Of a stretch of DNA of 64,000 bases, positions 1-64,000 are shown one piece after another. This DNA is from Methanococcoides orientis (GTDB taxonomy: Archaea > Halobacteriota > Methanosarcinia > Methanosarcinales > Methanosarcinaceae): positions 1,622,685-1,686,684 of the forward strand of contig NZ_CP073710.1 in NCBI RefSeq assembly GCF_021184045.1, in the 5' to 3' direction. Below the pieces are notes generated by a model. The model was not told the DNA's origin. It saw only the letters and a list, made by a program, of their open reading frames with translations, and did no database searches. Both the position numbers and the translations under genes were made by a program. Numbering within the stretch: the first letter of the stretch is position 1; every line of letters begins with the position of its first letter.

Positions 1-115
1 CCCAGCTGGAGCATTAGAGCTCATCGAAACATGGATAGAAGTAGACAATAAATGTACAAGCTGTGGTATCTGCCAGAAGATATGCCCGCTTGGAGCCATC
101 GAGGTGGACAGATGA
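1..115 (+). CDS. ferredoxin-like 4Fe-4S protein, C-terminal fragment
   Basis: The frame is open from the left edge to a TGA at 113-115. The visible 37 residues contain the 4Fe-4S ligand motif [12 protein letters not shown] followed by GAIEVDR and the stop. The N-terminus lies outside the window. The stop overlaps the ATG of the next gene (ATGA), so the two are translationally coupled. From the literature, the Methanosarcina acetivorans geranylgeranyl reductase works with a ferredoxin encoded beside it, so this protein is probably the electron donor for the next gene product. That pairing is inferred from position. Confidence 0.8.
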
Positions 116-1332
116 AAAAGGAGTATGACCTGATTGTGGTCGGCGCAGGTCCCGGAGGATCCATTGCTGCCAAAACCGCTGCAAAGGAAGGACTTGACGT
201 ACTTTTAATAGAGAAGAGACAGGAGATCGGAGATCCGATCAGATGTGCTGAAGGTGTGGGCAAATACAATCTGAAGCAACATATCGAACCCGACCCCAGA
301 TGGATATGTGCTGATCTGAAAGGTTCACGCATCTTTTCACCAGATGGAACTGAGATCGAAATGGCAGAGGAGATCGCCGGCGGAGAGGTTGGATATGTAC
401 TTGAAAGAAAGATATTCGACCGGGCACTTGCTAATGAAAGTGCTATTGCCGGAGCAGAAGTGATGGTCAAGACCAGAGCTACTGACCTCATAATTGAGAA
501 TGATACAGTCTGTGGTATCAAGCTCATGCACATGGGTGAAGAATATGAAGTTCGCTCAAAGATAGTCATCGGTGCAGATGGAATGGAATCAAAGATAGGG
601 CGCTGGGCAGGTATCGACACATCAGTAAAGCCTGCAGACATGGAAACATGTGCGCAATACCTGGTGTCCAATGCAAATATTGACCAGGAATTCTGTTATT
701 TCTACCTTGGAAATGAGATCGCACCTGCAGGATATATCTGGTTGTTCCCAAAAGGTGGCAACAAAGCCAATGTTGGAATTGGAATACTTGGCAGTAAATC
801 CAGAAAAAAAATGCCCATTGATCTTTTGAATGAGTTCATGGAAAAGAACATGCCTGACGCAAAGATCATCGAAATGGTCGTCGGAGGAGTACCAGTATCA
901 GGTTCCATTGACAGGACCATTGCCAATGGCCTTATGCTCGTCGGTGATGCTGCCAGGCAGTCCGACCCTATCACCGGCGGAGGAATCATTAACGCCATGG
1001 ATGCAGGAAAGATAGCCGGAGAGATTGCTGTAAAAGCAATAAGGAAAGGAGATTGTTCCACAGCGACATTGCAGGAATATGAAGACCTCTGGAGAGAGAC
1101 AATTGGCAAAGAGATCGATAATAGTCTGCTAGTCAAGGAGACATTTGTCAATTTCACAGACGAGGATCTGAACTCACTTGCTAACTCACTCAAGAACGTT
1201 AACTTCACAAGCATGAGCCTTCTGGACCTCTTACTTGCTCTTTTCAAGGCAAATAAGAAACTTCTCTGGAACCTCAGAGGACTCTTTAAGGACATTGTTA
1301 AGAACGATATTGACTTTAAATACAGGACCTAA
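112..1332 (+). CDS. geranylgeranyl reductase family flavoprotein (archaeal lipid saturation)
   Basis: A 406-residue FAD-dependent reductase that should hydrogenate the geranylgeranyl chains of archaeal membrane lipids (digeranylgeranylglycerophospholipid reductase family). The N-terminus after the chosen ATG shows the dinucleotide-binding motif VVGAGPGGS at about residues 9-17. The family block RCAEGVG lies near residue 43, and a second FAD contact [14 protein letters not shown] near residue 280. An in-frame ATG exists 60 bases upstream, but it lies inside the ferredoxin gene; the ATG at 112 overlaps the ferredoxin stop and opens directly on the FAD motif. The length is normal for the family. 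Confidence is high for the family and moderate for the exact lipid substrate. Confidence 0.88.
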
Positions 1333-1383
1333 TCCGATATTTTGTTGTTCCGTCCAAAAATGGATGGAGCAAGCTTCGTTTTA

Positions 1384-1408
1384 TTTTGTTTTGTTTTGTT
1401 TTGTTTTG
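1384..1408 (+). repeat. five tandem TTTTG units between convergent genes
   Basis: Five perfect TTTTG units fill part of the 81-base gap between the stop of the lipid reductase gene and the stop of trkH, which runs the other way. T-rich tracts at this position commonly act as archaeal terminators, so the repeat probably ends plus-strand transcription. A pentanucleotide repeat can also vary in length between strains, but there is no gene start beside it for such change to affect. Confidence 0.5.
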
Positions 1409-1413
1409 TATAT

Positions 1414-2853
1414 TCACCTTCTCCAGAACTCCGGAGTAAGCATTACTATAACAGTGAACACTTCAAGCCTGCCTATCCACATATTAGCGATGAGCACAAG
1501 CTTTCCAATTGCAGGAACAGTACTGAAATTTGCCATTGGGCCGACCACATTGAAACCGGGCCCTATATTACCAAGAGTTGCTATGGATGCTGTGACAGAA
1601 CTGGTAAGGTCCATTCCAAATATGGAAAGGATAGCCGAACTTATCAGAAAGATAAGGAAATAGATCACAACAAAAGAGATGATCGCATGCATGATATCCC
1701 CGGGCACACTTTTCCCATTAAATTTGATAGGTCTCACAGCTTTAGGGTGGACCACTTTGAAAAGTTCACTTCGTGCATATTTTAACAAAAGAAGAAGACG
1801 TACGACCTTTATGCCACCTGCAGTAGAACCAGCACATCCACCAATGAACATCATCGCCAATAAGACGACCTTCCCTGAATCCGTCCACAGGTTGAAGTCA
1901 GTGGTCGCATACCCTGTTGTCGTCAGTATCGAGACAACCTGGAAAACAGCATACCTGAAAGAGGTAGGAATAGAATCAGGCGTGTCCCTCCAGAGGAGCA
2001 ATGTCAGAAGGGCAGTCGCAAGTCCTACGATCACAAAATAGAACTTGAACTCGTTATCCTTTAGAAGACTTTTTTTATCAGAATATAAGGTCTTGTAATG
2101 CAGAGCAAAATTTGCACCTGCAATGAACATAAAGAGCGTAATGATACCCTCTATCAGAGGACTGTTAAAAGCTGCAACACTATCTGCATAAGGTGAAAAG
2201 CCCCCACATGCCATGGTAGTAAAAGTATGTGTACAGGCATCATAGAAAGACATTCCTGCAATGAGCAGAAGAAGAAGCTCTAATATGGAAATAGATACGT
2301 AGACTGCCCAGAGTATCTTTGCAGTTTCCCTTATCCTTGGCTTGAGCTGGTCCTCTTTGGGGCCCGGAGCCTCAGCACGGAACATCTGACGACCTGCAAC
2401 TCCAAGCTTTGGGAGAATGGCAATGAACAACATTATAATTCCCATGCCACCGATCCATTGAGTCATACTTCGCCAGAACAGGAGACTTCTTGAATGGGTC
2501 TCAATATCTATGAAGACCGTTGCCCCGGTCGTTGTAAACCCTGACATTGACTCGAACAGGGCATTAAGTGGAGTAACTCCATCGAACATGTAAGGGATAG
2601 AACCAAAGAGTGCTGCTGCAAACCATCCAAAAGCAACTATAGCAAAACCTTCACGAGTCTCCCAGTCCCCTTCATCTGCTGAGGAATACTGGAATGAAAG
2701 CATAGCCCCGACAATCGTGGTCAATGAAAAAGCGACTGCGAAAGGGTATGGGGATTCACCATAATAAAGAGCAACTCCAAGCGGGATCAGCATCATTGGA
2801 CCAAGAAGACGTAGAAGTAATCCCAGTACACTAAGTATAATCCTGAAGTTCAT
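1414..2853 (-). CDS. trkH: TrkH family potassium uptake membrane subunit
   Basis: A roughly 479-residue multi-pass membrane protein, the ion-conducting subunit of a Trk/Ktr K+ uptake system. Pore-loop signatures include SGFTTTGATVF near residue 105, TMACGGFS near residue 215 and TLGNIGPGFN near residue 430. About ten or more hydrophobic segments span the whole length. I chose ATG at 2853 because it follows a GTGATT Shine-Dalgarno-like element; a TTG codon sits one triplet upstream. The gene follows trkA by 19 bases on the same strand, so the two form an operon for the channel and its regulatory subunit. Confidence 0.9.
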   Translation of the reverse strand: MNFRIILSVLGLLLRLLGPMMLIPLGVALYYGESPYPFAVAFSLTTIVGAMLSFQYSSADEGDWETREGFAIVAFGWFAAALFGSIPYMFDGVTPLNALFESMSGFTTTGATVFIDIETHSRSLLFWRSMTQWIGGMGIIMLFIAILPKLGVAGRQMFRAEAPGPKEDQLKPRIRETAKILWAVYVSISILELLLLLIAGMSFYDACTHTFTTMACGGFSPYADSVAAFNSPLIEGIITLFMFIAGANFALHYKTLYSDKKSLLKDNEFKFYFVIVGLATALLTLLLWRDTPDSIPTSFRYAVFQVVSILTTTGYATTDFNLWTDSGKVVLLAMMFIGGCAGSTAGGIKVVRLLLLLKYARSELFKVVHPKAVRPIKFNGKSVPGDIMHAIISFVVIYFLIFLISSAILSIFGMDLTSSVTASIATLGNIGPGFNVVGPMANFSTVPAIGKLVLIANMWIGRLEVFTVIVMLTPEFWRR

Positions 2854-2872
2854 CAAATCACGTCTTTTTGAG

Positions 2873-4207
2873 TTACTTGAACAATCTTTCGACGGCCTGA
2901 TGTGCAGAAGGTAAGGAGAAAATTAATACACGATCGCCTTCTTTTATAATGTAGTTCCCACGGGGTACGAAGGTGTCGCCTTTATGGACCACCATGCTGA
3001 CAAGTGCACCTTCAGGGAACTTGACGTTCTTCAACGGTTTACCCACTATCTTTGAATTGCCAGAAGCAGTATATTCAATGATCTCTGCCTTTTCACCCTC
3101 TATCATGGTCAGGGCTTCAATGCCTGTCCCCATGGTCAGTTTCAGTACTTCATTGATCGTAGCTTCCCTTGGACTTACTGCACGATCCACACCCACAAGT
3201 TCGAACAGCGGAACATAATCAAGATGATCAGCTCGTACAACAACCTTTTTGGCACCAAGTTGTTTGGACAAAAGAGCACATAAAAGATTCTTTTCATCAC
3301 TGTCCGTCACAGAGATGACAACATCCATATCCTGAACACCTTCTTCTTTGAGAAGGTTGATGTCAGTCCCGTTTCCTTTCAGAACAAGTACTTTTGGAAG
3401 AGCCTCAGCAATGAACTCGCACCGTTCCCGGTTCTTTTCGATTATCTTTATAGTGGCATGGCTTTTTTCAATAAGCTTTGCAAGATAGAAACCAACAGTA
3501 CCTCCACCAATGATCATTACCCTGCTAACGTTTTCCTCGTGACCTGCAAAGAGGCTTCCAACATTTGCCATGGCATCAGATTTTCCAATGACAACAACAT
3601 GATCAGCACCATGTATCACATCATCCCCATGGGGAATGATAATGTCCGACTGCCTGTAAATAGCACTAACTATACAGCAATCAGAGAGATCCAGGTCCTT
3701 CATATTCTTGTCAACAAGGTCGCTCTCCGGAGATACAACGAATTCCATCATCTTTATCTTGCCATCTGCAAAGATCTCAGCATCAATCGCTGAGGGTATG
3801 GAAAGGATCTCGGCAACCTCAGAAGCAAGGGATAGTTCCGGACAGATCATGACATCAATGCCTATCTGTGTGCGAGTTGCAACCGGCCTGTCAATATAAT
3901 CAGGATTTGTGACCCTGGACATTGTTTTGAATGGTCTGTAAGAAGGAGCCAGAAGCTTGGCTGCTGTACATGCAACAATGTTCACTTCATCTGAACCGGT
4001 CACAGCAACAAGAAGATCAGCATCATTGATCACCTGGCCTAATATGGATATATTAGCACCATTACCATGAATGACCTGTACATCGAGCTCATCTGCCCTT
4101 GCACATGCATCTTCATTATTATCAATGACAATAACATCATTGTTGAGATAAAGGGATTTTGCGATATGATACCCTACCTCACCGGCTCCGACGATTATGA
4201 TTTTCAT
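2873..4207 (-). CDS. trkA: Trk potassium uptake system NAD-binding subunit TrkA
   Basis: A cytoplasmic regulatory protein of 444 residues with two RCK halves. Each half starts with a Rossmann motif: GAGEVG at residues 6-11 and GGGTVG near residue 235. Each ends in a TrkA-C type domain, the last with the family-like GDRVLIFS stretch. It should bind NAD(H) and gate TrkH, encoded directly downstream. A GTG codon three triplets upstream is also in frame, but it forms part of the GTGATC Shine-Dalgarno sequence, so ATG at 4207 is the better start. Confidence 0.9.
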   Translation of the reverse strand: MKIIIVGAGEVGYHIAKSLYLNNDVIVIDNNEDACARADELDVQVIHGNGANISILGQVINDADLLVAVTGSDEVNIVACTAAKLLAPSYRPFKTMSRVTNPDYIDRPVATRTQIGIDVMICPELSLASEVAEILSIPSAIDAEIFADGKIKMMEFVVSPESDLVDKNMKDLDLSDCCIVSAIYRQSDIIIPHGDDVIHGADHVVVIGKSDAMANVGSLFAGHEENVSRVMIIGGGTVGFYLAKLIEKSHATIKIIEKNRERCEFIAEALPKVLVLKGNGTDINLLKEEGVQDMDVVISVTDSDEKNLLCALLSKQLGAKKVVVRADHLDYVPLFELVGVDRAVSPREATINEVLKLTMGTGIEALTMIEGEKAEIIEYTASGNSKIVGKPLKNVKFPEGALVSMVVHKGDTFVPRGNYIIKEGDRVLIFSLPSAHQAVERLFK

Positions 4208-4334
4208 AACGATCACACAAACCTATGAAAATAAATTGGAAGTATAAGATATGGTTAATAACAGGTATCTGTGTTAAAGGTTACTCCACAGAAATGGAGA
4301 CGTACAAAAAAATAAGAAATTTCCCGCCCTGTTA

Positions 4335-5534
4335 TCAGGAGTCAACAGAACCGGAAACAGTATTAGAAATAGCAGTTTCAAAAGCATCTTTAACCTTGTC
4401 AAAGAAGCCTTTACCACCTTTTGATCCTTTGGATCGAGTACCACTGAGCTTATCAAGCTCTTCCAGCAGACCCTTCTGTTTTTCCGTGAGATCCGTAGGA
4501 GTCTCAACAACAACCTTCACAAGCTGGTCACCCTGACCGTGGCCATGAAGATGTGGCATACCCTTGCCTTTCAGACGCAGTATTGAATGTGTCTGAGTTC
4601 CTGCTTTGATCTTCATTTTGACCTTGCCATGAAGTGTCGGGACCATTACTTCAGAGCCAAGAGCTGCCTGAGAGAACGTGACCGGGACCTCATAGACAAT
4701 ATCATCGCCTATGCGATCGAACTTCTCATGAGGCTTAATGTGGATCACAACATAGAGGTCACCTGATGGTGCACCCGGACTTCCTGCTTCACCCTCGCCG
4801 CTGACCTTCAGACGCAGACCGGTATCAGAACCTTTTGGAACCCTTACTTCGATCTTGCGTACTTTCTTCTGCTTGCCCGAACCTTTACAGACAGGACACG
4901 GAGATTCGATGATCTGACCCCTACCGTGACAATTGTCACATGTAGTAGTGGTCATGAAGTTACCAAGAGGCGTCCTTCGTGAATGGGTCATCTGACCGCT
5001 GCCACGACATTTCGGGCAGGTGGTCGGACTTGTACCCTCCTTTGCACCTGTGCCTCCACAGGTTTCACAGTTCTCTGCCCTTGGAACATTGATCTTCACC
5101 TGTTCACCGAAAGCAGCCTGCTCCAGAGTTACAGCCAGATCATACCTCAGATCAGAACCCCTTGTAGGACCCTGCCTGCGATGACCTCCGCCGCCAAAAC
5201 CTCCGAAACCACCAAAGCCGCCTCCGAAGATACTGCCAAAGATATCACCAAGGTCTTCGAAACCGCCAAAATCAGCATTCCTGAAAATATCTTCTGTGCT
5301 ATATCGACCGTCTATACCTGCATGGCCAAACCGATCATACTGTGATCTTTTCTCATCATCGGACAGCACAGCATAAGCTTCGGATATTTCCTTGAACTTC
5401 TCTTCAGCACCATCATCCTTATTCTTATCAGGATGGAATTTCATCGCAAGTTTGCGATATGCTTTCTTGATCTCGGTCTCAGAGGCATCCTTGGCTACAC
5501 CAAGTATTTCGTAATAATCACGTGTGGTCGACAT
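4335..5534 (-). CDS. dnaJ: molecular chaperone DnaJ
   Basis: A full-length 399-residue type I J-protein, co-chaperone of DnaK. It has an N-terminal J domain with HPD near residue 34, then a Gly/Phe-rich linker (residues 75-120). A zinc-binding region follows with four CxxCxGxG repeats: [24 protein letters not shown] and CPVCKGSG. C-terminal substrate-binding domains complete it. The start is preceded by AAGGAG. The gene is last in the grpE-dnaK-dnaJ series, with only 66 bases after dnaK. Archaeal DnaK systems are generally viewed as acquired from bacteria. Confidence 0.95.
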
Positions 5535-5600
5535 TAAATCTCCTTCATGGATAAATTAAAGTGCAGATGGAAAGCATCTGCACCTATACCTTCAAGATAT

Positions 5601-7460
5601 TTATTTGTCTTCGTCGACAACCTCATAGTCCGCATCGACAACAGTTTCATCGGATCCGGAGTCTGAAGTGGATGCACCTGCATCTTCGGAAGCTTCAGCA
5701 CCTGCAGCTGCTTCCTGCTGTGCCTTCTCGTACATTGCAGCGGAGACCTTATAAACAGCTTCCTGCAATGCTTCGGTCTTAGCTTTGATAGCTTCGAGAT
5801 CTTCGCCTTCCAGAGACTCTTTCAGATCTGCCATGGCCTTTTCGATGGTGGTCTTCTGCTCATCGGTTGCGACATCCCCTGCCTCTTTCAGGGTCTTCTC
5901 AGAAGCATTGATAAGGGATTCTGCATTGTTCCTGATATCAACCTCTTCCTTACGTGCCTTGTCCTCTTCTGCATGAGCTTCAGCATCCTTCACCATCTGG
6001 TCGATCTCCTCATCGGATAATCCACCAGGTTTCTGGATAGAGATAGACTGTTCCTTACCGGTACCAAGATCCTTTGCATTCACATGAAGGATACCATTGG
6101 AATCAATGTCAAAGGTAACTTCGATCTGTGGCATTCCCCTTGGTGCAGGTGGTATACCATCCAATACAAAGCGGCCAAGTGTCTTGTTAGCAGAAGCAAT
6201 TCCTCGCTCACCCTGCAGGATATGGATCTCCACAGATGGCTGGCTGTCTGCAGCAGTTGAGAATATCTGGCTCTTCTTTGTAGGAATAGTAGTGTTCCTC
6301 TCGATAAGCGGTGTTGCAACGCCTCCAAGGGTCTCAATACCAAGTGTCAGAGGTGTGACATCGAGCAGCAGAACATCATGGACCTCACCGCCAAGTACAC
6401 CTGCCTGAATAGCTGCACCAACTGCTACTGCCTCATCAGGATTGATGTTCTTATATGGGTCCTTACCGATGAAGTTCTTCACAAGATCATATACTGCAGG
6501 GATCCTGGTAGAACCGCCGATAAGAAGTACCCTGTCGATGTCCTTTGAAGTGACCTTTGCATCACTTAGAGCCTGTTTCATGGAAACAAGTGTCTTCTCT
6601 ACAAGATCTTCGGTCATCTTCTCGAACTGTGCCCTTGTAACATCAATATCAATGTGTTTTGGCTGACCGTTAGAATCTGCTGTAATGAAAGGCAGGTTCA
6701 CGTTAGTTGAAGTAACGCCTGAAAGCTCGATCTTCGCCTTCTCAGCAGCATCACTAAGACGCTGGAGTGCAGCCTTATCGTTTGAAAGGTCTATACCTTC
6801 TGCCTTTTTGAACTCCTCAACAAGGAATTCTGTGATCCTTTGATCAAAGTCATCGCCACCAAGGTGTGTATCTCCACTTGTGGAAAGTACTTCAAAGATA
6901 CCGTCGCCAAGCTCAAGAACGGATACATCAAAGGTACCGCCTCCGAGATCGTAGACAAGGATCTTGTGGTCGCCTTCCTCTTTGTCAAGACCGTATGCAA
7001 GGGATGCAGCGGTAGGCTCGTTGATGATCCTCATTACCTCAAGTCCGGCGATGGTACCGGCATCTTTGGTAGCCTGCCTCTGGGAATCATTGAAGTAAGC
7101 AGGTACGGTGATAACAGCCTGAGTGATGGACTCACCAAGATATGCTTCAGCATCATCCTTGAGCTTGCGAAGGATCATTGCAGAAACTTCCTGAGGTGTG
7201 TGATCCTTACCGTTCATATTTACTTTATAGTCACCCTCACCAATGTGACGCTTAATGGAGCTTACACTGTTATCAGGATTAGCGATCATCTGTCTTTTTG
7301 CGACCTGACCTACAAGTTTTTCTCCTTTTTTGGAAAAACCAACAACTGAAGGAGTTGTTCTTGCACCCTCTGCGTTAGGGACAACAGTAGGTTTTCCACC
7401 TTCGATAACAGCCATACAGGAATTAGTAGTTCCAAGATCAATACCTAATATCTTTCCCAT
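5601..7460 (-). CDS. dnaK: molecular chaperone DnaK (Hsp70)
   Basis: A 619-residue ATP-dependent Hsp70 chaperone. It begins with the nucleotide-binding motif [10 protein letters not shown]. It has the second phosphate loop [11 protein letters not shown] near residue 170 and the adenosine motif LIGGSTRIP near residue 315. The substrate-binding domain follows from about residue 360, and the tail is acidic ([11 protein letters not shown]). A GAGGT Shine-Dalgarno motif precedes the ATG. It lies between grpE and dnaJ, so the three subunits of the folding machine are likely made together. Confidence 0.96.
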
Positions 7461-7555
7461 GATAATACCTCACTTGTCTTTGATTATTAAATAGTTAATA
7501 GTAATTTGGTTCTCTTTATGATATTACTAAAGCGATAAACTCATAATATCAAATG

Positions 7556-8134
7556 TTAGTTCTCATCCGGATTATCTGCAATTGTTACCATTGCATGGCG
7601 TATGACCTTCGAGTTGAGCTCATAACCAGGCTTGCAGACATCAACAACATGACCTTCAGGGTGTTCCGAGGTCTGCACATGCATCATTGCCTCATGAAGG
7701 TGCGGATCGAATTCCTGACCTGTGCAATCGATCTTTTTCAGGCCTTCCTTCTCAAGGATAGAGATAAATTGCCTGAATACCATCTCAACGCCCTCAATAA
7801 CAGAGTTCACGTCGTCGGTCTTCTTTGCAGATTCAAGAGCACGCTCAAAGTTATCATACACTTCCAGCATTTCGACCATCATATTCTCCAGAGCGAACTT
7901 GCGGAACTCTTCCTTTTCACGCACACTTCGCTTTCTGAAGTTCTCGAACTCAGCCCTCTGACGGATCAATTGTTCTTTGAGTTCTATTATATCAGAATCC
8001 GTGGAGGGGATATCTTCATTTTGGTCATCGCCCCCATTACCGGCCAGTTTTTCCGACAGATCGTCGTTTTTGCAGCCAGTACATGAATCCTTCTCTTCTT
8101 TAACTTTAGATTTCTTTCCAAATTTACCTACCAT
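7556..8134 (-). CDS. grpE: nucleotide exchange factor GrpE
   Basis: A 192-residue protein that releases ADP from DnaK. The N-terminal third is charged and coiled-coil-like (ELKEQLIRQRAEFENFRKR near residue 55). The C-terminal beta domain has the signature GQEFDPHLHEAMMHVQTSEHPEG and ends in the typical PGYELNSKVIRHAMVTI block. The start ATG follows GTGATC. A CTGCKN stretch near residue 20 is unusual but lies in the variable N-terminal tail. It is the first gene of the chaperone series, with a TATA-like box about 65 bases upstream. Confidence 0.93.
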   Translation of the reverse strand: MVGKFGKKSKVKEEKDSCTGCKNDDLSEKLAGNGGDDQNEDIPSTDSDIIELKEQLIRQRAEFENFRKRSVREKEEFRKFALENMMVEMLEVYDNFERALESAKKTDDVNSVIEGVEMVFRQFISILEKEGLKKIDCTGQEFDPHLHEAMMHVQTSEHPEGHVVDVCKPGYELNSKVIRHAMVTIADNPDEN

Positions 8135-8197
8135 TGATCACGACTCCGCCATAATTTATCAGCGGTATAATTAACAGCAGATGATTGTTTGAAGTTC

Positions 8198-8205
8198 TAT
8201 AAATA
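8198..8205 (-). promoter_or_regulatory. TATA-like box of the grpE-dnaK-dnaJ operon
   Basis: On the minus strand the sequence TATTTATA lies about 65 bases before the grpE start. This fits an archaeal TATA box with transcription starting about 25 bases downstream and a leader of about 40 bases. It is the best candidate in the 152-base gap before grpE. No heat-shock operator could be recognised with confidence. Confidence 0.4.
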
Positions 8206-8286
8206 CGTTACGCATTTGTTTGCATGTTACACTAAAAAAAGAATAGACCAAAAACAAGCCCAACAAGCGCCTTTGGTCAAAATGGT

Positions 8287-8700
8287 TCAGGCATATTCTG
8301 CCTGCAGCTTATAAGATAGTAATTTTACAAGCAACATACTTGCGATCATACAGATGGCAAGTGCTGACACCAAACGATCCCATCCCAATACACTAAGACC
8401 GTCCTTGAGGACAAAATCAACGCCTCCAAAGAACGAAAAAATAGAGATGGTAGCTGCAAGCGACACGACACATCCACCTATCAGTGCACCTATCTGGTCG
8501 GCTCCCCTCTTCTCAAAAAATACTGAACCCACTATGAACACCACAGCAAATATCAGCAATATGACAGAAGAAGGCATTGGACTGATGCCGCTGGAAACAA
8601 TGTTCATAACTCCAAGAGCCATACCTATCATAAAAATGGACATGGTACTTGAAACAGCAAGCGCCTGTAAAAAAGGATTATCTGAAATTTCTGCATTCAT
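8287..8700 (-). CDS. hypothetical four-helix membrane protein
   Basis: A 137-residue protein of unknown function. After a short polar N-terminus (MNAEISDNPFLQ) it shows about four hydrophobic segments: residues 12-35, 45-62, 72-100 and 110-130. A KRGAD loop lies between the second and third. I chose ATG at 8700 because AAGGATG lies just before it and the 21 upstream residues look uncoded. It stands alone between grpE and the divergent methanofuran operon. I do not recognise the family. Confidence 0.6.
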   Translation of the reverse strand: MNAEISDNPFLQALAVSSTMSIFMIGMALGVMNIVSSGISPMPSSVILLIFAVVFIVGSVFFEKRGADQIGALIGGCVVSLAATISIFSFFGGVDFVLKDGLSVLGWDRLVSALAICMIASMLLVKLLSYKLQAEYA

Positions 8701-8837
8701 CCTTTGTATCCCTCGCGTTGTAATTTGTATTGCTGATATATATAGTAATTGTCGAGGAGACACAATGGATAGATAATATATTCAGGACAGCATGATCCAC
8801 AGTAAATAACAAATAATATGATAGAATCTCACCTTAC

Positions 8838-9761
8838 ATGAAAATACTTCTTTCGGAATATGCCGTCAGCACCGGCATGGGTGGAACCTACCTTTTGGAA
8901 GGTAAAGCAATGCTTCACACCCTTGCATCAAGTTTTTCACGCCTTGGACACGAGGTGATATACACATCATCAGGACCAACGATAGAATATGGAACTTCGA
9001 TTGCCTCCAGCGAAGATAATATCAATGAGATCCTGGAGGAACAGGCAAAGGATTGTGATGCAGCCCTTGTGATCGCACCTGAAGAGCTTCTAGCCGAGAT
9101 CACAGCTATAATTGATAATAATACACTGAACCTCGGCTGCCCCTTTGAATCAGTAGCCATTTGCTCAGATAAGCTGGAATGTACAAGAGAACTGGAAACG
9201 GCATCAATTCCCATTCCGGGAACTTATTCTTACGATCAGGAAATACCTAAGGACAAACGCTGGGTAGTAAAACCAAGATATGGTTGTGCATCAGAAGATA
9301 CATTTGTCTGCTACGATCCAAAACTGAAAGAAGGACAGGTCGCAACCGAGTATATCGAAGGGGAACACCTGAGTGTCAGCCTCATCTGTGGAAAGAACAC
9401 ACTCCCATTAACAGTGAACAAGCAGATGATAGATATCGATCCTGAGAAGGATGGATCTTCTGTTGATTACTGCGGCTGCATGACCCCATATAATACCGAC
9501 AGGATACAGGAACTTTACGAAACAGCCATCAAGGCAACACGTATCCTGAACTGCAATGGGTACACCGGAGTGGACATAATACTTGGAGACAGGCCATACA
9601 TAATAGATATTAATCCAAGACCTACAACATCACTTGTGGGCATTACTAAGATAATGGACAGGGAGATAGCAGAGCTTCTGATAGCTAATGCTCTTGGACA
9701 GACACTCCCGGAGATAAATATTACAGGAAATTACTCGTTCACCAAAGAGGAATTGATATGA
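8838..9761 (+). CDS. mfnD: tyramine--L-glutamate ligase MfnD (ATP-grasp)
   Basis: A 307-residue ATP-grasp ligase. It shows WVVKPRYGCASED near residue 138 (nucleotide-binding lysine), TEYIEGEHLSVS near residue 170 and the magnesium-binding end VDIILGDRPYIIDINPRPTTS near residues 250-270. In methanofuran biosynthesis MfnD joins glutamate to tyramine through a gamma bond. The specific call rests on context: its stop overlaps a gene of the MfnF family, and an MfnE-like kinase follows. On sequence alone only ATP-grasp would be certain. The ATG lies directly after an A/T-rich leader. Confidence 0.8.
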   Translation: MKILLSEYAVSTGMGGTYLLEGKAMLHTLASSFSRLGHEVIYTSSGPTIEYGTSIASSEDNINEILEEQAKDCDAALVIAPEELLAEITAIIDNNTLNLGCPFESVAICSDKLECTRELETASIPIPGTYSYDQEIPKDKRWVVKPRYGCASEDTFVCYDPKLKEGQVATEYIEGEHLSVSLICGKNTLPLTVNKQMIDIDPEKDGSSVDYCGCMTPYNTDRIQELYETAIKATRILNCNGYTGVDIILGDRPYIIDINPRPTTSLVGITKIMDREIAELLIANALGQTLPEINITGNYSFTKEELI

Positions 9762-10741
9762 GATATATTGGAATAGATATTGGCGGAGCTAATACAAAGG
9801 TTGCCTCCTCTGATGGAGAAATTAAAGAACTTCTCTACATCCCGTTATGGAAAGATACCACACTCCCATCAGCCCTGAAGGAACTCGGAAAAAGGCTCAA
9901 CCCCGATGGACTGGCTGTTGTTATGACAGGAGAACTTGCAGACTGTTTTGTTGACAAGGACGAGGGGATCAGCTTCATCATGAACGCTGTGAACAACGCT
10001 TTTGACTGCAAGATCGAATATGTGAACAACAGCGGACACTTCCAGGACAGCACCCAGAACGCAAGGGACCTTGCAGCTGCCAATTGGGCTGCATCTGCCC
10101 GCCTGATAGGAAAAGAGGTAGGAGATTGTATCTTTGTGGATGTAGGCAGCACCACCAGTGACATAATTCCTATAAAATGCGGTAAACATGTGGCAGGACA
10201 TACCGATTTTTCCAGGCTGCTTCGCAGTGAGCTGGTATATGCGGGAACCCTGCGTACGAACCTTGCAGCCCTGCTTAAGACCGTAGAACTAAAGGAAGGC
10301 ACATGCCGCGTCTCCTCCGAGCTTTTTGCAACCACTGCTGATGCATACATGCTTCTTGGAGATATCGACAAAGAACTGTTCACATGCGAGACCTCGGATG
10401 GTGCCGGCAGGGACAGAATTGATTGCATGAGAAGACTTGCTCGTGTAGTATGTGCTGACCTTGCAGAGATATCCGAGGAAGATCTGCTTATGATAGCAAA
10501 GGATGTGAAAGAAACACAAATATCCCTGCTTTGTGAAGCCATCTCAACAGTGGCCGAGAAGAACGGCCTTGACACTATTGTCTCAGCCGGACTGGGAGAA
10601 TTCATGATAGAAGAAGCTGCAAAGCGTCTTGGTCTTGATTGCTTCTCAACTTCCGACAAGTGGGGACCGGAAATATCCAAGGTATTCCCCGCTTACGCTG
10701 CTGCAAAGCTGCTTGAAGAAGAGGAAGAAGCAAATAAATAA
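9758..10741 (+). CDS. mfnF: methanofuran synthase component MfnF (HyuA/ASKHA-like family)
   Basis: A 327-residue protein starting with the ASKHA phosphate motif YIGIDIGGANTK, with a second phosphate loop VDVGSTTSDI near residue 127. These mark the archaeal hydantoinase/oxoprolinase-like family long annotated as 'H4MPT-linked C1 transfer pathway protein'. From published work on Methanocaldococcus, MfnF couples gamma-glutamyltyramine to the aminomethylfuran diphosphate. The start overlaps the mfnD stop by four bases (ATGA), so the two are coupled. It ends in an acidic tail (LLEEEEEANK). Confidence 0.85.
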   Translation: MRYIGIDIGGANTKVASSDGEIKELLYIPLWKDTTLPSALKELGKRLNPDGLAVVMTGELADCFVDKDEGISFIMNAVNNAFDCKIEYVNNSGHFQDSTQNARDLAAANWAASARLIGKEVGDCIFVDVGSTTSDIIPIKCGKHVAGHTDFSRLLRSELVYAGTLRTNLAALLKTVELKEGTCRVSSELFATTADAYMLLGDIDKELFTCETSDGAGRDRIDCMRRLARVVCADLAEISEEDLLMIAKDVKETQISLLCEAISTVAEKNGLDTIVSAGLGEFMIEEAAKRLGLDCFSTSDKWGPEISKVFPAYAAAKLLEEEEEANK

Positions 10742-10764
10742 GAACTAAGTCCCTTCGAGAAGAA

Positions 10765-11397
10765 ATGAAAGTGGTCCTTAAGATCGGTGGAAGCCTTATA
10801 GAGCAAGCCGATGAGCTGTTAAAAACAGTCGTTGAACACATTTCCAGCACCAAGAGCAAAGTAAAGATAGTGGTGGTGCCAGGAGGAGGTCCTTTTGCCA
10901 ATGGCATTAGAGAAGCAAGCAGCACACATTCGATCGGGGATGAGGCTGCCCACTGGATGGCTGTGGCAGCAATGGAACAATATGCATACCTTCTTATGGA
11001 CAAGAGTGGCGTGCCTTTGATAGATGATACGGATGATCTGACCGAAGGAGTATCCATCCTGTTGCCATACCAGTTACTAAGAACCACTGATGAGCTCGAA
11101 CATTCATGGGACGTTACTTCCGACACCATAGCTGCATGGGTTGCACATAGGATCGGTGCAATACTTATCAAAGCCACAGATGTTGATGGCGTGCTGAATG
11201 AAGGCGAACTTATCGAAGAGATCACTGCTAAAGAACTTAAGAGCATGGGAGAGACATGCACTGACCGGATACTACCATCTATATTAGAGAGATATGGCAT
11301 GGACTGTGTCATCGTTGACGGAACCTATCCGGAAAGAGTGGTTGCTGCTATCGAAGGGAAAGTGGTAAGGAGTACCTACATCAAGGGGAATATTTAA
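10765..11397 (+). CDS. mfnE: aminomethylfuran phosphate kinase MfnE (amino acid kinase family)
   Basis: A 210-residue kinase of the amino acid kinase fold. The N-terminal motif [11 protein letters not shown] and the glycine-rich [15 protein letters not shown] near residue 40 bind the phosphates of [20 protein letters not shown] near residue 135 is the second conserved block. In methanofuran synthesis MfnE phosphorylates aminomethylfuranmethyl phosphate to the diphosphate, the substrate of MfnF encoded just upstream. The 23-base gap to mfnF supports one operon. The protein is shorter than most amino acid kinases, as expected for this family. Confidence 0.82.
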
Positions 11398-11498
11398 ATT
11401 ATATACCACGCATGTACAGAAACCGTTATAGCTTATCGCGACACGAACAGTTTCGTTCAAGCATTATACATATTTACAGAATCAAAAGGAGTATTACA

Positions 11499-11663
11499 AT
11501 GGCAAAAGTTGAACAATGCACATCATGTGGAGTTCGCCTTGCTGAGAAGGGATACACAAGATTCCCATGCCCAGCATGTGACACCGAACTTGGAAGATGT
11601 ACCAAGTGCAGACAACAGAGCAACCCTTACACATGCCCTAAATGCGGCTTTGTAGGACCCTGA
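11499..11663 (+). CDS. small zinc-ribbon protein (HVO_2753 / DUF1610-like)
   Basis: A 54-residue protein built from four CxxC knuckles: CTSCG, CPAC, CTKC and CPKCG, matching the archaeal double zinc-ribbon family predicted to bind RNA. The ATG at 11499 follows an AAGGAG Shine-Dalgarno motif. Longer in-frame readings start in the leader and lack such a site. The aEF-1B gene begins nine bases after its stop. This linkage to a translation factor is known in many archaea and supports a role around translation. Confidence 0.85.
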
Positions 11664-11672
11664 GGAATCGAT

Positions 11673-11942
11673 ATGGGAGAAGTAGCAGCAACAATGAAGA
11701 TCATGCCAGAAGGTGTCGACACCGACCTGGATGACCTTAAGAACAAACTCGAAGCAGTATTGCCAGAAGGCTCATCAATGTTTGGTTCAGAGATCGAACC
11801 TGTTGCTTTTGGTCTTAAAGCACTCAAGGTAGTAATCCTTGTAGGCGACCTTGAAGGCGGCACCGAATCCGTTGAAGAGGCTTTTGCAAAAGTTCCTGGC
11901 GTAGAAAGTGTACAGGTTACTGAATTAGGCAGACCTGTATAA
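11673..11942 (+). CDS. translation elongation factor aEF-1 beta
   Basis: An 89-residue nucleotide exchange factor that reloads aEF-1A with GTP. The N-terminus GEVAATMKIMPEGVDTDLDDL and the central stretch EPVAFGLKALKVVILVGDLEGG match the archaeal EF-1B domain, and the length is that of the family. GAGG precedes the ATG. It is co-directional with the zinc-ribbon gene and is followed by a T-rich terminator. I am confident of the assignment. Confidence 0.93.
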   Translation: MGEVAATMKIMPEGVDTDLDDLKNKLEAVLPEGSSMFGSEIEPVAFGLKALKVVILVGDLEGGTESVEEAFAKVPGVESVQVTELGRPV

Positions 11943-11956
11943 TTACAGCAAACCTA

Positions 11957-11990
11957 TTCTTTTTTCTTTTTTCTTTTTTCTTTTCTTTTA
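11957..11990 (+). terminator. T-rich terminator after aEF-1 beta
   Basis: Runs of five to six T residues separated by single C residues begin 15 bases after the aEF-1B stop and end about 40 bases before the tRNA gene. Oligo-T tracts without a strong hairpin are the usual archaeal intrinsic terminators. Confidence 0.6.
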
Positions 11991-12029
11991 ATTTCCCATA
12001 ATACCTAGTAATTACTCTAATATCATCAA

Positions 12030-12101
12030 GGGCTCGTAGATCAGGGGGAGATCGTTACGTTCGCAACGTAAAGGCCGCGGGTTCAAATCCCGCCGAGTCC
12101 A
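12030..12101 (+). tRNA. tRNA-Ala (CGC)
   Basis: A complete cloverleaf of 72 bases. The seven-pair acceptor stem is GGGCTCG with CGAGTCC (one G-T pair). The D stem is GATC/GATC. The anticodon stem TTACG/CGTAA encloses loop TTCGCAA, giving anticodon CGC for codon GCG. The T stem is GCGGG/CCCGC with TTCAAAT, and the discriminator base is A. CCA is not encoded and no intron is present. An accessory-looking region with decayed genes begins right after its 3' end, a common arrangement for integration sites, although I found no second copy of the tRNA end. Confidence 0.95.
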
Positions 12102-12214
12102 GTAAGAAACTTTAGATAGACCTAGATAGATACAGATATTTGCGAGAATTAGGCATATAAGTCTCTGTCTTTTTTGTACTTAACATCAATGGCATTCCCA
12201 CATTACTATCCCGA

Positions 12215-12588
12215 TGCGGACATATAAAGAAAGCCTTCGAGACAGCCGGAGACGACATCCTGGACATCGGCCGGACAGAAGAACCGCGACATCCCCATCT
12301 CTTCCATCCGCGAGAAGAAACTCACCGATTTTCTAAAAGAGCTCGGCATCCCCAAATCCCGCTACCAGATCCAGATGTTCACCACCCCCCTACGGAACCA
12401 ACCCGGAAGACGTCTACGATGCGATCGTGGTCTCCTTCGAAACCTACCCCATAGCCCTGAAGATCAACGAGATCAAAAGGGCCAATGGCAGGCCCGAGAT
12501 CAAGATCATCAGGATAGAATACGTCATGCCCGATGATGATATCCCCATCTCTTCCATCAGAATCGTACACGGGTATTTGAAGAAGTAA
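12215..12588 (+). pseudogene. frameshifted copy 1 of an unknown gene duplicated at 15.6-16.0 kb
   Basis: Three frames must be joined to read one protein. The first has FETAGDDILDIG, the second GQKNRDIPISSIREKKLTDF through SRYQIQMFTTP. The third runs from YGTNPEDVYDAIVV to a TAA at 12586-12588. The second shift is one extra C in a C run after ACCA, when compared with the copy at 15620-16034. The aligned protein parts are clearly homologous between copies. I do not recognise the family. The gene is dead unless frameshifting is programmed, which a longer homopolymer alone does not suggest. Confidence 0.75.
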
Positions 12589-12767
12589 CGCCGTTAACCC
12601 GGTTGATGATATTTTACCATCAGGGAAACCACTGCTTCGCATAAGGAAATATTTTTTTGAGTATGCTCATCAAAAATAGGTGCAAGACACTGTATACACA
12701 CATAGAAAAAAAATCGTATCGCTTTGCTTAACTATTTTTATTTGACCTGATTATAATATGTCTTAGC

Positions 12768-13019
12768 TTGGTCCGCATCCTGACAAATGCAGCTGAAACT
12801 AAGTCCATGTATTTTTATTTTAAGTGTGATGCATTGAGCCCGGGGAAACGGGATCAAAGGTCCTCAGACAAGGTGGTTGCAATGATCAGGTCAAAGCAGT
12901 ACTATCAATATTATTTGGAAGCAGACAAGAAGGCCATAGGGAGAAAAGTAAAGGAAGTTTTCAACAATCAAACCAGAAGATATTCGTATTTATCGTATTC
13001 ATCAGTACGAATTTTGTAA
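12768..13019 (+). CDS. possible small basic protein, doubtful
   Basis: An open frame of 83 codons starting with TTG. Its central part (SKQYYQYYLEADKKAIGRKVKEVF) looks like a genuine helical, Tyr/Lys-rich protein. There is no clear Shine-Dalgarno motif. The last 50 bases overlap the 3' end of the minus-strand gene at 12968-13495, where its sequence becomes Tyr/Ser-rich and less convincing. It may be a remnant. No family was recognised. Confidence 0.25.
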   Translation: MVRILTNAAETKSMYFYFKCDALSPGKRDQRSSDKVVAMIRSKQYYQYYLEADKKAIGRKVKEVFNNQTRRYSYLSYSSVRIL

Positions 13020-13495
13020 CTGATAGCTCTTGACCTTTTGGTGTACTCAACTGTCATCCTGAGTTTTGTCCTCTCCCTGAAATTTATGGGAAGGCCCATC
13101 TCCCATCTTTTCTCATATTTGCCCACCCGATCCAATAACCTCTTGCTTAACTTGTATTTCTTTTTCGTCCTTCCCATCTGCCCTTTCTTCCTTGGTACAT
13201 CTTTGATAAGCAAAAGGTATCCTTTGCGCCTTTTCTTTGCATCTTCATAATGTTTTGAGTATCTGTGGATTATGTCGTAGACAGCATGTCTTGTTACCTT
13301 GTTCTTCTTGTTGGGGTTGTTGTTTACAAGATCCACAAGCTCATCGATCGTGAAATATTTGTTCCCGTTGTCCCTCATGGTCTGGAAAAGTACCATCTTT
13401 GCAGCTCCGTTATTGCCTCTTTGGTAGCAATAAAAGCACAAGTTCTTATCCGGATATTCCTTCTCAAAACCACATGATGGACATATCTAACTCAT
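12968..13495 (-). CDS. zinc-ribbon / HTH-like protein with an in-frame TAG at codon 3
   Basis: From TTG at 13441 the frame gives 157 residues, but that start cuts a zinc ribbon in half. Reading back from it gives CPSCGFEKEYPDKNLCFYC, then isoleucine, TAG (13487-13489), serine and an ATG at 13493-13495. The whole ribbon is therefore in frame with ATG-AGT-TAG. Next comes a helix-turn-helix-like region (FTIDELVDLVNNNP through RHAVYDIIHRY), then a very basic C-terminus. Reading through TAG as pyrrolysine, a degraded start, or initiation at TTG are all possible. No strong Shine-Dalgarno motif precedes the ATG. Function unknown, perhaps DNA binding. Confidence 0.5.
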
Positions 13496-13548
13496 AACTT
13501 ACTCTCTGACTTTTTTGGGTGCTTTGTGTACCATAGTATACGAGGATA

Positions 13549-13653
13549 CCATCGTTACCGATGGATAGACGAAGTAGGCAAGGCGTGAACGCCTGGTAGG
13601 GAGTCAGATGCTAGGATGTAAAAGTCGAAGATATCGCCAGCATATACCTGCCT
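13549..13653. ncRNA. candidate structured RNA or DNA element
   Basis: The non-coding stretch upstream of the zinc-ribbon/HTH gene holds several nested inverted repeats. CCATCG/CGATGG (13549-13554 with 13559-13564) forms a tetraloop hairpin. AGGCGT/ACGCCT (13581-13586 with 13589-13594) forms a tight hairpin. ATGCT/AGCAT pairs 13608-13612 with 13639-13643, and an outer AGGCA/TGCCT pairs 13576-13580 with 13649-13653. Together the last three give a small branched fold. I cannot match it to a known family and cannot tell which strand would be transcribed. Confidence 0.35.
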
Positions 13654-13686
13654 TACCTATATTTTCAATTTTTATTACACACTTTC

Positions 13687-13815
13687 TCAAAGAAATACTT
13701 TTCCTTCGTAAAATACTTTTTCTGAATCAAGAGCCACATATGCCTCCACAAAGGTCAGGATATCACCTATAGCACTCCGAATATCCTCAAGGTGATCATA
13801 CTGCGGATCATGCTT
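13687..13815 (-). pseudogene. HEPN (HepT-like) domain remnant
   Basis: A minus-strand frame reads KHDPQYDHLEDIRSAIGDIL then TFVEAY before drifting to a TGA at 13687-13689. This resembles the first helix of HepT/HEPN proteins, which are usually about 110-140 residues, so two thirds are gone. No start codon precedes it; a TAG lies directly before the lysine. It overlaps the end of the nucleotidyltransferase remnant by eight bases, the normal order and spacing of MntA-HepT toxin-antitoxin pairs. Confidence 0.5.
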
Positions 13816-14011
13816 CTACCAACTCTGCAAGAATATGCCAGCCGATGCGTGGTTTTAAAGCATTTTTGGATACGAGGTCCACATGCACGCCAAAAGCCTG
13901 TGAGAGTTCTTCTTCCAGACGTGCATAGCCAAACAACGTTATGGTCCCATTGAACTCTACAAGAATATCAAGATCACTCGACGAGGTCTGCTCCCTCCGC
14001 AGATTACGCAA
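13808..14011 (-). pseudogene. MntA-type nucleotidyltransferase remnant
   Basis: The 67-residue reading shows SSSDLDILVEFNGTITLFGY, the DxD half of the minimal nucleotidyltransferase active site, and then the usual VDLVSKNALKPRI block. The preceding GSxxR part is missing: upstream in frame the sequence reads SLCSLRNLRREQ where GSYARGEQ-like residues are expected. No ATG is available; the 14011 start would be TTG. With the HEPN scrap that follows, this is a decayed MntA-HepT module. Confidence 0.6.
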
Positions 14012-14029
14012 GGAGCATAATGAATATAT

Positions 14030-14047
14030 ACTTACTGGCCAGTAAGT
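14030..14047. promoter_or_regulatory. 18-bp perfect palindrome before the ATPase gene
   Basis: ACTTACTGGCCAGTAAGT is a perfect 9+9 inverted repeat. It lies six bases before the ATPase ATG and just after a TATA-like AATATATA (14022-14029). A dimeric repressor bound there would cover the transcription start, so it looks like an operator. It also lies in what would be the lost N-terminal coding part of the minus-strand nucleotidyltransferase remnant. Confidence 0.45.
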
Positions 14048-14053
14048 TACTGT

Positions 14054-15439
14054 ATGGTAAGATTCTTTGGCCGTGAGAAAGAACTGGCTATGCTCAATGA
14101 CATATACAACGCTCCGGGATCGTCCCTTGTCGTTCTTTATGGAAGGAGGCGAGTGGGCAAGACCGAGCTTAGCAGAGAGTTCCTCAAAGACAGGAAGGGA
14201 CTGTATTTTTTCATAGGGACGAAAAGCGAAGAGCTTCTGTTAAATGATCTTGAAGAGGAGATCGAGACCATCACAGGCATACGCCCGCGCCTTGAGGGTT
14301 TTGATGACCTGTTCCCGGTCCTGTTCGGCATAGAGGAGAAGCTTGTGATCGTGTTCGATGAGTTCCAGAACCTTGCAAAGGTCAATCCGGACCTGTTCTC
14401 AAAGTTCCAGAAATACTGGGATTCGTACCACAGGGAGAATGATCACATGTTCATAATGATCGGCTCGTACATCGGAATGATGAAAAAGATATTCGAGGAG
14501 AGCAAGGAACCTTTGTTCGGCAGGGCAACTTCGATACTGAACATCAGACCGTTCACATTCGCAGACAGCTACTCGTTCCTCAGCGGCATGAATCCGATGG
14601 AATTCGAGGAGGCCATGAAGACATATTTCATACTCGGAGGAGTACCGAAATACCTGCTGCTTTCAGGACAGTTCCACCAGCCGGATGCCATGGCAATGTT
14701 CAGGAAGCTCTTTTTGGAAATGCAGATCCTCCTGGAGGAGGCAAAGAACATCCTCATATTGGAATTCGGCTCGGAGCACAAGGGATATTTCTCGATCCTT
14801 GAGGGGATCGCCACCGGCAAGAGCACGCCTAACGAGATATCCGATTATACAGCGATCCCGTCGGCTACGGTATCCAAGTACCTGCATGAGCTGGTCCACA
14901 GGTACGAGATCGTAAAAAAGGAAGAGCCTGTCACAGGTGGAGGTAAAAGGAGCGGACGCTACTTCCTGGACGATAATTTCTTTACCTTCTGGTTCAGGTT
15001 CATCCATAAGTACTACGGCGTGTTCGAGATCGATCCTGAAAGGGCAGAGCAGCTCGTCCTGAAGGACATAAACACCTATTTCGGCTATGCCTTTGAGGAT
15101 GTGGCAAAGGAGATGCTAATATCCTACAACAAACAGGGACTTCTCCCCCTGAGGTTCACCGACATCGGAAGATGGTGGAGCAAGGACACTGAGATAGACC
15201 TGATGGCCTTTGACAGGATAGAGCACGAAGCACTCTTCTGTGAGGTAAAATGGAAGCACCTGACAAAGAAGGACGCCATGAAGGTAGCAACCAACCTGAA
15301 AAAGAAATCAGAGAAGGTCAGCGGCAAATGGAACAGTCACTACTGCCTGATCGCAAAAAGCATCGACGGCAAAGAGGAACTGCCATTCCTGACCCTTGCC
15401 CTCACCGACCTGGAAGAACATCTTAAAACCAGGCATTAA
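14054..15439 (+). CDS. archaeal AAA-type ATPase with DUF234-like C-terminus
   Basis: A 461-residue protein. It starts FFGREKELAMLNDIY and has Walker A LYGRRRVGKTEL near residue 32 and Walker B LVIVFDEFQNL near residue 98. An ATPase core runs to about residue 220 and a winged-helix region lies around residues 260-300. The C-terminus is DUF234-like, with a PD-(D/E)xK-style core: EIDLMAFD near residue 380, then FCEVKWK near residue 395. These proteins are widespread in archaeal mobile and accessory DNA, and their function is unsettled. The gene follows a perfect palindrome and faces decayed MntA/HEPN genes. Base composition resembles the chromosome. Confidence 0.82.
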   Translation: MVRFFGREKELAMLNDIYNAPGSSLVVLYGRRRVGKTELSREFLKDRKGLYFFIGTKSEELLLNDLEEEIETITGIRPRLEGFDDLFPVLFGIEEKLVIVFDEFQNLAKVNPDLFSKFQKYWDSYHRENDHMFIMIGSYIGMMKKIFEESKEPLFGRATSILNIRPFTFADSYSFLSGMNPMEFEEAMKTYFILGGVPKYLLLSGQFHQPDAMAMFRKLFLEMQILLEEAKNILILEFGSEHKGYFSILEGIATGKSTPNEISDYTAIPSATVSKYLHELVHRYEIVKKEEPVTGGGKRSGRYFLDDNFFTFWFRFIHKYYGVFEIDPERAEQLVLKDINTYFGYAFEDVAKEMLISYNKQGLLPLRFTDIGRWWSKDTEIDLMAFDRIEHEALFCEVKWKHLTKKDAMKVATNLKKKSEKVSGKWNSHYCLIAKSIDGKEELPFLTLALTDLEEHLKTRH

Positions 15440-15539
15440 ATTCTTTTATCAACTGCTTTACTTCTTCAGCTTCCAGATGAGAAAGGATACCACCTATGTT
15501 TGAAATATCGACATTAGGAGCCTTTTCAGGCATTTTCAT
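15423..15539 (-). CDS. 38-residue protein of unknown function
   Basis: ATG at 15537-15539 sits behind a perfect GGTGATC Shine-Dalgarno motif and opens a 38-codon frame, MKMPEKAPNVDISNIGGILS and on, ending in FNAWF and TAA at 15423-15425. The acidic helical middle (SHLEAEEVKQLIKEF) looks protein-like. Its end overlaps the ATPase gene end on the other strand by 17 bases. Three TTAGTAAT repeats precede it. It could be a real micro-protein or the preserved N-terminus of a lost gene. Confidence 0.5.
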   Translation of the reverse strand: MKMPEKAPNVDISNIGGILSHLEAEEVKQLIKEFNAWF

Positions 15540-15560
15540 ATTATGATCACCAAATTACAA

Positions 15561-15596
15561 TTAGTAATTTTAACAAAATTAGTAATCATTAGTAAT
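15561..15596 (-). promoter_or_regulatory. three TTAGTAAT direct repeats upstream of the 38-residue gene
   Basis: TTAGTAAT occurs at 15561-15568, 15579-15586 and 15589-15596, that is 22-57 bases upstream of the small minus-strand gene. The spacings are 10 and 2 bases. Direct repeats at promoter distance suggest a regulator binding site, but the A/T-rich sequence could also simply be promoter DNA. Confidence 0.35.
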
Positions 15597-15619
15597 CAAA
15601 AGTAGATCACCGATCGAAC

Positions 15620-16034
15620 ACACTTTTTACAGAAACAACCTGGGACGACATAGGGGACATCGGCCTGACATCCAACGCCATGGCCGGAGAAAAGAACCGC
15701 AACATCCCCGACTACCCCACCCGCGAAAAGAATCTCACCGATTTCATCAAAGAGCTCGGCATCCCCAGATCCCGCTACCAGATCCAGATGCTCACCACCC
15801 CCTACGGAACCACCCTGGAAAACGACTATGAATCAATCGTGGTCTCCCCCGAGACCTACTCCGTAGCCCTGAAGATCAACAAGATCAGAAAGACTGAAGG
15901 CAGACCTGAGATCAAGATCATCAGGATAGAATACCATGGTCGACGATGATATTCCTATCTCTTCCACAAGGATCGTACACAGGGAGATCGATGTACACGG
16001 GCATCTGAAGAGATTGCAGGCTAAAAGCGAATGA
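15620..16034 (+). pseudogene. frameshifted copy 2 of the unknown gene at 12.2-12.6 kb
   Basis: The main reading runs from TETTWDDIGDIG through an internal ATG at 15680 (MAGEKNRNIPDYPTREK) to KIIRIEY near 15931. There the frame breaks. Two bases are missing relative to copy 1, after which VDDDIPISSTRIVHREIDVH continues to a TGA at 16032-16034. An 89-residue open frame (15680-15949) survives but ends in out-of-frame residues. Both copies are followed by A/T-rich DNA with a shared ACTGTATA-like motif, so the duplicated unit was larger than the gene. Family unknown. Confidence 0.7.
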
Positions 16035-16253
16035 TCCTTCATTGAAATGAGCTTAATGTGCTGCTTTGCTCAGGTTAAATAATACTTGCTCGAAAGTTAA
16101 CACTAAAAACAATTGCAGCATACTGTATATACACTTCTTAAAAACCAAACCGATTGGCTTAAATATATTTATACCATATGGGAAGTTCAGGTACAAAACA
16201 AGTAAACTTTACATGTTGGCATGGTGGACAAAAAGAGCAAGAGGGTGTAAAAT

Positions 16254-16412
16254 TTGAAGTATGTTGAAAAGATCTGTCCAGTATGTGAGAACAAGTTCTT
16301 GGTAGAGAAGAAAGTGGCAGACAGGGAAATGTATTGCACGCTCAGATGTTGCTCCAAGGCCATGGCCGAGAATCCTGAAATTAATGCCAAACCAATTGAG
16401 ATCACGAACTGA
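16254..16412 (+). CDS. small zinc-ribbon protein with TTG start
   Basis: A 52-residue protein reading KYVEKICPVCENKFLVEKK, then MYCTLRCCSKAMAE. CPVC with a CTLRCC pair gives a four-cysteine zinc ribbon of the kind that recognises folded peptides or nucleic acid. The start is TTG at 16254, supported by GAGGGTG seven bases upstream. A TATA-like TTTAAATATATTTATA lies about 85 bases upstream. It is the first gene before the glycan locus. Similar tiny zinc-ribbon genes occur at 38.7-39.7 kb and 40.3 kb, though the sequences are not obviously close. Confidence 0.6.
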   Translation: MKYVEKICPVCENKFLVEKKVADREMYCTLRCCSKAMAENPEINAKPIEITN

Positions 16413-16467
16413 TTTCACAAATAATAACACAAATTTCACATTAAAACGAGTATTTGGGTCGATTTTT

Positions 16468-17571
16468 TTGAAGATATTACGTGTTGCAGCCGACATATAT
16501 CCTGCAGTCGTAGGTGGAGTAGGCATTCATGTCCATGAAATGTCAAAAGAACAGGCTAGATTAGGACATGAAGTAAATGTATACACAGCTATAACTGATT
16601 CTGAGCCAGACAATGAATCTACATCTGGCTACAACATTCGTCGGTTTAAACCCTTAATGAATCTGTTAGGCAATTCCATCATGCCAAATATGTTCTTAGA
16701 TCTATTCAAAAATAGACACAAACATGACATAATTCATGCACATTCCCACCTCTATTTTTCAACCAACTTGTGTGCACTTTTGAGGAAAATGGGATCATCC
16801 CCTCTTGTAATAACTAACCACGGATTAAATTCACAGACGGCTCCGGAATGGTTTCAAAATATCTACACCGCTACAGGGGCAAAGCTGACATTCTTAGCAG
16901 CTGACAAAATAATATGTTATACTGAAACAGGAAAGAATGAACTAATCGAGTTGGGCATCAAATCCCACAAAATAGAAGTGATCCATAACGGAATCGATAC
17001 AGACCATTTCGTTCCTGCAAAAAAACAATGTCTTGATAAAAAACGGTTGCTATGGATTGGAAGATATGCAAATGGAAAAGGTGTTGATAACCTAATAGAT
17101 GCATTCAATATTCTTAAATCAAAACATCCAGAAGCTTCCCTCACAATGGTTGGCAGAGGTCCGGATAAAGACAGGATAATACAAAAAATTCATGATCTAG
17201 AGCTGGACAAAGACATAACAATAAAAGACTTTGTTCCAAATTCTGAGATCGTACAATTATATCAAAACTCAAGTGTCTTTGTGCTCCCAAGTCTTGAGGA
17301 AGGCGTTCCAAGAACAATCCTGGAATCCATGTCATGTGGAGTTCCCGTAGTATGCACACGATTACCTCAGTTGGTAGACATCGTTGAAGGCAGTGGATTT
17401 CTTGTCCCCATAAAGGATTCACAAACATTAGCAGATAGGATATCCGAAATATTATCAGACATCTCCCTTGCAGAGGGGTTGGGACAAAACGGCAGGAAAA
17501 ATGTTGTTGCAAACTATTCCTGGAAAGATACTGTGAAAAGGACCATACAATTATACGAAGGACTGATCTGA
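16468..17571 (+). CDS. glycosyltransferase family 4
   Basis: A roughly 367-residue GT-B fold enzyme that moves a sugar from an NDP donor to a growing surface glycan. The N-terminal acceptor part has PAVVGGVGIHVHEMSKEQ. The C-terminal donor part has LLWIGRYANGKGVDNLIDAF near residue 195 and the GT4 E-x7-E region PSLEEGVPRTILESMSCG near residue 275. TTG at 16468 gives a start that leads straight into the fold. An ATG at 16384 is in frame but overlaps the zinc-ribbon gene and adds polar sequence. The next gene starts one base after its stop. Confidence 0.82.
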   Translation: MKILRVAADIYPAVVGGVGIHVHEMSKEQARLGHEVNVYTAITDSEPDNESTSGYNIRRFKPLMNLLGNSIMPNMFLDLFKNRHKHDIIHAHSHLYFSTNLCALLRKMGSSPLVITNHGLNSQTAPEWFQNIYTATGAKLTFLAADKIICYTETGKNELIELGIKSHKIEVIHNGIDTDHFVPAKKQCLDKKRLLWIGRYANGKGVDNLIDAFNILKSKHPEASLTMVGRGPDKDRIIQKIHDLELDKDITIKDFVPNSEIVQLYQNSSVFVLPSLEEGVPRTILESMSCGVPVVCTRLPQLVDIVEGSGFLVPIKDSQTLADRISEILSDISLAEGLGQNGRKNVVANYSWKDTVKRTIQLYEGLI

Positions 17572-17572
17572 A

Positions 17573-18523
17573 ATGTCAAAAATTGTAATTACAGGTGGAG
17601 CAGGTTTTATTGGATCACATATTGCAGAGGGGCTTGCAAAAGATAATCATGAGATTGTAATCGTGGACAATCTAGATGATTACTACCCAATTGATCTAAA
17701 GAAGCGAAACATAGATATCGCCCTTAATAGTGGAGATGCCACATTTATCAATGCAGATATCACTGATCTGAGCAGAATGAAAGAGATAATTGACGATACT
17801 GTTGATTATGTATATCACGAAGCTGCCCAGGCTGGAGTAAGGATCTCAGTTGAAAATCCCTTCAAACCAAACGACATAAACGTATTCGGGACTTTAAACG
17901 TGCTTAAGGCTTCAATGGATGCAGACGTTAAAAAAGTGATCAATGCTTCTTCATCTTCGGTCTATGGAAAAGTAAAATACATGCCTTTTGATGAGCAGCA
18001 TCCAACAGAACCAGTTTCACCCTACGGCGTGAGTAAACTTGCAGCAGAACAGTACTGCAGGGTTTTTTATGAGGTATATGGGCTACCCACAACATCCCTT
18101 CGCTATTTTACAGTATATGGTCCAAGGATGAGACCCGATCTTGCAATCTCTATATTTACAAGAAAAATGCTTGCAAACGAACCAATAACCATATTTGGAG
18201 ATGGAGAGCAAACAAGGGATTTCACTTATGTTGAAGATGTTGTGGAAGCTAACAAAAAATTACTCAATAACAAATCCACCGATGGAAAAATCCTGAACAT
18301 CGGAAGTGGCAACAGAATCAGTGTAAATGATCTCATTAAAAATATAAGGGAACTTGTTGGATCAGAATCAGAAGTCAAATATGCCAAAGTGCAAAAAGGA
18401 GATGCTGAAAATACACTCGCAAATGTGAATTTAGCAAATCAATTAATTGGATATGAACCAAGAGTGAACATTGAAAAAGGGTTAGCTAGATTTATAGAGT
18501 GGATGAAAGTAAAAAACAATTAA
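17573..18523 (+). CDS. NAD-dependent NDP-sugar epimerase (extended SDR)
   Basis: A 316-residue sugar nucleotide enzyme of the GalE/WbpP type. It has the NAD motif TGGAGFIGSHIAEGL at the N-terminus, then DNLDDYYPIDLKKRNI. The catalytic residues appear in ASSSSVYGK near residue 126 and in YGVSKLAAEQY near residue 150 (the YxxxK pair). GDGEQTRDFTYVEDVVEA near residue 210 is the usual C-terminal block. It probably makes an NDP-hexose or hexuronate for the glycan encoded around it. The exact substrate cannot be told from sequence. Confidence 0.87.
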   Translation: MSKIVITGGAGFIGSHIAEGLAKDNHEIVIVDNLDDYYPIDLKKRNIDIALNSGDATFINADITDLSRMKEIIDDTVDYVYHEAAQAGVRISVENPFKPNDINVFGTLNVLKASMDADVKKVINASSSSVYGKVKYMPFDEQHPTEPVSPYGVSKLAAEQYCRVFYEVYGLPTTSLRYFTVYGPRMRPDLAISIFTRKMLANEPITIFGDGEQTRDFTYVEDVVEANKKLLNNKSTDGKILNIGSGNRISVNDLIKNIRELVGSESEVKYAKVQKGDAENTLANVNLANQLIGYEPRVNIEKGLARFIEWMKVKNN

Positions 18524-18541
18524 TTCTAATGGATAAATAAT

Positions 18542-19639
18542 ATGAAAATGTTAGTTTGTGCATCCGAATATTACCCCCATGGCTCTGGAATTGCAAATGT
18601 AGCATATAATGTTGTAGAGCAATTAAAAAAGAAAGGAATAGAGTGTACTGTATGTTCACCAACAGGTCCAGATATAAAAATCGGCAGCCCAAAATTAATT
18701 CAAAATTTTGGAATAATAGGACTACTTTATTATTGGTACAAAGTATCTAAGAATTTTGAGACAAATGATTTTGATGTAATATGGATGCACAATCCATTTT
18801 TGTTAAATGGTAGCCCATATAAAAAATGCGTTGTGACACTAAATTCAACATATTATGGTAAAATGGTCAATAAACTACCACCATCCAATTACAATAAAGT
18901 TGTATCAAGGATTGAAAAATTTTGTTTAAATCGAATGAATCAAAAAGCAAAATTTACAGCCGTAGGGCAGGGAATTTGCAATGAAATGGAAGATTCGGGA
19001 GTAAATCACAAAATAAATTACATTCCAAATGGTGTAAACATAAATAAGTTTAAAACAACCTTTAATAAAAATCTATTACGAAAAAAGTTAGAACTACCTT
19101 TAGAAAGTACAATTATTTTAAGTGTGGGGCGTTTAGTAGAATTAAAGCGAACCAAAAAAATGATAGAAATATTTGGGAAATTGCAAGAAAAACTACCGGA
19201 TATAACTTTTGTTATTGCAGGCGATGGAGAATTATTTGAATCATTGGTGGACTATACTGAAAAATATAAAATAAAAAATGTAAATTTCCTTGGTCATATC
19301 AAAGAAAACTTACCCGATTTATATGCTTGCTCTGATTACTACATTACAGCTTCAAAGTATGAAGGTGGAGGACCAACATTAGCAATTGCAGAAGCGATGG
19401 CTACTGGATTACCTTGCATCGTATCAAATATACAAAATTTGAAATTTATTGAAGACATCGATGCAGGCATTGTTGTTGATTTTGATAAGACAGAAGAAGC
19501 AATAAATAAAATAAATCAGTATTTACAAAAAGATAATTCAAACCATTCACAAAATGCAAAGAAATATTCAACTAATAATTTGAATTGGGACCTGATTGCA
19601 AATCAGTATCTTGAAGAGTTTAAACAAGTATGTAAATGA
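18542..19639 (+). CDS. glycosyltransferase family 4
   Basis: A 365-residue GT4 enzyme. The N-terminus reads MLVCASEYYPHGSGIANVAY. The donor-binding half has LSVGRLVELKRTKKMIEIF near residue 200, FVIAGDGELFESL near residue 225 and the E-x7-E region SKYEGGGPTLAIAEAMATG near residue 280. The gene begins the very A/T-rich part of the locus, with a base and codon use unlike its upstream neighbours, which suggests transfer. Its stop overlaps the next start by four bases. Confidence 0.85.
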   Translation: MKMLVCASEYYPHGSGIANVAYNVVEQLKKKGIECTVCSPTGPDIKIGSPKLIQNFGIIGLLYYWYKVSKNFETNDFDVIWMHNPFLLNGSPYKKCVVTLNSTYYGKMVNKLPPSNYNKVVSRIEKFCLNRMNQKAKFTAVGQGICNEMEDSGVNHKINYIPNGVNINKFKTTFNKNLLRKKLELPLESTIILSVGRLVELKRTKKMIEIFGKLQEKLPDITFVIAGDGELFESLVDYTEKYKIKNVNFLGHIKENLPDLYACSDYYITASKYEGGGPTLAIAEAMATGLPCIVSNIQNLKFIEDIDAGIVVDFDKTEEAINKINQYLQKDNSNHSQNAKKYSTNNLNWDLIANQYLEEFKQVCK

Positions 19640-21621
19640 GATTCTTTACTTATTTAGGTTTAATTATGTTAAAACAAATATCTAATAATACCAAAAATAC
19701 TTTTTCTGGTTACTTATTTGAATATGTATCCTTATTGGTATTCGGATCATTATTTTTATTTTTATATATAAACGAGTATAGAAGCTATATTTTTTTGTCC
19801 ATCGCTGCAATTGTAGGACTGTTGTTATTTATTATATTTAGAAAAAACTTTAATAATTGTAGTTTAAAAAATTTCAGTGAATCTGTATGTAATACCAATG
19901 AAGAGTCAAATAAAAAAAACACAACATCTATATTATTTTTGTTTTTATATTGTATAAGCCTGCTGACCTTATTAGATGGGGTTTATACGAAGACGAGCTG
20001 GTACTATCTTTTTATTTCACTATGTGCTGGAATTATTATAATAGAGATTTTGTATCTAGATCCTGAACGTATATGGAAGTTAAGCCTTCTTAAATCTGTG
20101 TTGCTATTTCTTAATTTAACTGTGAGTAATCAAATAATATTTCCTTTAGGAATTGGCAATCCTGATAATTTTTATCATATGGATATTATATCCCAGATAA
20201 TTGAAAATGGAAGCATACCTTTCGGCTATACATATACTTATTTTCCAATACACCATTTATTAGCAAGTATAGCTACGATTACTACAAATATTTCTCTTTC
20301 TGAGACATATCACTATCTAGGTTCTGGAGTCATGTCCCTAGGCATCATATTTAGTTTTTTAATAGGAAGGAAATTCATCGGCATAAAATTTGGACTGATA
20401 GCTGCTTTACTATTCTGCTGTTCTGATTACCTTATATATTGGGCAAGCCACCCTGTACAATTATCCTACATGTTGCCATTAATTCTCGCATTTCTCACAG
20501 TAGTTATATATATAACAAGCGAGCGAACTTCTGCTTTTATTTTATTATATGTTATTTTAAGTACTACTATTGTTTTCTTACATCACTACTCAGCAATGAT
20601 TGTATTGTTTATGCTCATAGGGATTTTATTCAGTGAATTCGTTTTCAAAATCGAAAATAATGAATACAAACTTAAATCGTCACGTTTGCTTCAAATCTTT
20701 ACAATAATGCTTTTTGCCCATTGGATGTTTTACTCAGGGATTTTCGGAGGATTCATAAATATATTCAATATGTATAAAAATGCATTTGCTACAGACTTAT
20801 CCGGAAGTGTAGTGTCACAAACCTATTACGATAAATTGCCTATTGAAACAATACTTATCAATGAATTGGGAAGTTTTATTCTTATCTGTTTATCAACCAT
20901 AGGATTTTATTATTTATTAAGAAATAGATCAGTCATTGGGAATATCTTTACTAGTATATTTGTAATCTTCATTTCATTGATAGGAATAGGGACAATAATT
21001 GATGTTTTTTATTTGTTGCCAAACAGGATATATGCATTTATGCAAGAATTGTCAATGATTTATCTTGCAGCTCTTGCAATAATATGGGTATTAAAAAATA
21101 GATCACATCGGTACTCAAAAAACTGTATAGTTATAACAATAATTCTCTTGCAATTTTTATCTGCATCAAGCACAATTGCAGGCTTTGAAACTAGTCCTTT
21201 TGTGGGTGAACAAGCCTATTGGAAATTTTATGAAACACCTCATGAAAAAAATGCATTGTTATGGGCAGAATATAACATATTAGGAAACGAAGAGGACTAT
21301 GCTGTATATTTAAATCCTGGCTTTGTAGTTGGACTAAACGCTTCTTCTAAATTATCGCCCTCATATGACAAAGCCAAAATAAAAAACAAAAATGATAAAT
21401 ATATTTTTGACTTAACAAATCTAAGTTCAAAATATTATATATTTAGTAGTCAATTTGATGTGGAAATTGGGTTTGTTTATCGTAATGTCATGGACAAGTA
21501 CCACATGGGTTCATCAAATAAGGTAAAAATGGATACTGATACAAAAACAATATTAGATAATAACAGGGATATTATAGGGAAAATATATAGTAATGAATAT
21601 ATAACTATTCACCATAAATAA
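19636..21621 (+). CDS. large multi-pass membrane protein of the surface glycan locus
   Basis: A 661-residue integral membrane protein with about 13-15 hydrophobic segments through residue 510 and a C-terminal soluble part of about 140 residues. The motif GNPDNFYHMDIISQI near residue 175, at the end of an early membrane segment, resembles the acidic loop of GT-C glycosyltransferases. HHYSAMIVLF near residue 318 is another conserved-looking spot. It may be a polyprenol-dependent glycosyltransferase or a glycan polymerase. The start overlaps the previous stop (ATGA); a second ATG ten codons on is possible. Strongly A/T-rich. Confidence 0.65.
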   Translation: MRFFTYLGLIMLKQISNNTKNTFSGYLFEYVSLLVFGSLFLFLYINEYRSYIFLSIAAIVGLLLFIIFRKNFNNCSLKNFSESVCNTNEESNKKNTTSILFLFLYCISLLTLLDGVYTKTSWYYLFISLCAGIIIIEILYLDPERIWKLSLLKSVLLFLNLTVSNQIIFPLGIGNPDNFYHMDIISQIIENGSIPFGYTYTYFPIHHLLASIATITTNISLSETYHYLGSGVMSLGIIFSFLIGRKFIGIKFGLIAALLFCCSDYLIYWASHPVQLSYMLPLILAFLTVVIYITSERTSAFILLYVILSTTIVFLHHYSAMIVLFMLIGILFSEFVFKIENNEYKLKSSRLLQIFTIMLFAHWMFYSGIFGGFINIFNMYKNAFATDLSGSVVSQTYYDKLPIETILINELGSFILICLSTIGFYYLLRNRSVIGNIFTSIFVIFISLIGIGTIIDVFYLLPNRIYAFMQELSMIYLAALAIIWVLKNRSHRYSKNCIVITIILLQFLSASSTIAGFETSPFVGEQAYWKFYETPHEKNALLWAEYNILGNEEDYAVYLNPGFVVGLNASSKLSPSYDKAKIKNKNDKYIFDLTNLSSKYYIFSSQFDVEIGFVYRNVMDKYHMGSSNKVKMDTDTKTILDNNRDIIGKIYSNEYITIHHK

Positions 21622-21700
21622 TACGGACTTTCAACATTAGTAAATAAATTTAGATTTCGGAAATAATCTATAGATAATTTCTAAATATCGGAGCTATCCA

Positions 21701-22849
21701 ATGTCAGGGCAGACATATTCAAAAATTTGTACAATAACATCGCCAATTAGTGATGCAAGTGTGACACCGGTCTCGAATTTAGTTAAAATATTGAGATGTA
21801 TTTCAAAAGATGTATGTTTTATTACTGGTAATGCAGGGTCAAACTTATTTAAAGATGATGAAAGTATACATACAATAGCCATAAATTATAAGTTAGGATC
21901 AAATGCATTTTCAAAAATTATTAGATACTCCTTATTGCAATTGAAACTTTCATATCTTATTTTGAGGACTGCTAAAAATTATGACACCCACCTTTATTTT
22001 ATAGGTTCCAACAATTTAGTATTTCCAATAATAATTTCAAAAATCATGAGGAAAAATGTGGTATTGAGCCTTCCAGGGTCATCAAACATTTTAAAATTTG
22101 CAAATGATCGTTTTTACAAAATTGTAAAATTATTTGAAAGTTTTAATATGAGCCTTTCAGACAAGATTATTGTTTATTCACCAAATCTTATCAATGAATG
22201 GAACTTAAAAAAATATAATAATAAAATATCATTTGCACATGAGCATTTTTTAGATTTGAATAAATTTAAAATTACATCGCAACTACATGAAAGAGAAAAT
22301 GTGATTGGTTATGTAGGACGTTTAACTGGAGAAAAGGGAGTTTTTAACTTTATAGAAGCAATTCCATACATAATTAAAAAGAACAAAAATTTAAAATTTA
22401 TAATTATTGGAGAGGGGATCCTAAGAAATAAAATTGAAGATTTTTTGGATAAAAAGAATCTAAAAGACAATGTTAAATTATTGGGATGGGTACATCACGA
22501 TCAACTTCCCGATTATTTAAATCAATTTAAACTAACTGTTCTTCCCTCCTACACCGAAGGCTTACCAAATCTCATGTTAGAATCAATGGCCTGCGGAACT
22601 CCAGCATTAGCAACGTCTATTGGAGCAATACCAGATGTGATAAAAGACAATGAAAATGGGTTTACTATGGAAGACAATTCTCCAGAATGTATTGCAAAAA
22701 ATGTGATTCGAGCACTAAATACCCCTCAGTTTGAACAAATTGCAAATTGTGCAAAAGAAAGTGTTAATCAAAAATTTACCCATGAATCTTCTGTTGAAAT
22801 ATACAGAGATGCATTATATAAAGAACACAAACCAAAAATAGTATTTTGA
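21701..22849 (+). CDS. glycosyltransferase family 4
   Basis: A 382-residue GT4 enzyme. The donor half carries IGYVGRLTGEKGVFNFIEAI near residue 203, FIIIGEGILRNKI near residue 232 and the E-x7-E region PSYTEGLPNLMLESMACGTP near residue 285. The N-terminal half is divergent (KICTITSPISDASVTPVSN), as usual for the acceptor side. It is the last plus-strand gene of the locus. An 80-base gap separates it from the membrane protein gene. A/T-rich like its neighbours. Confidence 0.84.
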   Translation: MSGQTYSKICTITSPISDASVTPVSNLVKILRCISKDVCFITGNAGSNLFKDDESIHTIAINYKLGSNAFSKIIRYSLLQLKLSYLILRTAKNYDTHLYFIGSNNLVFPIIISKIMRKNVVLSLPGSSNILKFANDRFYKIVKLFESFNMSLSDKIIVYSPNLINEWNLKKYNNKISFAHEHFLDLNKFKITSQLHERENVIGYVGRLTGEKGVFNFIEAIPYIIKKNKNLKFIIIGEGILRNKIEDFLDKKNLKDNVKLLGWVHHDQLPDYLNQFKLTVLPSYTEGLPNLMLESMACGTPALATSIGAIPDVIKDNENGFTMEDNSPECIAKNVIRALNTPQFEQIANCAKESVNQKFTHESSVEIYRDALYKEHKPKIVF

Positions 22850-22991
22850 TAAACTAAAAAATACCAATTTGTACGATATAATGAAATGGAAATTTATAAA
22901 AAAAGAAAGGAATGTTGGTTAAAAGAGTTAATTGATGTCTCATAATTCTTGCAAATTTGTTGTGGTTAACATAGATTAAATTTGTAAGATT

Positions 22992-23948
22992 TTATCGATA
23001 AAACTGATTTTTCCACAGACTTATTTCTTTGTGTGGAATCTTTAATTTAGTCGAAAAATCGCTTTCAATTAATTCTCCTATATTTGTTACAGATTTTCTT
23101 TCAATTACATTTAATTCAAAATCATTTTTCATTTCCAAAGCTCGGTTATCAACCCCTATTATTATACATCGTTTTCCATATTGCAATGCCCTCATACCAG
23201 CATGTAATCTTGTACCCACATATTCAATGGAATCTTTTTCAAGCACAAAGTCAAAAGCTTTCAAATTTGGTTTTAAAATTTGAATTCTATTTTTAGATGG
23301 AGAAATCGTGTCAAAATATTTATAGTCAGTTCTTCCTTGTGGCCAAAAATAGATATTCTCATATTTAGAACACAATGTTTCAATTAACTCAAAATCTTTT
23401 GCAGGATCCTTTCTGTAATCAGTTAATGTAAATACAACGTCTTTGGATTTATATTTGGGAATTTTACTGCAATGATTTTTATCCAATTTCCACATTGTAG
23501 GACAACCCGTATTCACAACATTATTAATCCCAATAGATTCAAGCATTTCTTTAGTATAATTATCTCTCACTGAATGGATATAACCATCATCCAAAGTCAA
23601 TTTTAATAACATTTTTGTATATATATTGGGTCTTTTCTGATATTGTTGCCAACCAACTCCAAGAAGTATCACATTTTTTGAAAAACAAGTTGATATTAAG
23701 TTTATTTTCCATTGATCTGATCTAAGCATGTTAGATGCAAGCAAATTTGTTCCACCTACAATAGAAAACTTTGTTTTTTTTAATGTATTATAACTTTTCA
23801 ATCCTAATTTATCATGCGCTGGTAGAATGGAAACAAAATTATTGTTGCATACATCTGAAATAACTTCCCTTACAGATTCCATTATAATATTATTTCCTAA
23901 ATTAGTTGAACATATAGACGTGTCAAATAAAGCAACATTATCTATCAT
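22992..23948 (-). CDS. polysaccharide pyruvyl transferase family protein
   Basis: A 318-residue protein of the PS_pyruv_trans type, which adds pyruvate ketals to extracellular sugars. Visible marks are DTSICSTNLGNNIIMESV at the N-terminus, ILLGVGWQQY near residue 95, SVRDNYTKEMLESIGI near residue 123 and GTRLHAGMRALQYGKRCIII near residue 245. The last is the conserved RxHxxxxA-like region of the family. GTAGGAG precedes the ATG. It is divergent from the GT4 gene on its right-to-left side and co-directional with the flippase gene. Substrate unknown. Confidence 0.75.
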   Translation of the reverse strand: MIDNVALFDTSICSTNLGNNIIMESVREVISDVCNNNFVSILPAHDKLGLKSYNTLKKTKFSIVGGTNLLASNMLRSDQWKINLISTCFSKNVILLGVGWQQYQKRPNIYTKMLLKLTLDDGYIHSVRDNYTKEMLESIGINNVVNTGCPTMWKLDKNHCSKIPKYKSKDVVFTLTDYRKDPAKDFELIETLCSKYENIYFWPQGRTDYKYFDTISPSKNRIQILKPNLKAFDFVLEKDSIEYVGTRLHAGMRALQYGKRCIIIGVDNRALEMKNDFELNVIERKSVTNIGELIESDFSTKLKIPHKEISLWKNQFYR

Positions 23949-24115
23949 TATTTCTCCTACTTTAAAATTAAATTTGTATAGATTTTATTAATTTATGTGT
24001 TATAAACATATTTTTTCTCAGCATAGTTAGATATAATATTTGTAAGTATCCAAATATGACTTTAGTACCTTTAGCACATCATTCAAAAGAAAAACTGAAT
24101 AATGCACATGAAATT

Positions 24116-25582
24116 TTATTTACCCATTCCATAGAACCTGTAGCTATTAATGAACACTCTGATTTCTTGTATAGTAAAACCTCGCAATAATAGCAAAGTG
24201 GAAAAATATACAAATGCACATAAAAATATAGTACACATTAAAGCCGATAGACTAAATGGATCTAGTTTTAGAATTAGCAGCGACATTATTACGGATGCTA
24301 AAACCGTTTTCACAATAAACAGGATATCGACATGAATTTTAATAGAATTTGAGATATAATAAGATGTTATAACCAATGATAACGCGTATGAAATTAATGT
24401 AGTCATTGCTGCAGCAACTATTCCTATAATAGGAATTAATAAAATGTTTAATAAAATATTTAATATTGCACTTATAGTCCAAATTTTTCCTATTATTTTG
24501 GTTTTTTGCTCCAATAGTAGTATTTGATAGAATATAGAGTAAATGCCCCACAGTAATGTACTTAATGCAACAAATGGAGTAATTAGATAACTTTTAGATG
24601 CAATCTCTGATGTAGTCAACACTATAAGTAGTGGTTTTGATAACAAAGACAATCCAAAAACTGATGGAATTGATACTGCTAAAAAATATTTCAACGAAAT
24701 GCTTAAAATTTCTTCTACCCGTTTGATATTGTTTTCATCATAGTATTTTGAAAGAAACATTGGCAAAACAAAATTAAGTGGTTGGAAAAACATATTTATT
24801 ATATTTCCTAGTGTATATCCCGGTACGTAATATCCTACAAATGCTGTTCCAAAAAAATAACTGATGATGTACCGATCACTCATGCTTATAGTCCAATCTG
24901 AAATTTTACTAGGCACAATTGGAAGTCCAAAAGCTAGATACTTTTTGAGATTTCTATATTGTGGTTTTTTGAGCCCTATATCTGAAAATATATAGAAAAA
25001 CTCTACAAATAATGTAAAAGAATAACTGATTAAAAGGCCTGTAATAGCCCCTTTTATTTGAAAATTCATTAATATAAAAAAAGAAACAAACAACATTTTA
25101 GAAGCAGTTTCAAAAAATACAAAGAATGAGTGTCTCTTAATTTTTTGAGATGCTCGGAAGTAATTTAAAGACATTAAATGTAGACCTTTAATAATTACAA
25201 TCAATGATAATATTTTTACAGCCCATACATTTTCATTAAATAGAATTGTTGCAATTGAATCTGCAAACAAATAAAGTACTATAGCTATACATATATTAGT
25301 AAATAATATTACAGAAGTAAGTGAATAGAATATGTCTTGAATATTTTTCTTTTCTTTTATCGATGGCAAAAAACGGACCATCGTAAGGCTTAGACCAGCA
25401 TTCGCAACATTGGAAATAATCTCGATTGTAATTATAATTTGTACCCAAATGCCATAATCATTAATTGAAAGATTTTTAGTTAAAATCGGCAATAATATAA
25501 GTCCACTTATCCCCACGAGAAGTTGTGTAACTCCAACCAGCCCTACCCTTTGTACAAAAAGTTTATAGAAATCCGACATCAT
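24116..25582 (-). CDS. oligosaccharide flippase (Wzx/MATE-like)
   Basis: A 488-residue membrane protein with about 12-14 transmembrane helices, typical of the polysaccharide transporter family that flips lipid-linked glycans to the outside. The N-terminus shows GVTQLLVGISGLILLPILTK with the NDYGIWVQ stretch common in these proteins near residue 42. It sits between the pyruvyltransferase and GT2 genes and would export the unit made by the locus. A/T-rich. Two adjacent ATG codons make the exact start uncertain by one residue. Confidence 0.85.
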   Translation of the reverse strand: MMSDFYKLFVQRVGLVGVTQLLVGISGLILLPILTKNLSINDYGIWVQIIITIEIISNVANAGLSLTMVRFLPSIKEKKNIQDIFYSLTSVILFTNICIAIVLYLFADSIATILFNENVWAVKILSLIVIIKGLHLMSLNYFRASQKIKRHSFFVFFETASKMLFVSFFILMNFQIKGAITGLLISYSFTLFVEFFYIFSDIGLKKPQYRNLKKYLAFGLPIVPSKISDWTISMSDRYIISYFFGTAFVGYYVPGYTLGNIINMFFQPLNFVLPMFLSKYYDENNIKRVEEILSISLKYFLAVSIPSVFGLSLLSKPLLIVLTTSEIASKSYLITPFVALSTLLWGIYSIFYQILLLEQKTKIIGKIWTISAILNILLNILLIPIIGIVAAAMTTLISYALSLVITSYYISNSIKIHVDILFIVKTVLASVIMSLLILKLDPFSLSALMCTIFLCAFVYFSTLLLLRGFTIQEIRVFINSYRFYGMGK

Positions 25583-25754
25583 AATTATTTATCCCCATGG
25601 CTCACAATTGAGTACAAAATGGTTGGCTGCAGCAATCTGAAAGTATCAGAATATATTATAAGCTGTTTTTGTGACCTAAGCTGCAATTGCATATGAATAT
25701 GGCTGCCCTTTCCAAATTGATCAGTAATATAGTTTATCTTCTATCAAAATTCAC

Positions 25755-26816
25755 TCACAACTCCACATCCGCAGCAACCATAACCTCGCTACTCTTCTTC
25801 ACTGCCACAACCTCAACCTCTCCCTCACCAGCATCCCCGACCACACCCACATGTTCAGGATTAGGACGAGCGAACGAAGGCCTTTGGGCGATCATGTGAA
25901 TGGATCTTGCGATGGAGTGCAGGATAATCCCTGTGAATGACATGAAAGTACCTATGATCATCAACATTACCATTAATATCGTTGGACCGAAAGGAAGATT
26001 TCCGCCCATGGAGAAGGAATACATGAACTTTATTCCGAAATACAGGCCTGTTACACCCATTGCCATTCCGGGGATTGTGAAGTAGTAGAGGGGTTTGTTG
26101 AACTCCATATCCCTTAGGATCCTTACGAGGACTCCTATGCCGTGTTTTAGGGGATGTTCAGTGGAGCAGTCCACGTCGTAGCGGACGTCTATGTCCACTT
26201 CGGTTATTCGCAGGCCTGCATTGGAGGCGTCTGCGAGCATCTCGCTTTCTATGGCGAGGTTGGCGGCCTTGAAGCGGAAGACATCGTATGTGTGGCCTGA
26301 GAAGGCACGGAAACCGCACTGGGTGTCGGTGATATCTATTCCGCTGTTGAGCTTGGTGGCCTGGTCGAGCACTGTCTGGCCGACCCTTCGGTATGAGGGG
26401 GTGTCGGTCTCCTTGCCGTGCAGATATCTGCTGCCGTTTACCATATCGGCCTGGTTGGAGAGGATGGGGGCTACGAGGATGGGGATCTGCTTGGGGTCGT
26501 GCTGGCCGTCGGTGTCCAGGGTCACGATGACGCGGGAGTTCTTTGCGGCGTCGAAGCCTGTTCGAAGGGCTGCACCTTTGCCCCTGTTCTGGGGGTGTAT
26601 GATTACCCTTGCGCCGGCCATTTCAGCGATCTTCGCAGTGCTGTCACTGCTGCCGTCGTCTACCACGATCACCTCGTCAACATAGTGTCTTGTGAGGAGC
26701 ACCACACTCCCTATGGAAACACCCTCGTTGAACGCAGGCAGTACAGCGGTTATCCCTGTCCTGTTGTAACAGCTATAATCCTATTCTTCCTGAACGGACT
26801 CACTATTTTCACTCAT
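25755..26816 (-). CDS. GT2 glycosyltransferase, frame joined to its start through an in-frame TAG
   Basis: The enzyme has VLPAFNEGVSIGSV, EVIVVDDGSSDSTAKIAEMAG, the DTDGQHD metal motif and TQCGFRAFSG, as in polyprenyl-phosphate sugar transferases. Two C-terminal membrane helices follow (about YYFTIPGMAMGVTGLYFGI and FGPTILMVMLMIIG). Without readthrough, the only start is GTG at 26705, which removes the PAFNEG strand needed for the fold. Reading back in frame gives ITAVLPAFNEG, then TAG at 26781-26783, then ten codons (SENSESVQEE) and ATG at 26814-26816. AGGGTGG stands six bases before that ATG. Pyrrolysine insertion, or an early nonsense mutation, are the two readings. Confidence 0.7.
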
Positions 26817-27104
26817 ACTATCCACCCTAAGAATACTAAACACAACAAAGTAGTACCCTATGCGAAGTGCAGCATATGAGAACATATTATATATATATTA
26901 GCATTTCCAATAATACTTTCCTAGAAAACTCCAAAAAGTTGATGTTACCTGACAAGGATTTTAGCCAGCTCCACTTTTAATTATGTATTTCATAAATACG
27001 TATTATCACGTGTTCCAAAAAAGCAGACCATTCGGGAAAATAAAAAACTGACATCTGTCGATGTTTTAAAAATAGCCTTAATTAACGACCCAACGGAGAT
27101 ATCG

Positions 27105-27260
27105 TTAAAGCTGATTCTCCCATATACAGATAAGCTCCCCTCTGGCCACCAACACAAGTCCATGCACCTCCGGGATATACAGATCCCGCGAGATGAGGAG
27201 ATCAATTCCAGTTTCGGACGCATCTGCCAGCCAGGATGTGGCGACGACTCTGCGGTACAT
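27105..27260 (-). pseudogene. possible gene fragment, 51 codons
   Basis: From ATG at 27260 a minus-strand frame reads MYRRVVATSWLADASETGI, then DLLISRDLYIPEVHGLVLVA, and ends in WENQL and TAA. It looks like the C-terminal piece of a protein rather than random sequence, but no family is recognised and no Shine-Dalgarno motif is visible. Longer readings in another frame here (26990-27223) are Cys/Ser-rich and less convincing. Confidence 0.25.
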
Positions 27261-27548
27261 TTTCCAGCTTCTGGTTGAATTCCTGTTCAGCTACAGAGAA
27301 AAGTGGCGCTGTAAGATATATTTTCTTACTTGCCCATTTTATCTCCTTTGTCTTAATTCTACCCTCTACTAATGTAAGTTAAGATACGTAATCATTCCAG
27401 AGATGTATCATTTTTGATATTGCCTAAATATTTTACAATTTCGCTTTTAATAGCAACTATTAATAACAAAGAAAACATCTAATGAACAAAAATATAAAAG
27501 ATTGTATAGTTCCCTGAGTTTTCCAGTAATTCAAATAAAATTAATCAG
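27261..27548. other. non-coding A/T-rich DNA before the giant surface protein gene
   Basis: About 290 bases without a convincing gene. The only recognisable element is a TATA-like AAATATAAAAG at 27490-27500 on the plus strand, about 95 bases before the surface protein start. Transcription would then begin near 27525 and the leader would include the TCAA repeat. Confidence 0.4.
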
Positions 27549-27582
<34 letters not shown>

Positions 27583-27592
27583 TGGTGATGTA

Positions 27593-30500
27593 ATGTTCAA
27601 ATCAATGGTCAGATGTATTTTATTTTTATCTGTGATAATTACTTTGATGTGCTTCCTAACAGCTTCTGCAGGTGCTATGAACGATGAGTTCATAATGCAG
27701 GTAAGCATCGGGGAAACCAATGTAAGTTTTGCAGATCATACAAATTCCCTTACAGAAGGTAATTGGATAGGTTTAAGCGGCGGTTCATCATTCTCTTTAC
27801 CGTATCCGCTGACATTTACTTATAATGGTATTAATTCTAAAGAAATAACCACAAGCAGTAATGATGTTAGTGTATATTTGAACGTTGACAACTTTACTGA
27901 CCATGTTATTACTTATCCATATGATACTCACCAGATGTACACCAATGTTTCCGGCATGAACGATGTTACATTTGATTTCAAAGGTTCCTCGTATTTTGCT
28001 GGCGATACTGTGGATGTGTATCTTCTGGAAAGCAGCATCTCGGAACTTGAAATGAATGTGGATGTTCTGTATGATAAATTCTCCAACCCAACAGTCTCCT
28101 TTTCTGAGGAACTTAATGCAAATGGGGATCTTTCATATAATTTTGGCCCGCTGGATGCAGGCACCTATTGTATCGTACTTATGATCGCTGACGACATTAC
28201 CGAAGAGAACGTCCTGCTTTCATTTACTGCATTTGAGGTTCTTGATCACGATCTTGATGTAAGCATCTTAAAAGATGGTTCCACGCTTACTGTTAATAAC
28301 CATCTGTTAGGTGCTCCTTCAGGCAGTTACACATATAACACAATACTCGTAAAGGAAAGCGAATATGAGGCAGATGTCAGGGTAAACTTCAACGGTACAA
28401 CAGCAGGTCTTAACAGTTCCATTAACGGATATCCTATTCTCAGTGCAACCGACATAATGGATCTTGGTTTACCGACAATTGATACATCTTATGTCAATGA
28501 GAATATTGAAGGAATATTCAGCAGTGATGATTCTTTAGTAAATTCAACCCCTTCAACTTTGAACACTTCATCCACTGCTTTTGATACATTCCAGTTATCC
28601 TCCGGAAATTACCTAGTTATAACATATGCAATGTCCGGCGGAAACATTATGGGATTTGATGAGAAGATGGTAACCCTCTTCAATGAACATGTGGAACTTA
28701 CATCAGACAAGCTTTCAGAAACTGCAGAGAAGAATACAACAGTGGACTATGAGATCATTGTTTGGAACAAGAAGGACAATGCAAGGGATATTTCTCTAAG
28801 CCTGGTAGCTCCGGATGGCCTTATCACTGACCTTGGAACGAATTCCGTACCATTGGGTCCAAACAGTTCAACAACGGTCCCACTCTCTATTAGAAGTGAG
28901 GTCGTGGGTTCCCAGATCCCTGTGATAATTACAGCTTCCAGCGAGGATGATCATGACTCAATCACTTTGAAGACATCTTTCATTGACCCACTCGATGCAA
29001 GCGTTGATTCCACAAAGAAAGCAGTTCATACTAACAACGATGCTTCATATGTATTCAATGTTGAGAATGTTGGTGTTGTTGAGCATACTTTCATTATTAG
29101 TGCGACAAGCAATGCTGATGATAGTTTGAGTGTTACCTCATTGCCGGTACCTTCTGGAACTTCCAATTCATTCACTTATAATGTAAGCAGTGCTTCTACA
29201 GGCAAATATCCTTCCGAAATTCTCATTGAGGACTCTGTAGATTATTCAATATCAAGGACCTTCAATGTTGTAACTGATATATCACAGGAACCTGTGTATG
29301 ATGTATCTGTTTCCAGCGATATCAGCAGTTCATCCATAGAGGATGGTGAAGATGCTGTCTATAATATAACGATCACTAATACTGGTAACGTTGAGGATAC
29401 CTATGATATCATCTTGGTCAATCCAATGGCAGATAGTGCTGTTCTTGATGATGGTTCTGATGCATTACTACAACCCGGTGAGGCAGATGTAAGGAAACTT
29501 ACTGTATCCTCATCTCCTGGTACCTATGATGTAACCTTCATTGCCATGTCACAGAACTCTTCTGCAGTCTCGGTCAAGACCACTACAAAAGTTCTGGAGC
29601 GAGGGGTGATACTAACTTCTGATCTTTACAATAGTGTATCTACTCCATATGGTACTTTGAAATGTACCCTTACGGTGAAGAATACTGGTAATTCTGCAGA
29701 CAGCTTCACTATCAGTGCGATCTCAAATGGAACCACTGATATCACACCATTAAATATAGTTGATCTTGAAAGCGGAGCCAGTGAGAATATTGAAGTGACA
29801 CTCAACGGTGAAGATGTAGGTCTCTATAACTCCACCATTACTGTGGTGTCTGATAATGATGCCAGTGCTGAAAGTTCCGTGACACTCGACCTTCGTATAA
29901 TAGAAGAGCCAGTGTATGCTTTTGACCTGTCAATGGATTCATCATCAAAGACAATGGAAAGGACAGATGATGCGTACTTTATCCTTTCCATAAAGAATAC
30001 GGGTAACAGAGCTGATGATTACAACATCTCTTCTGTATCTCCTTATGTGAGTCTTGATAAAAACTCCCTCTTCCTGGAAGCAGGAGGGTCAGGAGACATT
30101 ATAATGGATGTTTCTGGCCTTCCTGACTATGATACTTACTCTATAAGGGTGGATGTAACTTCACAGGAGTCTTCAGAAACTATCGGTAAGGCACCTTCTA
30201 TAACAGTGGTTCCTGCCCTGTCGATAAGTGCAAACCCTGCTTCACAAACGGTTGGACTTGGTAATTCCTCCCTCTATAGGATAACTGTGACAAACACAGG
30301 TACCAATGTGCACGATTATGATCTTAGCATTGCACAGAGTTCATCAGATACAACTGCAGAACTTGTAACGTCAACTATAAACGATCTGGATGTTGGCGGA
30401 TCGGCTACGGTGGATATGATCTTTAACAGTACTATCTCTCAGGAGAGAAGTATCGAAGCACTTGTCAAAGCAGAAGTTTCTGACAGCCCGCTGAAGAACA

Positions 30501-32815
30501 GGTCTGTTTCACTAACAACCCTTTATCTTGAAGATGATGTGTTCGGTGTTTCAGCTAAAGCAGATACTCTATTGCAAAGTATTTCTTCTGGTAAGGATGC
30601 TATCCACTTGATGAGCGTCAAGAACCTTGGAAATACCCGGGATAATTTCTCTGTGACAATTTCAGATGGTAATGCGATATCAGATGTCTCATACCTCCTC
30701 CTTGAGCCTAGTGGTGTCACCGGTGATTCAGGAACAGTGGTCCTGACGCATACTCCACAATCCTCTGCAGGAGACTATTCGTTTAAGGTTGAGGTGGCAT
30801 CCACAAATGCACGTGATTCTGTTAAATATACTACCAGAGTGGTCGAGGTTCAGGAAGATAACATAATCAGGAGTTATGTAGATCCCACTTCCAGTATCGT
30901 TGATTCTGAAGTCCACGATTCATCGATTTATAATTCTTTCATAAACGGATCTGTATTGAACGATTCCGAGATCAGGGATTCCAGTATAGGTAACAGTACT
31001 ATCGAGAGTTCTACTATTCGGGATATGGTTCTAATAGACGCCAGTATCGTTGAAAACAAGATCTATTATGGAACCATTACTCTTGATGATAGGGATTATG
31101 ATATTGATCCTGCAAAGTATCCTGATGGAATATATACTGATGAGCTTTTGATTAGTTCCAGTGCAGCTGCTAACGATCTTGCTGGTGTTGCCAATGATTC
31201 CATAGATGTCGGTCTTGAAGATTCTGACATGTCTGTAAGTCTTGGTGTTAACAGCAGTTTTGTTGGAGGGGAAGTAAAGGTCCAAAAGACTTTTGTTCCG
31301 CCAAGTGATGTCGAAACATCATCATTCTCTGATGTTGGTGTCTATGTTACTTTCGAGGAAAGTGAGAACATCAAAGATGTACTTTCTCACGCTAACATGA
31401 GCATAGATTATGATGAGAATGCTCTTGGTGGAGTCAGTGAGGATGAGCTCTTCATATACTGGTACGATGAAGATTCATCTGAATGGGTTCCTCTGATAGG
31501 GGCTGGTGAACCATCTTTCTGTCTTGATGCAGGAAGGGATACTGTGAACAATATTCTCTGGGCAAATGTAACTCACTTTTCAACATATGCTATTGGTGAA
31601 GCTGAAGAAGAAGAGGAAGAGGTGCCGCCTGAAGAAGATAGCAAGAAGTCCTCCGGATCAAGTGGTGGCGGTGGCGGTGGAAGCGGAGCAACCGGTGAAG
31701 CTTTCGAAAACATCGCATTAAAGAATGTGAAAACAGAGAACATTGTAGGTGGACTTGAGATCAGTTATGCCTTCAATGATGAGCAGAATGCAATCCAATA
31801 CATCAACTTCTCTGCACTTAGAAACTATGGAAGGGTTTCGACAACAATCGAAGTGCTTAAGAACAGATCATCGATGGTCGATGTAAGTGCTCCGGGACTT
31901 GTTTATAGCAACCTTAACATCTGGGTTGGAAAAGCAGGATTTGCTACAGAAGATAACATTGCTGATCCTGTAATAGGTTTCCGTGTAGCAAAAGATTGGT
32001 TGACAGAAAATGGAATTGATGAAAATTCAATAGCACTCTATCACCACAGTGAAGGAAAATGGAATGATCTCAATACAGAGAAGGTTGGAGAAGATGGATC
32101 ATACATCTACTTCGAAGCGGAAACTCCGGGATTCTCACCATTTGCTATTGCAGCTGATGTTGCTGATAGTGTGGTAACAGACAATACTGGCTCAATAGAA
32201 GAAGGTTCCAGTACTCTTCCTATCACCGAACCAGCAGGAGAATATATGAATGCAACCGCATCTGACGAAGGATCCGGTTTTGGACTAAAAGATCTGATCT
32301 TTGTACTAGGAGTGTTCATATTTTTTGGGCTTATGTACGCTACGTATGCAACAGCTAAAAAGAATGAAGAGAATGCAGATATCAGAACTGATGATCTACC
32401 GGATGATATGCAAAATACAGAGAGCGATGTTTCTGAAACTGCTTCAGATAGCACAAATGCTGAGGAAACATCAGATCAGCCTGCTGAAACAATACCTTCT
32501 GTTGAGGAAGTATCAGATCAGCCTGCTGAAACAATACCTTCTGTTGAGGAAGTATCAGATCAGCCTGCTGAAACAATACCTACTGCTGAGGAAATATTAG
32601 GTCACCCTGGCGAAATAATATCTCCTGCTCAGGAAAATAAAATCCGGCCAGTTGATACTGAACAGAATGTCAAAAAGATGAAAAAGTCCAGAAATTTCTC
32701 AGATGACACATGGTCAACCTCTACTACTGAGGAATATGAAGTCCAGTTAGATGATACTGAACAAAAAGACGAAGAGACGAAAGAGTTCAGAAATTTGCCA
32801 GATAGTAAATGGTGA
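27593..32815 (+). CDS. giant cell-surface protein with PGF-pre-PGF domain
   Basis: A 1740-residue exported protein. A signal peptide is seen at residues 7-28 (CILFLSVIITLMCFLTASAG). Residues 35-220 form an N-terminal domain resembling methanogen extracellular modules. Six or more beta-sandwich repeats follow with the recurring IxNTGNxxDxY motif (for example ITNTGNVEDTYDI near residue 600). An acidic and Gly/Ser linker (about 1340-1366) leads to a PGF-pre-PGF domain (about 1367-1522) with FSALRNYGRVSTTIEV and GFSPFAIA. One membrane helix (about 1564-1584) and a 150-residue charged tail end it. Many N-x-S/T sites suit glycosylation by the locus upstream. GGTGATG precedes the ATG. Confidence 0.85.
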   Translation: MFKSMVRCILFLSVIITLMCFLTASAGAMNDEFIMQVSIGETNVSFADHTNSLTEGNWIGLSGGSSFSLPYPLTFTYNGINSKEITTSSNDVSVYLNVDNFTDHVITYPYDTHQMYTNVSGMNDVTFDFKGSSYFAGDTVDVYLLESSISELEMNVDVLYDKFSNPTVSFSEELNANGDLSYNFGPLDAGTYCIVLMIADDITEENVLLSFTAFEVLDHDLDVSILKDGSTLTVNNHLLGAPSGSYTYNTILVKESEYEADVRVNFNGTTAGLNSSINGYPILSATDIMDLGLPTIDTSYVNENIEGIFSSDDSLVNSTPSTLNTSSTAFDTFQLSSGNYLVITYAMSGGNIMGFDEKMVTLFNEHVELTSDKLSETAEKNTTVDYEIIVWNKKDNARDISLSLVAPDGLITDLGTNSVPLGPNSSTTVPLSIRSEVVGSQIPVIITASSEDDHDSITLKTSFIDPLDASVDSTKKAVHTNNDASYVFNVENVGVVEHTFIISATSNADDSLSVTSLPVPSGTSNSFTYNVSSASTGKYPSEILIEDSVDYSISRTFNVVTDISQEPVYDVSVSSDISSSSIEDGEDAVYNITITNTGNVEDTYDIILVNPMADSAVLDDGSDALLQPGEADVRKLTVSSSPGTYDVTFIAMSQNSSAVSVKTTTKVLERGVILTSDLYNSVSTPYGTLKCTLTVKNTGNSADSFTISAISNGTTDITPLNIVDLESGASENIEVTLNGEDVGLYNSTITVVSDNDASAESSVTLDLRIIEEPVYAFDLSMDSSSKTMERTDDAYFILSIKNTGNRADDYNISSVSPYVSLDKNSLFLEAGGSGDIIMDVSGLPDYDTYSIRVDVTSQESSETIGKAPSITVVPALSISANPASQTVGLGNSSLYRITVTNTGTNVHDYDLSIAQSSSDTTAELVTSTINDLDVGGSATVDMIFNSTISQERSIEALVKAEVSDSPLKNRSVSLTTLYLEDDVFGVSAKADTLLQSISSGKDAIHLMSVKNLGNTRDNFSVTISDGNAISDVSYLLLEPSGVTGDSGTVVLTHTPQSSAGDYSFKVEVASTNARDSVKYTTRVVEVQEDNIIRSYVDPTSSIVDSEVHDSSIYNSFINGSVLNDSEIRDSSIGNSTIESSTIRDMVLIDASIVENKIYYGTITLDDRDYDIDPAKYPDGIYTDELLISSSAAANDLAGVANDSIDVGLEDSDMSVSLGVNSSFVGGEVKVQKTFVPPSDVETSSFSDVGVYVTFEESENIKDVLSHANMSIDYDENALGGVSEDELFIYWYDEDSSEWVPLIGAGEPSFCLDAGRDTVNNILWANVTHFSTYAIGEAEEEEEEVPPEEDSKKSSGSSGGGGGGSGATGEAFENIALKNVKTENIVGGLEISYAFNDEQNAIQYINFSALRNYGRVSTTIEVLKNRSSMVDVSAPGLVYSNLNIWVGKAGFATEDNIADPVIGFRVAKDWLTENGIDENSIALYHHSEGKWNDLNTEKVGEDGSYIYFEAETPGFSPFAIAADVADSVVTDNTGSIEEGSSTLPITEPAGEYMNATASDEGSGFGLKDLIFVLGVFIFFGLMYATYATAKKNEENADIRTDDLPDDMQNTESDVSETASDSTNAEETSDQPAETIPSVEEVSDQPAETIPSVEEVSDQPAETIPTAEEILGHPGEIISPAQENKIRPVDTEQNVKKMKKSRNFSDDTWSTSTTEEYEVQLDDTEQKDEETKEFRNLPDSKW
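32471..32596 (+). repeat. three 42-bp tandem repeats in the cytoplasmic tail of the surface protein
   Basis: Units at 32471-32512, 32513-32554 and 32555-32596 encode SDQPAETIPSVEEV, the same again, then SDQPAETIPTAEEI. The first two units are identical and the third differs at a few bases, so the array is young. It keeps the frame and lies after the membrane helix, on the predicted inner side. Confidence 0.88.
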
Positions 32816-33004
32816 TGATAGTACTCAGGGAGTTACTAAACTAAGTAAGAATAAATGAGTCAAAGGAAACCATTTCCTTTGACCCGTTTTAGATATAGGT
32901 TGACTTAAATTACGGGTTTAACTTCTAAAAGCAAATGTTAAATTCATAAAGTTTTTATAATATACTACAATTACTTATAATAATCAAAGGAGAATGTGTG
33001 TAAA

Positions 33005-33280
33005 ATGCTGACTAGCATAATTTCAACTACTAGCGCGGTATCATCTGCAGCTTCAAGCGCTGCATCATCCGCTGCAATATCAATGACAACCGGTATAGGA
33101 TTGCCGGAATATGGCGTACTTGCAGTTATCGCGCTTATATTCCTATTATCTGCAAAAGAGATTCTGTCTGCTTCAAAATACTGGAAAAAATCAGTATGTG
33201 CTTCTCTCAATATAGGCATATTCCCATTACTTCTAGCCTTTGCAGGAATTGTGATCTTCAAGGTTGCAGAAATAATTTAA
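33005..33280 (+). CDS. small membrane protein with Ala/Ser-rich N-terminus
   Basis: About 91 residues of unknown function. The first 25 are Ser/Ala/Thr-rich (SSAASSAASSAAISM). Then come the motif GLPEYGVLAVIALIFLLS with a membrane helix, a basic loop (SKYWKKS) and a second helix near the C-terminus. GGAG stands 12 bases before ATG 33005; an in-frame GTG at 32996 is the alternative start. It is co-directional with the surface protein gene and could be part of the same envelope set. Confidence 0.6.
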   Translation: MLTSIISTTSAVSSAASSAASSAAISMTTGIGLPEYGVLAVIALIFLLSAKEILSASKYWKKSVCASLNIGIFPLLLAFAGIVIFKVAEII

Positions 33281-33352
33281 ATTAACTGTCAAATTAACGG
33301 TAAAGCCTTTCCTTTACCTACTTTCTATTTTTATTGATTTCACACTTTAATG

Positions 33353-34183
33353 TTACACTATATGAGGCAATATTCCAAAGAGCAGGATGTTCACAAATCC
33401 GTGTACAATCGTCACGAGTAACAGATCCCTTCTTATTATGTATATTCCACCCATTATAAATCCTGCAAAAGCAGTGAATGCTATCTCATGGAAGGTACCA
33501 TATCCGGAGTGCATAAAGCCGAAAAGGATACTTGCAAGTATAAGTCCCTGGTACTTGCCGATCATTTCTTCAAGTTTTGTCTGCAGGATTGACCTGAATA
33601 CGAGTTCTTCAACCAGACCGACGAAAAAGATCATTATTATGGATAACTTGAGCAAGTTAAATACTGAAAGATCCGGAATCAGGTAACCGGGTTTGATGAT
33701 AAAGAACTCTCCTACTGCGATAACAACACTTGCTATCAATGCAACAGGCAGTTCATAGTACCTTATATTTCTGGTAATTCCAATATCTGAATATGAGAGT
33801 TCCTGGTCCTTTACAACAACATATGTCGAAATTATCAGTGGTGCATAGATAAATGCATAGGAATAAAGTGTCATTTCAAAGAACACGGGCATTGACAGAT
33901 TCAGTATCCTTAGCAGTGAAAGGAGAATAAATGCACGCAATATATGTTTCCTGTTCCTATCTTCAAATACCATTGTAGACAAAGTTAAAAATATCAGCAG
34001 GATCAAATGCATCCACATAGCAAGCTTTGTCCTGCCAGCAAACAATGACATCTCTGCAATTATTATCATCAATGAAGGAATGGCTATAGCAAGAAGGTCA
34101 ATTCGGGATTGGTCAATTCCCCTTATTTTGCTAAAAAAATCGTTTTCCACGACAATATCTCCAACTTCAGTTCCTGTCTCCAT
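33353..34183 (-). CDS. CPBP family intramembrane metalloprotease
   Basis: A 276-residue protein with about eight membrane helices. It has the CPBP/CAAX protease motifs: EELVFRSIL (EExxxR) near residue 188, FGFMHSGYGTF (FxxxH) near residue 223 and the late HGFVNILLFG motif near residue 262. ATG at 34183 is chosen because GGGGGAG lies just before it; an upstream ATG overlaps the DUF1616 gene. It follows that gene with no gap. It could process membrane or exported proteins of the neighbouring surface set, which is inference from position. Confidence 0.82.
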   Translation of the reverse strand: METGTEVGDIVVENDFFSKIRGIDQSRIDLLAIAIPSLMIIIAEMSLFAGRTKLAMWMHLILLIFLTLSTMVFEDRNRKHILRAFILLSLLRILNLSMPVFFEMTLYSYAFIYAPLIISTYVVVKDQELSYSDIGITRNIRYYELPVALIASVVIAVGEFFIIKPGYLIPDLSVFNLLKLSIIMIFFVGLVEELVFRSILQTKLEEMIGKYQGLILASILFGFMHSGYGTFHEIAFTAFAGFIMGGIYIIRRDLLLVTIVHGFVNILLFGILPHIV

Positions 34184-34184
34184 T

Positions 34185-35069
34185 TCAGGACTCCCCCACA
34201 TCGATCCATAAATGAAGATCTCGATATGGCTCAGTCATGTTATTGTTTTTGTAGAGAAGGAATTGCAGTTTCATATCATCTCCAACAGACTCAGGCGTAA
34301 AAATTACCTCTTTTTCCCAGGTTTGATTGTGTTGAAGGGTTATATGTTGTAATTCCTGCCCTATGGGAAGTGAATTATTCCCCAGGACCAGTTCTATGGA
34401 ATACTCCGTATCTGCATATTCATGGTTTACAACGCCAATTATCAAGTTACCGCTTTGGCCGGCCCGGAGTTCCGTAGGATATCCATCTGCCATACCTTCA
34501 GGTCCAAGGATATAGAATTCAGTAAATTTTTCTCCTTCCTTAGGCGTAACGACCACGTATGCAAGAGTTACCACTGAAGCTAATATTGATATCACCAGAA
34601 GAATTGTCAGGATCCGGTCAAGTTTATTCTCCGGCTTCCTTGAGATCCCTTCCTTTATTGAAACATATGCTGAGGTGAAAGGTACACTAAACTCATCATC
34701 CTCAGGAAGGGAGATTCTTCTGAACACTGCTACTGCACACATCAGGAGCGTAAAGGCTGAAAGTGATATTAATATGGGTAAAAGCCTGATCCCCCATGGC
34801 GTATAGTTAAGCGCAAGTCCAATGAGGGGAACTACTGCAATACTCAGACCAAAACTAAGCGCCAGTCTCTCGATCCCGTCCAGGTCATCTCTGGCTGGAA
34901 AAAGTGCTGCTATCAATGCATAACCCGGTAAGAACAGCACCATTGGAAGCCCGAGGACCGTTCGTATTGGTGTGTTGCTCAAAGCGGGGACAGTTATGAA
35001 TATGCAGGTAAGCAGGACAAGCGCGATGACGACCTGAATATCGGAGGGGATTTTATTCCTGTGGACCAT
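34185..35069 (-). CDS. DUF1616 family membrane protein
   Basis: A 294-residue protein with four N-terminal membrane helices (about residues 10-125), including the family-like FLPGYALIAALFPARDDLDGIERLALSFGLS. A loop and a fifth helix lie near residue 155. The remaining 120 residues look extracellular and carry a beta-sandwich (YTEFYILGPEG, then NHEYADTEYSIELVLGNN). This resembles the archaeal DUF1616 family, whose function is unknown but which is common near glycosylation and surface genes. It is the first gene of a two-gene unit with the CPBP protease. Confidence 0.75.
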   Translation of the reverse strand: MVHRNKIPSDIQVVIALVLLTCIFITVPALSNTPIRTVLGLPMVLFLPGYALIAALFPARDDLDGIERLALSFGLSIAVVPLIGLALNYTPWGIRLLPILISLSAFTLLMCAVAVFRRISLPEDDEFSVPFTSAYVSIKEGISRKPENKLDRILTILLVISILASVVTLAYVVVTPKEGEKFTEFYILGPEGMADGYPTELRAGQSGNLIIGVVNHEYADTEYSIELVLGNNSLPIGQELQHITLQHNQTWEKEVIFTPESVGDDMKLQFLLYKNNNMTEPYRDLHLWIDVGES

Positions 35070-35361
35070 TATTATTTCTCATTTGTTTATGTTTTGGTGC
35101 ATTCCTAAAGATGTGACATGATTTATAAATATGTTTGAAAGGCGTTATGCAACATCCAGACTTTGATGATAATTATATTTTAGCATTTTTATTTATATCG
35201 TGCAACTTATTATACTTTTGAATTCCTTTTAGAGAGACTAAGATTAGTTTTAAACGACACAGAAATATTAGAATTATTTGCACATGTGCCAGAAACATTT
35301 ATGTATAGTCAAATATCTGTTACAGTGAACGAACTTACATAAATATTCCGATATTGGTACG

Positions 35362-36669
35362 GTGGCATATTTGACAAAAAAGATATTTCAGGCAGGCCTT
35401 TTGCTCTTTACAGTTTTACTTATCTGTTTGCTGGTCCCTATTGCAGGCGCTTTTGAAGTTTCTCCTTCAAACCCTTCAGTTGGCGATGAGATCACTGTAA
35501 GTGGATATACGGATAAGACCGGATCAATTCCTGCTAAAGTTGTTTTTACTTCGGTCGTACCGGTAAACGATGGAACTTATCTTTATGATGCCGGAAAGGT
35601 AGAAATTCCGGAGGGTCCGAACAGTTTCCATGTGAAGGCAGTTGGTGTTGATGATCTTGAGGTTAAGGTTAAGTTCGTCTTATGGGTAACTGCAGCTCAT
35701 CCACAGGCGATAGATGGAGTTGCTTCCTATTCAATGTCAGGTGTACCCAAGGGTACGTACCCTATAAAATTAAGAGGGGAGGCACAATCGGGAGAAAAAT
35801 CTGTCGATATCACTATTACCGCATCAAGCAGTATTGCTGTTGAAGATGGTTACTATGAATATTCTTACTCAACCAGTTCGATACCTGCAGGTGATTTCAA
35901 GTTGACCATCGATGGTGAAAGCAAGACAATAAACCTTGCTGGCGCTTCAACTTCTTCCGGAAGCAGTGGAGGAAGTTCCGGGAGTGGCAGTATTGGAGTA
36001 AGTCCTGATATGGCTGCAAATAACGTTGTAGCTTCGGAACATACCAATTCCAGAGCTGTCAGTGGTATGCCTGTAGAATTCAATTTCAAAGAACCTCTGA
36101 ACCCGGTAACATATATTGGTTTTACATCTGGAATTACTTCCAGGGATGTGCCGGTAACTATCGAAATATTAGAACATACATCTGCATCGGTGTCGAACCC
36201 CCCTGAAGGTATCGTATACAAGAACATTAATATCTGGATGGGTTATACTGGTTTTTCAAGAACTGAAAATATAATAGATGCATCTTTGAAGTTCAAGGTT
36301 GATTCCTCCTGGATCGAAGATAACAATCTTGATCCGGAAGAACTGGTCTTTATGCATTATGATGAAACCAACAATGTCTGGGAACCGGTGTCTACTGAAT
36401 TGATAGAAATTCTTGATGGATACGCATATTATCAGTCAAGCCCTGAATGCTTCTCACCTTTTGCCATTGTTGGGACTGAGGAACTACCCCCGCAAGTTGT
36501 AGAAGAGTTACCATCTGAAGATGATGTAAATGAAAATCATACGTCAGTTGATGATGTAGCTAATTCAGTGATCAATGAGCCGAAAAATCCAAATTTCGGA
36601 AAGAGTCTTCTTTTCATAGTGGCAGCATCAATGTTAGGTATGTTCCTATTCTTTAAACTACGAAAATAA
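35362..36669 (+). CDS. PGF-pre-PGF domain surface protein
   Basis: A 435-residue exported protein. A signal peptide occupies the first 30 residues (LLLFTVLLICLLVPIAGAF). One or two beta domains follow up to about residue 195, then a Gly/Ser linker (SSGSSGGSSGSGS) and a PGF-pre-PGF domain (about 225-375) with VTIEILEHTS, NINIWMGYTGFS and CFSPFAIVG. One membrane helix and a short basic end (FKLRK) finish it. The start is GTG at 35362 or, three codons on, TTG at 35371, which fits better with GGTGG as Shine-Dalgarno. It shares its C-terminal layout with the giant protein at 27.6 kb. Confidence 0.82.
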   Translation: MAYLTKKIFQAGLLLFTVLLICLLVPIAGAFEVSPSNPSVGDEITVSGYTDKTGSIPAKVVFTSVVPVNDGTYLYDAGKVEIPEGPNSFHVKAVGVDDLEVKVKFVLWVTAAHPQAIDGVASYSMSGVPKGTYPIKLRGEAQSGEKSVDITITASSSIAVEDGYYEYSYSTSSIPAGDFKLTIDGESKTINLAGASTSSGSSGGSSGSGSIGVSPDMAANNVVASEHTNSRAVSGMPVEFNFKEPLNPVTYIGFTSGITSRDVPVTIEILEHTSASVSNPPEGIVYKNINIWMGYTGFSRTENIIDASLKFKVDSSWIEDNNLDPEELVFMHYDETNNVWEPVSTELIEILDGYAYYQSSPECFSPFAIVGTEELPPQVVEELPSEDDVNENHTSVDDVANSVINEPKNPNFGKSLLFIVAASMLGMFLFFKLRK

Positions 36670-36691
36670 TTTGTACTCAAAATATCAAAAT

Positions 36692-37036
36692 TTAAATCCG
36701 AACTCGGAGGTACTTTAATTTTGTACTATCCCTACCCAGTTCTCTGAAACTCTGTACTTTGAAGCGGTCGTAGATGTCCTAGATCATCTCGGATGAAAGA
36801 GACGGCAACCTCTCCCGGATTATTTTTTCTGAGCAATCGGAGTCAATGGCAGTTCCTTGTAATTTCAGGCCTCCTATGTTGTTGTTTTTCTGAAGTTGGT
36901 GGTTCTTGTCGGTCAGATGGACATCCCCTTAAATCCCGCAAGCTAAAGCTCTTCGACTCTCTGAAGATCCTATCAATTTGTACTTCATCTTGGGTGTAGA
37001 ATGCAATAATGTTGCAGAGTGCTTGGTCGCTGCACT
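36692..37036 (-). pseudogene. decayed primase-like gene fragment
   Basis: On the minus strand, SDQALCNIIAFYTQDEVQID then RIFRESK matches the conserved end of primase domains of plasmids and viruses (the AFYTxDxxQIDRIFRxSxL motif). It then breaks down. A later piece in frame reads EKIIRERLPSLSSEMI, TAG, DIYDRFKVQSFRELG before TAA at 36692-36694. Several stops and shifts interrupt it. This is the wreck of a replication gene from an integrated element. The 635-base gap 36670-37305 holds nothing else convincing besides a frameshifted piece (HPLEYIEENIICNYAAIIK) near 37150-37230 on the plus strand. Confidence 0.5.
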
Positions 37037-37305
37037 AGCACCTCCACCATAGACGAATGGATCTTAGTAAAACTCTGGCAAAGAAGCTGAACTTTCACCC
37101 AGTCCTGATGAAGTTGAAAAAAATATTAACGAACTATTGAAAAAGAAGACTCACAGGTGTATTTTGCACATCCATTAGAATACATCGAAGAAAACATCAT
37201 ATGCAATTATGCAGCCATCATAAAGATACTGTAAAGCTACCACATATCTACTGTAACTACACAGATCCACTATAAAAAAAGTATGAGTGATGAAATAAAA
37301 AAACA

Positions 37306-38484
37306 TCACTCATTGCCTATGAAGAATGATCTTGCGTTAGTGACCGAGTCCTCCACCATTTCTTCAATGTTCAGCTTTTCCTCTTCCCTGACCATCAGGT
37401 CGAATGCAGCATTGATCTCAGGGCGTGCAGGAACTGCACCACATCCGGATGTCGGCATAATGGAAATATCATAGGTACCTATACGCCTTGCAAGGTCAAT
37501 GATCTCAGTCTTATCAAGTCCGATCAAAGGATGATAAAGGGGTATACCAAGTCCATATATCTCAGCATGCATGTTTGCAGCTGTCTGTGAAGCGACCTGC
37601 CCGATGGAAGAGCCAGTAACAATACCATCAGCACCTTCTTTTTTCATTATTTCATATGCCATGCGATACATAGTACGCTTGCACAGAAGACAGGTGTTCT
37701 TCTCATTGCAGTTGTTAATGAATGTATCAAGGTTCTTGCCATGCGGAACATCATACATCTTGATATCATCTGCAGGAGACCACCTCTTTAATACTTCCAC
37801 ACATTTGATTGCCCTTTCAAGCGCACTATCTTCAGCAAAGGGTTTATTGTTGGCATAAACCGGTATTATTTTTACACCACGCCTCATCATAAGCCAGGCT
37901 GCTACCGGAGAATCGATCCCACCAGACATTAGAACTATCATTTTGCCCTGAGTACCAAGAGGTAATCCACCCACACCTTTCACGATGTCAGTAAATACAT
38001 ATGCCTTGTTCTGCCTCATTTCAACGAAGATCTCACGATCCGGATCAGAAAGATCCACTTTCGGAGTCCTTCCAAGAGATTCCAGACGAGCCCAGACCGC
38101 ATCTCCGCAAAGGCGTCCAATATCAGTGGATGAAAGACCCTCTTTACCCGAGCGGCGTGCACGGATGCCGAATGATTCACCATCTTTGATCAGATCAGCA
38201 CCAATATCGGCACACACCTTTGCAGCAGCATCAATATCAGCTTCGACCTTTACAGCAGAAGATGTTGACACTACTCCGAAAACATCCGCGGCTGCTTTTG
38301 CAGCACCGGGATCATCTGATTCGATAAAAATACGGCCCCATTCCCTGTAAACCCTGGAGAAAGATACATCCTCCTGCTTCAGCATGGCTTCAAGGTTACG
38401 AACCAGAACCCTTTCATACAGATTCCTGACGCCCGGACTCTTGAGAGCCAATTCGCCATATCTTACAATAACCACGTCGTACAT
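37306..38484 (-). CDS. thiI: tRNA 4-thiouridine sulfurtransferase ThiI
   Basis: A 392-residue enzyme that puts sulfur on U8 of tRNA and may feed thiazole synthesis. The N-terminus VIVRYGELALKSPGVRN is the ThiI ferredoxin-like start. A THUMP domain covers about residues 60-165, and the PP-loop SGGIDSPVAAWLMM is near residue 190. The bacterial C-terminal rhodanese domain is absent, as usual in archaea. Cysteines in CLLCKRTMYR and SGCGAVPARP may serve in sulfur transfer. Single gene, divergent from the duplicated zinc-ribbon cassette. Confidence 0.92.
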   Translation of the reverse strand: MYDVVIVRYGELALKSPGVRNLYERVLVRNLEAMLKQEDVSFSRVYREWGRIFIESDDPGAAKAAADVFGVVSTSSAVKVEADIDAAAKVCADIGADLIKDGESFGIRARRSGKEGLSSTDIGRLCGDAVWARLESLGRTPKVDLSDPDREIFVEMRQNKAYVFTDIVKGVGGLPLGTQGKMIVLMSGGIDSPVAAWLMMRRGVKIIPVYANNKPFAEDSALERAIKCVEVLKRWSPADDIKMYDVPHGKNLDTFINNCNEKNTCLLCKRTMYRMAYEIMKKEGADGIVTGSSIGQVASQTAANMHAEIYGLGIPLYHPLIGLDKTEIIDLARRIGTYDISIMPTSGCGAVPARPEINAAFDLMVREEEKLNIEEMVEDSVTNARSFFIGNE

Positions 38485-38637
38485 GATGCATACTTATTCA
38501 TACATGTTTTTTAAGCTATTTGGTAAAGGCAAAAGTGACCAAAACATCAATTTACCGAAAATTATAAATATTGATGAGATGATTATATAGGTTTACTGTC
38601 CGACCAGAAATGTGGGGCACGATATAAATTTCGGCAT

Positions 38638-38715
38638 CAGAAGGAATAAGGGCGTGTTTGGGGAGTGGGAAACTCAACACAACACTTAGAGTAATCTTTG
38701 TAGATCATATCCTGC
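38638..38715 (+). promoter_or_regulatory. conserved leader hairpin, left copy
   Basis: A 78-base stretch ahead of the first small gene is almost unchanged in the right copy, more so than the coding parts. It can fold: GTGTT (38654-38658) pairs with AACAC (38676-38680), and GAGT (38663-38666) pairs with ACTC (38672-38675) around a GGGAA loop. A G-rich bulge separates the two helices. It may be an RNA leader or a protein binding site. Confidence 0.45.
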
Positions 38716-38751
38716 AATGTGAAATTAATTGAAATTAGGGGAAAACGTAAA

Positions 38752-38889
38752 ATGAGAACATTACACAAATGTCCAAAATGTAGTTCAAGATTGGAATTGA
38801 AAGGGGAAAACATACAGGTTTGCAAAGTCTGTAAATACTGGACAGAAGCAGGAACTGCAAGACTTGACTCCATCACAATTCTGGAGTGA
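38752..38889 (+). CDS. 45-residue zinc-ribbon protein, left copy
   Basis: The frame begins at ATG 38752 and reads RTLHKCPKCSSRLELKGENI, then QVCKVCKYWTEAGTARLD, ending TILE and TGA. Two CxxC knuckles (CPKC and CKVC) 16-18 residues apart make one zinc ribbon. It differs from the right copy at only two residues, while silent changes are also present, so the protein appears to be under selection. AGGGG stands ten bases before the start. Function unknown. Confidence 0.7.
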   Translation: MRTLHKCPKCSSRLELKGENIQVCKVCKYWTEAGTARLDSITILE

Positions 38890-38897
38890 GGAGAAAC

Positions 38898-39040
38898 TTG
38901 AAAATTGCCACATGTGTGATGTGGAACTGAAGATCATGAGGATTGCCGACAACGCAATGTACTATTGTCAGAAATGCGGAAGAACGACATCAATTGACTC
39001 TGCATGCAGTGTTTCCGATCAAATTGCTTATACCGCCTGA
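38898..39040 (+). pseudogene. second zinc-ribbon gene of the cassette, left copy, frameshifted
   Basis: The body CHMCDVELKIMRIADNAMYY, CQKCGRTTSIDSAC is intact in one frame. The start region has lost about ten bases compared with the right copy, so the equivalent TTG at 38898 leads out of frame to a quick stop. An alternative start in the right frame would lie inside the first gene (TTG near 38864) without a good Shine-Dalgarno motif. Probably dead. Confidence 0.55.
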
Positions 39041-39258
39041 TGCGAATTGTCGGTGACAATCCTCAATTTTTTTAATCGAGGACAGAGGCGTTCCATACCA
39101 TACATGAAATAACTTGGCAATACATCTTTTTTAAGCCATTTAGTAAAGGCAAAAGTGACTAAAAAGATTAATTTGCCGAAAACTATAAATATTGATGAGA
39201 TGATTATATAAGTTTACTGTCCCACCAGAAATTTGGGGCACAAGGATAATTTCGACAT

Positions 39259-39336
39259 CAGAAGGAATAAGGGCGTGTTTGGGGAGTGGGAAACTCAACA
39301 CAACACTTAGAGTAATCTTTGTAGATCATATCCTGC
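39259..39336 (+). promoter_or_regulatory. conserved leader hairpin, right copy
   Basis: Same element as at 38638-38715. The helix strands are GTGTT at 39275-39279 with AACAC at 39297-39301, and GAGT at 39284-39287 with ACTC at 39293-39296. Upstream, TATAAATATT (39183-39194) and GATTATATAA (39202-39211) are candidate TATA boxes, so the hairpin would be in the transcribed leader. Confidence 0.45.
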
Positions 39337-39373
39337 GATGTGAAATATATTAGAAATTAGGGGAAGACGTAGC

Positions 39374-39511
39374 ATGAAAACATTACACAAATGTCCAAAA
39401 TGTAGTTCAAGGTTGGAATTGAAAGGGGAAAAAATACAGGTTTGCAAGGTCTGTAAATACTGGACAGAAGCAGGAACTGCAAGACTCGACTCAATTACAA
39501 TTCTTGAATGA
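39374..39511 (+). CDS. 45-residue zinc-ribbon protein, right copy
   Basis: Begins MKTLHKCPKCSSRLELKGEK and continues QVCKVCKYWTEAGTARLD, ending ITILE and TGA. Two CxxC pairs make one zinc ribbon. AGGGGAAG precedes the ATG. The next small gene starts ten bases after the stop, so the two are co-transcribed. Such single-knuckle proteins in archaea are often nucleic-acid binding or partners of larger proteins, but nothing here identifies the target. Confidence 0.72.
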   Translation: MKTLHKCPKCSSRLELKGEKIQVCKVCKYWTEAGTARLDSITILE

Positions 39512-39520
39512 GGTGAGATC

Positions 39521-39673
39521 TTGGAAATTACCTTAAAATGTCACTTGTGCGATATTGATCTAAAGATAATGAGAATTGGCGATAACGCCATGTACTATTG
39601 TCAGAAATGCGGAAGAACAACCTCCATTGATTCTGCCTGCACCATTTCCGATCAAACTGCTTACACAGCCTGA
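39521..39673 (+). CDS. 50-residue zinc-ribbon protein with TTG start
   Basis: Starts at TTG 39521, six bases behind GAGGTGA, and reads EITLKCHLCDIDLKIMRIGD, then NAMYYCQKCGRTTSIDSAC. The pairs CHLC and CQKC make a zinc ribbon with a third isolated Cys near the end. The stop lies 13 bases inside the end of the Toprim gene on the opposite strand, so the genes converge and overlap. The paired tiny zinc proteins could act together. Confidence 0.65.
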   Translation: MEITLKCHLCDIDLKIMRIGDNAMYYCQKCGRTTSIDSACTISDQTAYTA

Positions 39674-40137
39674 TGTGAACTGCCTGCGATCTTCCTCAAT
39701 TTCGCAACATAGGAATAAAGGCTTTCCACATCTTTAATTTCTTTTTTTACCATTGAACTCAAGCGTTCACGCATGTTCATATCTACATCAATACCAAAAT
39801 ACCGGAGGTCTTCCGATATCTTTGATGCCAGGAGGTCACCACGACGGTCCCAGTCAGTCAGAACCATAACCTTTTTACCAGTATCAACGATCCTGGCAGA
39901 AACTTCCGTCAGAGGCCGGTGAGTTGCAAGTTCAATATCCCCCTGAAAACCCAGTTTTCTCAAAGAAATAACATCCCTTTTTCCCTCAACAACAATAAGA
40001 TCACCATTATTTGAATGCTCCAGCATTTCTTCAAGAAGTTCCTCGATCAGTTCAAGTTTTCGTTGATAAACAAAAAGAGGAGCTTTCAGATGAGGCCTGC
40101 CCACTGGCATATTTGCATACTGTTCATGATCTGACAT
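39661..40137 (-). CDS. Toprim domain protein (UPF0292-like)
   Basis: A 158-residue protein with a small Toprim fold. DLIVVEGKRDVISLRKLGF near residue 47 has the catalytic-type glutamate, and MVLTDWDRRGDLLASKI near residue 92 has the DxDxxG-like acidic pair. Toprim domains occur in primases, topoisomerases and nucleases. Stand-alone archaeal versions of this family have no proven role. A helical N-terminus and a basic C-terminus (VAKLRKIAGSSHQAV) flank the domain. The 3' end is part of the duplicated DNA. Confidence 0.82.
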   Translation of the reverse strand: MSDHEQYANMPVGRPHLKAPLFVYQRKLELIEELLEEMLEHSNNGDLIVVEGKRDVISLRKLGFQGDIELATHRPLTEVSARIVDTGKKVMVLTDWDRRGDLLASKISEDLRYFGIDVDMNMRERLSSMVKKEIKDVESLYSYVAKLRKIAGSSHQAV

Positions 40138-40286
40138 TAATATCGAATATTAGAACTCAAACATTAATAATCATACCATAAAAGTAGAACTCATCATTCC
40201 ACACACATCGGATAATCTTATATAGAAATGTTAATTAAACTTTATACAGATGGAGTGATCGACCAATCCATCAAGGAGTGGTATAT

Positions 40287-40493
40287 ATGGGTTGTATCTT
40301 TTGTGGAAAAGCTTGTACAGAAGCAGGAGTCGAAGGAGAATATGGGAAAGAGGTCGCAGAAGGCCGAATTGTCGGACACACCCACATTTGCCTGGATTGT
40401 CTGGCAGAGTTAAAAGAGATCCTCGATATTGAAGAAATTGAAAAGAAGCTCGCTGAGACAGAATACGAAATCTTTGAAGAGGCTAACCACTGA
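40287..40493 (+). CDS. small cysteine-rich protein (CxxC pair), unknown
   Basis: A 68-residue protein from ATG 40287, which stands after GGAGTGG. It reads GCIFCGKACTEAG, then GHTHICLDCLAELKEILDIE, and ends in an acidic helix. CIFC and CLDC are likely zinc ligands, giving a treble-clef-like shape such as in ClpX-type zinc domains. It lies between two minus-strand genes and has its own TATA-like box near 40217 (ATCTTATATAG). Function unknown. Confidence 0.7.
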   Translation: MGCIFCGKACTEAGVEGEYGKEVAEGRIVGHTHICLDCLAELKEILDIEEIEKKLAETEYEIFEEANH

Positions 40494-40575
40494 AGTGGAT
40501 TAATTGTCTGGCATAAATTAATAAAAAGAAGACATTCCAGACAGTTCCAACTGTCCAGAACTAACAAGAAGCAGA

Positions 40576-40866
40576 TTATCTTTTAATAAAGAATTCGGCG
40601 AGTTCATCAGAAGTATCGACCCACATAACTTCGATGCCTTCAACATTGGAAAGTTCAGGGCCGATGCGCAGATTTTCCAATAGCTCTAATATAAGAGATC
40701 TTTTGCCCTGAGCAATAACCCTTACACGACCATCGGGCAAATTCTGGGCATAGCCCACCAGACCTAATCCGGTAGCTACTTTCTGAGTAAAGCCCCTGAA
40801 GTACACACCCTGAACCCTGCCGGAGACATACATCTCCGCACAGGTATCCTCATTATTTTCTGACAT
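40576..40866 (-). CDS. acyP: acylphosphatase
   Basis: A 96-residue enzyme that hydrolyses acyl phosphates. The signature GRVQGVYFRGFTQKVATGLGL near residue 16 has the phosphate-binding loop and the catalytic Arg. GYAQNLPDGRVRVIAQG near residue 38 has the catalytic Asn. A ten-residue acidic N-terminal extension is present. The Shine-Dalgarno GTGAG precedes the ATG. It follows thrS by 21 bases on the same strand. Confidence 0.92.
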   Translation of the reverse strand: MSENNEDTCAEMYVSGRVQGVYFRGFTQKVATGLGLVGYAQNLPDGRVRVIAQGKRSLILELLENLRIGPELSNVEGIEVMWVDTSDELAEFFIKR

Positions 40867-40887
40867 GAACTCACTTCAATTACTATC

Positions 40888-42795
40888 TTAGAGGAACTTT
40901 GGCCTCATGGAAAGCAACTTTGCAAGAGGTAAACTGCGGTATGGCATATCGCCTATATCGGACATAACCATTCCATTAAGCTCATCAGCAGTCATTTCGA
41001 CCTTCTTTGGCTTCTTTGGTTCGGACTCAGCACGGATGGTCACATTGACCTTGCCGCTTTCCACTTCAGAATCACCAATAACCGCCACATATGGAATCCA
41101 TTCACGACCTGCATCGCGTATCTTCTTACCCACGGTTTCCTCGCGGTCATCAATATCCACACGACACTGAAGAGCATCGGCAACCTGATTGGCAAATTCC
41201 ATATGCCTTTCAGCAATAGGGATGACACGGACCTGCGTAGGAGACAACCATACAGGTAAATTTGGAACTTCGCCAGCTTCTGCATTCATTGCGGCCTTTT
41301 CAAGGAGGGCATATATACACCTCTCAATTGCCCCGCTTGGAGAACAGTGAAGAACAACAGGACGTTGCGTCTCACCATTGGAATCAATGTAATTTATATC
41401 ATAGCGCTCTGCATTCTCCACATCGATCTGTACAGTAGACAATGCACTTGCCTTTTCGATGGCATCCACGAAGTTGAACTCGAACTTAAGGACGAAATAG
41501 AAGAACCTTGTATCCCACATTTCCACAAGTACAGGCTTGTCAACCTTTCTTGCAAGTTCTGTGATAAAGTCCCTATTGCCTTCGTAAAAGTCACGTGTAA
41601 AGCGAATAGCAACTTCAAAGTCACTCACATCAATACCGATCCTGTTCAATGTATCAATACACATGCTATACTGCTCACCGAACTGGGACACGGCACCTTC
41701 CATGTCCGGACACAATGTGTGCATATCCGGCATTGTGAAAGCACGCAGCCTTCGAAGACCCACAAGCTCACCACGCTGTTCCTTCCTGAAACTGTATCTG
41801 GTAAGCTCCATCATCTTAAGAGGAAGATGGCGGTAAGAAATGGTCATATCATGGTTCATCAGGAACTGACCGAAACAGGCAGCAAACCTGAGGAACATGT
41901 GACGTTTGTCAGACTCAATGGAATACTGACGTGCAGGGAACCTGTCAAGATACTTCTTCAAAGTCGGATGGTTCATGTCATACATCAATGGGGTTTCCAC
42001 CTCCATTGCGCCGATCTTTGCAGACTCATCGAGAACGAAATTCTCAATAAGTGACTTCATCAGCCTCCCCTTAGGATAATAGCGCATATTACCGGAATCC
42101 GAGCCAGGCTCATAATCTGCGATCTCAAGCCTGCGCATCAGCTCCACATGAGGTGGTGCCTTGTCGATGTTCCGGTTCTTGGTGATCTCATAATCCACGA
42201 ACTTCCTGAGATTGTCGTAGCCGGTAAAATCAAAACCTTCTGCTTCATGAAGCTCACCATCAGGAGTAAGGATACGCCAATAGGACTTTGCGGTGCTTTC
42301 TGCTTTCAGTGCTTCAGAAACGACCTCATCCTTCTTTTCTTCAACTACAACCGCTTCACCACAGGTTGCAGACTCTTCCGGCCTGATAGTACGGGAAAGT
42401 TCGGAGAGCGGATGACCCTTACAGCTGATACTAAATGCTTTGTACCAGCCAAATGGAGCTCTCATGACATTGTACTTGCCAGAAAGTTCTTTTTCGATGC
42501 TCTTGAGAACAGAGACCGCCACCTTCGGAGAGGAAAGGTCGGAGCTCAAGTGTGCATAAGGATAGAGCATCACATTTTCAGCTTTTACCTGCCCTGCAAC
42601 CTTCTCTATTTCAGCAACAGCACGTTCAACTACCTGCTGCTGATCAGCCTCATCGAAGCTCTCAACGGCCATGAATGCCGTAAGTGCTTCCTCAAGACGT
42701 CCCTGCTTGAAGGACTCCTCGATCTTTTCGGCTACAGGAGTGCTCTTTTTTACCTCATATTCAATGTAATCTGAATGGATAAGTAGTAACTGCAT
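40888..42795 (-). CDS. thrS: threonyl-tRNA synthetase, archaeal type
   Basis: A 635-residue class II synthetase. The N-terminal 140 residues ([17 protein letters not shown]) form the archaeal DTD-like editing domain that removes serine from tRNA-Thr. The catalytic core has motif 2 around [20 protein letters not shown] near residue 365 and zinc ligands including the Cys in RFAACFGQF and H in MPDMHTLC. The anticodon-binding domain is near residues 520-620 ([15 protein letters not shown]). GGTGAGATC precedes the ATG. Length and order match the family. Confidence 0.96.
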
Positions 42796-42907
42796 GATCT
42801 CACCGGTTGAATAATCCTGTGCTTTAATTAAGCCAATCCTTATTAACCTTTTTCAAGTAAGTATCCCGGAAACAAAAATGGCACACAAATAAAAAAGAGA
42901 TTCACTT

Positions 42908-43996
42908 TTACTCTGCTTGCTCAACTTCAGCTTTCCCTACGTCTACCTGCTCAGCTTCAGCCTTATCCTGACACTCCACATAAACGCGGTAGGCTGCCAC
43001 CAAGGACCCCAGAAGTATCGGGGCTGCAAAGAAACCGGCAATTCCCCCAACAAATGCACCGCCGAGGAATGTCAACATAATAAGGAACGGATGAATGTGC
43101 GATTTTATACCTGCAAGATATGGACGCAGGAACAACTCAGGTGGCACGTAGATGACAATAGAACATATAGTAAAGAATATCAGAGCACTCTCAAGTCCAA
43201 GACTGAAGTAGCGTATGATCGAAAGAACGACCAATACCATGTAACCGGCAAACATAGGTATCGCAGATGCAACGAAGATGAGGGTTGCCAGTGCAAGAAC
43301 ATGTGACAGACCAAATGCATAGAACACAATAACAGAAAGCGTACTTACTGAAAGTGCAGCATAGGCATTGCCAATGAACACGCCACTAAGGATCACATCC
43401 ATGTGATGGACATATCTTTTGACAACATTCTGATCACCATCCGGAACGATCCTGAGCATTGAACGGTAGAGCGCATCGCCATCTGCAAGAAGGAAAAAGC
43501 ACATGAAAATCGCGATCATAAGATTGATCATGAACATAGCGATCCCGCGTGCATAGGAAACGAATACAAGATTACCAAGAAGAGGCAGGATAGAGAGAGA
43601 TGAATCCCATATCGTCTGCTGGATCTGTTCATAGTAGGCATTAGGTATGTTGAGATCGCGTATAAAATCGAACAGAGAACCAAGTACAACAGTTTGGTTC
43701 TCAGATATCCAGACGATCTGGTTAGCGATCTCGACAATACCCATGCCAAGTATCAGCGTAATTGGTGCCACAATGAACATCGTGGCAATGAAAGCACCTA
43801 AGTGACGTTTCCTCTTCAATGGCATATAGATAGGACGTGCTATATATGCAAAAACAAGTCCCAACATTATACCATCAGCAAGCGGCAGCAAGATGTAGAC
43901 AAAAATGGAAAATAGCATAACTATAGCTATTATTACAAGGACCTTCCATCTGGAACCGATCTGCCGGGACAGTTCATTCGATATGTTTGCGACCAT
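42908..43996 (-). CDS. AI-2E family transporter
   Basis: A roughly 362-residue membrane protein with eight or so helices. The family blocks are visible: LPLADGIMLGLVFAYIARPI near residue 40, SALIFFTICSIVIYVPPELFLRP near residue 268 and HPFLIMLTFLGGAFVGGIAGFFAAPI near residue 305. Members export diverse small molecules or ions, and the AI-2 label is historical. ATG 43996 is the first good start; a GTG three codons upstream is possible. The C-terminus is acidic. Single gene between thrS and the PAPS-reductase-like gene. Confidence 0.85.
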   Translation of the reverse strand: MVANISNELSRQIGSRWKVLVIIAIVMLFSIFVYILLPLADGIMLGLVFAYIARPIYMPLKRKRHLGAFIATMFIVAPITLILGMGIVEIANQIVWISENQTVVLGSLFDFIRDLNIPNAYYEQIQQTIWDSSLSILPLLGNLVFVSYARGIAMFMINLMIAIFMCFFLLADGDALYRSMLRIVPDGDQNVVKRYVHHMDVILSGVFIGNAYAALSVSTLSVIVFYAFGLSHVLALATLIFVASAIPMFAGYMVLVVLSIIRYFSLGLESALIFFTICSIVIYVPPELFLRPYLAGIKSHIHPFLIMLTFLGGAFVGGIAGFFAAPILLGSLVAAYRVYVECQDKAEAEQVDVGKAEVEQAE

Positions 43997-44072
43997 CAAA
44001 AACACGCATTTAATTTTAACGAATAATAATATTATTTTTCATATAATATAACTATAGCACACTATTAATACT

Positions 44073-46127
44073 TCACTCAAAGGAAGTTCTTCTCGCGGAC
44101 CTACCATCCATTTTCAGTATGTCAGAGAGAAGCCTGTCCGAATATTTCAAGACAACACAGGCATCCGTACACCTTCCACAACGTATGCATTCATCACTTA
44201 TGAACAGCTTTCCCTTTTCAGATCCAAGAGTAATAGCATTAACAGGACAGACCTTCAGGCATATGCCACATTCCGTGCACTTGTTTATCCGCATCAGTTG
44301 TTCTGCTGTCCTTTTGAGATACTCCCTTGCATCATCCTCAGTCCTTGCAGTAACCTTGAGACTGCCAGAAGAGAAGAACTTTATCGAATCACTGCCCGTC
44401 CTAACAAGCAACATGCCAAGATCTTCTGAGAGAACTGTAGTCCCCAGAATGTTCAGCACTGCAGCAGCCTCGCTTAAAAGCACCCCACTAACAGCTGCTT
44501 CAACGGTGTAACCGCCTTCCCTGCAAGGAGAAAAACCTGAAGTTAGAATGATAGCAAAATCCTCATCCTTCCGGACCTGTTCAGTCTCAATTCCAAGATC
44601 CTTAGCAAGATTTACCATCTTAGGTGGCAACTCCTTCCAGCGCCACAACCCATGCCTCACATATTCGTCTGAAAGCCCTCTGGAACGTGCCCACTTTAGA
44701 AGATAATCATTCCACCTGCCATATAGTGATGGATGGATCTCACGCAACCTTTCATACTCTGCAGACAATTCCGCAGGGCACAGGTAGCAGCCCACCCGCT
44801 CAAACCCTCTATCATAGAGAGGATTGTACTCCAGCCCACGCCAGTGTATGTAAAGCCATACCTCAATGGCACGCCAGTCCCTTATAGGGAAAATGTTCAA
44901 CTGGTCGGGAACAAAGGGATTCTTTTCACTGGCAGCAATATTTGCCCTGGAAAATGACTCATGCTTTCGCTTTCCATCGATGGTCAGGCAAACACCACCA
45001 CCTTCAGTGCAACGGTCGATTACACGTCCGGCAGGAGCAAGTTTACAGACCTTGCAGCACCAGCGGAAATCCTTTGCAGGAGGACCGAAGCTCTCAAGGT
45101 TATCCCAGAAAGCATTTTCTGCTTTTTCTTCGATAAGTTCAATACCCCGTTTTTCACAGTGGTCGTGCACAAAATCCACAGTCTCCGGAAACTCGATCCC
45201 GGTGTTCAGGAAGAAAGCACCCACATCCCTGCTCTTAAGAGCACTCAATGTTAGGTCCAGGACCACAAGACTGTCCTTTCCCCCACTGAAAGATACATGC
45301 ACAGGCAATTTCCGGTAATCTTTCTGGTTTGCAATGCCCTTGATGGTGTTCATTGCATTCTTCCCTAATTGCCTCAGGTGATGGAGATTGGCCTTTATTG
45401 CATCATCCATTACAGATATCTTTGGACTTAGCACCATAGTGTTGGCCTGAATTTTTCTTACCCGAATAACCGAGCCTTCTGCCTGACCCATGTCCTTACT
45501 ATTGCACAAAGCAATACCAGAACCAACGAGATTGCCAGACACCACGATCACAGGATCTCCTTTTTTGATGTTATTACTAAAGTGATCCAGCAGCTCTGCC
45601 TGCACTTTCTTGCCATTGAGATGGGATCTTGTCTTCTTCAGGACAACCGTCCTGCTGTCGGTCACAGAGTGGAGTAACTGTGCACCAGTTGCAGATAGCT
45701 CGAAACGATATGCCATCACATGCATGTCATAGAACAACACACCGATCTTCAACCCGTCGACGATCACCTCATCAGTCTTATCATCGCCGGGAATTTTGTT
45801 AAGAAGGACCAGATGCTCACCAATAGGATCGCAGCCATATTCGGACAAAAGCAGATCCCCAAGTACCTCACGTTCATAAGGCGAACAGAAACGTATGTCA
45901 CCTGAACCTGAAAGTTTCACTTCAAGGATCTCGCCGTCACAGGAACCACATTCTGGTTTGAGAAGAGGTACATTGCATTCCTTGCACCAGAATATACGAG
46001 GATTCTCCTGTCCGGCAGGTTTCCTGAAACCTTTTTTCTTTTCACGATAACCTTTGTTGCTTTTATTGCCTTTTTTAGAAGGAGATTTATGCATCTGTGA
46101 GTCGGCCTTTTTTAAGTGCATTGACAT
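44073..46127 (-). CDS. PAPS reductase-like PP-loop protein fused to PUA and 4Fe-4S domains
   Basis: A 684-residue multidomain protein. After a very basic start (residues 1-40) comes a zinc ribbon (FWCKECNVPLLKPECGSC). A PUA-like domain (about 150-225, with GDPVIVVSGNLVGSGIAL) follows. The PAPS-reductase core has the PP-loop HVSFSGGKDSLVVLDL near residue 280, KDFRWCCKVCK near residue 357 and RVGCYLCPAELSAEYERL near residue 450. A C-terminal dicluster ferredoxin domain (CTECGICLKVCPVNA and CIRCGRCTDAC) ends it. The PUA domain hints at an RNA substrate, such as tRNA thiolation, rather than sulfate reduction. Known in methanogens but uncharacterised. Confidence 0.8.
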   Translation of the reverse strand: MSMHLKKADSQMHKSPSKKGNKSNKGYREKKKGFRKPAGQENPRIFWCKECNVPLLKPECGSCDGEILEVKLSGSGDIRFCSPYEREVLGDLLLSEYGCDPIGEHLVLLNKIPGDDKTDEVIVDGLKIGVLFYDMHVMAYRFELSATGAQLLHSVTDSRTVVLKKTRSHLNGKKVQAELLDHFSNNIKKGDPVIVVSGNLVGSGIALCNSKDMGQAEGSVIRVRKIQANTMVLSPKISVMDDAIKANLHHLRQLGKNAMNTIKGIANQKDYRKLPVHVSFSGGKDSLVVLDLTLSALKSRDVGAFFLNTGIEFPETVDFVHDHCEKRGIELIEEKAENAFWDNLESFGPPAKDFRWCCKVCKLAPAGRVIDRCTEGGGVCLTIDGKRKHESFSRANIAASEKNPFVPDQLNIFPIRDWRAIEVWLYIHWRGLEYNPLYDRGFERVGCYLCPAELSAEYERLREIHPSLYGRWNDYLLKWARSRGLSDEYVRHGLWRWKELPPKMVNLAKDLGIETEQVRKDEDFAIILTSGFSPCREGGYTVEAAVSGVLLSEAAAVLNILGTTVLSEDLGMLLVRTGSDSIKFFSSGSLKVTARTEDDAREYLKRTAEQLMRINKCTECGICLKVCPVNAITLGSEKGKLFISDECIRCGRCTDACVVLKYSDRLLSDILKMDGRSARRTSFE

Positions 46128-46267
46128 AAAAATGGGAGTTGGTGTTCATAAATACTTCCATAACACATCATTAATACCTGCATTTAATCGAGACTTGCAG
46201 TTCATTACTGATAGAAAAATAAAAAGAAATGCAGATCGTTATGACCTGCTTCAAGTATTCCTCAAAC

Positions 46268-47638
46268 TTATTTTGAAAGGTAATCGTTGATGGTCTCTGC
46301 AGCCTGTTTGCCTGCACCCATCGCACTGATAACTGTAGCCGCACCGGTCACAGCATCCCCACCTGCGCAGACCCCTTCAAGGGAGGTCACACCAGCCTCG
46401 TTCACAACAATGGTTCCCCATGGAGTGACCTCAAGGCCTTTTGAACCATCAAAGATTATAGGATTAGGAGAAGTACCGATCGCAATGATCACAATATCTG
46501 CATCGATCACATGCTCAGAGCCTTCCACTGCCACAGGTCGCCTACGGCCCGATTCATCCGGTTCGCCAAGCTCCATCTTGATACATTCCACACCATTGAC
46601 GGACATGTTCTCACCTTCAAGGATGCGAACAGGGTTGTTCAGAAGACGGAAGATGATACCCTCCTCCTTTGCATGCTCGATCTCCTCGCGCCTTGCAGGA
46701 AGTTCTTCATCACTGCGTCTGTACACAATGCTGACCTCATCAGCACCAAGCCTTCGAGCACTGCGTGCTGCATCCATTGCAACATTGCCGCCACCAACCA
46801 CGATGACATGGCTTCCTCGTTTGATAGGAGTATCAGATTCAGGGAAACGGTATGCTTTCATCAGGTTAACGCGGGTCAGGAACTCATTTGCAGAGTAAAC
46901 ACCGTTCAGGTTCTCTCCCTCGATACCCATGAACTTTGGAAGACCTGCACCGGTTCCAAGGAAAACTGCATCAAACTCATCCTCGAGCTGGTCAAGGGTC
47001 TTTATGCGACCGATCACATAGTCGACCTTAAGTTCCGCTCCGAGCTTCATGATGTATTCAACCTCTTCCTTTACAATTGCCTTTGGAAGCCTGAATTCAG
47101 GGATACCATAGATCAATACGCCACCAGCCTCATGCAGAGCTTCGAACATGGTCACAGAATGACCTGCCTTTGCAAGATCCGATGCTGCAGTAAGCCCGGC
47201 AGGACCGGTACCTACGATAGCAACTTTCTTGCCGGTTGACTCGGCTACCACTGGATCCTTTACACCTGCCTCGCGCTCACGGTCCGCACAGAATCTTTCA
47301 AGACGTCCAATGGAAATAGGTTCACTCTTCTTGCCAAGGATACAGAGCTTCTCACACTGCTCTTCCTGCGGACACACACGGCCGCAAACTGCAGGAAGGG
47401 TGTTCGTTTTCTTGATAACACCGATAGCTTCCTCGAAATTGCCTTCTTTCATCTTAGAGACAAAGCCAGGAATGTCGATGTTCACAGGGCAACCTTCCAC
47501 ACACTTTGGTGTTTTGCATTCGAGGCAACGTTCTGCTTCAAGCATAGCCTGCTCTTCGGTGTAGCCTAATGCAACCTCTTCAAAGTTATGAATACGTTCA
47601 TCAGCAGGTTGTTCAGGCATTTCCTGTGTTATTGACAT
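46268..47638 (-). CDS. gltA: NADPH-dependent oxidoreductase of the GltA/SudA/NfnB type
   Basis: A 456-residue flavoprotein. N-terminal cysteines for two 4Fe-4S clusters appear in ECKTPKCVEGCPVNIDIPGF near residue 42 and CGRVCPQEEQCEKLC near residue 89. The FAD motif is GTGPAGLTAASDLA near residue 150 and the NADPH motif GGGNVAMDAARSARRLGADE near residue 285. It is annotated in methanogens as homotetrameric glutamate synthase. The partner encoded upstream makes an Nfn- or Sud-like complex (ferredoxin:NADP or sulfide dehydrogenase) equally likely. ATG 47638 follows GGGGATGAT and overlaps the upstream gene by ten bases. Confidence 0.85.
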   Translation of the reverse strand: MSITQEMPEQPADERIHNFEEVALGYTEEQAMLEAERCLECKTPKCVEGCPVNIDIPGFVSKMKEGNFEEAIGVIKKTNTLPAVCGRVCPQEEQCEKLCILGKKSEPISIGRLERFCADREREAGVKDPVVAESTGKKVAIVGTGPAGLTAASDLAKAGHSVTMFEALHEAGGVLIYGIPEFRLPKAIVKEEVEYIMKLGAELKVDYVIGRIKTLDQLEDEFDAVFLGTGAGLPKFMGIEGENLNGVYSANEFLTRVNLMKAYRFPESDTPIKRGSHVIVVGGGNVAMDAARSARRLGADEVSIVYRRSDEELPARREEIEHAKEEGIIFRLLNNPVRILEGENMSVNGVECIKMELGEPDESGRRRPVAVEGSEHVIDADIVIIAIGTSPNPIIFDGSKGLEVTPWGTIVVNEAGVTSLEGVCAGGDAVTGAATVISAMGAGKQAAETINDYLSK

Positions 47639-48480
47639 TTGCAATCATCCCCGCAGCCTTTTTTATAAGTATCAAGAGATTCCATTTCCTCTTTGCGATA
47701 TAATGATAAGCGGCTCATGAGAAGGTTGAAGTCAACATCCTTTGCATTGAACTCAGGACCATCCACACATGCGAACTTGGTCTCGCCACCAATGTTCACA
47801 CGGCATCCGCCGCACATACCAGTACCATCCACCATGATCGGGTTAAGGCTTACAATGGTCTCCACATCATAAGGATCAGTGACACCTGCAACTGCACGCA
47901 TCATTATAGGAGGACCAATGGCTACGATCCTGTCTATCTTCTCATCACCATCGAGGAGTTCCTTGACAAGGTCTGTGACAAAACCGTGGTGACCTTTAGA
48001 ACCATCATCCGTTGCCACAAGAAGCTCGTCACTTACAGCCTTCATCTCACCTTCAAGGATAAGCAGGCTTTCGTTGCGAGCACCAATTATGGAGATCACC
48101 TTGTTACCGATCTCGCGGTATGCCCTTGCCTGAGGATAAACAGGAGCAATTCCAACCCCTCCACCCACAAGCACTACAGTGCCGATTTTTTCTATCTCGG
48201 ATGCTTTGCCCAGAGGACCTACGAAGTCCTGAAGCTCATCCCCTGCAGCCATTTTAGCGAGTTGTTTTGTTGTTTTGCCCATTTCCTGGAAGATAATAGT
48301 AACAAAACCCTCGTCTACATCATAATCTGCAATTGTCAGAGGGATCCTTTCACCCTCTTCATCAATACGAAGAATAATGAACTGACCGGGCTTTGCAGCC
48401 GCAGCCACATCAGGAGCCTCGATATTCATCAGGTGCACATCCGGCACCAACTGACGTTTCTCTACTATTTTGTATGCCAT
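47629..48480 (-). CDS. FAD/NAD-binding and [2Fe-2S] subunit (SudB/NfnA-like)
   Basis: A 283-residue ferredoxin-NADP reductase-like protein, similar to PyrK-type subunits. The FAD site is GQFIILRIDEEGERIPLTI near residue 31. The NAD site is VLVGGGVGIAPVYPQARAY near residue 102. The iron-sulfur loop GTGMCGGCRVNIGGETKFAC near residue 220 carries three of the [2Fe-2S] cysteines. The end GCGDDCKC is Cys-rich. ATG 48480 follows AGTGATC; an upstream start at 48501 lacks this. The stop overlaps the next gene, so the two subunits are coupled. Confidence 0.85.
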   Translation of the reverse strand: MAYKIVEKRQLVPDVHLMNIEAPDVAAAAKPGQFIILRIDEEGERIPLTIADYDVDEGFVTIIFQEMGKTTKQLAKMAAGDELQDFVGPLGKASEIEKIGTVVLVGGGVGIAPVYPQARAYREIGNKVISIIGARNESLLILEGEMKAVSDELLVATDDGSKGHHGFVTDLVKELLDGDEKIDRIVAIGPPIMMRAVAGVTDPYDVETIVSLNPIMVDGTGMCGGCRVNIGGETKFACVDGPEFNAKDVDFNLLMSRLSLYRKEEMESLDTYKKGCGDDCKCQ

Positions 48481-48660
48481 TAGATCACTTTCATAATGCA
48501 ATAGGAAGTACGCGTACTTTTCACCAATATATTAATGTTACCCAAGAAATATTCATCTTATTTTAAGCTTTCTGTATTACTCAGAAAACAGTACCCTAAG
48601 ACTCGTTCAGGGAATAATTAAAGGATGAACTGGAGGTTAATAGTAATAGTTTAAAGTTGA

Positions 48661-48709
48661 TAAACATTTGTAAAAATTAGAAAATGTTTACCGACAAAAA
48701 TTGCCGGTA
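48661..48709 (-). terminator. two inverted repeats behind tRNA-Asp
   Basis: ACCGGCAATTTTTGTCGGT-like pairing joins 48689-48693 with 48705-48709. A second perfect 9-bp inverted repeat, TAAACATTT with AAATGTTTA, joins 48661-48669 and 48682-48690. Both lie just after the 3' end of tRNA-Asp on its strand, with T-rich bases around. They may stop or process the tRNA transcript. Confidence 0.4.
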
Positions 48710-48717
48710 AAATTGTA

Positions 48718-48790
48718 CGCCCGAACCGGGATTCGAACCCGGGTCGGAGCCTCGACAGGGCTCCATGATAGGCCTCTACACTATTCGGAC
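48718..48790 (-). tRNA. tRNA-Asp (GTC)
   Basis: A complete 73-base cloverleaf on the minus strand. The acceptor stem is GTCCGAA with TTCGGGC (one T-G pair) and the discriminator is G. The anticodon stem GAGCC/GGCTC encloses loop CTGTCGA, giving anticodon GTC. The T arm is CCGGG TTCGAAT CCCGG. No intron and no encoded CCA. It lies 79 bases after tRNA-Tyr on the same strand and is likely co-transcribed with it. Confidence 0.95.
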
Positions 48791-48869
48791 ATTGCGTTTG
48801 ATTGCTGTTGTGAGCACACCCTAATACGCTGCCAGATATATATACCTTTCGCGTTTTTAGGATGTTTAG

Positions 48870-48978
48870 TCCCGCCTCCCAGACTCGAACCGGGGACATC
48901 GCGGTGCCTGCGCGGTATGTGCGACAAGTCGCATGAACCATACTACAGCCGCGCACTCTACCACTGAGTTAAGGCGGG
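48870..48978 (-). tRNA. tRNA-Tyr (GTA) with a 37-base intron
   Basis: The acceptor stem is CCCGCCT with AGGCGGG, and the C1-G72 pair plus discriminator A are the archaeal tyrosine identity marks. The D stem is ACTC/GAGT. Exon 1 (48978-48943) ends CGCGG CTGTAG, so the anticodon is GTA. The intron (about 48942-48906) sits at the canonical 37/38 position and has its own hairpin, TGCGAC TT GTCGCA. Exon 2 (48905-48870) completes the anticodon stem with CCGCG and has T arm CCCGG TTCGAGT CTGGG. Intron ends could shift by a base or two. Confidence 0.92.
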
Positions 48979-49230
48979 CCTCGCTGAACTTAGCATCCAT
49001 TACACCCCACCACTGTGAGATGCAACCCCTCCATATCCATAATCATACTTATTCTTTTCGCCGCCTGAGCGAAAACAAGCCAAAGAATGGAATAAATAAC
49101 ATGAAATCTCGCAAAAAAGAGTATTAAGTACAAAAGAAAAGGACCACAAATACAAAAAACAAAAAGAAATGGCAGTTACAAGACCTTTTCCCGGTAACTG
49201 CCCACTTTTTAAAGAATTATTCAGATATTC

Positions 49231-50436
49231 TCAGAAGGTCATGACGTCGCCGTTGACGACCATATCAGTGATCTTTGTAATGTTCTCAAGCCAGTCATCA
49301 ATGACAACTTCTGCCTCAGACCTTATGTTAGCGAAGTTTGCACCTTCTTCAGGAATAATACGGGCATTTGCCACCAATGGCTGGTCAATAGGCTGTCCTA
49401 TCTGAGAGAGCAACTTCACATGAACATCGCTGACCTCATCCACTGCACTTACGACATCTCTTGCCATCTGTGTGGACAGGATATTGTAGATCTTACCAAT
49501 GTGATTGATCGGATTCTTACCACTTGTTGCTTCCATGCTCATTGGCCTGTTTGGAGTGATGAGACCGTTAGAACGGTTTCCACGTCCGACTGAACCATCG
49601 TCACCCATCTCTGCAGAGGTTCCTGTAACGGTAAGGAAAACACAGTCGCATCCACCTTCAACATCATCCGCAGTATTGATATGGGCGAATACATTCCTTT
49701 CAGTATACTTGGTAGCAAGGTCAAGGACATACTCGGTCATCTCTTCCTTTGCATTGATATAGTGGTCCATATCATCAATGTGCTTTCCCACCATACCACA
49801 GCAGATGGTAAGGGAAATATCGTCTTTGTCCCTCAGGCCCATTACTTTGATATCTTCACCAATTCCAGGGATCTTCTTCTTTTTAAGATCGGTAAGAAGC
49901 TGCCTCTCGGTATTGTAAACGATCTGCTCAAGTTCTGAGAAAGGAGCATGACCTACACCAAATGATGTGTCGTTTGCCATGGGCACATGGTCCCTGTGGA
50001 AAACATCCCTGAGATCAGAAGACCCGGTTCCAAGCTTACAGTCGATGATCATGTCGCGCTCCATATCCATGTCAACAATGGTGTTTCGGACATAGTCACG
50101 TGCAGCTTCAAGAGCAACTGCCTCAACAGGGATCTCCATGCCATCGAATGTCTTGGTTGCCCTTCCTACAAGGAGAGTATAGATAGGCTTGGTGACCTCT
50201 CCGCCACCGAACTGAGGGTTAGACCTTCCTGCAACGATCTGAGTCTCATCAGTGTTGTGGTGAAGTACTGTACCGCACTTGTTGATGTATTCCTTACAGA
50301 GGGCACGGCTTACAGCCTCTGCCAGACCATCACTGATACTGTCCGGATGACCTATACCTTTTCTTTCTACAAGTTCGATTTCCTGCTTCTCGATTGGGGT
50401 CTCGTGAAGGTGTTCAACTTTGATATTTCGTATCAT
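49231..50436 (-). CDS. S-adenosylmethionine synthetase, archaeal type
   Basis: A 401-residue enzyme that makes AdoMet from methionine and ATP. The archaeal family is visible in [20 protein letters not shown] near residue 24, [20 protein letters not shown] near residue 56, [20 protein letters not shown] near residue 258 and [20 protein letters not shown] near residue 281. Length is normal. The ATG follows GAGGCT. It is a single gene; the 252-base gap to tRNA-Tyr downstream holds nothing I recognise. Confidence 0.95.
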
Positions 50437-50653
50437 ATTTAGCCTCTTATAGTAAGTTTAAGACGAACAAGATTGAGATTTATATAAATTGAATGGTCTT
50501 TGGAATTAGCCTATAAGATGAATAAATTATATAAAATCATTACTACCCGGGTTTTATTTAATTACTATTGGTTATAATGCCACATATATACAAGGAATAT
50601 GACAAATGAAAGAAACGAGAAAGAGGAAAGTAACTCAGGACTACCCATGCAAT

Positions 50654-50662
50654 ACTTATAAA
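50654..50662 (+). promoter_or_regulatory. TATA-like box of the his genes
   Basis: ACTTATAAAG is the best archaeal TATA match in the 320-base gap between the AdoMet synthetase start and hisG. It lies about 100 bases before the hisG ATG, implying a leader of about 75 bases. The rest of the gap has no gene that I recognise. Confidence 0.4.
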
Positions 50663-50757
50663 GGATAAATGTGTTTCAGAACATAATTCCCAAAAAAATT
50701 AGACTAATCGATCATTATCAAAAATACAGATCGTTCCGATCTTCAGAAGGACTTCAA

Positions 50758-51612
50758 ATGATACGTATTGCAATACCCAACAAAGGGAGATTACACGACC
50801 CCACAGTAGAACTGTTCAAAGAAGCAGGACTTCCGGTACTCGGAGGATCTAACAGAAAACTGTTCGCAAAGACCACAGACCCGGAAATAACCTTCCTTTT
50901 CGCAAGGGCTGCAGACATTCCTGAATATGTACAGGATGGTGCCGCAGATGTAGGCATCACCGGACTTGATCTTATATCTGAGACCGAATCAGATGTAGAG
51001 ATCCTGCTTGACCTGAAATATGGAGGAGCAGACCTTGTACTCGCTGTTCCGGAAGATTCGGAGATATCATCTTCAAAGGATCTCGAAGGCATGCGAGTAG
51101 CAACTGAATTCCCGGGAATCACATCCAGATACTTTGAGAACATGGGAGTGGATATCGATGTTGTAAAGGTTAGCGGCGCCTGTGAAATGACACCACACGT
51201 AGGCATTGCTGACGCAATTGTGGACATTTCAAGCTCCGGAACAACACTCACCATGAATCATCTGAAGATGATCGAAAAAGTATTTACTTCATCCATCTAC
51301 CTCATAGCCAACCATAAAACACTGGAAGCAGAGGAGAAGATCCAGCATATCAAGACAGCTCTTGAAAGCGTCCTCCATGCCAAGCAGAAGAGGTACCTGA
51401 TGATGAATGTGCCATCTGACAAGCTTGAGAAAGTAAAAGAAGAACTTCCCGGACTTGCCGGCCCTACGATAATGAAAGTGGAATCCAAGAAGGATATTAT
51501 GGCAGTCCATGCTGTAGTCGATGCAGACATTATATTTGCCACTATCAACAAGCTCAAAACTGCAGGCGCATTTGACATACTGGTCGTACCTATTGAGAGA
51601 ATGATTCCCTGA
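50758..51612 (+). CDS. hisG: ATP phosphoribosyltransferase, long form
   Basis: A 284-residue enzyme for the first step of histidine synthesis. The N-terminus IRIAIPNKGRLHDPTVELF, the GLDLISETESDVEILLDL region near residue 80 and ISSSGTTLTMNHL near residue 160 are family marks. The C-terminal regulatory domain (about 210-284) is present, so this is the long form that works without HisZ and is inhibited by histidine. ATG 50758 follows AGAAGGAC; a longer in-frame reading from 50671 covers the leader. First of hisG-hisA-hisB. Confidence 0.94.
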   Translation: MIRIAIPNKGRLHDPTVELFKEAGLPVLGGSNRKLFAKTTDPEITFLFARAADIPEYVQDGAADVGITGLDLISETESDVEILLDLKYGGADLVLAVPEDSEISSSKDLEGMRVATEFPGITSRYFENMGVDIDVVKVSGACEMTPHVGIADAIVDISSSGTTLTMNHLKMIEKVFTSSIYLIANHKTLEAEEKIQHIKTALESVLHAKQKRYLMMNVPSDKLEKVKEELPGLAGPTIMKVESKKDIMAVHAVVDADIIFATINKLKTAGAFDILVVPIERMIP

Positions 51613-51624
51613 TGAGGCTACAAA

Positions 51625-52365
51625 ATGAGCTTTGAAGTTATCCCTGCAGTTGATATGAAAGGTGGGAAATGTGTCCAACTTGTCCAGGGCGTCCCCGGAA
51701 GCGAAATGGTTTCCCTTGATGACCCCGTACAAGTTGCTCTTGATTGGGTGTCACAGGGAGCAAAGACATTGCACCTTATCGACCTTGACGGTGCGATCGA
51801 AGGAACTCGCACAAATGCACCAATCATCAGGAACATCGTAGAAAAATGCAAGCCACAGGGCATCTACATACAGGTCGGCGGAGGCATACGTTCCTTTGAG
51901 GATGCTACCACACTACTCGAGATCGGTGTTGACAGGGTCATCCTCAGTACTGCTGCATTAAAAGATCCCGAACTTATCAGCAAGCTTTCTGCTGAATTTG
52001 GAAGTGACAGCATCAATGTTGCCCTGGATTCGAAGAACGGGAAGATCTCCATCGAAGGCTGGACAAAAGAGTCCGAGCACACAGCAGTGGAGATGGGATC
52101 CCTGTTCGAAGAGAAGGGAGCTGGCACCATATTGTTCACCAATATAGACACAGAGGGGCTTTTGAGCGGAGTTGACCCTAAACCAACTGAAGAGCTTGTA
52201 AAAGCCGTTAACATACCAGTGATCGCATCTGGCGGAGTCACAACACTTGAGGACATAATAACCCTAAAGAACACAGGAGCAAGCGGGGTTGTTGTAGGAA
52301 GTGCCCTCTACAAGAAAAATTTCACATTGACGGAAGCAATAAATACGATCACTAATGAAATTTAA
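51625..52365 (+). CDS. hisA: ProFAR isomerase HisA
   Basis: A 246-residue beta/alpha barrel that isomerises ProFAR to PRFAR. It starts FEVIPAVDMKGGKCVQLVQG with the catalytic Asp early. It has QVGGGIRSFEDATTLLEIGV near residue 80 and, in the second half, LFTNIDTEGLLSGVD with the second catalytic Asp near residue 170. VIASGGVTTLEDI near residue 196 is the second phosphate site. Starts 12 bases after the hisG stop. Confidence 0.94.
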   Translation: MSFEVIPAVDMKGGKCVQLVQGVPGSEMVSLDDPVQVALDWVSQGAKTLHLIDLDGAIEGTRTNAPIIRNIVEKCKPQGIYIQVGGGIRSFEDATTLLEIGVDRVILSTAALKDPELISKLSAEFGSDSINVALDSKNGKISIEGWTKESEHTAVEMGSLFEEKGAGTILFTNIDTEGLLSGVDPKPTEELVKAVNIPVIASGGVTTLEDIITLKNTGASGVVVGSALYKKNFTLTEAINTITNEI

Positions 52366-52389
52366 GTACAGATCGGCAAGAGGAACACT

Positions 52390-52965
52390 ATGAGAAATGC
52401 AAAGATCGAACGAAAGACAAAAGAGACGGACATTCGCATGGAACTTGACCTGGACGGCACAGGGTTATCAGAGATCAATACAGGGATCGGGTTCTTTGAC
52501 CATATGTTCACGTCCTTTGCAAGGCATGGAAGTTTTGATCTGAAGATCGACGCAACCGGCGACCTGATCGTTGATGAACACCACCTCATAGAAGATACTG
52601 CTATTGTCCTTGGCCAGGCGATCGCAAAAGCAGTCGGCGATAAGAACGGGATCGCAAGATTCGGAGAGGCACGCATACCCATGGATGAAGCCCTGGCAGA
52701 TGTGGTCCTTGATCTGGGCGGTCGAACTTACCTTGTGATGAATACCGAATTCGAATCAGCACGCGTGGGAGAGATGAATACACAGCTGGTCAGGCATTTC
52801 TTTGAGTCTTTAACAGAGAATGCAAAAATGAACCTGCATGCAACTGTTACAGGCTACAATGACCACCACAAGATAGAGGCACTTTTCAAAGCCTTTGCCT
52901 ATGCACTACGCCGTGCAGTAAAAGTCGAAGGTGAAGGTATCAAAAGCACAAAAGGCGTGCTTTAA
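52390..52965 (+). CDS. hisB: imidazoleglycerol-phosphate dehydratase
   Basis: A 191-residue enzyme of histidine synthesis. The metal-binding histidine motifs are present: [20 protein letters not shown] near residue 36, [11 protein letters not shown] near residue 62 and [18 protein letters not shown] near residue 155. Monofunctional, as in archaea. It starts 24 bases after hisA behind AGAGGAAC and ends the operon in the window. The remaining his genes are elsewhere. Confidence 0.94.
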
Positions 52966-53014
52966 AGTTAATTATCAAAATGTACTTCCCAGATAAGCCC
53001 TGAGTAACAGAGGC

Positions 53015-55117
53015 TTACTGGAACTTTTCTTTTAATTTCCCATAGAACTCTTGTTCAATGCCATCAGACCTTCTTGAGAGTCTTTCAACTATGAGCTCAG
53101 GCGTACTCTTTGCCACATAATTGTATCTTGGAGTCCTCTCCACGATCAAATTAAGGTCCTTGTCAAGACCACTTGCTTCAATTCCATCAACACGTACAGG
53201 GCATTCAGTGTTCTCAAGAATCAGCTCCGAAAGATGTGATACGAATATAGACATACTATTGGTGTTCTCTGAAAGGACCTCAAGAATACCGCCGATTATC
53301 TTTGCAGAAGCACCCGGCTCAGTAATGGATTCAAGTTCATCCGCAAGCACGATCTTGGGAGAGTTGTTAGCAACTACCGAAAAATCAACAAGCGTAGTTT
53401 CAAATGCACCTGCATCAAGTGTTCCCTTAGATTTTCCAAAATAATAGAAACCTTCTGTAAGACCTATCTCAAGATATTTTGCAGGAGTCGGGAAACCCAT
53501 GTGAGCCAGAATTATGCATTGTGCCACCAACTCGAGCATAGATGTCTTTCCACCGGAATTCACACCACTCAATAATACAACGCCACTTTTGTTCCCATCA
53601 GGATCGCGTGTAGTCCCTCCAACTGAATAATCAATAGGTACCACCGAACCATGCCTTGTTTTTATGAAAAGGTTCGTAGCATCTTCAAATGCAATGCCGC
53701 AACTTTCGATCAGGTCCGGCATCTGGAGATCGTAATTCCTGGCAAAACAGCCTATGGAAAAACCAACATCGAAATCCAGGGCTTCACGCACCATTTTTTG
53801 TGCAATGTCATGGTATCTGGAAAGTGCCTTTGCAATATTGCGTTTGTGCTGGACCTTCTTTCTCTTTATCTGGTTGGCGATCTGTTGCTTGAAGGCATAA
53901 AGGTGTTCCTGCTGCACTTCCAGCGGATGCGAGATCTCTTCCGGGAAAAAGGATTCCAGGAGCAATAACTCACCTTTCTCAAGATAAAGTTCATTTACAA
54001 GCCTCGCCTTTGCATCCTTTACAACAGAATTATAGGAATGGTAAAGCTCCTTTTCAAGCAGGTCCTTTATCTCTATTTTACCATTCATGACCTTCAGCAT
54101 ATCCTGACCGCTGAGAGTGAGTTTACTTTGTTCAAGACAGGAATCAAGGGTTGTGTTTGCAGCGGATATTACTTCCGAAACACATTCATCCAATTTATCA
54201 GAGATCAGAACAAGGCGATCGATAGCAACATCTGACCCGGCTTTCACATCCCCGCTACTATCAATAAGAGAAAGTGTGCTTTTGAGATCCTCAAGGTCAT
54301 TGTCTCCGATCTCCCCTACAAAGCCGATCCCTGATGCACGCAACATCTGTGCCATTTGGATAGTACTTTCAAGGGAAACGAGATTCTTTGCGAAGAATGC
54401 AACCTCTAGTTCAGGGACCATATACCACATATCAACTTTCTGAACATCCATTAGAAATTCAGGATCAATGTCTTCAGGAAGATCGAAAGCCATGCATTTA
54501 TCATCTGCTGCCACAACATGTGAATAACCTCTTGCGACATCCACAAATTCCCCCCCGCCCTTTACAAGCTGGACGTCCATCAGATCACCATATATCTGCT
54601 TTGCGACCTGATACTGTTTGCTGTCGGTCGTCAATATGGCACGATCACGTATCTTCGGGACCGCACATTTGCATTCAAGTGTCTTGATACATGACAGCAG
54701 GGATAAAAGATCCTCATTATCACCCATTATGCGAGCTGTTTCCATGTAGCCTGCTGTAGCCGTGCGTACTTCCTCGATCTTATCCCTTTTACTTTCCGGA
54801 TAGGGTATATAGACATGCAGCTTGTCCTTTGCATACTTTGTATGACTGAACTGCTTAATGATATCAAGAAGACGTTCATAGATATCAACACCCTCTTTTG
54901 TCTTTAGAAAATCATTCATGGTAACCCCTTCGAACTGCGCCCGAACCTCATGCACCAGGGAGATAGCATAACGCTGACCGACACCTTCAACTTCGGATAT
55001 ACCTGCAATATCCCCACCCAGAATAGCTTCAAGGGCAGCATCTTCACTGCCAAAATGCTCTTCAAACCTCTTCGCCATCTTCTCCCCTATACGCGGAATA
55101 TCCTGTAGACCTTTCAT
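53015..55117 (-). CDS. MutS-like ATPase with N-terminal helix-hairpin-helix region
   Basis: A 700-residue DNA-binding ATPase. The first 65 residues carry two helix-hairpin-helix units (LQDIPRIGEKMAKRFEEHFG and ISEVEGVGQRYAISLV). A long helical core with MutS-type clamp follows (about 250-460). The MutS ATPase domain has Walker A LLSGVNSGGKTSMLEL near residue 517, Walker B KIVLADELESITEPGASAK near residue 590 and the trans-acting SIFVSHLSELIL near residue 625. It lacks the N-terminal mismatch-reading domain and the Smr nuclease. It heads a set of DNA-repair-like genes. AGGTGAC precedes the ATG. Confidence 0.82.
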   Translation of the reverse strand: MKGLQDIPRIGEKMAKRFEEHFGSEDAALEAILGGDIAGISEVEGVGQRYAISLVHEVRAQFEGVTMNDFLKTKEGVDIYERLLDIIKQFSHTKYAKDKLHVYIPYPESKRDKIEEVRTATAGYMETARIMGDNEDLLSLLSCIKTLECKCAVPKIRDRAILTTDSKQYQVAKQIYGDLMDVQLVKGGGEFVDVARGYSHVVAADDKCMAFDLPEDIDPEFLMDVQKVDMWYMVPELEVAFFAKNLVSLESTIQMAQMLRASGIGFVGEIGDNDLEDLKSTLSLIDSSGDVKAGSDVAIDRLVLISDKLDECVSEVISAANTTLDSCLEQSKLTLSGQDMLKVMNGKIEIKDLLEKELYHSYNSVVKDAKARLVNELYLEKGELLLLESFFPEEISHPLEVQQEHLYAFKQQIANQIKRKKVQHKRNIAKALSRYHDIAQKMVREALDFDVGFSIGCFARNYDLQMPDLIESCGIAFEDATNLFIKTRHGSVVPIDYSVGGTTRDPDGNKSGVVLLSGVNSGGKTSMLELVAQCIILAHMGFPTPAKYLEIGLTEGFYYFGKSKGTLDAGAFETTLVDFSVVANNSPKIVLADELESITEPGASAKIIGGILEVLSENTNSMSIFVSHLSELILENTECPVRVDGIEASGLDKDLNLIVERTPRYNYVAKSTPELIVERLSRRSDGIEQEFYGKLKEKFQ

Positions 55118-55140
55118 AATGTCACCTTATATTCAATCGA

Positions 55141-55974
55141 TCATGCAAAACTGTCCAGCCTGCAACTGGATATACCTCTCTCGACCTTGTACCGGTCCCT
55201 CTTCGCCATCTTGCTCATGGAAGCTGAGAACTTTGGCTGCACCTTCTTTGCAAGACCGATATTTCGACGTGACTCTATCATCTGCGAATCGTAATAGACA
55301 TCCCACAGATCATCAATATTATCTGATTCTGATGTTGACTGGAGACTTTCAATAAAAGCTGACGTTATCTTTGCAAAGCGATCAAGTCCTATGAGATCAC
55401 CATTGCCTACCCATGCCACGGAATTAACCATAACAGCAACAGGAACATCAGGATTCTTCCTTGCCAGCCAACCGCAGAAAAGTTCGCCTATATCGTGTGG
55501 CGAATCGATCACAACAGATAATATCCCACCTTTGAACTCCGGTCGTGAGAACATGCATAGTCTTTCATATGCCCTTGACACATCACGCATGTAATTGTAG
55601 TACCTTTTTGCAAGCCGTCCCTTGCCGGAATAAAGCTGATCAGTATCCCCATTGCAGGAAATGATCAATTGTACCAGTTCAACCGGGTCACAGTCCTTGT
55701 GCCTGAGAAGAAGATCAACATAACGTTTCGGGTTCGGATCAAAGCGTGCCATTCGTGCCTTTCGTTTGCCAAAGATCTCTTTTGAAAGAGATTCGATTCT
55801 TGCGCAAGGAGTAAAACCTAATCTTTGGACTTGCTCATTAGAACCTGAAAAACTAAGTTTGCGATCAAGTTCCGGTACATCCTTTGCAAAAACCAGTTCA
55901 GCACCAGGATTATCCCTGAAACAGGAGCAGGCAAGCAGGACACCATCCACAGTAGGACTGAAAGCTATTATCAT
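55141..55974 (-). CDS. TIGR03915-like putative DNA metabolism protein
   Basis: A 277-residue protein. The N-terminus IIAFSPTVDGVLLACSCFRD and later blocks RYVDLLLRHKDCDPVELVQL near residue 95 and YDYMRDVSRAYERLCMFSRPEF-like residues near 135 match the family always found beside the radical SAM protein encoded just upstream. The function of the pair is unproven; DNA repair or modification has been suggested from gene context. The ATG at 55974 overlaps the previous stop (ATGA). An ATG two codons upstream is the alternative. Confidence 0.75.
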   Translation of the reverse strand: MIIAFSPTVDGVLLACSCFRDNPGAELVFAKDVPELDRKLSFSGSNEQVQRLGFTPCARIESLSKEIFGKRKARMARFDPNPKRYVDLLLRHKDCDPVELVQLIISCNGDTDQLYSGKGRLAKRYYNYMRDVSRAYERLCMFSRPEFKGGILSVVIDSPHDIGELFCGWLARKNPDVPVAVMVNSVAWVGNGDLIGLDRFAKITSAFIESLQSTSESDNIDDLWDVYYDSQMIESRRNIGLAKKVQPKFSASMSKMAKRDRYKVERGISSCRLDSFA

Positions 55975-57110
55975 GAACATGCCCCCATGAAAGATGTCAG
56001 ATTTGCCTGTCTTGAACCGTTTATCGAGATGTAGGGGCGTGCATGGGTTACAACAACACCCATGCGTGCGAGTTCCTGTTCAGAAGCTATGGGACGTGTA
56101 CGTATGATCCTGTTCGCACTTATCGGACCGATTCCTGGTACCAGAAGCAGATCGGACATATCCGCAGAATTGATATCCACCGGAAATCGATCAGGTTGTG
56201 ATTGTGCCAGCATTACTTTAGGATCGGAATTTCCAAGAAAACCATTTTCATCATAGACATCATCAAAATCATTTGCATTCAACCCATAATCCTTCAGCAG
56301 GAAAGACATCTGATACAATCTCTGTTCACGCCATTTCGGTGAGGGATTGCCGCCCTCAAGCGGAGTATCAGGAACAGGGTCAAAGCTCATAAAATATGGT
56401 CTTCGAAGCTCATATTTATCCATGAACTTATCGACAGTTCTCACAATATCCTTGTCAGATTCCGACACTGCACCAACCACGAACTGGGTATCGTTGGCTC
56501 CGACCAACCTGCCCATCCCGGAATATTCTTTCCTCTTCTTTTGTATGAGGTCCTTTGTCCATTTGAGTCTCTGGAGAACATCGTTCTTGTAATCGAAATT
56601 CGGGCAGATCTCCGAATAGTTAACTGAATTTGTGGTCTCTGCATTTACACCGAACTTGTTTGCATGTTCAGCTATCTGCTCAAGTAAGTATTTGGGAGTA
56701 CCCGGCATCACTCGTATGTTGATGTAACCTTTGAATCCCTGCCCCCTCAAAAGCTCAACAACTTCTAATTGCTTCTGCGAGGTTTGCTCGGCATCACCCA
56801 TTATGCCGGAAGAAAGGAACAAGCCCTCTATAGCATTCCTTCTGTAAAAGGACCAGGTAATCTTTGCGATCTCCTCAGGAGAAATTGTTGCTCTCAGAGT
56901 ATCCCGTTCACAGCGATTCGGGCAATAAGCACATTCGCCTGCACAGGAATTTGATAATAAGGTCTTATAAAGTTGTATGCATCTTCCATCGGGACCGAAC
57001 GCATGGCAGACTGCACTCTGGTTGCAACTGTCATATTTAGTTCCTGAGGAGAGTAATTTCATTCTCTCCGATAATGTCAGGTGTTGTTCGTTCCTTCGAT
57101 CAGCAATCAT
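55971..57110 (-). CDS. putative DNA modification/repair radical SAM protein
   Basis: A roughly 379-residue radical AdoMet enzyme. The cluster motif is NSCAGECAYCPNRCERD near residue 53 (CxxxCxxC type). The core barrel runs on with FLSSGIMGDAEQTSQKQLEV near residue 98. PYFMSFDPVPDTPLEGGNPS near residue 243 and a C-terminal helix-hairpin-helix (LLLVPGIGPISANRIIRTRP near residue 325) point to DNA binding. An extra Cys pair (YDSCNQSAVCHAF) lies near residue 28. It overlaps its TIGR03915-like partner by four bases. The substrate is unknown. Confidence 0.82.
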   Translation of the reverse strand: MIADRRNEQHLTLSERMKLLSSGTKYDSCNQSAVCHAFGPDGRCIQLYKTLLSNSCAGECAYCPNRCERDTLRATISPEEIAKITWSFYRRNAIEGLFLSSGIMGDAEQTSQKQLEVVELLRGQGFKGYINIRVMPGTPKYLLEQIAEHANKFGVNAETTNSVNYSEICPNFDYKNDVLQRLKWTKDLIQKKRKEYSGMGRLVGANDTQFVVGAVSESDKDIVRTVDKFMDKYELRRPYFMSFDPVPDTPLEGGNPSPKWREQRLYQMSFLLKDYGLNANDFDDVYDENGFLGNSDPKVMLAQSQPDRFPVDINSADMSDLLLVPGIGPISANRIIRTRPIASEQELARMGVVVTHARPYISINGSRQANLTSFMGACS

Positions 57111-57188
57111 CAATTGATAGATTGCAGCGTAGCTATATAACCGCCAGCCAAGCGGAGTGAAAGTATTATTACCAAAAAAAAGAGAAGA

Positions 57189-57704
57189 TCATTCCTTCAC
57201 ATGTATGTCAAGCTTGATCTTTGTGACAGGCTCCAGCTTCTTCCATTCTATTGTCGTGTCTTCATCAAGGACACAGTTCTGAACAGATTTTTCCGAGAAC
57301 TCACCGTTTATCTCATAGACATAAAGGCCTTCTTCGCCATCGGTAGAAACGATGACTTCACGGTCACCTTTCTTCTGGACCTTGATAGCCGCAACCCCTC
57401 TAAGAGCATCAAGTAACGTTGTACCTTTTTCGACCTCTATTGATTTTGTAGGTGCGAACACATTCATAGCAAGGTAGATATTCTCCCTGTTTGGCTTCAG
57501 TACATGTGTTTTCCCGAAGATCTTTCGCTCAACAAGGTCAGCCTCTTCCAATATCTTAACATGTTTTGCAGCCACAGGTACAGAAATACCTAACATCCTG
57601 GCAAGTTCAGATATGTGCTTCTCCCCTTCATCAAGCAATTCAAGCATCCTGACACGTGTATCGCTTCCCAGGGCATGGAAGACTTTATTATCTAACTGAC
57701 TCAT
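57189..57704 (-). CDS. ArsR-type winged-helix transcription regulator
   Basis: A 171-residue protein. The first 75 residues are an ArsR-like DNA-binding domain (FHALGSDTRVRMLELLDEGE, then SVPVAAKHVKILEEADLVER with the recognition helix). The C-terminal 95 residues form a separate beta-rich domain of unknown ligand (IKVQKKGDREVIVSTDGEE). No cysteine metal site of the ArsR kind is visible. It is a single gene between the radical SAM gene and the sugar isomerase-like gene; its targets are unknown. Confidence 0.8.
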   Translation of the reverse strand: MSQLDNKVFHALGSDTRVRMLELLDEGEKHISELARMLGISVPVAAKHVKILEEADLVERKIFGKTHVLKPNRENIYLAMNVFAPTKSIEVEKGTTLLDALRGVAAIKVQKKGDREVIVSTDGEEGLYVYEINGEFSEKSVQNCVLDEDTTIEWKKLEPVTKIKLDIHVKE

Positions 57705-57791
57705 AAGTTTAAAGGTAGTTTTATCATATATAAACTTGTTGTCACGGCGTGAACTCCACGGTTGTTTTTCTAATGTCCATTGAGCAGAGTT

Positions 57792-58517
57792 TCATTTAAT
57801 ACCCATAATATGAAGTGCTTCCAAACTTTTGAGAACATCCTCTTCACACTTATTTTCTATGACCTTAATCGCTTTATTTTTGTTAAGCAAATCTGAAAAT
57901 GATGGGAAATCAATATTCCCCCCACCAATAAAGAAATGCTCATCAATTGCCCCATTGTTGTCGTGTAAGTGAAAATGTGAGATAGAGTCCCCCATTTCAA
58001 GGAAATCATTCAGGTTTCCCAGTGTGTTCGCATGCCCGACATCCAAAGTGAAACCATTGCCTCCCAGATCAAGATCCGGATTTCTGAGCAAAAAGCAATC
58101 CCATTTTGGCATGTTCTCAATACACATCATGACACCCGTATCCCTTGAGATGTCCTCAAGATCAACAATTGACCTCTCAAATGCCCTCTGTGCATGCACA
58201 AACTCCACAGGATAGGAAAAATATCCGGGATGAATAACCAGAACATCAGAATCCAGCTCATTGCACATGTCAGCCATCTCTTCGACCAGACCAATGGCTG
58301 CAAGGCGTATAGGTTCTCTCAGGCTGGACAGGTTCATATCAGTACTTGGAGCATGGACAGTATACTTCAGATCATATGAATATGCCATTTCTTCCTCGCG
58401 GAAGAGATCATGTGCACCTTCAGAGAAGATCTCTGCACAATCTGCAATCGGTTCGATCTTTTCAAGTGCCTCTGAAAGTGGAAGCTCGTGAAAAGCAAAG
58501 GATGATATGCCTATCAT
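57792..58517 (-). CDS. sugar phosphate isomerase/epimerase-like TIM barrel
   Basis: A 241-residue protein of the AP endonuclease 2 / xylose isomerase-like barrel family. Visible metal-binding points are DVLVIHPGYFS near residue 93, MCIENMPKWDC near residue 131, LDVGHANTLGNL near residue 158 and ISHFHLHDNNGAIDEHFFIG near residue 178. Substrate unknown. It follows the ADP-dependent kinases in the same direction with a 108-base gap, which could mean a shared role in sugar phosphate metabolism. AAGGAG precedes the start. Confidence 0.75.
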   Translation of the reverse strand: MIGISSFAFHELPLSEALEKIEPIADCAEIFSEGAHDLFREEEMAYSYDLKYTVHAPSTDMNLSSLREPIRLAAIGLVEEMADMCNELDSDVLVIHPGYFSYPVEFVHAQRAFERSIVDLEDISRDTGVMMCIENMPKWDCFLLRNPDLDLGGNGFTLDVGHANTLGNLNDFLEMGDSISHFHLHDNNGAIDEHFFIGGGNIDFPSFSDLLNKNKAIKVIENKCEEDVLKSLEALHIMGIK

Positions 58518-58625
58518 GTTAAAATTTACTCCTTATAGACATCAAAACTGTGAACCTACTTATGATTAGTGAAAATTAAATATAAAAAGTTAATACTTTC
58601 TAGACTAAATTGTTAAAAAAAGACG

Positions 58626-59969
58626 TTATCTGAATCGATGAAGTTCTAGCCACCTCAAAAAAGTAGCTGAAGACACCGTATCCCCAAGCCCCACAGTGGA
58701 AACCGGATCTTCACAGATGATGGTCGGAAGGATGCAAACCGAATAACCCTTGTACTCCCCGCATACACCATCCTCGAACTCATCGCCATGGATGAGGTCC
58801 TGCACTTTACCTGCCTGTATCATTCCCTCTTCACTTCTGGCAAGATCACTAACAGAATCCTCGAGTTGTGATCGCCCAGGCAGTTTTCCTGATGTTGCAA
58901 AAGCTGCCGCGCACATAACACCGAACTGCATGCCCTCCATCTCATGAACCGGAGTTGAAGCCCCTTCAGCAAAAATACTCATCATGAAATCACGGGTATG
59001 CAGGATGATCTTCTTCAAGCCCGTTGATGAAGCACACCTCACACAGGCATCGAGGATCGCACAGGCATCCATTTTTCGTATCATGTCCAATGGAACACCA
59101 TGCAGTTCAGAAAGCATGACCAGTTCATCCTCGTTCATTCCAATGCTATCCACCGTGCCGGCAAGTTCGTTGAAGATGAACACCCCCATTTCCATGCTCA
59201 TGAAATGGCCCAGTTCAACATGGATGGGGAGATCAGTATTAAGTGCTTTCCAATCCTTTAATTGCGAATGTGCCCTTTCAAAGCGCTCTCCGTATCCGGA
59301 GCCATCAGAATATTCATCCTGCAATTGGTTGAAACCTGAAACGATCGCACCATCCATCTCACTTACATGCTCACGGCTGTATTCCTCGAACTCAGGCGTG
59401 ATGGTAAGCTCCGTATTGATGTCATCATACGTGGCAATGAAGCGGTTCTCCCGGGGTACTATCACCTCTTTCCTGAGTATCTCGAATCTGGTCCCACTGC
59501 TAAAATCAAAAACAAAATGAATTATCTCATTTGAATCTTTGGAAGTTGAAGCATCCTGTGGAGCAGAACCACCTGCAAAAACAAGGTTCTCACCTGACAT
59601 CAATGGCCTTATTGCACCGATATCACCAACCGCATTCATGACGACCTGCTCTGCACCCATATGGGACATGACGTTTGCCATTATCCCCATATTACCCCCT
59701 AGGCGGACCTCGCTTTTCTCGTAATAACGGTCTTTCAGGAAACGGAAGATATCATCCGAATAAATGAACCATTCCCCGCCTGTGCCCTGCTGCATATGAA
59801 GCACCAGTCCTGCCACAAGATCGGGAAGCGATCTGATCTCACCCGGAGGATCAAAAATACTGTCAACCATTTCCCCCTTATCCACAAGATCCACAAGGCC
59901 GGTGATCTCTTCGGCAGTCATCCGATACACAGCATCGATGTTCACATTATATCCGCAAAGGACCTTCAT
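58626..59969 (-). CDS. ADP-dependent sugar kinase family protein (paralogue 1)
   Basis: A 447-residue member of the ADP-dependent phosphofructokinase/glucokinase family. It has CGYNVNIDAVYR near the N-terminus, the substrate loop VRLGGNMGIMANVMSHMGAEQ near residue 90 and the catalytic GxGD motif in STVGLGDTVSSATFL near residue 430. These enzymes use ADP as phosphate donor in the modified archaeal glycolysis. All key motifs are intact, but the sequence is clearly diverged from its neighbour, so the sugar may differ. GAGGGA precedes the ATG, nine bases after the upstream kinase gene. Confidence 0.8.
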   Translation of the reverse strand: MKVLCGYNVNIDAVYRMTAEEITGLVDLVDKGEMVDSIFDPPGEIRSLPDLVAGLVLHMQQGTGGEWFIYSDDIFRFLKDRYYEKSEVRLGGNMGIMANVMSHMGAEQVVMNAVGDIGAIRPLMSGENLVFAGGSAPQDASTSKDSNEIIHFVFDFSSGTRFEILRKEVIVPRENRFIATYDDINTELTITPEFEEYSREHVSEMDGAIVSGFNQLQDEYSDGSGYGERFERAHSQLKDWKALNTDLPIHVELGHFMSMEMGVFIFNELAGTVDSIGMNEDELVMLSELHGVPLDMIRKMDACAILDACVRCASSTGLKKIILHTRDFMMSIFAEGASTPVHEMEGMQFGVMCAAAFATSGKLPGRSQLEDSVSDLARSEEGMIQAGKVQDLIHGDEFEDGVCGEYKGYSVCILPTIICEDPVSTVGLGDTVSSATFLRWLELHRFR

Positions 59970-59978
59970 GCAAATCCC

Positions 59979-61439
59979 TCACTTAAGCTTAGAAAGAAAT
60001 CCCACAAATGAAGCCGCAGAAATAGCATCTCCAATACCCACGGTTGCAACAGGTTCACTTACCACCTTTGTCGGGACAATGATCGCATCATACCATGGAG
60101 TGCAGATACATCCGTTCTCGAAATCCTCCATGCTGGACATACCGCTTCTTACAAGGTGTTTCTCAAGCTTTTCAAGCTCCCTATGCCCTTCGTCGGATAC
60201 AGGAACCTTAAGACCTGACTCCGTACTTTCCAGGGAAAGGATCTCACCTAGGGATGCCTTTGCAGCTGCAACCGTTGATCCGAACAACAGGGCATTGCGA
60301 TGGTCCTCAACGGATACCGGACAGTCTTTCGATACAAGACATATGTAAAACCCAAGGGAATGGATGTGCACCCTTTCAAGTTTAAGGTCTCTCAGGAGCT
60401 TCACCGCACCCTCGTAAAGGGAAATGATAGCATTCTCACCCTTATTGATGACAGAATAGGCCAGCTCCTCAAAACCGAGAACGTTAAGTGCATTGGCAAC
60501 CTCAACGGTGTCAAGTCCAAGGGAATGCACATGCTTCCGGACGATATGGTTGAGTATTGCCGTCCTGATCACCTTGTTCTGTATCGAGGTGAATTCCACA
60601 TGTATACGGATGTCAGGATTGCCCTCCTTGAGCTCTTCGATGACACTTACGGCCTTCTCAACATAGTCCATGTAGGTGGAACCGTCTTCGTATTCTTCCC
60701 TTATCATTTGGTAACCTGCAAGTATGGCACCGTTAATATCCGCCTGCAACTGGGGTATCCTCTCGTAAAGCTCAGGGTCCATCTCGATACGGATCCACTT
60801 TGGCCGGGAAGAGATGATCAGACGATTATCCCTTGGAATGACGAAATGCTCTCCCGCGAACTTCACCTCCATTCCCTTTGAGAATTCCAGTATCCAGTTG
60901 ACCTTTGGACTGTTATCGGGATCAAAGGCCTCTTTTGGATGCTTTAGAACAAGCTCCCCGTTTTCCACCACAGGAAACAGCAGGTTCTCAGAATCAACAA
61001 AGTACTCTGCCTGCTCCTCAGAAAGCCATGGTACATAGGTAATGACCTTTTCAACTCCCAGGGATGCAAGAAGATTGGAGATGATTCCTGCCTGCCCACC
61101 CATTCGTGCAGAATCAAATACCAGATGGTCAGTAAGCCAGTCATGGATGTCTGTTGTATTCGTCGGCACCTCTGCAGCCTTTCCGTCACGCATAGCGATT
61201 ATAAGTCTTGCAACAAGATCAGAAGGAGAATCGATCTGGCGCGGATACTCGAAAACCTTCTCCCGGACCTCTGATATATCCACATTCATCAGCAGATGCT
61301 CAATATCCTCCGCACCGATGTGCTTGACGGCATCGATATTGCTGTTATATGCAACAAATATTCCCCTGACATTTCCAATAGACGAAAGAATGTCCTCATA
61401 GGACTTATGATAAACAGAATCCCACTCCCTTATTTCCAT
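59979..61439 (-). CDS. pfkC: ADP-dependent phosphofructokinase/glucokinase (paralogue 2)
   Basis: A 486-residue enzyme. It shows VAYNSNIDAVKHIGAEDIEH near residue 30, the substrate loop ARMGGQAGIISNLLASLGVE near residue 115, IHVEFTSIQNKVIRTAILNH near residue 278 and the catalytic VATVGIGDAISAASFVGFL near residue 463. The match to methanogen ADP-specific phosphofructokinase is good, and in methanogens such enzymes can be bifunctional for glucose. GGTGATC precedes the ATG. It is first in a kinase-kinase pair separated by nine bases. Confidence 0.85.
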   Translation of the reverse strand: MEIREWDSVYHKSYEDILSSIGNVRGIFVAYNSNIDAVKHIGAEDIEHLLMNVDISEVREKVFEYPRQIDSPSDLVARLIIAMRDGKAAEVPTNTTDIHDWLTDHLVFDSARMGGQAGIISNLLASLGVEKVITYVPWLSEEQAEYFVDSENLLFPVVENGELVLKHPKEAFDPDNSPKVNWILEFSKGMEVKFAGEHFVIPRDNRLIISSRPKWIRIEMDPELYERIPQLQADINGAILAGYQMIREEYEDGSTYMDYVEKAVSVIEELKEGNPDIRIHVEFTSIQNKVIRTAILNHIVRKHVHSLGLDTVEVANALNVLGFEELAYSVINKGENAIISLYEGAVKLLRDLKLERVHIHSLGFYICLVSKDCPVSVEDHRNALLFGSTVAAAKASLGEILSLESTESGLKVPVSDEGHRELEKLEKHLVRSGMSSMEDFENGCICTPWYDAIIVPTKVVSEPVATVGIGDAISAASFVGFLSKLK

Positions 61440-61477
61440 AAGATCACCTTCAAATTTAAAAAGCCGGAACGGCCATT

Positions 61478-62662
61478 TTACGTAGTATATTCGGCATTGA
61501 TCTTCACATAATCGTATGTAAGATCACAGCCCCATGCTGTTGCACAGTAATCAGCCATATGGAGACCTACTTTAATAATTACCTCCGGGCTACCCATGAT
61601 AGAACCAAGCTTTTCTAGCAGCTCATTGTCCTCTGATACGATTTTTCCGTTATCAACCAGAACTGCAGAGTCCGGACCATTAGAAAATGCAAGCGATATC
61701 TTACCCTGATCCATCTCTGCACCGGAATAACCTGCTGCTGCCACAACTCTTCCCCAGTTAGGGTCCTTACCGAAGATCGCGGATTTGACAAGTGGAGACC
61801 TGACAATAGCCTTTGCAACAAGCCTGGCATCTGCCTCAGAAACCGCGCCTTTTACCTGTGCCTCTATAAGTCTTGTAGCACCTTCCCCATCTTTTGCGAT
61901 CTGTTTTGCAAGATCTGTCAGGACATGCTCAAGCCCATGCTGGAACTCGTCCATATCAGGCTTTATTCCGGAAGCACCTGTGGCTGTAAGCAACACCATG
62001 TCGTTGGTACTGGTATCCCCATCCACCACAACCATATTGAAGCTCTTGTCCACAGCTTTTTTCAGGCAACTATCAAGGACATCGGTAGCAACTTCAGCGT
62101 CCGTGTAGACAAAACCGAGCATAGTACCCATGTTCGGTTCGATCATTCCTGAACCTTTGCCAATACCACCAATACAAATGCCAGAATTAAGTTCAACAGC
62201 AGCCATCTTCGGAACGGTATCCGTCGTCATAATAGCACGTGCAGCCTGGCTGTTTCCCTGAGGAGATGATGTAAGCGAACCCACAACTTCATCGATGTTG
62301 TCCTTTATCCAGCCAACATCAAGTTTTCTTCCGATCACACCTGTGGATGCCACGCCAACAAGCTCACTGTCAACCCCAAGTTTCGTCGAAAGGACAGATG
62401 CCATCTCCCTGGCATCGGCCAGACCTTCCTCACCGGTAAAAGCATTTGCGTTGCCACTGTTAGCGATTATAGCAACCAGTTTTCCATTCTTCTGAAGTGC
62501 TTCGCGGGTCACGACCAGAGGAGCAGCTATCACTTTATTTCTGGTAAAAACACCTGCTGCATTCCCTTCACCTACGATCACCGCAAGCCCCATCTTTCCC
62601 GGCTTGATACCGTAAGAACGTACACCTTTTACTGAACATATCCCGCCATCTATAATTTTCAT
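61478..62662 (-). CDS. argJ: bifunctional ornithine acetyltransferase / N-acetylglutamate synthase
   Basis: A 394-residue Ntn-fold enzyme of arginine synthesis that cleaves itself into two chains. The cleavage site is in GSGMIEPNMGTMLGFVYTDA near residue 175; most homologues have Ala-Thr, here Gly-Thr. MTTDTVPKMAAVEL near residue 145 and DTSTNDMVLLTATGAS near residue 217 are conserved blocks. FGKDPNWGRVVAAAGYSG near residue 300 is another. Co-directional with argC and a CBS gene upstream, with a ten-base gap to the latter. Confidence 0.94.
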   Translation of the reverse strand: MKIIDGGICSVKGVRSYGIKPGKMGLAVIVGEGNAAGVFTRNKVIAAPLVVTREALQKNGKLVAIIANSGNANAFTGEEGLADAREMASVLSTKLGVDSELVGVASTGVIGRKLDVGWIKDNIDEVVGSLTSSPQGNSQAARAIMTTDTVPKMAAVELNSGICIGGIGKGSGMIEPNMGTMLGFVYTDAEVATDVLDSCLKKAVDKSFNMVVVDGDTSTNDMVLLTATGASGIKPDMDEFQHGLEHVLTDLAKQIAKDGEGATRLIEAQVKGAVSEADARLVAKAIVRSPLVKSAIFGKDPNWGRVVAAAGYSGAEMDQGKISLAFSNGPDSAVLVDNGKIVSEDNELLEKLGSIMGSPEVIIKVGLHMADYCATAWGCDLTYDYVKINAEYTT

Positions 62663-62672
62663 TTAAACCACA

Positions 62673-63137
62673 TTAAATACCTGCAAGACCGCGAATTATA
62701 TCCCCACGTGTGATTATACCCACAAGCTTATCGCCATCGAGAACCGGAAGCCTGTTGATTTTATGTTTTGTCATCAATTTGGAAGCATCTTCAACGGAAC
62801 TTTCAAGGCTCACCGTGAAAATATCTTTCTCCATGATATCGCTGACCGGTTTTGAACCCACATCTGAAAGCATCTTCTTGGTATCCTCCCAGCTGATGAG
62901 TTCACGTATGGGTATCTCAATAACCTCAAATGGACTGGGAAGCCACAGACCGCCATGTTCAGGGATCTCCAGAAGTTTTAGAAGGTCGCCTTCTGAGACA
63001 ATACCCATGACATTACTGCCAGAAACAACAGGAACGCCACTTATGTCCTCTTTCTTCAGCAACTGTGCGACACTACTGATGGAATCTTCAGGACTGCATA
63101 CAATAACACTGCTGCTCATAATATCCTTTACTTTCAT
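62673..63137 (-). CDS. CBS-domain pair protein
   Basis: A 154-residue cytoplasmic protein made of two CBS motifs (about residues 1-60 and 90-154). Each has the usual ends: VPVVSGSNVMGIVSEGDLLK and LPVLDGDKLVGIITRGDIIR. Such pairs bind adenosine nucleotides or AdoMet and often control enzymes. It lies between argC and argJ, so a link to arginine metabolism is possible. ATG 63137 stands eight bases behind GGAG; the ATG at 63143 is too close to it. Confidence 0.85.
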   Translation of the reverse strand: MKVKDIMSSSVIVCSPEDSISSVAQLLKKEDISGVPVVSGSNVMGIVSEGDLLKLLEIPEHGGLWLPSPFEVIEIPIRELISWEDTKKMLSDVGSKPVSDIMEKDIFTVSLESSVEDASKLMTKHKINRLPVLDGDKLVGIITRGDIIRGLAGI

Positions 63138-63159
63138 GATCATATCTCCTTTTCGTTAT

Positions 63160-64000
63160 TTATGGTGAAGTTGCCGGAGTCCAGATACCTGTGGTCTCAT
63201 CAAATCCACACATCACGTTCATATTCTGGATCGCCTGCCCTGAAGCACCTTTTACAAGATTGTCTATCGCTGAGATCACAACAATGCGACCATTATTAGC
63301 GTCCACTTCAAATCCGATGTCACAGAAATTAGAACCCCTTACAGCACCAAGGGATGGGATGTCATCCAGTACCCTGACAAAGGGTTTGTCCTTGTAGAAA
63401 TCAGTATAAATATCTCTGACATCTTCCACTGACAAGCTGTCATTTACGAACAGGTGGGCTGTTGTCAGAATTCCACGAATGGATGGAATAACATGTGGAG
63501 TAAAACTAACGTCAGTAAGTTTACTGTCCAGACGATTCAGTTCCTGGAAGATCTCCGCCCTGTGTCTGTGTGTCGTCAACTTATATGCCTGCACATTCTC
63601 TGCCATGTTAGGATAATGGGATGCTGGTGTTGGATTGATACCCGCACCTGTAATTCCTGATTTGGAATCGAATATAGCCATTTTGAGAAGCCCGCCAGCA
63701 GCAAGTGGAGCTGCAGATAGAGTTGCCCCTGTGGGATAGCATCCCGGATTTGCAATGAATGACTGTTCCTTTATCTCAGGATGAAGCTCGACAAGCCCAA
63801 ACACCGCATCTCTGGGATCAGCATGTTCCATTCCATAGACCTCTTCGAAAATATCGGTCTTCAAACGATAATCTGCACTCAGGTCAATGACCTTCACATC
63901 GTTGTCGATAAGCTCAGGGACTATGTTCATTGCGGTTCCATGAGGAACGGCCACAAAAACAACATCACACCGCTCTTTGATCTCTTCCGGACCAAGATCT
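63160..64000 (-). CDS. argC: N-acetyl-gamma-glutamyl-phosphate reductase, C-terminal part
   Basis: The frame is open to the right window edge, so the N-terminal NADP-binding part is missing. The visible 280 residues begin GPEEIKERCDVVFVAVPHG. The catalytic cysteine is in FIANPGCYPTGATLSAAPLA near the first third, and TPHVIPSIRGILTTAHLF and GLVELHPE match the family. It reduces N-acetylglutamyl phosphate in arginine synthesis. It is upstream of the CBS gene (22 bases) and argJ. Confidence 0.93.
   Translation of the reverse strand, partial: DLGPEEIKERCDVVFVAVPHGTAMNIVPELIDNDVKVIDLSADYRLKTDIFEEVYGMEHADPRDAVFGLVELHPEIKEQSFIANPGCYPTGATLSAAPLAAGGLLKMAIFDSKSGITGAGINPTPASHYPNMAENVQAYKLTTHRHRAEIFQELNRLDSKLTDVSFTPHVIPSIRGILTTAHLFVNDSLSVEDVRDIYTDFYKDKPFVRVLDDIPSLGAVRGSNFCDIGFEVDANNGRIVVISAIDNLVKGASGQAIQNMNVMCGFDETTGIWTPATSP

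Follow-up and report, generated by a model that had tools for sequence, protein, structure and literature searches.

What is made from a glycosyltransferase gene whose reading frame meets a stop codon at its twelfth position? The question is raised by a gene on the minus strand of the window, by which we mean the whole 64,000-nucleotide stretch of the genome of the methanogenic archaeon Methanococcoides orientis analysed here, and to which all positions refer unless a contig or locus is named. In the preliminary description, this surface-glycan gene of glycosyltransferase family 2 (GT2) was seen to reach its start codon only through an in-frame UAG, for which insertion of the 22nd amino acid, pyrrolysine (Pyl), a coupling of glycan assembly to the supply of Pyl through readthrough, and an early nonsense mutation were all considered. 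We have followed these possibilities through the genome of M. orientis itself (G000) and those of its relatives, among them M. seepicolus LLY (G009), M. vulcani SLH 33 (G003) and the genome G006.

Layout of the interrupted frame

As first described, the frame begins at ATG 26816-26814, continues through ten codons to TAG 26783-26781 and remains open as an unbroken GT2 frame to TGA 25757-25755. Its parts, from the upstream region onwards, are the following.

26892..26897, minus strand: TATA-box-like element (TATATA; TATATAATATG context), 76-81 bases 5' of the leader ATG
26822..26828, minus strand: Shine-Dalgarno-like AGGGTGG, from its computed duplex with the archaeal 16S 3' end
26814..26816, minus strand: ATG start codon, kept in M. 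orientis, M. vulcani, M. seepicolus and G006
26784..26816, minus strand: leader codons 1-11 (MSENSESVQEE), a Ser/Glu-rich N-terminal tail, of equal length and free of indels in three species
26781..26783, minus strand: in-frame TAG, codon 12, putative pyrrolysine, identical in M. orientis, M. seepicolus and M. vulcani
25755..26780, minus strand: GT2 frame 3' of the TAG, codons 13-353 and TGA stop, recognized by its PF00535 and 5mlz matches and its dN/dS
26669..26780, minus strand: stretch from the TAG to the first later starts (GTG 26705, GTG 26702) and just beyond, codons 13-37, with the first GT-A strand ITAVLPAFNEG inside

Each of the four genomes with this leader has the TATATA element, a putative promoter, 75-81 bases before the ATG, and its flanks are strongly conserved. 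The AGGGTGG motif (26828-26822) is present as previously reported, but its spacing to the ATG amounts to five bases instead of six. The computed duplex with the 16S 3' end has an energy of -7.3 kcal/mol in M. orientis, M. vulcani and G006, and of -6.7 kcal/mol in M. seepicolus.

Downstream of the TAG, GTG 26705 is the first ATG, GTG or TTG, and initiation there would cost the protein its first Rossmann strand (VLPAFNEG), both as originally noted. The absence of intervening start codons was discarded as stand-alone evidence, since in a 464-kb sample of the genome 24 of 230 frames of at least 200 codons behind TAA or TGA are likewise start-free for 25 codons. The observation is instead raised above chance by the conservation of the TAG in two congeners and the coding-type evolution directly 3' of it.

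The encoded glycosyltransferase

The frame matches PF00535 with an E-value of 7.3e-28 (98 bits against a cut-off of 23.3; profile positions 2-158 of 168). This match starts about ten residues after the TAG, and to include its first strand, translation has to cover the frame ahead of GTG 26705. The nearest relative of solved structure is the dolichol phosphate mannose synthase (DPMS) of P. furiosus (5mlz, 1.2e-10), and the best NCBIfam match is AglJ (TIGR04182); at 145.7 bits, below the 325 bits of the equivalog cut-off, assignment as AglJ was discarded. The gene product is predicted to be a membrane-associated GT2 of the polyprenyl-phosphate sugar transferase type (DPMS/AglJ-like). Its gene belongs to a surface-polysaccharide cluster that also encodes GT4 enzymes, a sugar epimerase, a polysaccharide pyruvyl transferase and a flippase. 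It shares the family 2 GT-A fold with the DPMS-like enzymes (5mlz; AglJ, TIGR04182), and two C-terminal membrane helices are likewise expected, while the UAG-containing tail sets it apart from them.

Among Methanosarcinaceae homologues, the N-terminal tails preceding the ITVILPAYNEE strand differ widely in length and sequence, and some proteins are nearly tail-less. As residue 12 falls within this variable tail, outside the fold, a catalytic role for it is unlikely. An AlphaFold model computed from three input sequences had a mean pLDDT of 34.7 and was set aside as not interpretable.

Conservation and selection on both sides of the UAG

Orthologues with the TAG occur in three of 11 Methanococcoides genomes, those of M. 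orientis, M. seepicolus (87% identity) and M. vulcani (83%). All three copies consist of ATG, ten codons, TAG and DYSCY(N/S)RTGITA(V/I)LPAFNEG, without indels in the 11-codon leader or beyond, and the UAG is present in 3/3 orthologues having this leader. Two patterns in relatives had been named as support for readthrough, a conserved UAG and, in relatives lacking pyl genes, a sense codon in its place. The former is what M. seepicolus and M. vulcani display; of the latter there was no instance among the orthologues found, those with the leader being confined to Pyl-encoding Methanococcoides. The M. seepicolus copy lies close to the end of a 17.6-kb contig, in a draft genome with an estimated contamination of 5%.

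With 12 of the 33 leader sites variable, the invariance of the TAG in three species is not significant by itself. The leader codons 1-11 are fast-evolving (dN about 0.35 between M. orientis and the other two), though a pattern M S x x S x S x Q is partly conserved across the three species; given this rate, the leader would by itself be weak evidence of a selected protein. The codons right after the TAG, by comparison, evolve as protein. In codons 13-37, the variable sites are distributed 1/1/8 over the three codon positions (8 of 10 at third positions, binomial p = 0.003) and dN is 0.02-0.04 against a dS of 0.2-0.7; even in codons 13-21 the distribution is 0/1/4 (4 of 5 at third positions, p = 0.045). 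Over codons 13-324, dN/dS among the three TAG-bearing copies is 0.11, 0.155 and 0.163, at a dS of up to 0.49. Translation should thus cross the TAG, and these substitutions indicate that the region directly 3' of it was subject to translation and selection from a time preceding the split of the three copies.

In-frame TAGs also occur in GT2 homologues of two other genera. One, in the Methanosarcina-type genome G099 (L104/L109), lies in the N-terminal tail of a gene with an ambiguous start, at a distance of six residues from the fold; relatives that are 75-79% identical do not have it. The other, in G054 (L100/L129), lies inside the fold and was seen in one genome only. As neither is at the UAG12 site and neither is conserved in the relatives examined, both were discarded as support.

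Pyrrolysine machinery and the use of TAG

The genome of M. orientis encodes the apparatus for reading UAG on which the original proposal depended: pylS (C1:2365194-2365910) and pylD (C1:2362255-2363028) were identified by profile matches above curated cut-offs, and a tRNA-Pyl with anticodon CTA (CUA) is located at C1:2366542-2366613 in the same locus. Positive controls are provided by the dimethylamine (MtbB) and trimethylamine (MttB) methyltransferases, which carry an in-frame TAG in the same genome. Terminator usage was assessed for ORFs of at least 100 amino acids in the 464-kb sample, which represents 19% of the genome. Here, TAG terminates 13 of 384 ORFs though it accounts for 18% of the stop trinucleotides (p about 4e-19), and part of these 13 are the first halves of TAG-containing genes; within the window, TAG ends none of 46 ORFs. 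A comparison of frames read through TAG, TGA and TAA at the level of ORFs is dominated by neighbouring genes and shadow frames and was set aside as uninformative. An archaeal "Pyl code", in which every TAG genome-wide stands for pyrrolysine, was reportedly described in 2025, and the 464-kb sample resembles what is said of it in that TAG terminators are rare and TAG-containing genes many.

Several further genes of the genus bear in-frame TAGs. An RNA ligase (TIGR01209; L073:18436-19614 = C1:2078436-2079614, minus strand) has one at codon 66, which is present in 9 of 11 species from both main clades and replaced by CAG and TGC in the remaining two, making this enzyme a strong candidate pyrrolysine protein. 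In an FrhB-like F420-dependent protein with a YHS domain (L056:17686-18858 = C1:17686-18858), codon 345 is TAG in 6 of 10 species, the other clade having TAT. The small subunit of DNA polymerase D (PolD; L073:5600-7330 = C1:2065600-2067330; L137, L139 and L140 in relatives) contains a TAG in 4 of 11 species, at two different places: in M. orientis only, it lies in a variable linker, where GAG, CAG, CCA, TCA or TTA are found elsewhere, while in G001, G005 and G008 it lies inside the conserved phosphoesterase domain (YFD-X-VPEHIKIIISPGNHD), with CAG in all others. Since truncation at the latter site would lose the active-site region, UAG must be sense there. Overall, Methanococcoides appears to treat TAG almost like any other sense codon.

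A replication protein requiring UAG as sense would make pyl essential, and the TAGs in GT2, PolD and the RNA ligase lead to the prediction that Methanococcoides should need its pyl genes in the absence of methylamines, too. For M. acetivorans, loss of pyl has been found to cost growth on methylamines only (PMC2933860). Pyl archaea at large use UAG both as sense and as stop, and M. acetivorans reads a foreign amber codon at 20-30% (PMC2933860).

Probable reading of UAG12 as pyrrolysine

Taken with the evolution of the codons behind it, these features make it very probable that UAG12 is read through with pyrrolysine, placed in the variable N-terminal tail. A ribosome starting at ATG 26816 would first make the 11-residue acidic and serine-rich tail; tRNA-Pyl(CUA), charged by PylRS, would then decode UAG12 and thereby insert pyrrolysine, and elongation would proceed through the full GT2 domain to TGA 25757. 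At UAG12, Pyl-tRNA and release factor would be in ordinary competition, without a cis element, and as TAG seems sense-like in the genus, UAG12 could become fixed without a dedicated recoding signal. In the three copies, RNA structure after the UAG does not go beyond that of shuffled sequences (z +0.41, -1.59 and -0.42) and the folds near the UAG differ; with no stable or conserved stem-loop 3' of the UAG, PYLIS-stimulated decoding was discarded. The identity of the inserted residue as pyrrolysine, the efficiency of insertion and the functional neutrality of the tail site are what we infer from this setting. Of the two forms in which readthrough had been proposed, insertion of Pyl near the N-terminus is upheld by the pyl genes, the UAG in two relatives and purifying selection; the other, a link of glycan assembly to Pyl supply, is not, for reasons given below.

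The UAG12 glycosyltransferase is a further case of a known type and not a new mechanism. Candidate UAG genes outside the methylamine methyltransferases have been described before, among them a CobN homologue (PMC1242214) and clusters of such genes (PMC3639795), and M. acetivorans Thg1 has an amber codon, which is non-essential (PMC2933860). With these non-methyltransferase UAG genes of Methanosarcinaceae (Thg1, transposases, a TetR regulator, the CobN homologue), the gene has in common an archaeal host that encodes Pyl, just one in-frame UAG, a frame conserved on both sides, no requirement for a recoding element and an apparently dispensable Pyl (PMC2933860, PMC3639795, PMC1242214). It differs from the Thg1-type genes in encoding a surface-glycan GT2 with the UAG at codon 12 of a variable tail, and in that the UAG is kept in three species and has apparently moved between lineages with the gene. 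MtmB, MtbB and MttB depend on the same PylS and tRNA-Pyl for decoding of their UAG; however, Pyl is a catalytic active-site residue in these methyltransferases, whereas in the GT2 its place would be in the tail that precedes the fold. The GT2 is a well-supported candidate for a pyrrolysine protein not involved in methylamine metabolism; its surface-glycan gene would be cut back to GTG 26705 by standard annotation or be labelled a pseudogene.

Alternative readings

Could UAG12 instead act as a switch? With Pyl-tRNA scarce, translation would stop after 11 residues, tying GT2 and the surface glycan to the supply of Pyl and with it to growth on methylamines. The UAG does come very early in the gene, is common to three species and travels with promoter and leader, and trimethylamine-dependent decoding has a precedent in the bacterium Acetohalobium, where UAG does not mean Pyl unless the cells are on trimethylamine (reviewed in PMC8211752). 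However, the RNA ligase, the PolD small subunit and the FrhB-like protein also have an in-frame TAG, so that the dependence would not be specific. Moreover, the TAG is no more conserved than the adjacent leader codons, the z-scores given above reveal no structure 3' of the UAG better than shuffles, and in G006 this promoter and leader precede a GT2 that lacks the TAG. We consider such a switch unlikely, and with TAG sense-like in unrelated genes, no conserved RNA structure and the TAG-free GT2 of G006, the proposed coupling of glycan assembly to Pyl supply finds no support. Quite improbable, too, is that UAG12 represents a selected gate, by which Pyl supply would set the amount of GT2 and which would spread among Methanococcoides as a module of promoter, leader and UAG; if it were true, the cell surface would vary with methylamine metabolism.

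The sole other reading with some basis takes the leader as a separate 11-codon peptide ending at the UAG, with GT2 initiating at a near-cognate codon, for instance the AUA of codon 22. The position of this AUA coincides precisely with the start of shorter homologues (MTHIAVILPAYNEE in L008), and G006 has the leader as a short ORF of its own (MSENSESVRGVV, TGA), directly after which GT2 has its own ATG. Yet codons 13-21, which would then lie outside the protein, are kept as protein (DYSCY(N/S)RTG), 4 of 5 changes falling on third positions, the 12-column gain over codon 22 resting on five substitutions (p = 0.045). The AUA is also without a suitably spaced Shine-Dalgarno sequence, the pairing being confined to sites that run up to the codon itself, at -4.6 to -5.5 kcal/mol, compared with -9.7 for the ATG of G006. 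Initiation at AUA is thus very unlikely.

That the TAG is a recent nonsense mutation, or the gene a decaying one, is scarcely credible. The lone TAG in the tail of the G099 homologue, in another genus and not kept in relatives 75-79% identical, may be decay and lends the idea some colour, but the TAG considered here predates the split of three species, the frame is intact with a dN/dS of 0.11-0.16 at a dS of up to 0.49, and promoter and Shine-Dalgarno sequence are retained. The early nonsense mutation once considered is unlikely on the strength of this dN/dS among the TAG-sharing species.

A start at GTG 26705 or 26702, the expected call of automatic annotation, would yield a protein without the first strand and can be dismissed almost entirely: a GGGAG motif does stand four bases 5' of GTG 26702, but 0 of 40+ homologues begin there, all retaining the (V/I)LPA(F/Y)NE strand, and codons 13-37, then untranslated, would have to account for a dN of 0.02-0.04 against a dS of 0.2-0.7.

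History of the gene and the sister locus in G006

How did a gene that is probably read through a UAG come to be shared by these three species? By PylS identity, M. orientis, M. vulcani, G006 and G004 group together (96-99%), with M. seepicolus in the other clade (84-85%). Contrary to this grouping, the dS of GT2 is smaller between M. seepicolus and M. vulcani (0.29) than between M. vulcani and M. orientis (0.48), and the three TAG-bearing copies have no neighbouring genes in common. The simplest reading would be that GT2 moved horizontally inside the genus together with its TAG, contamination of the M. seepicolus draft being the caveat. Every recipient within the genus would be able to decode UAG upon transfer.

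The genome G006, whose PylS is 99% identical, holds the equivalent of the M. orientis locus, with the same upstream neighbour, a 1,740-residue surface protein (88% identity). Its DNA is 91% identical through promoter, Shine-Dalgarno sequence, ATG and about eight codons, and then passes into a different GT2 (50% identity). Here, the leader ends in TGA, and the ATG of GT2 follows directly, with a strong Shine-Dalgarno sequence (-9.7; L010, G006:C14, about 496000-496100). Recombination within the leader has thus probably replaced the TAG allele of G006, and a TAG-free GT2 can take the place of the TAG gene.

The gene for the 1,740-residue surface protein in the window has a peculiarity of its own. 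About 11 tandem copies of AATC (27539-27581, plus strand) end 12 bases 5' of its ATG at 27593, and it is conceivable that the repeat forms a length-dependent, phase-variation-like switch of the expression of this protein.
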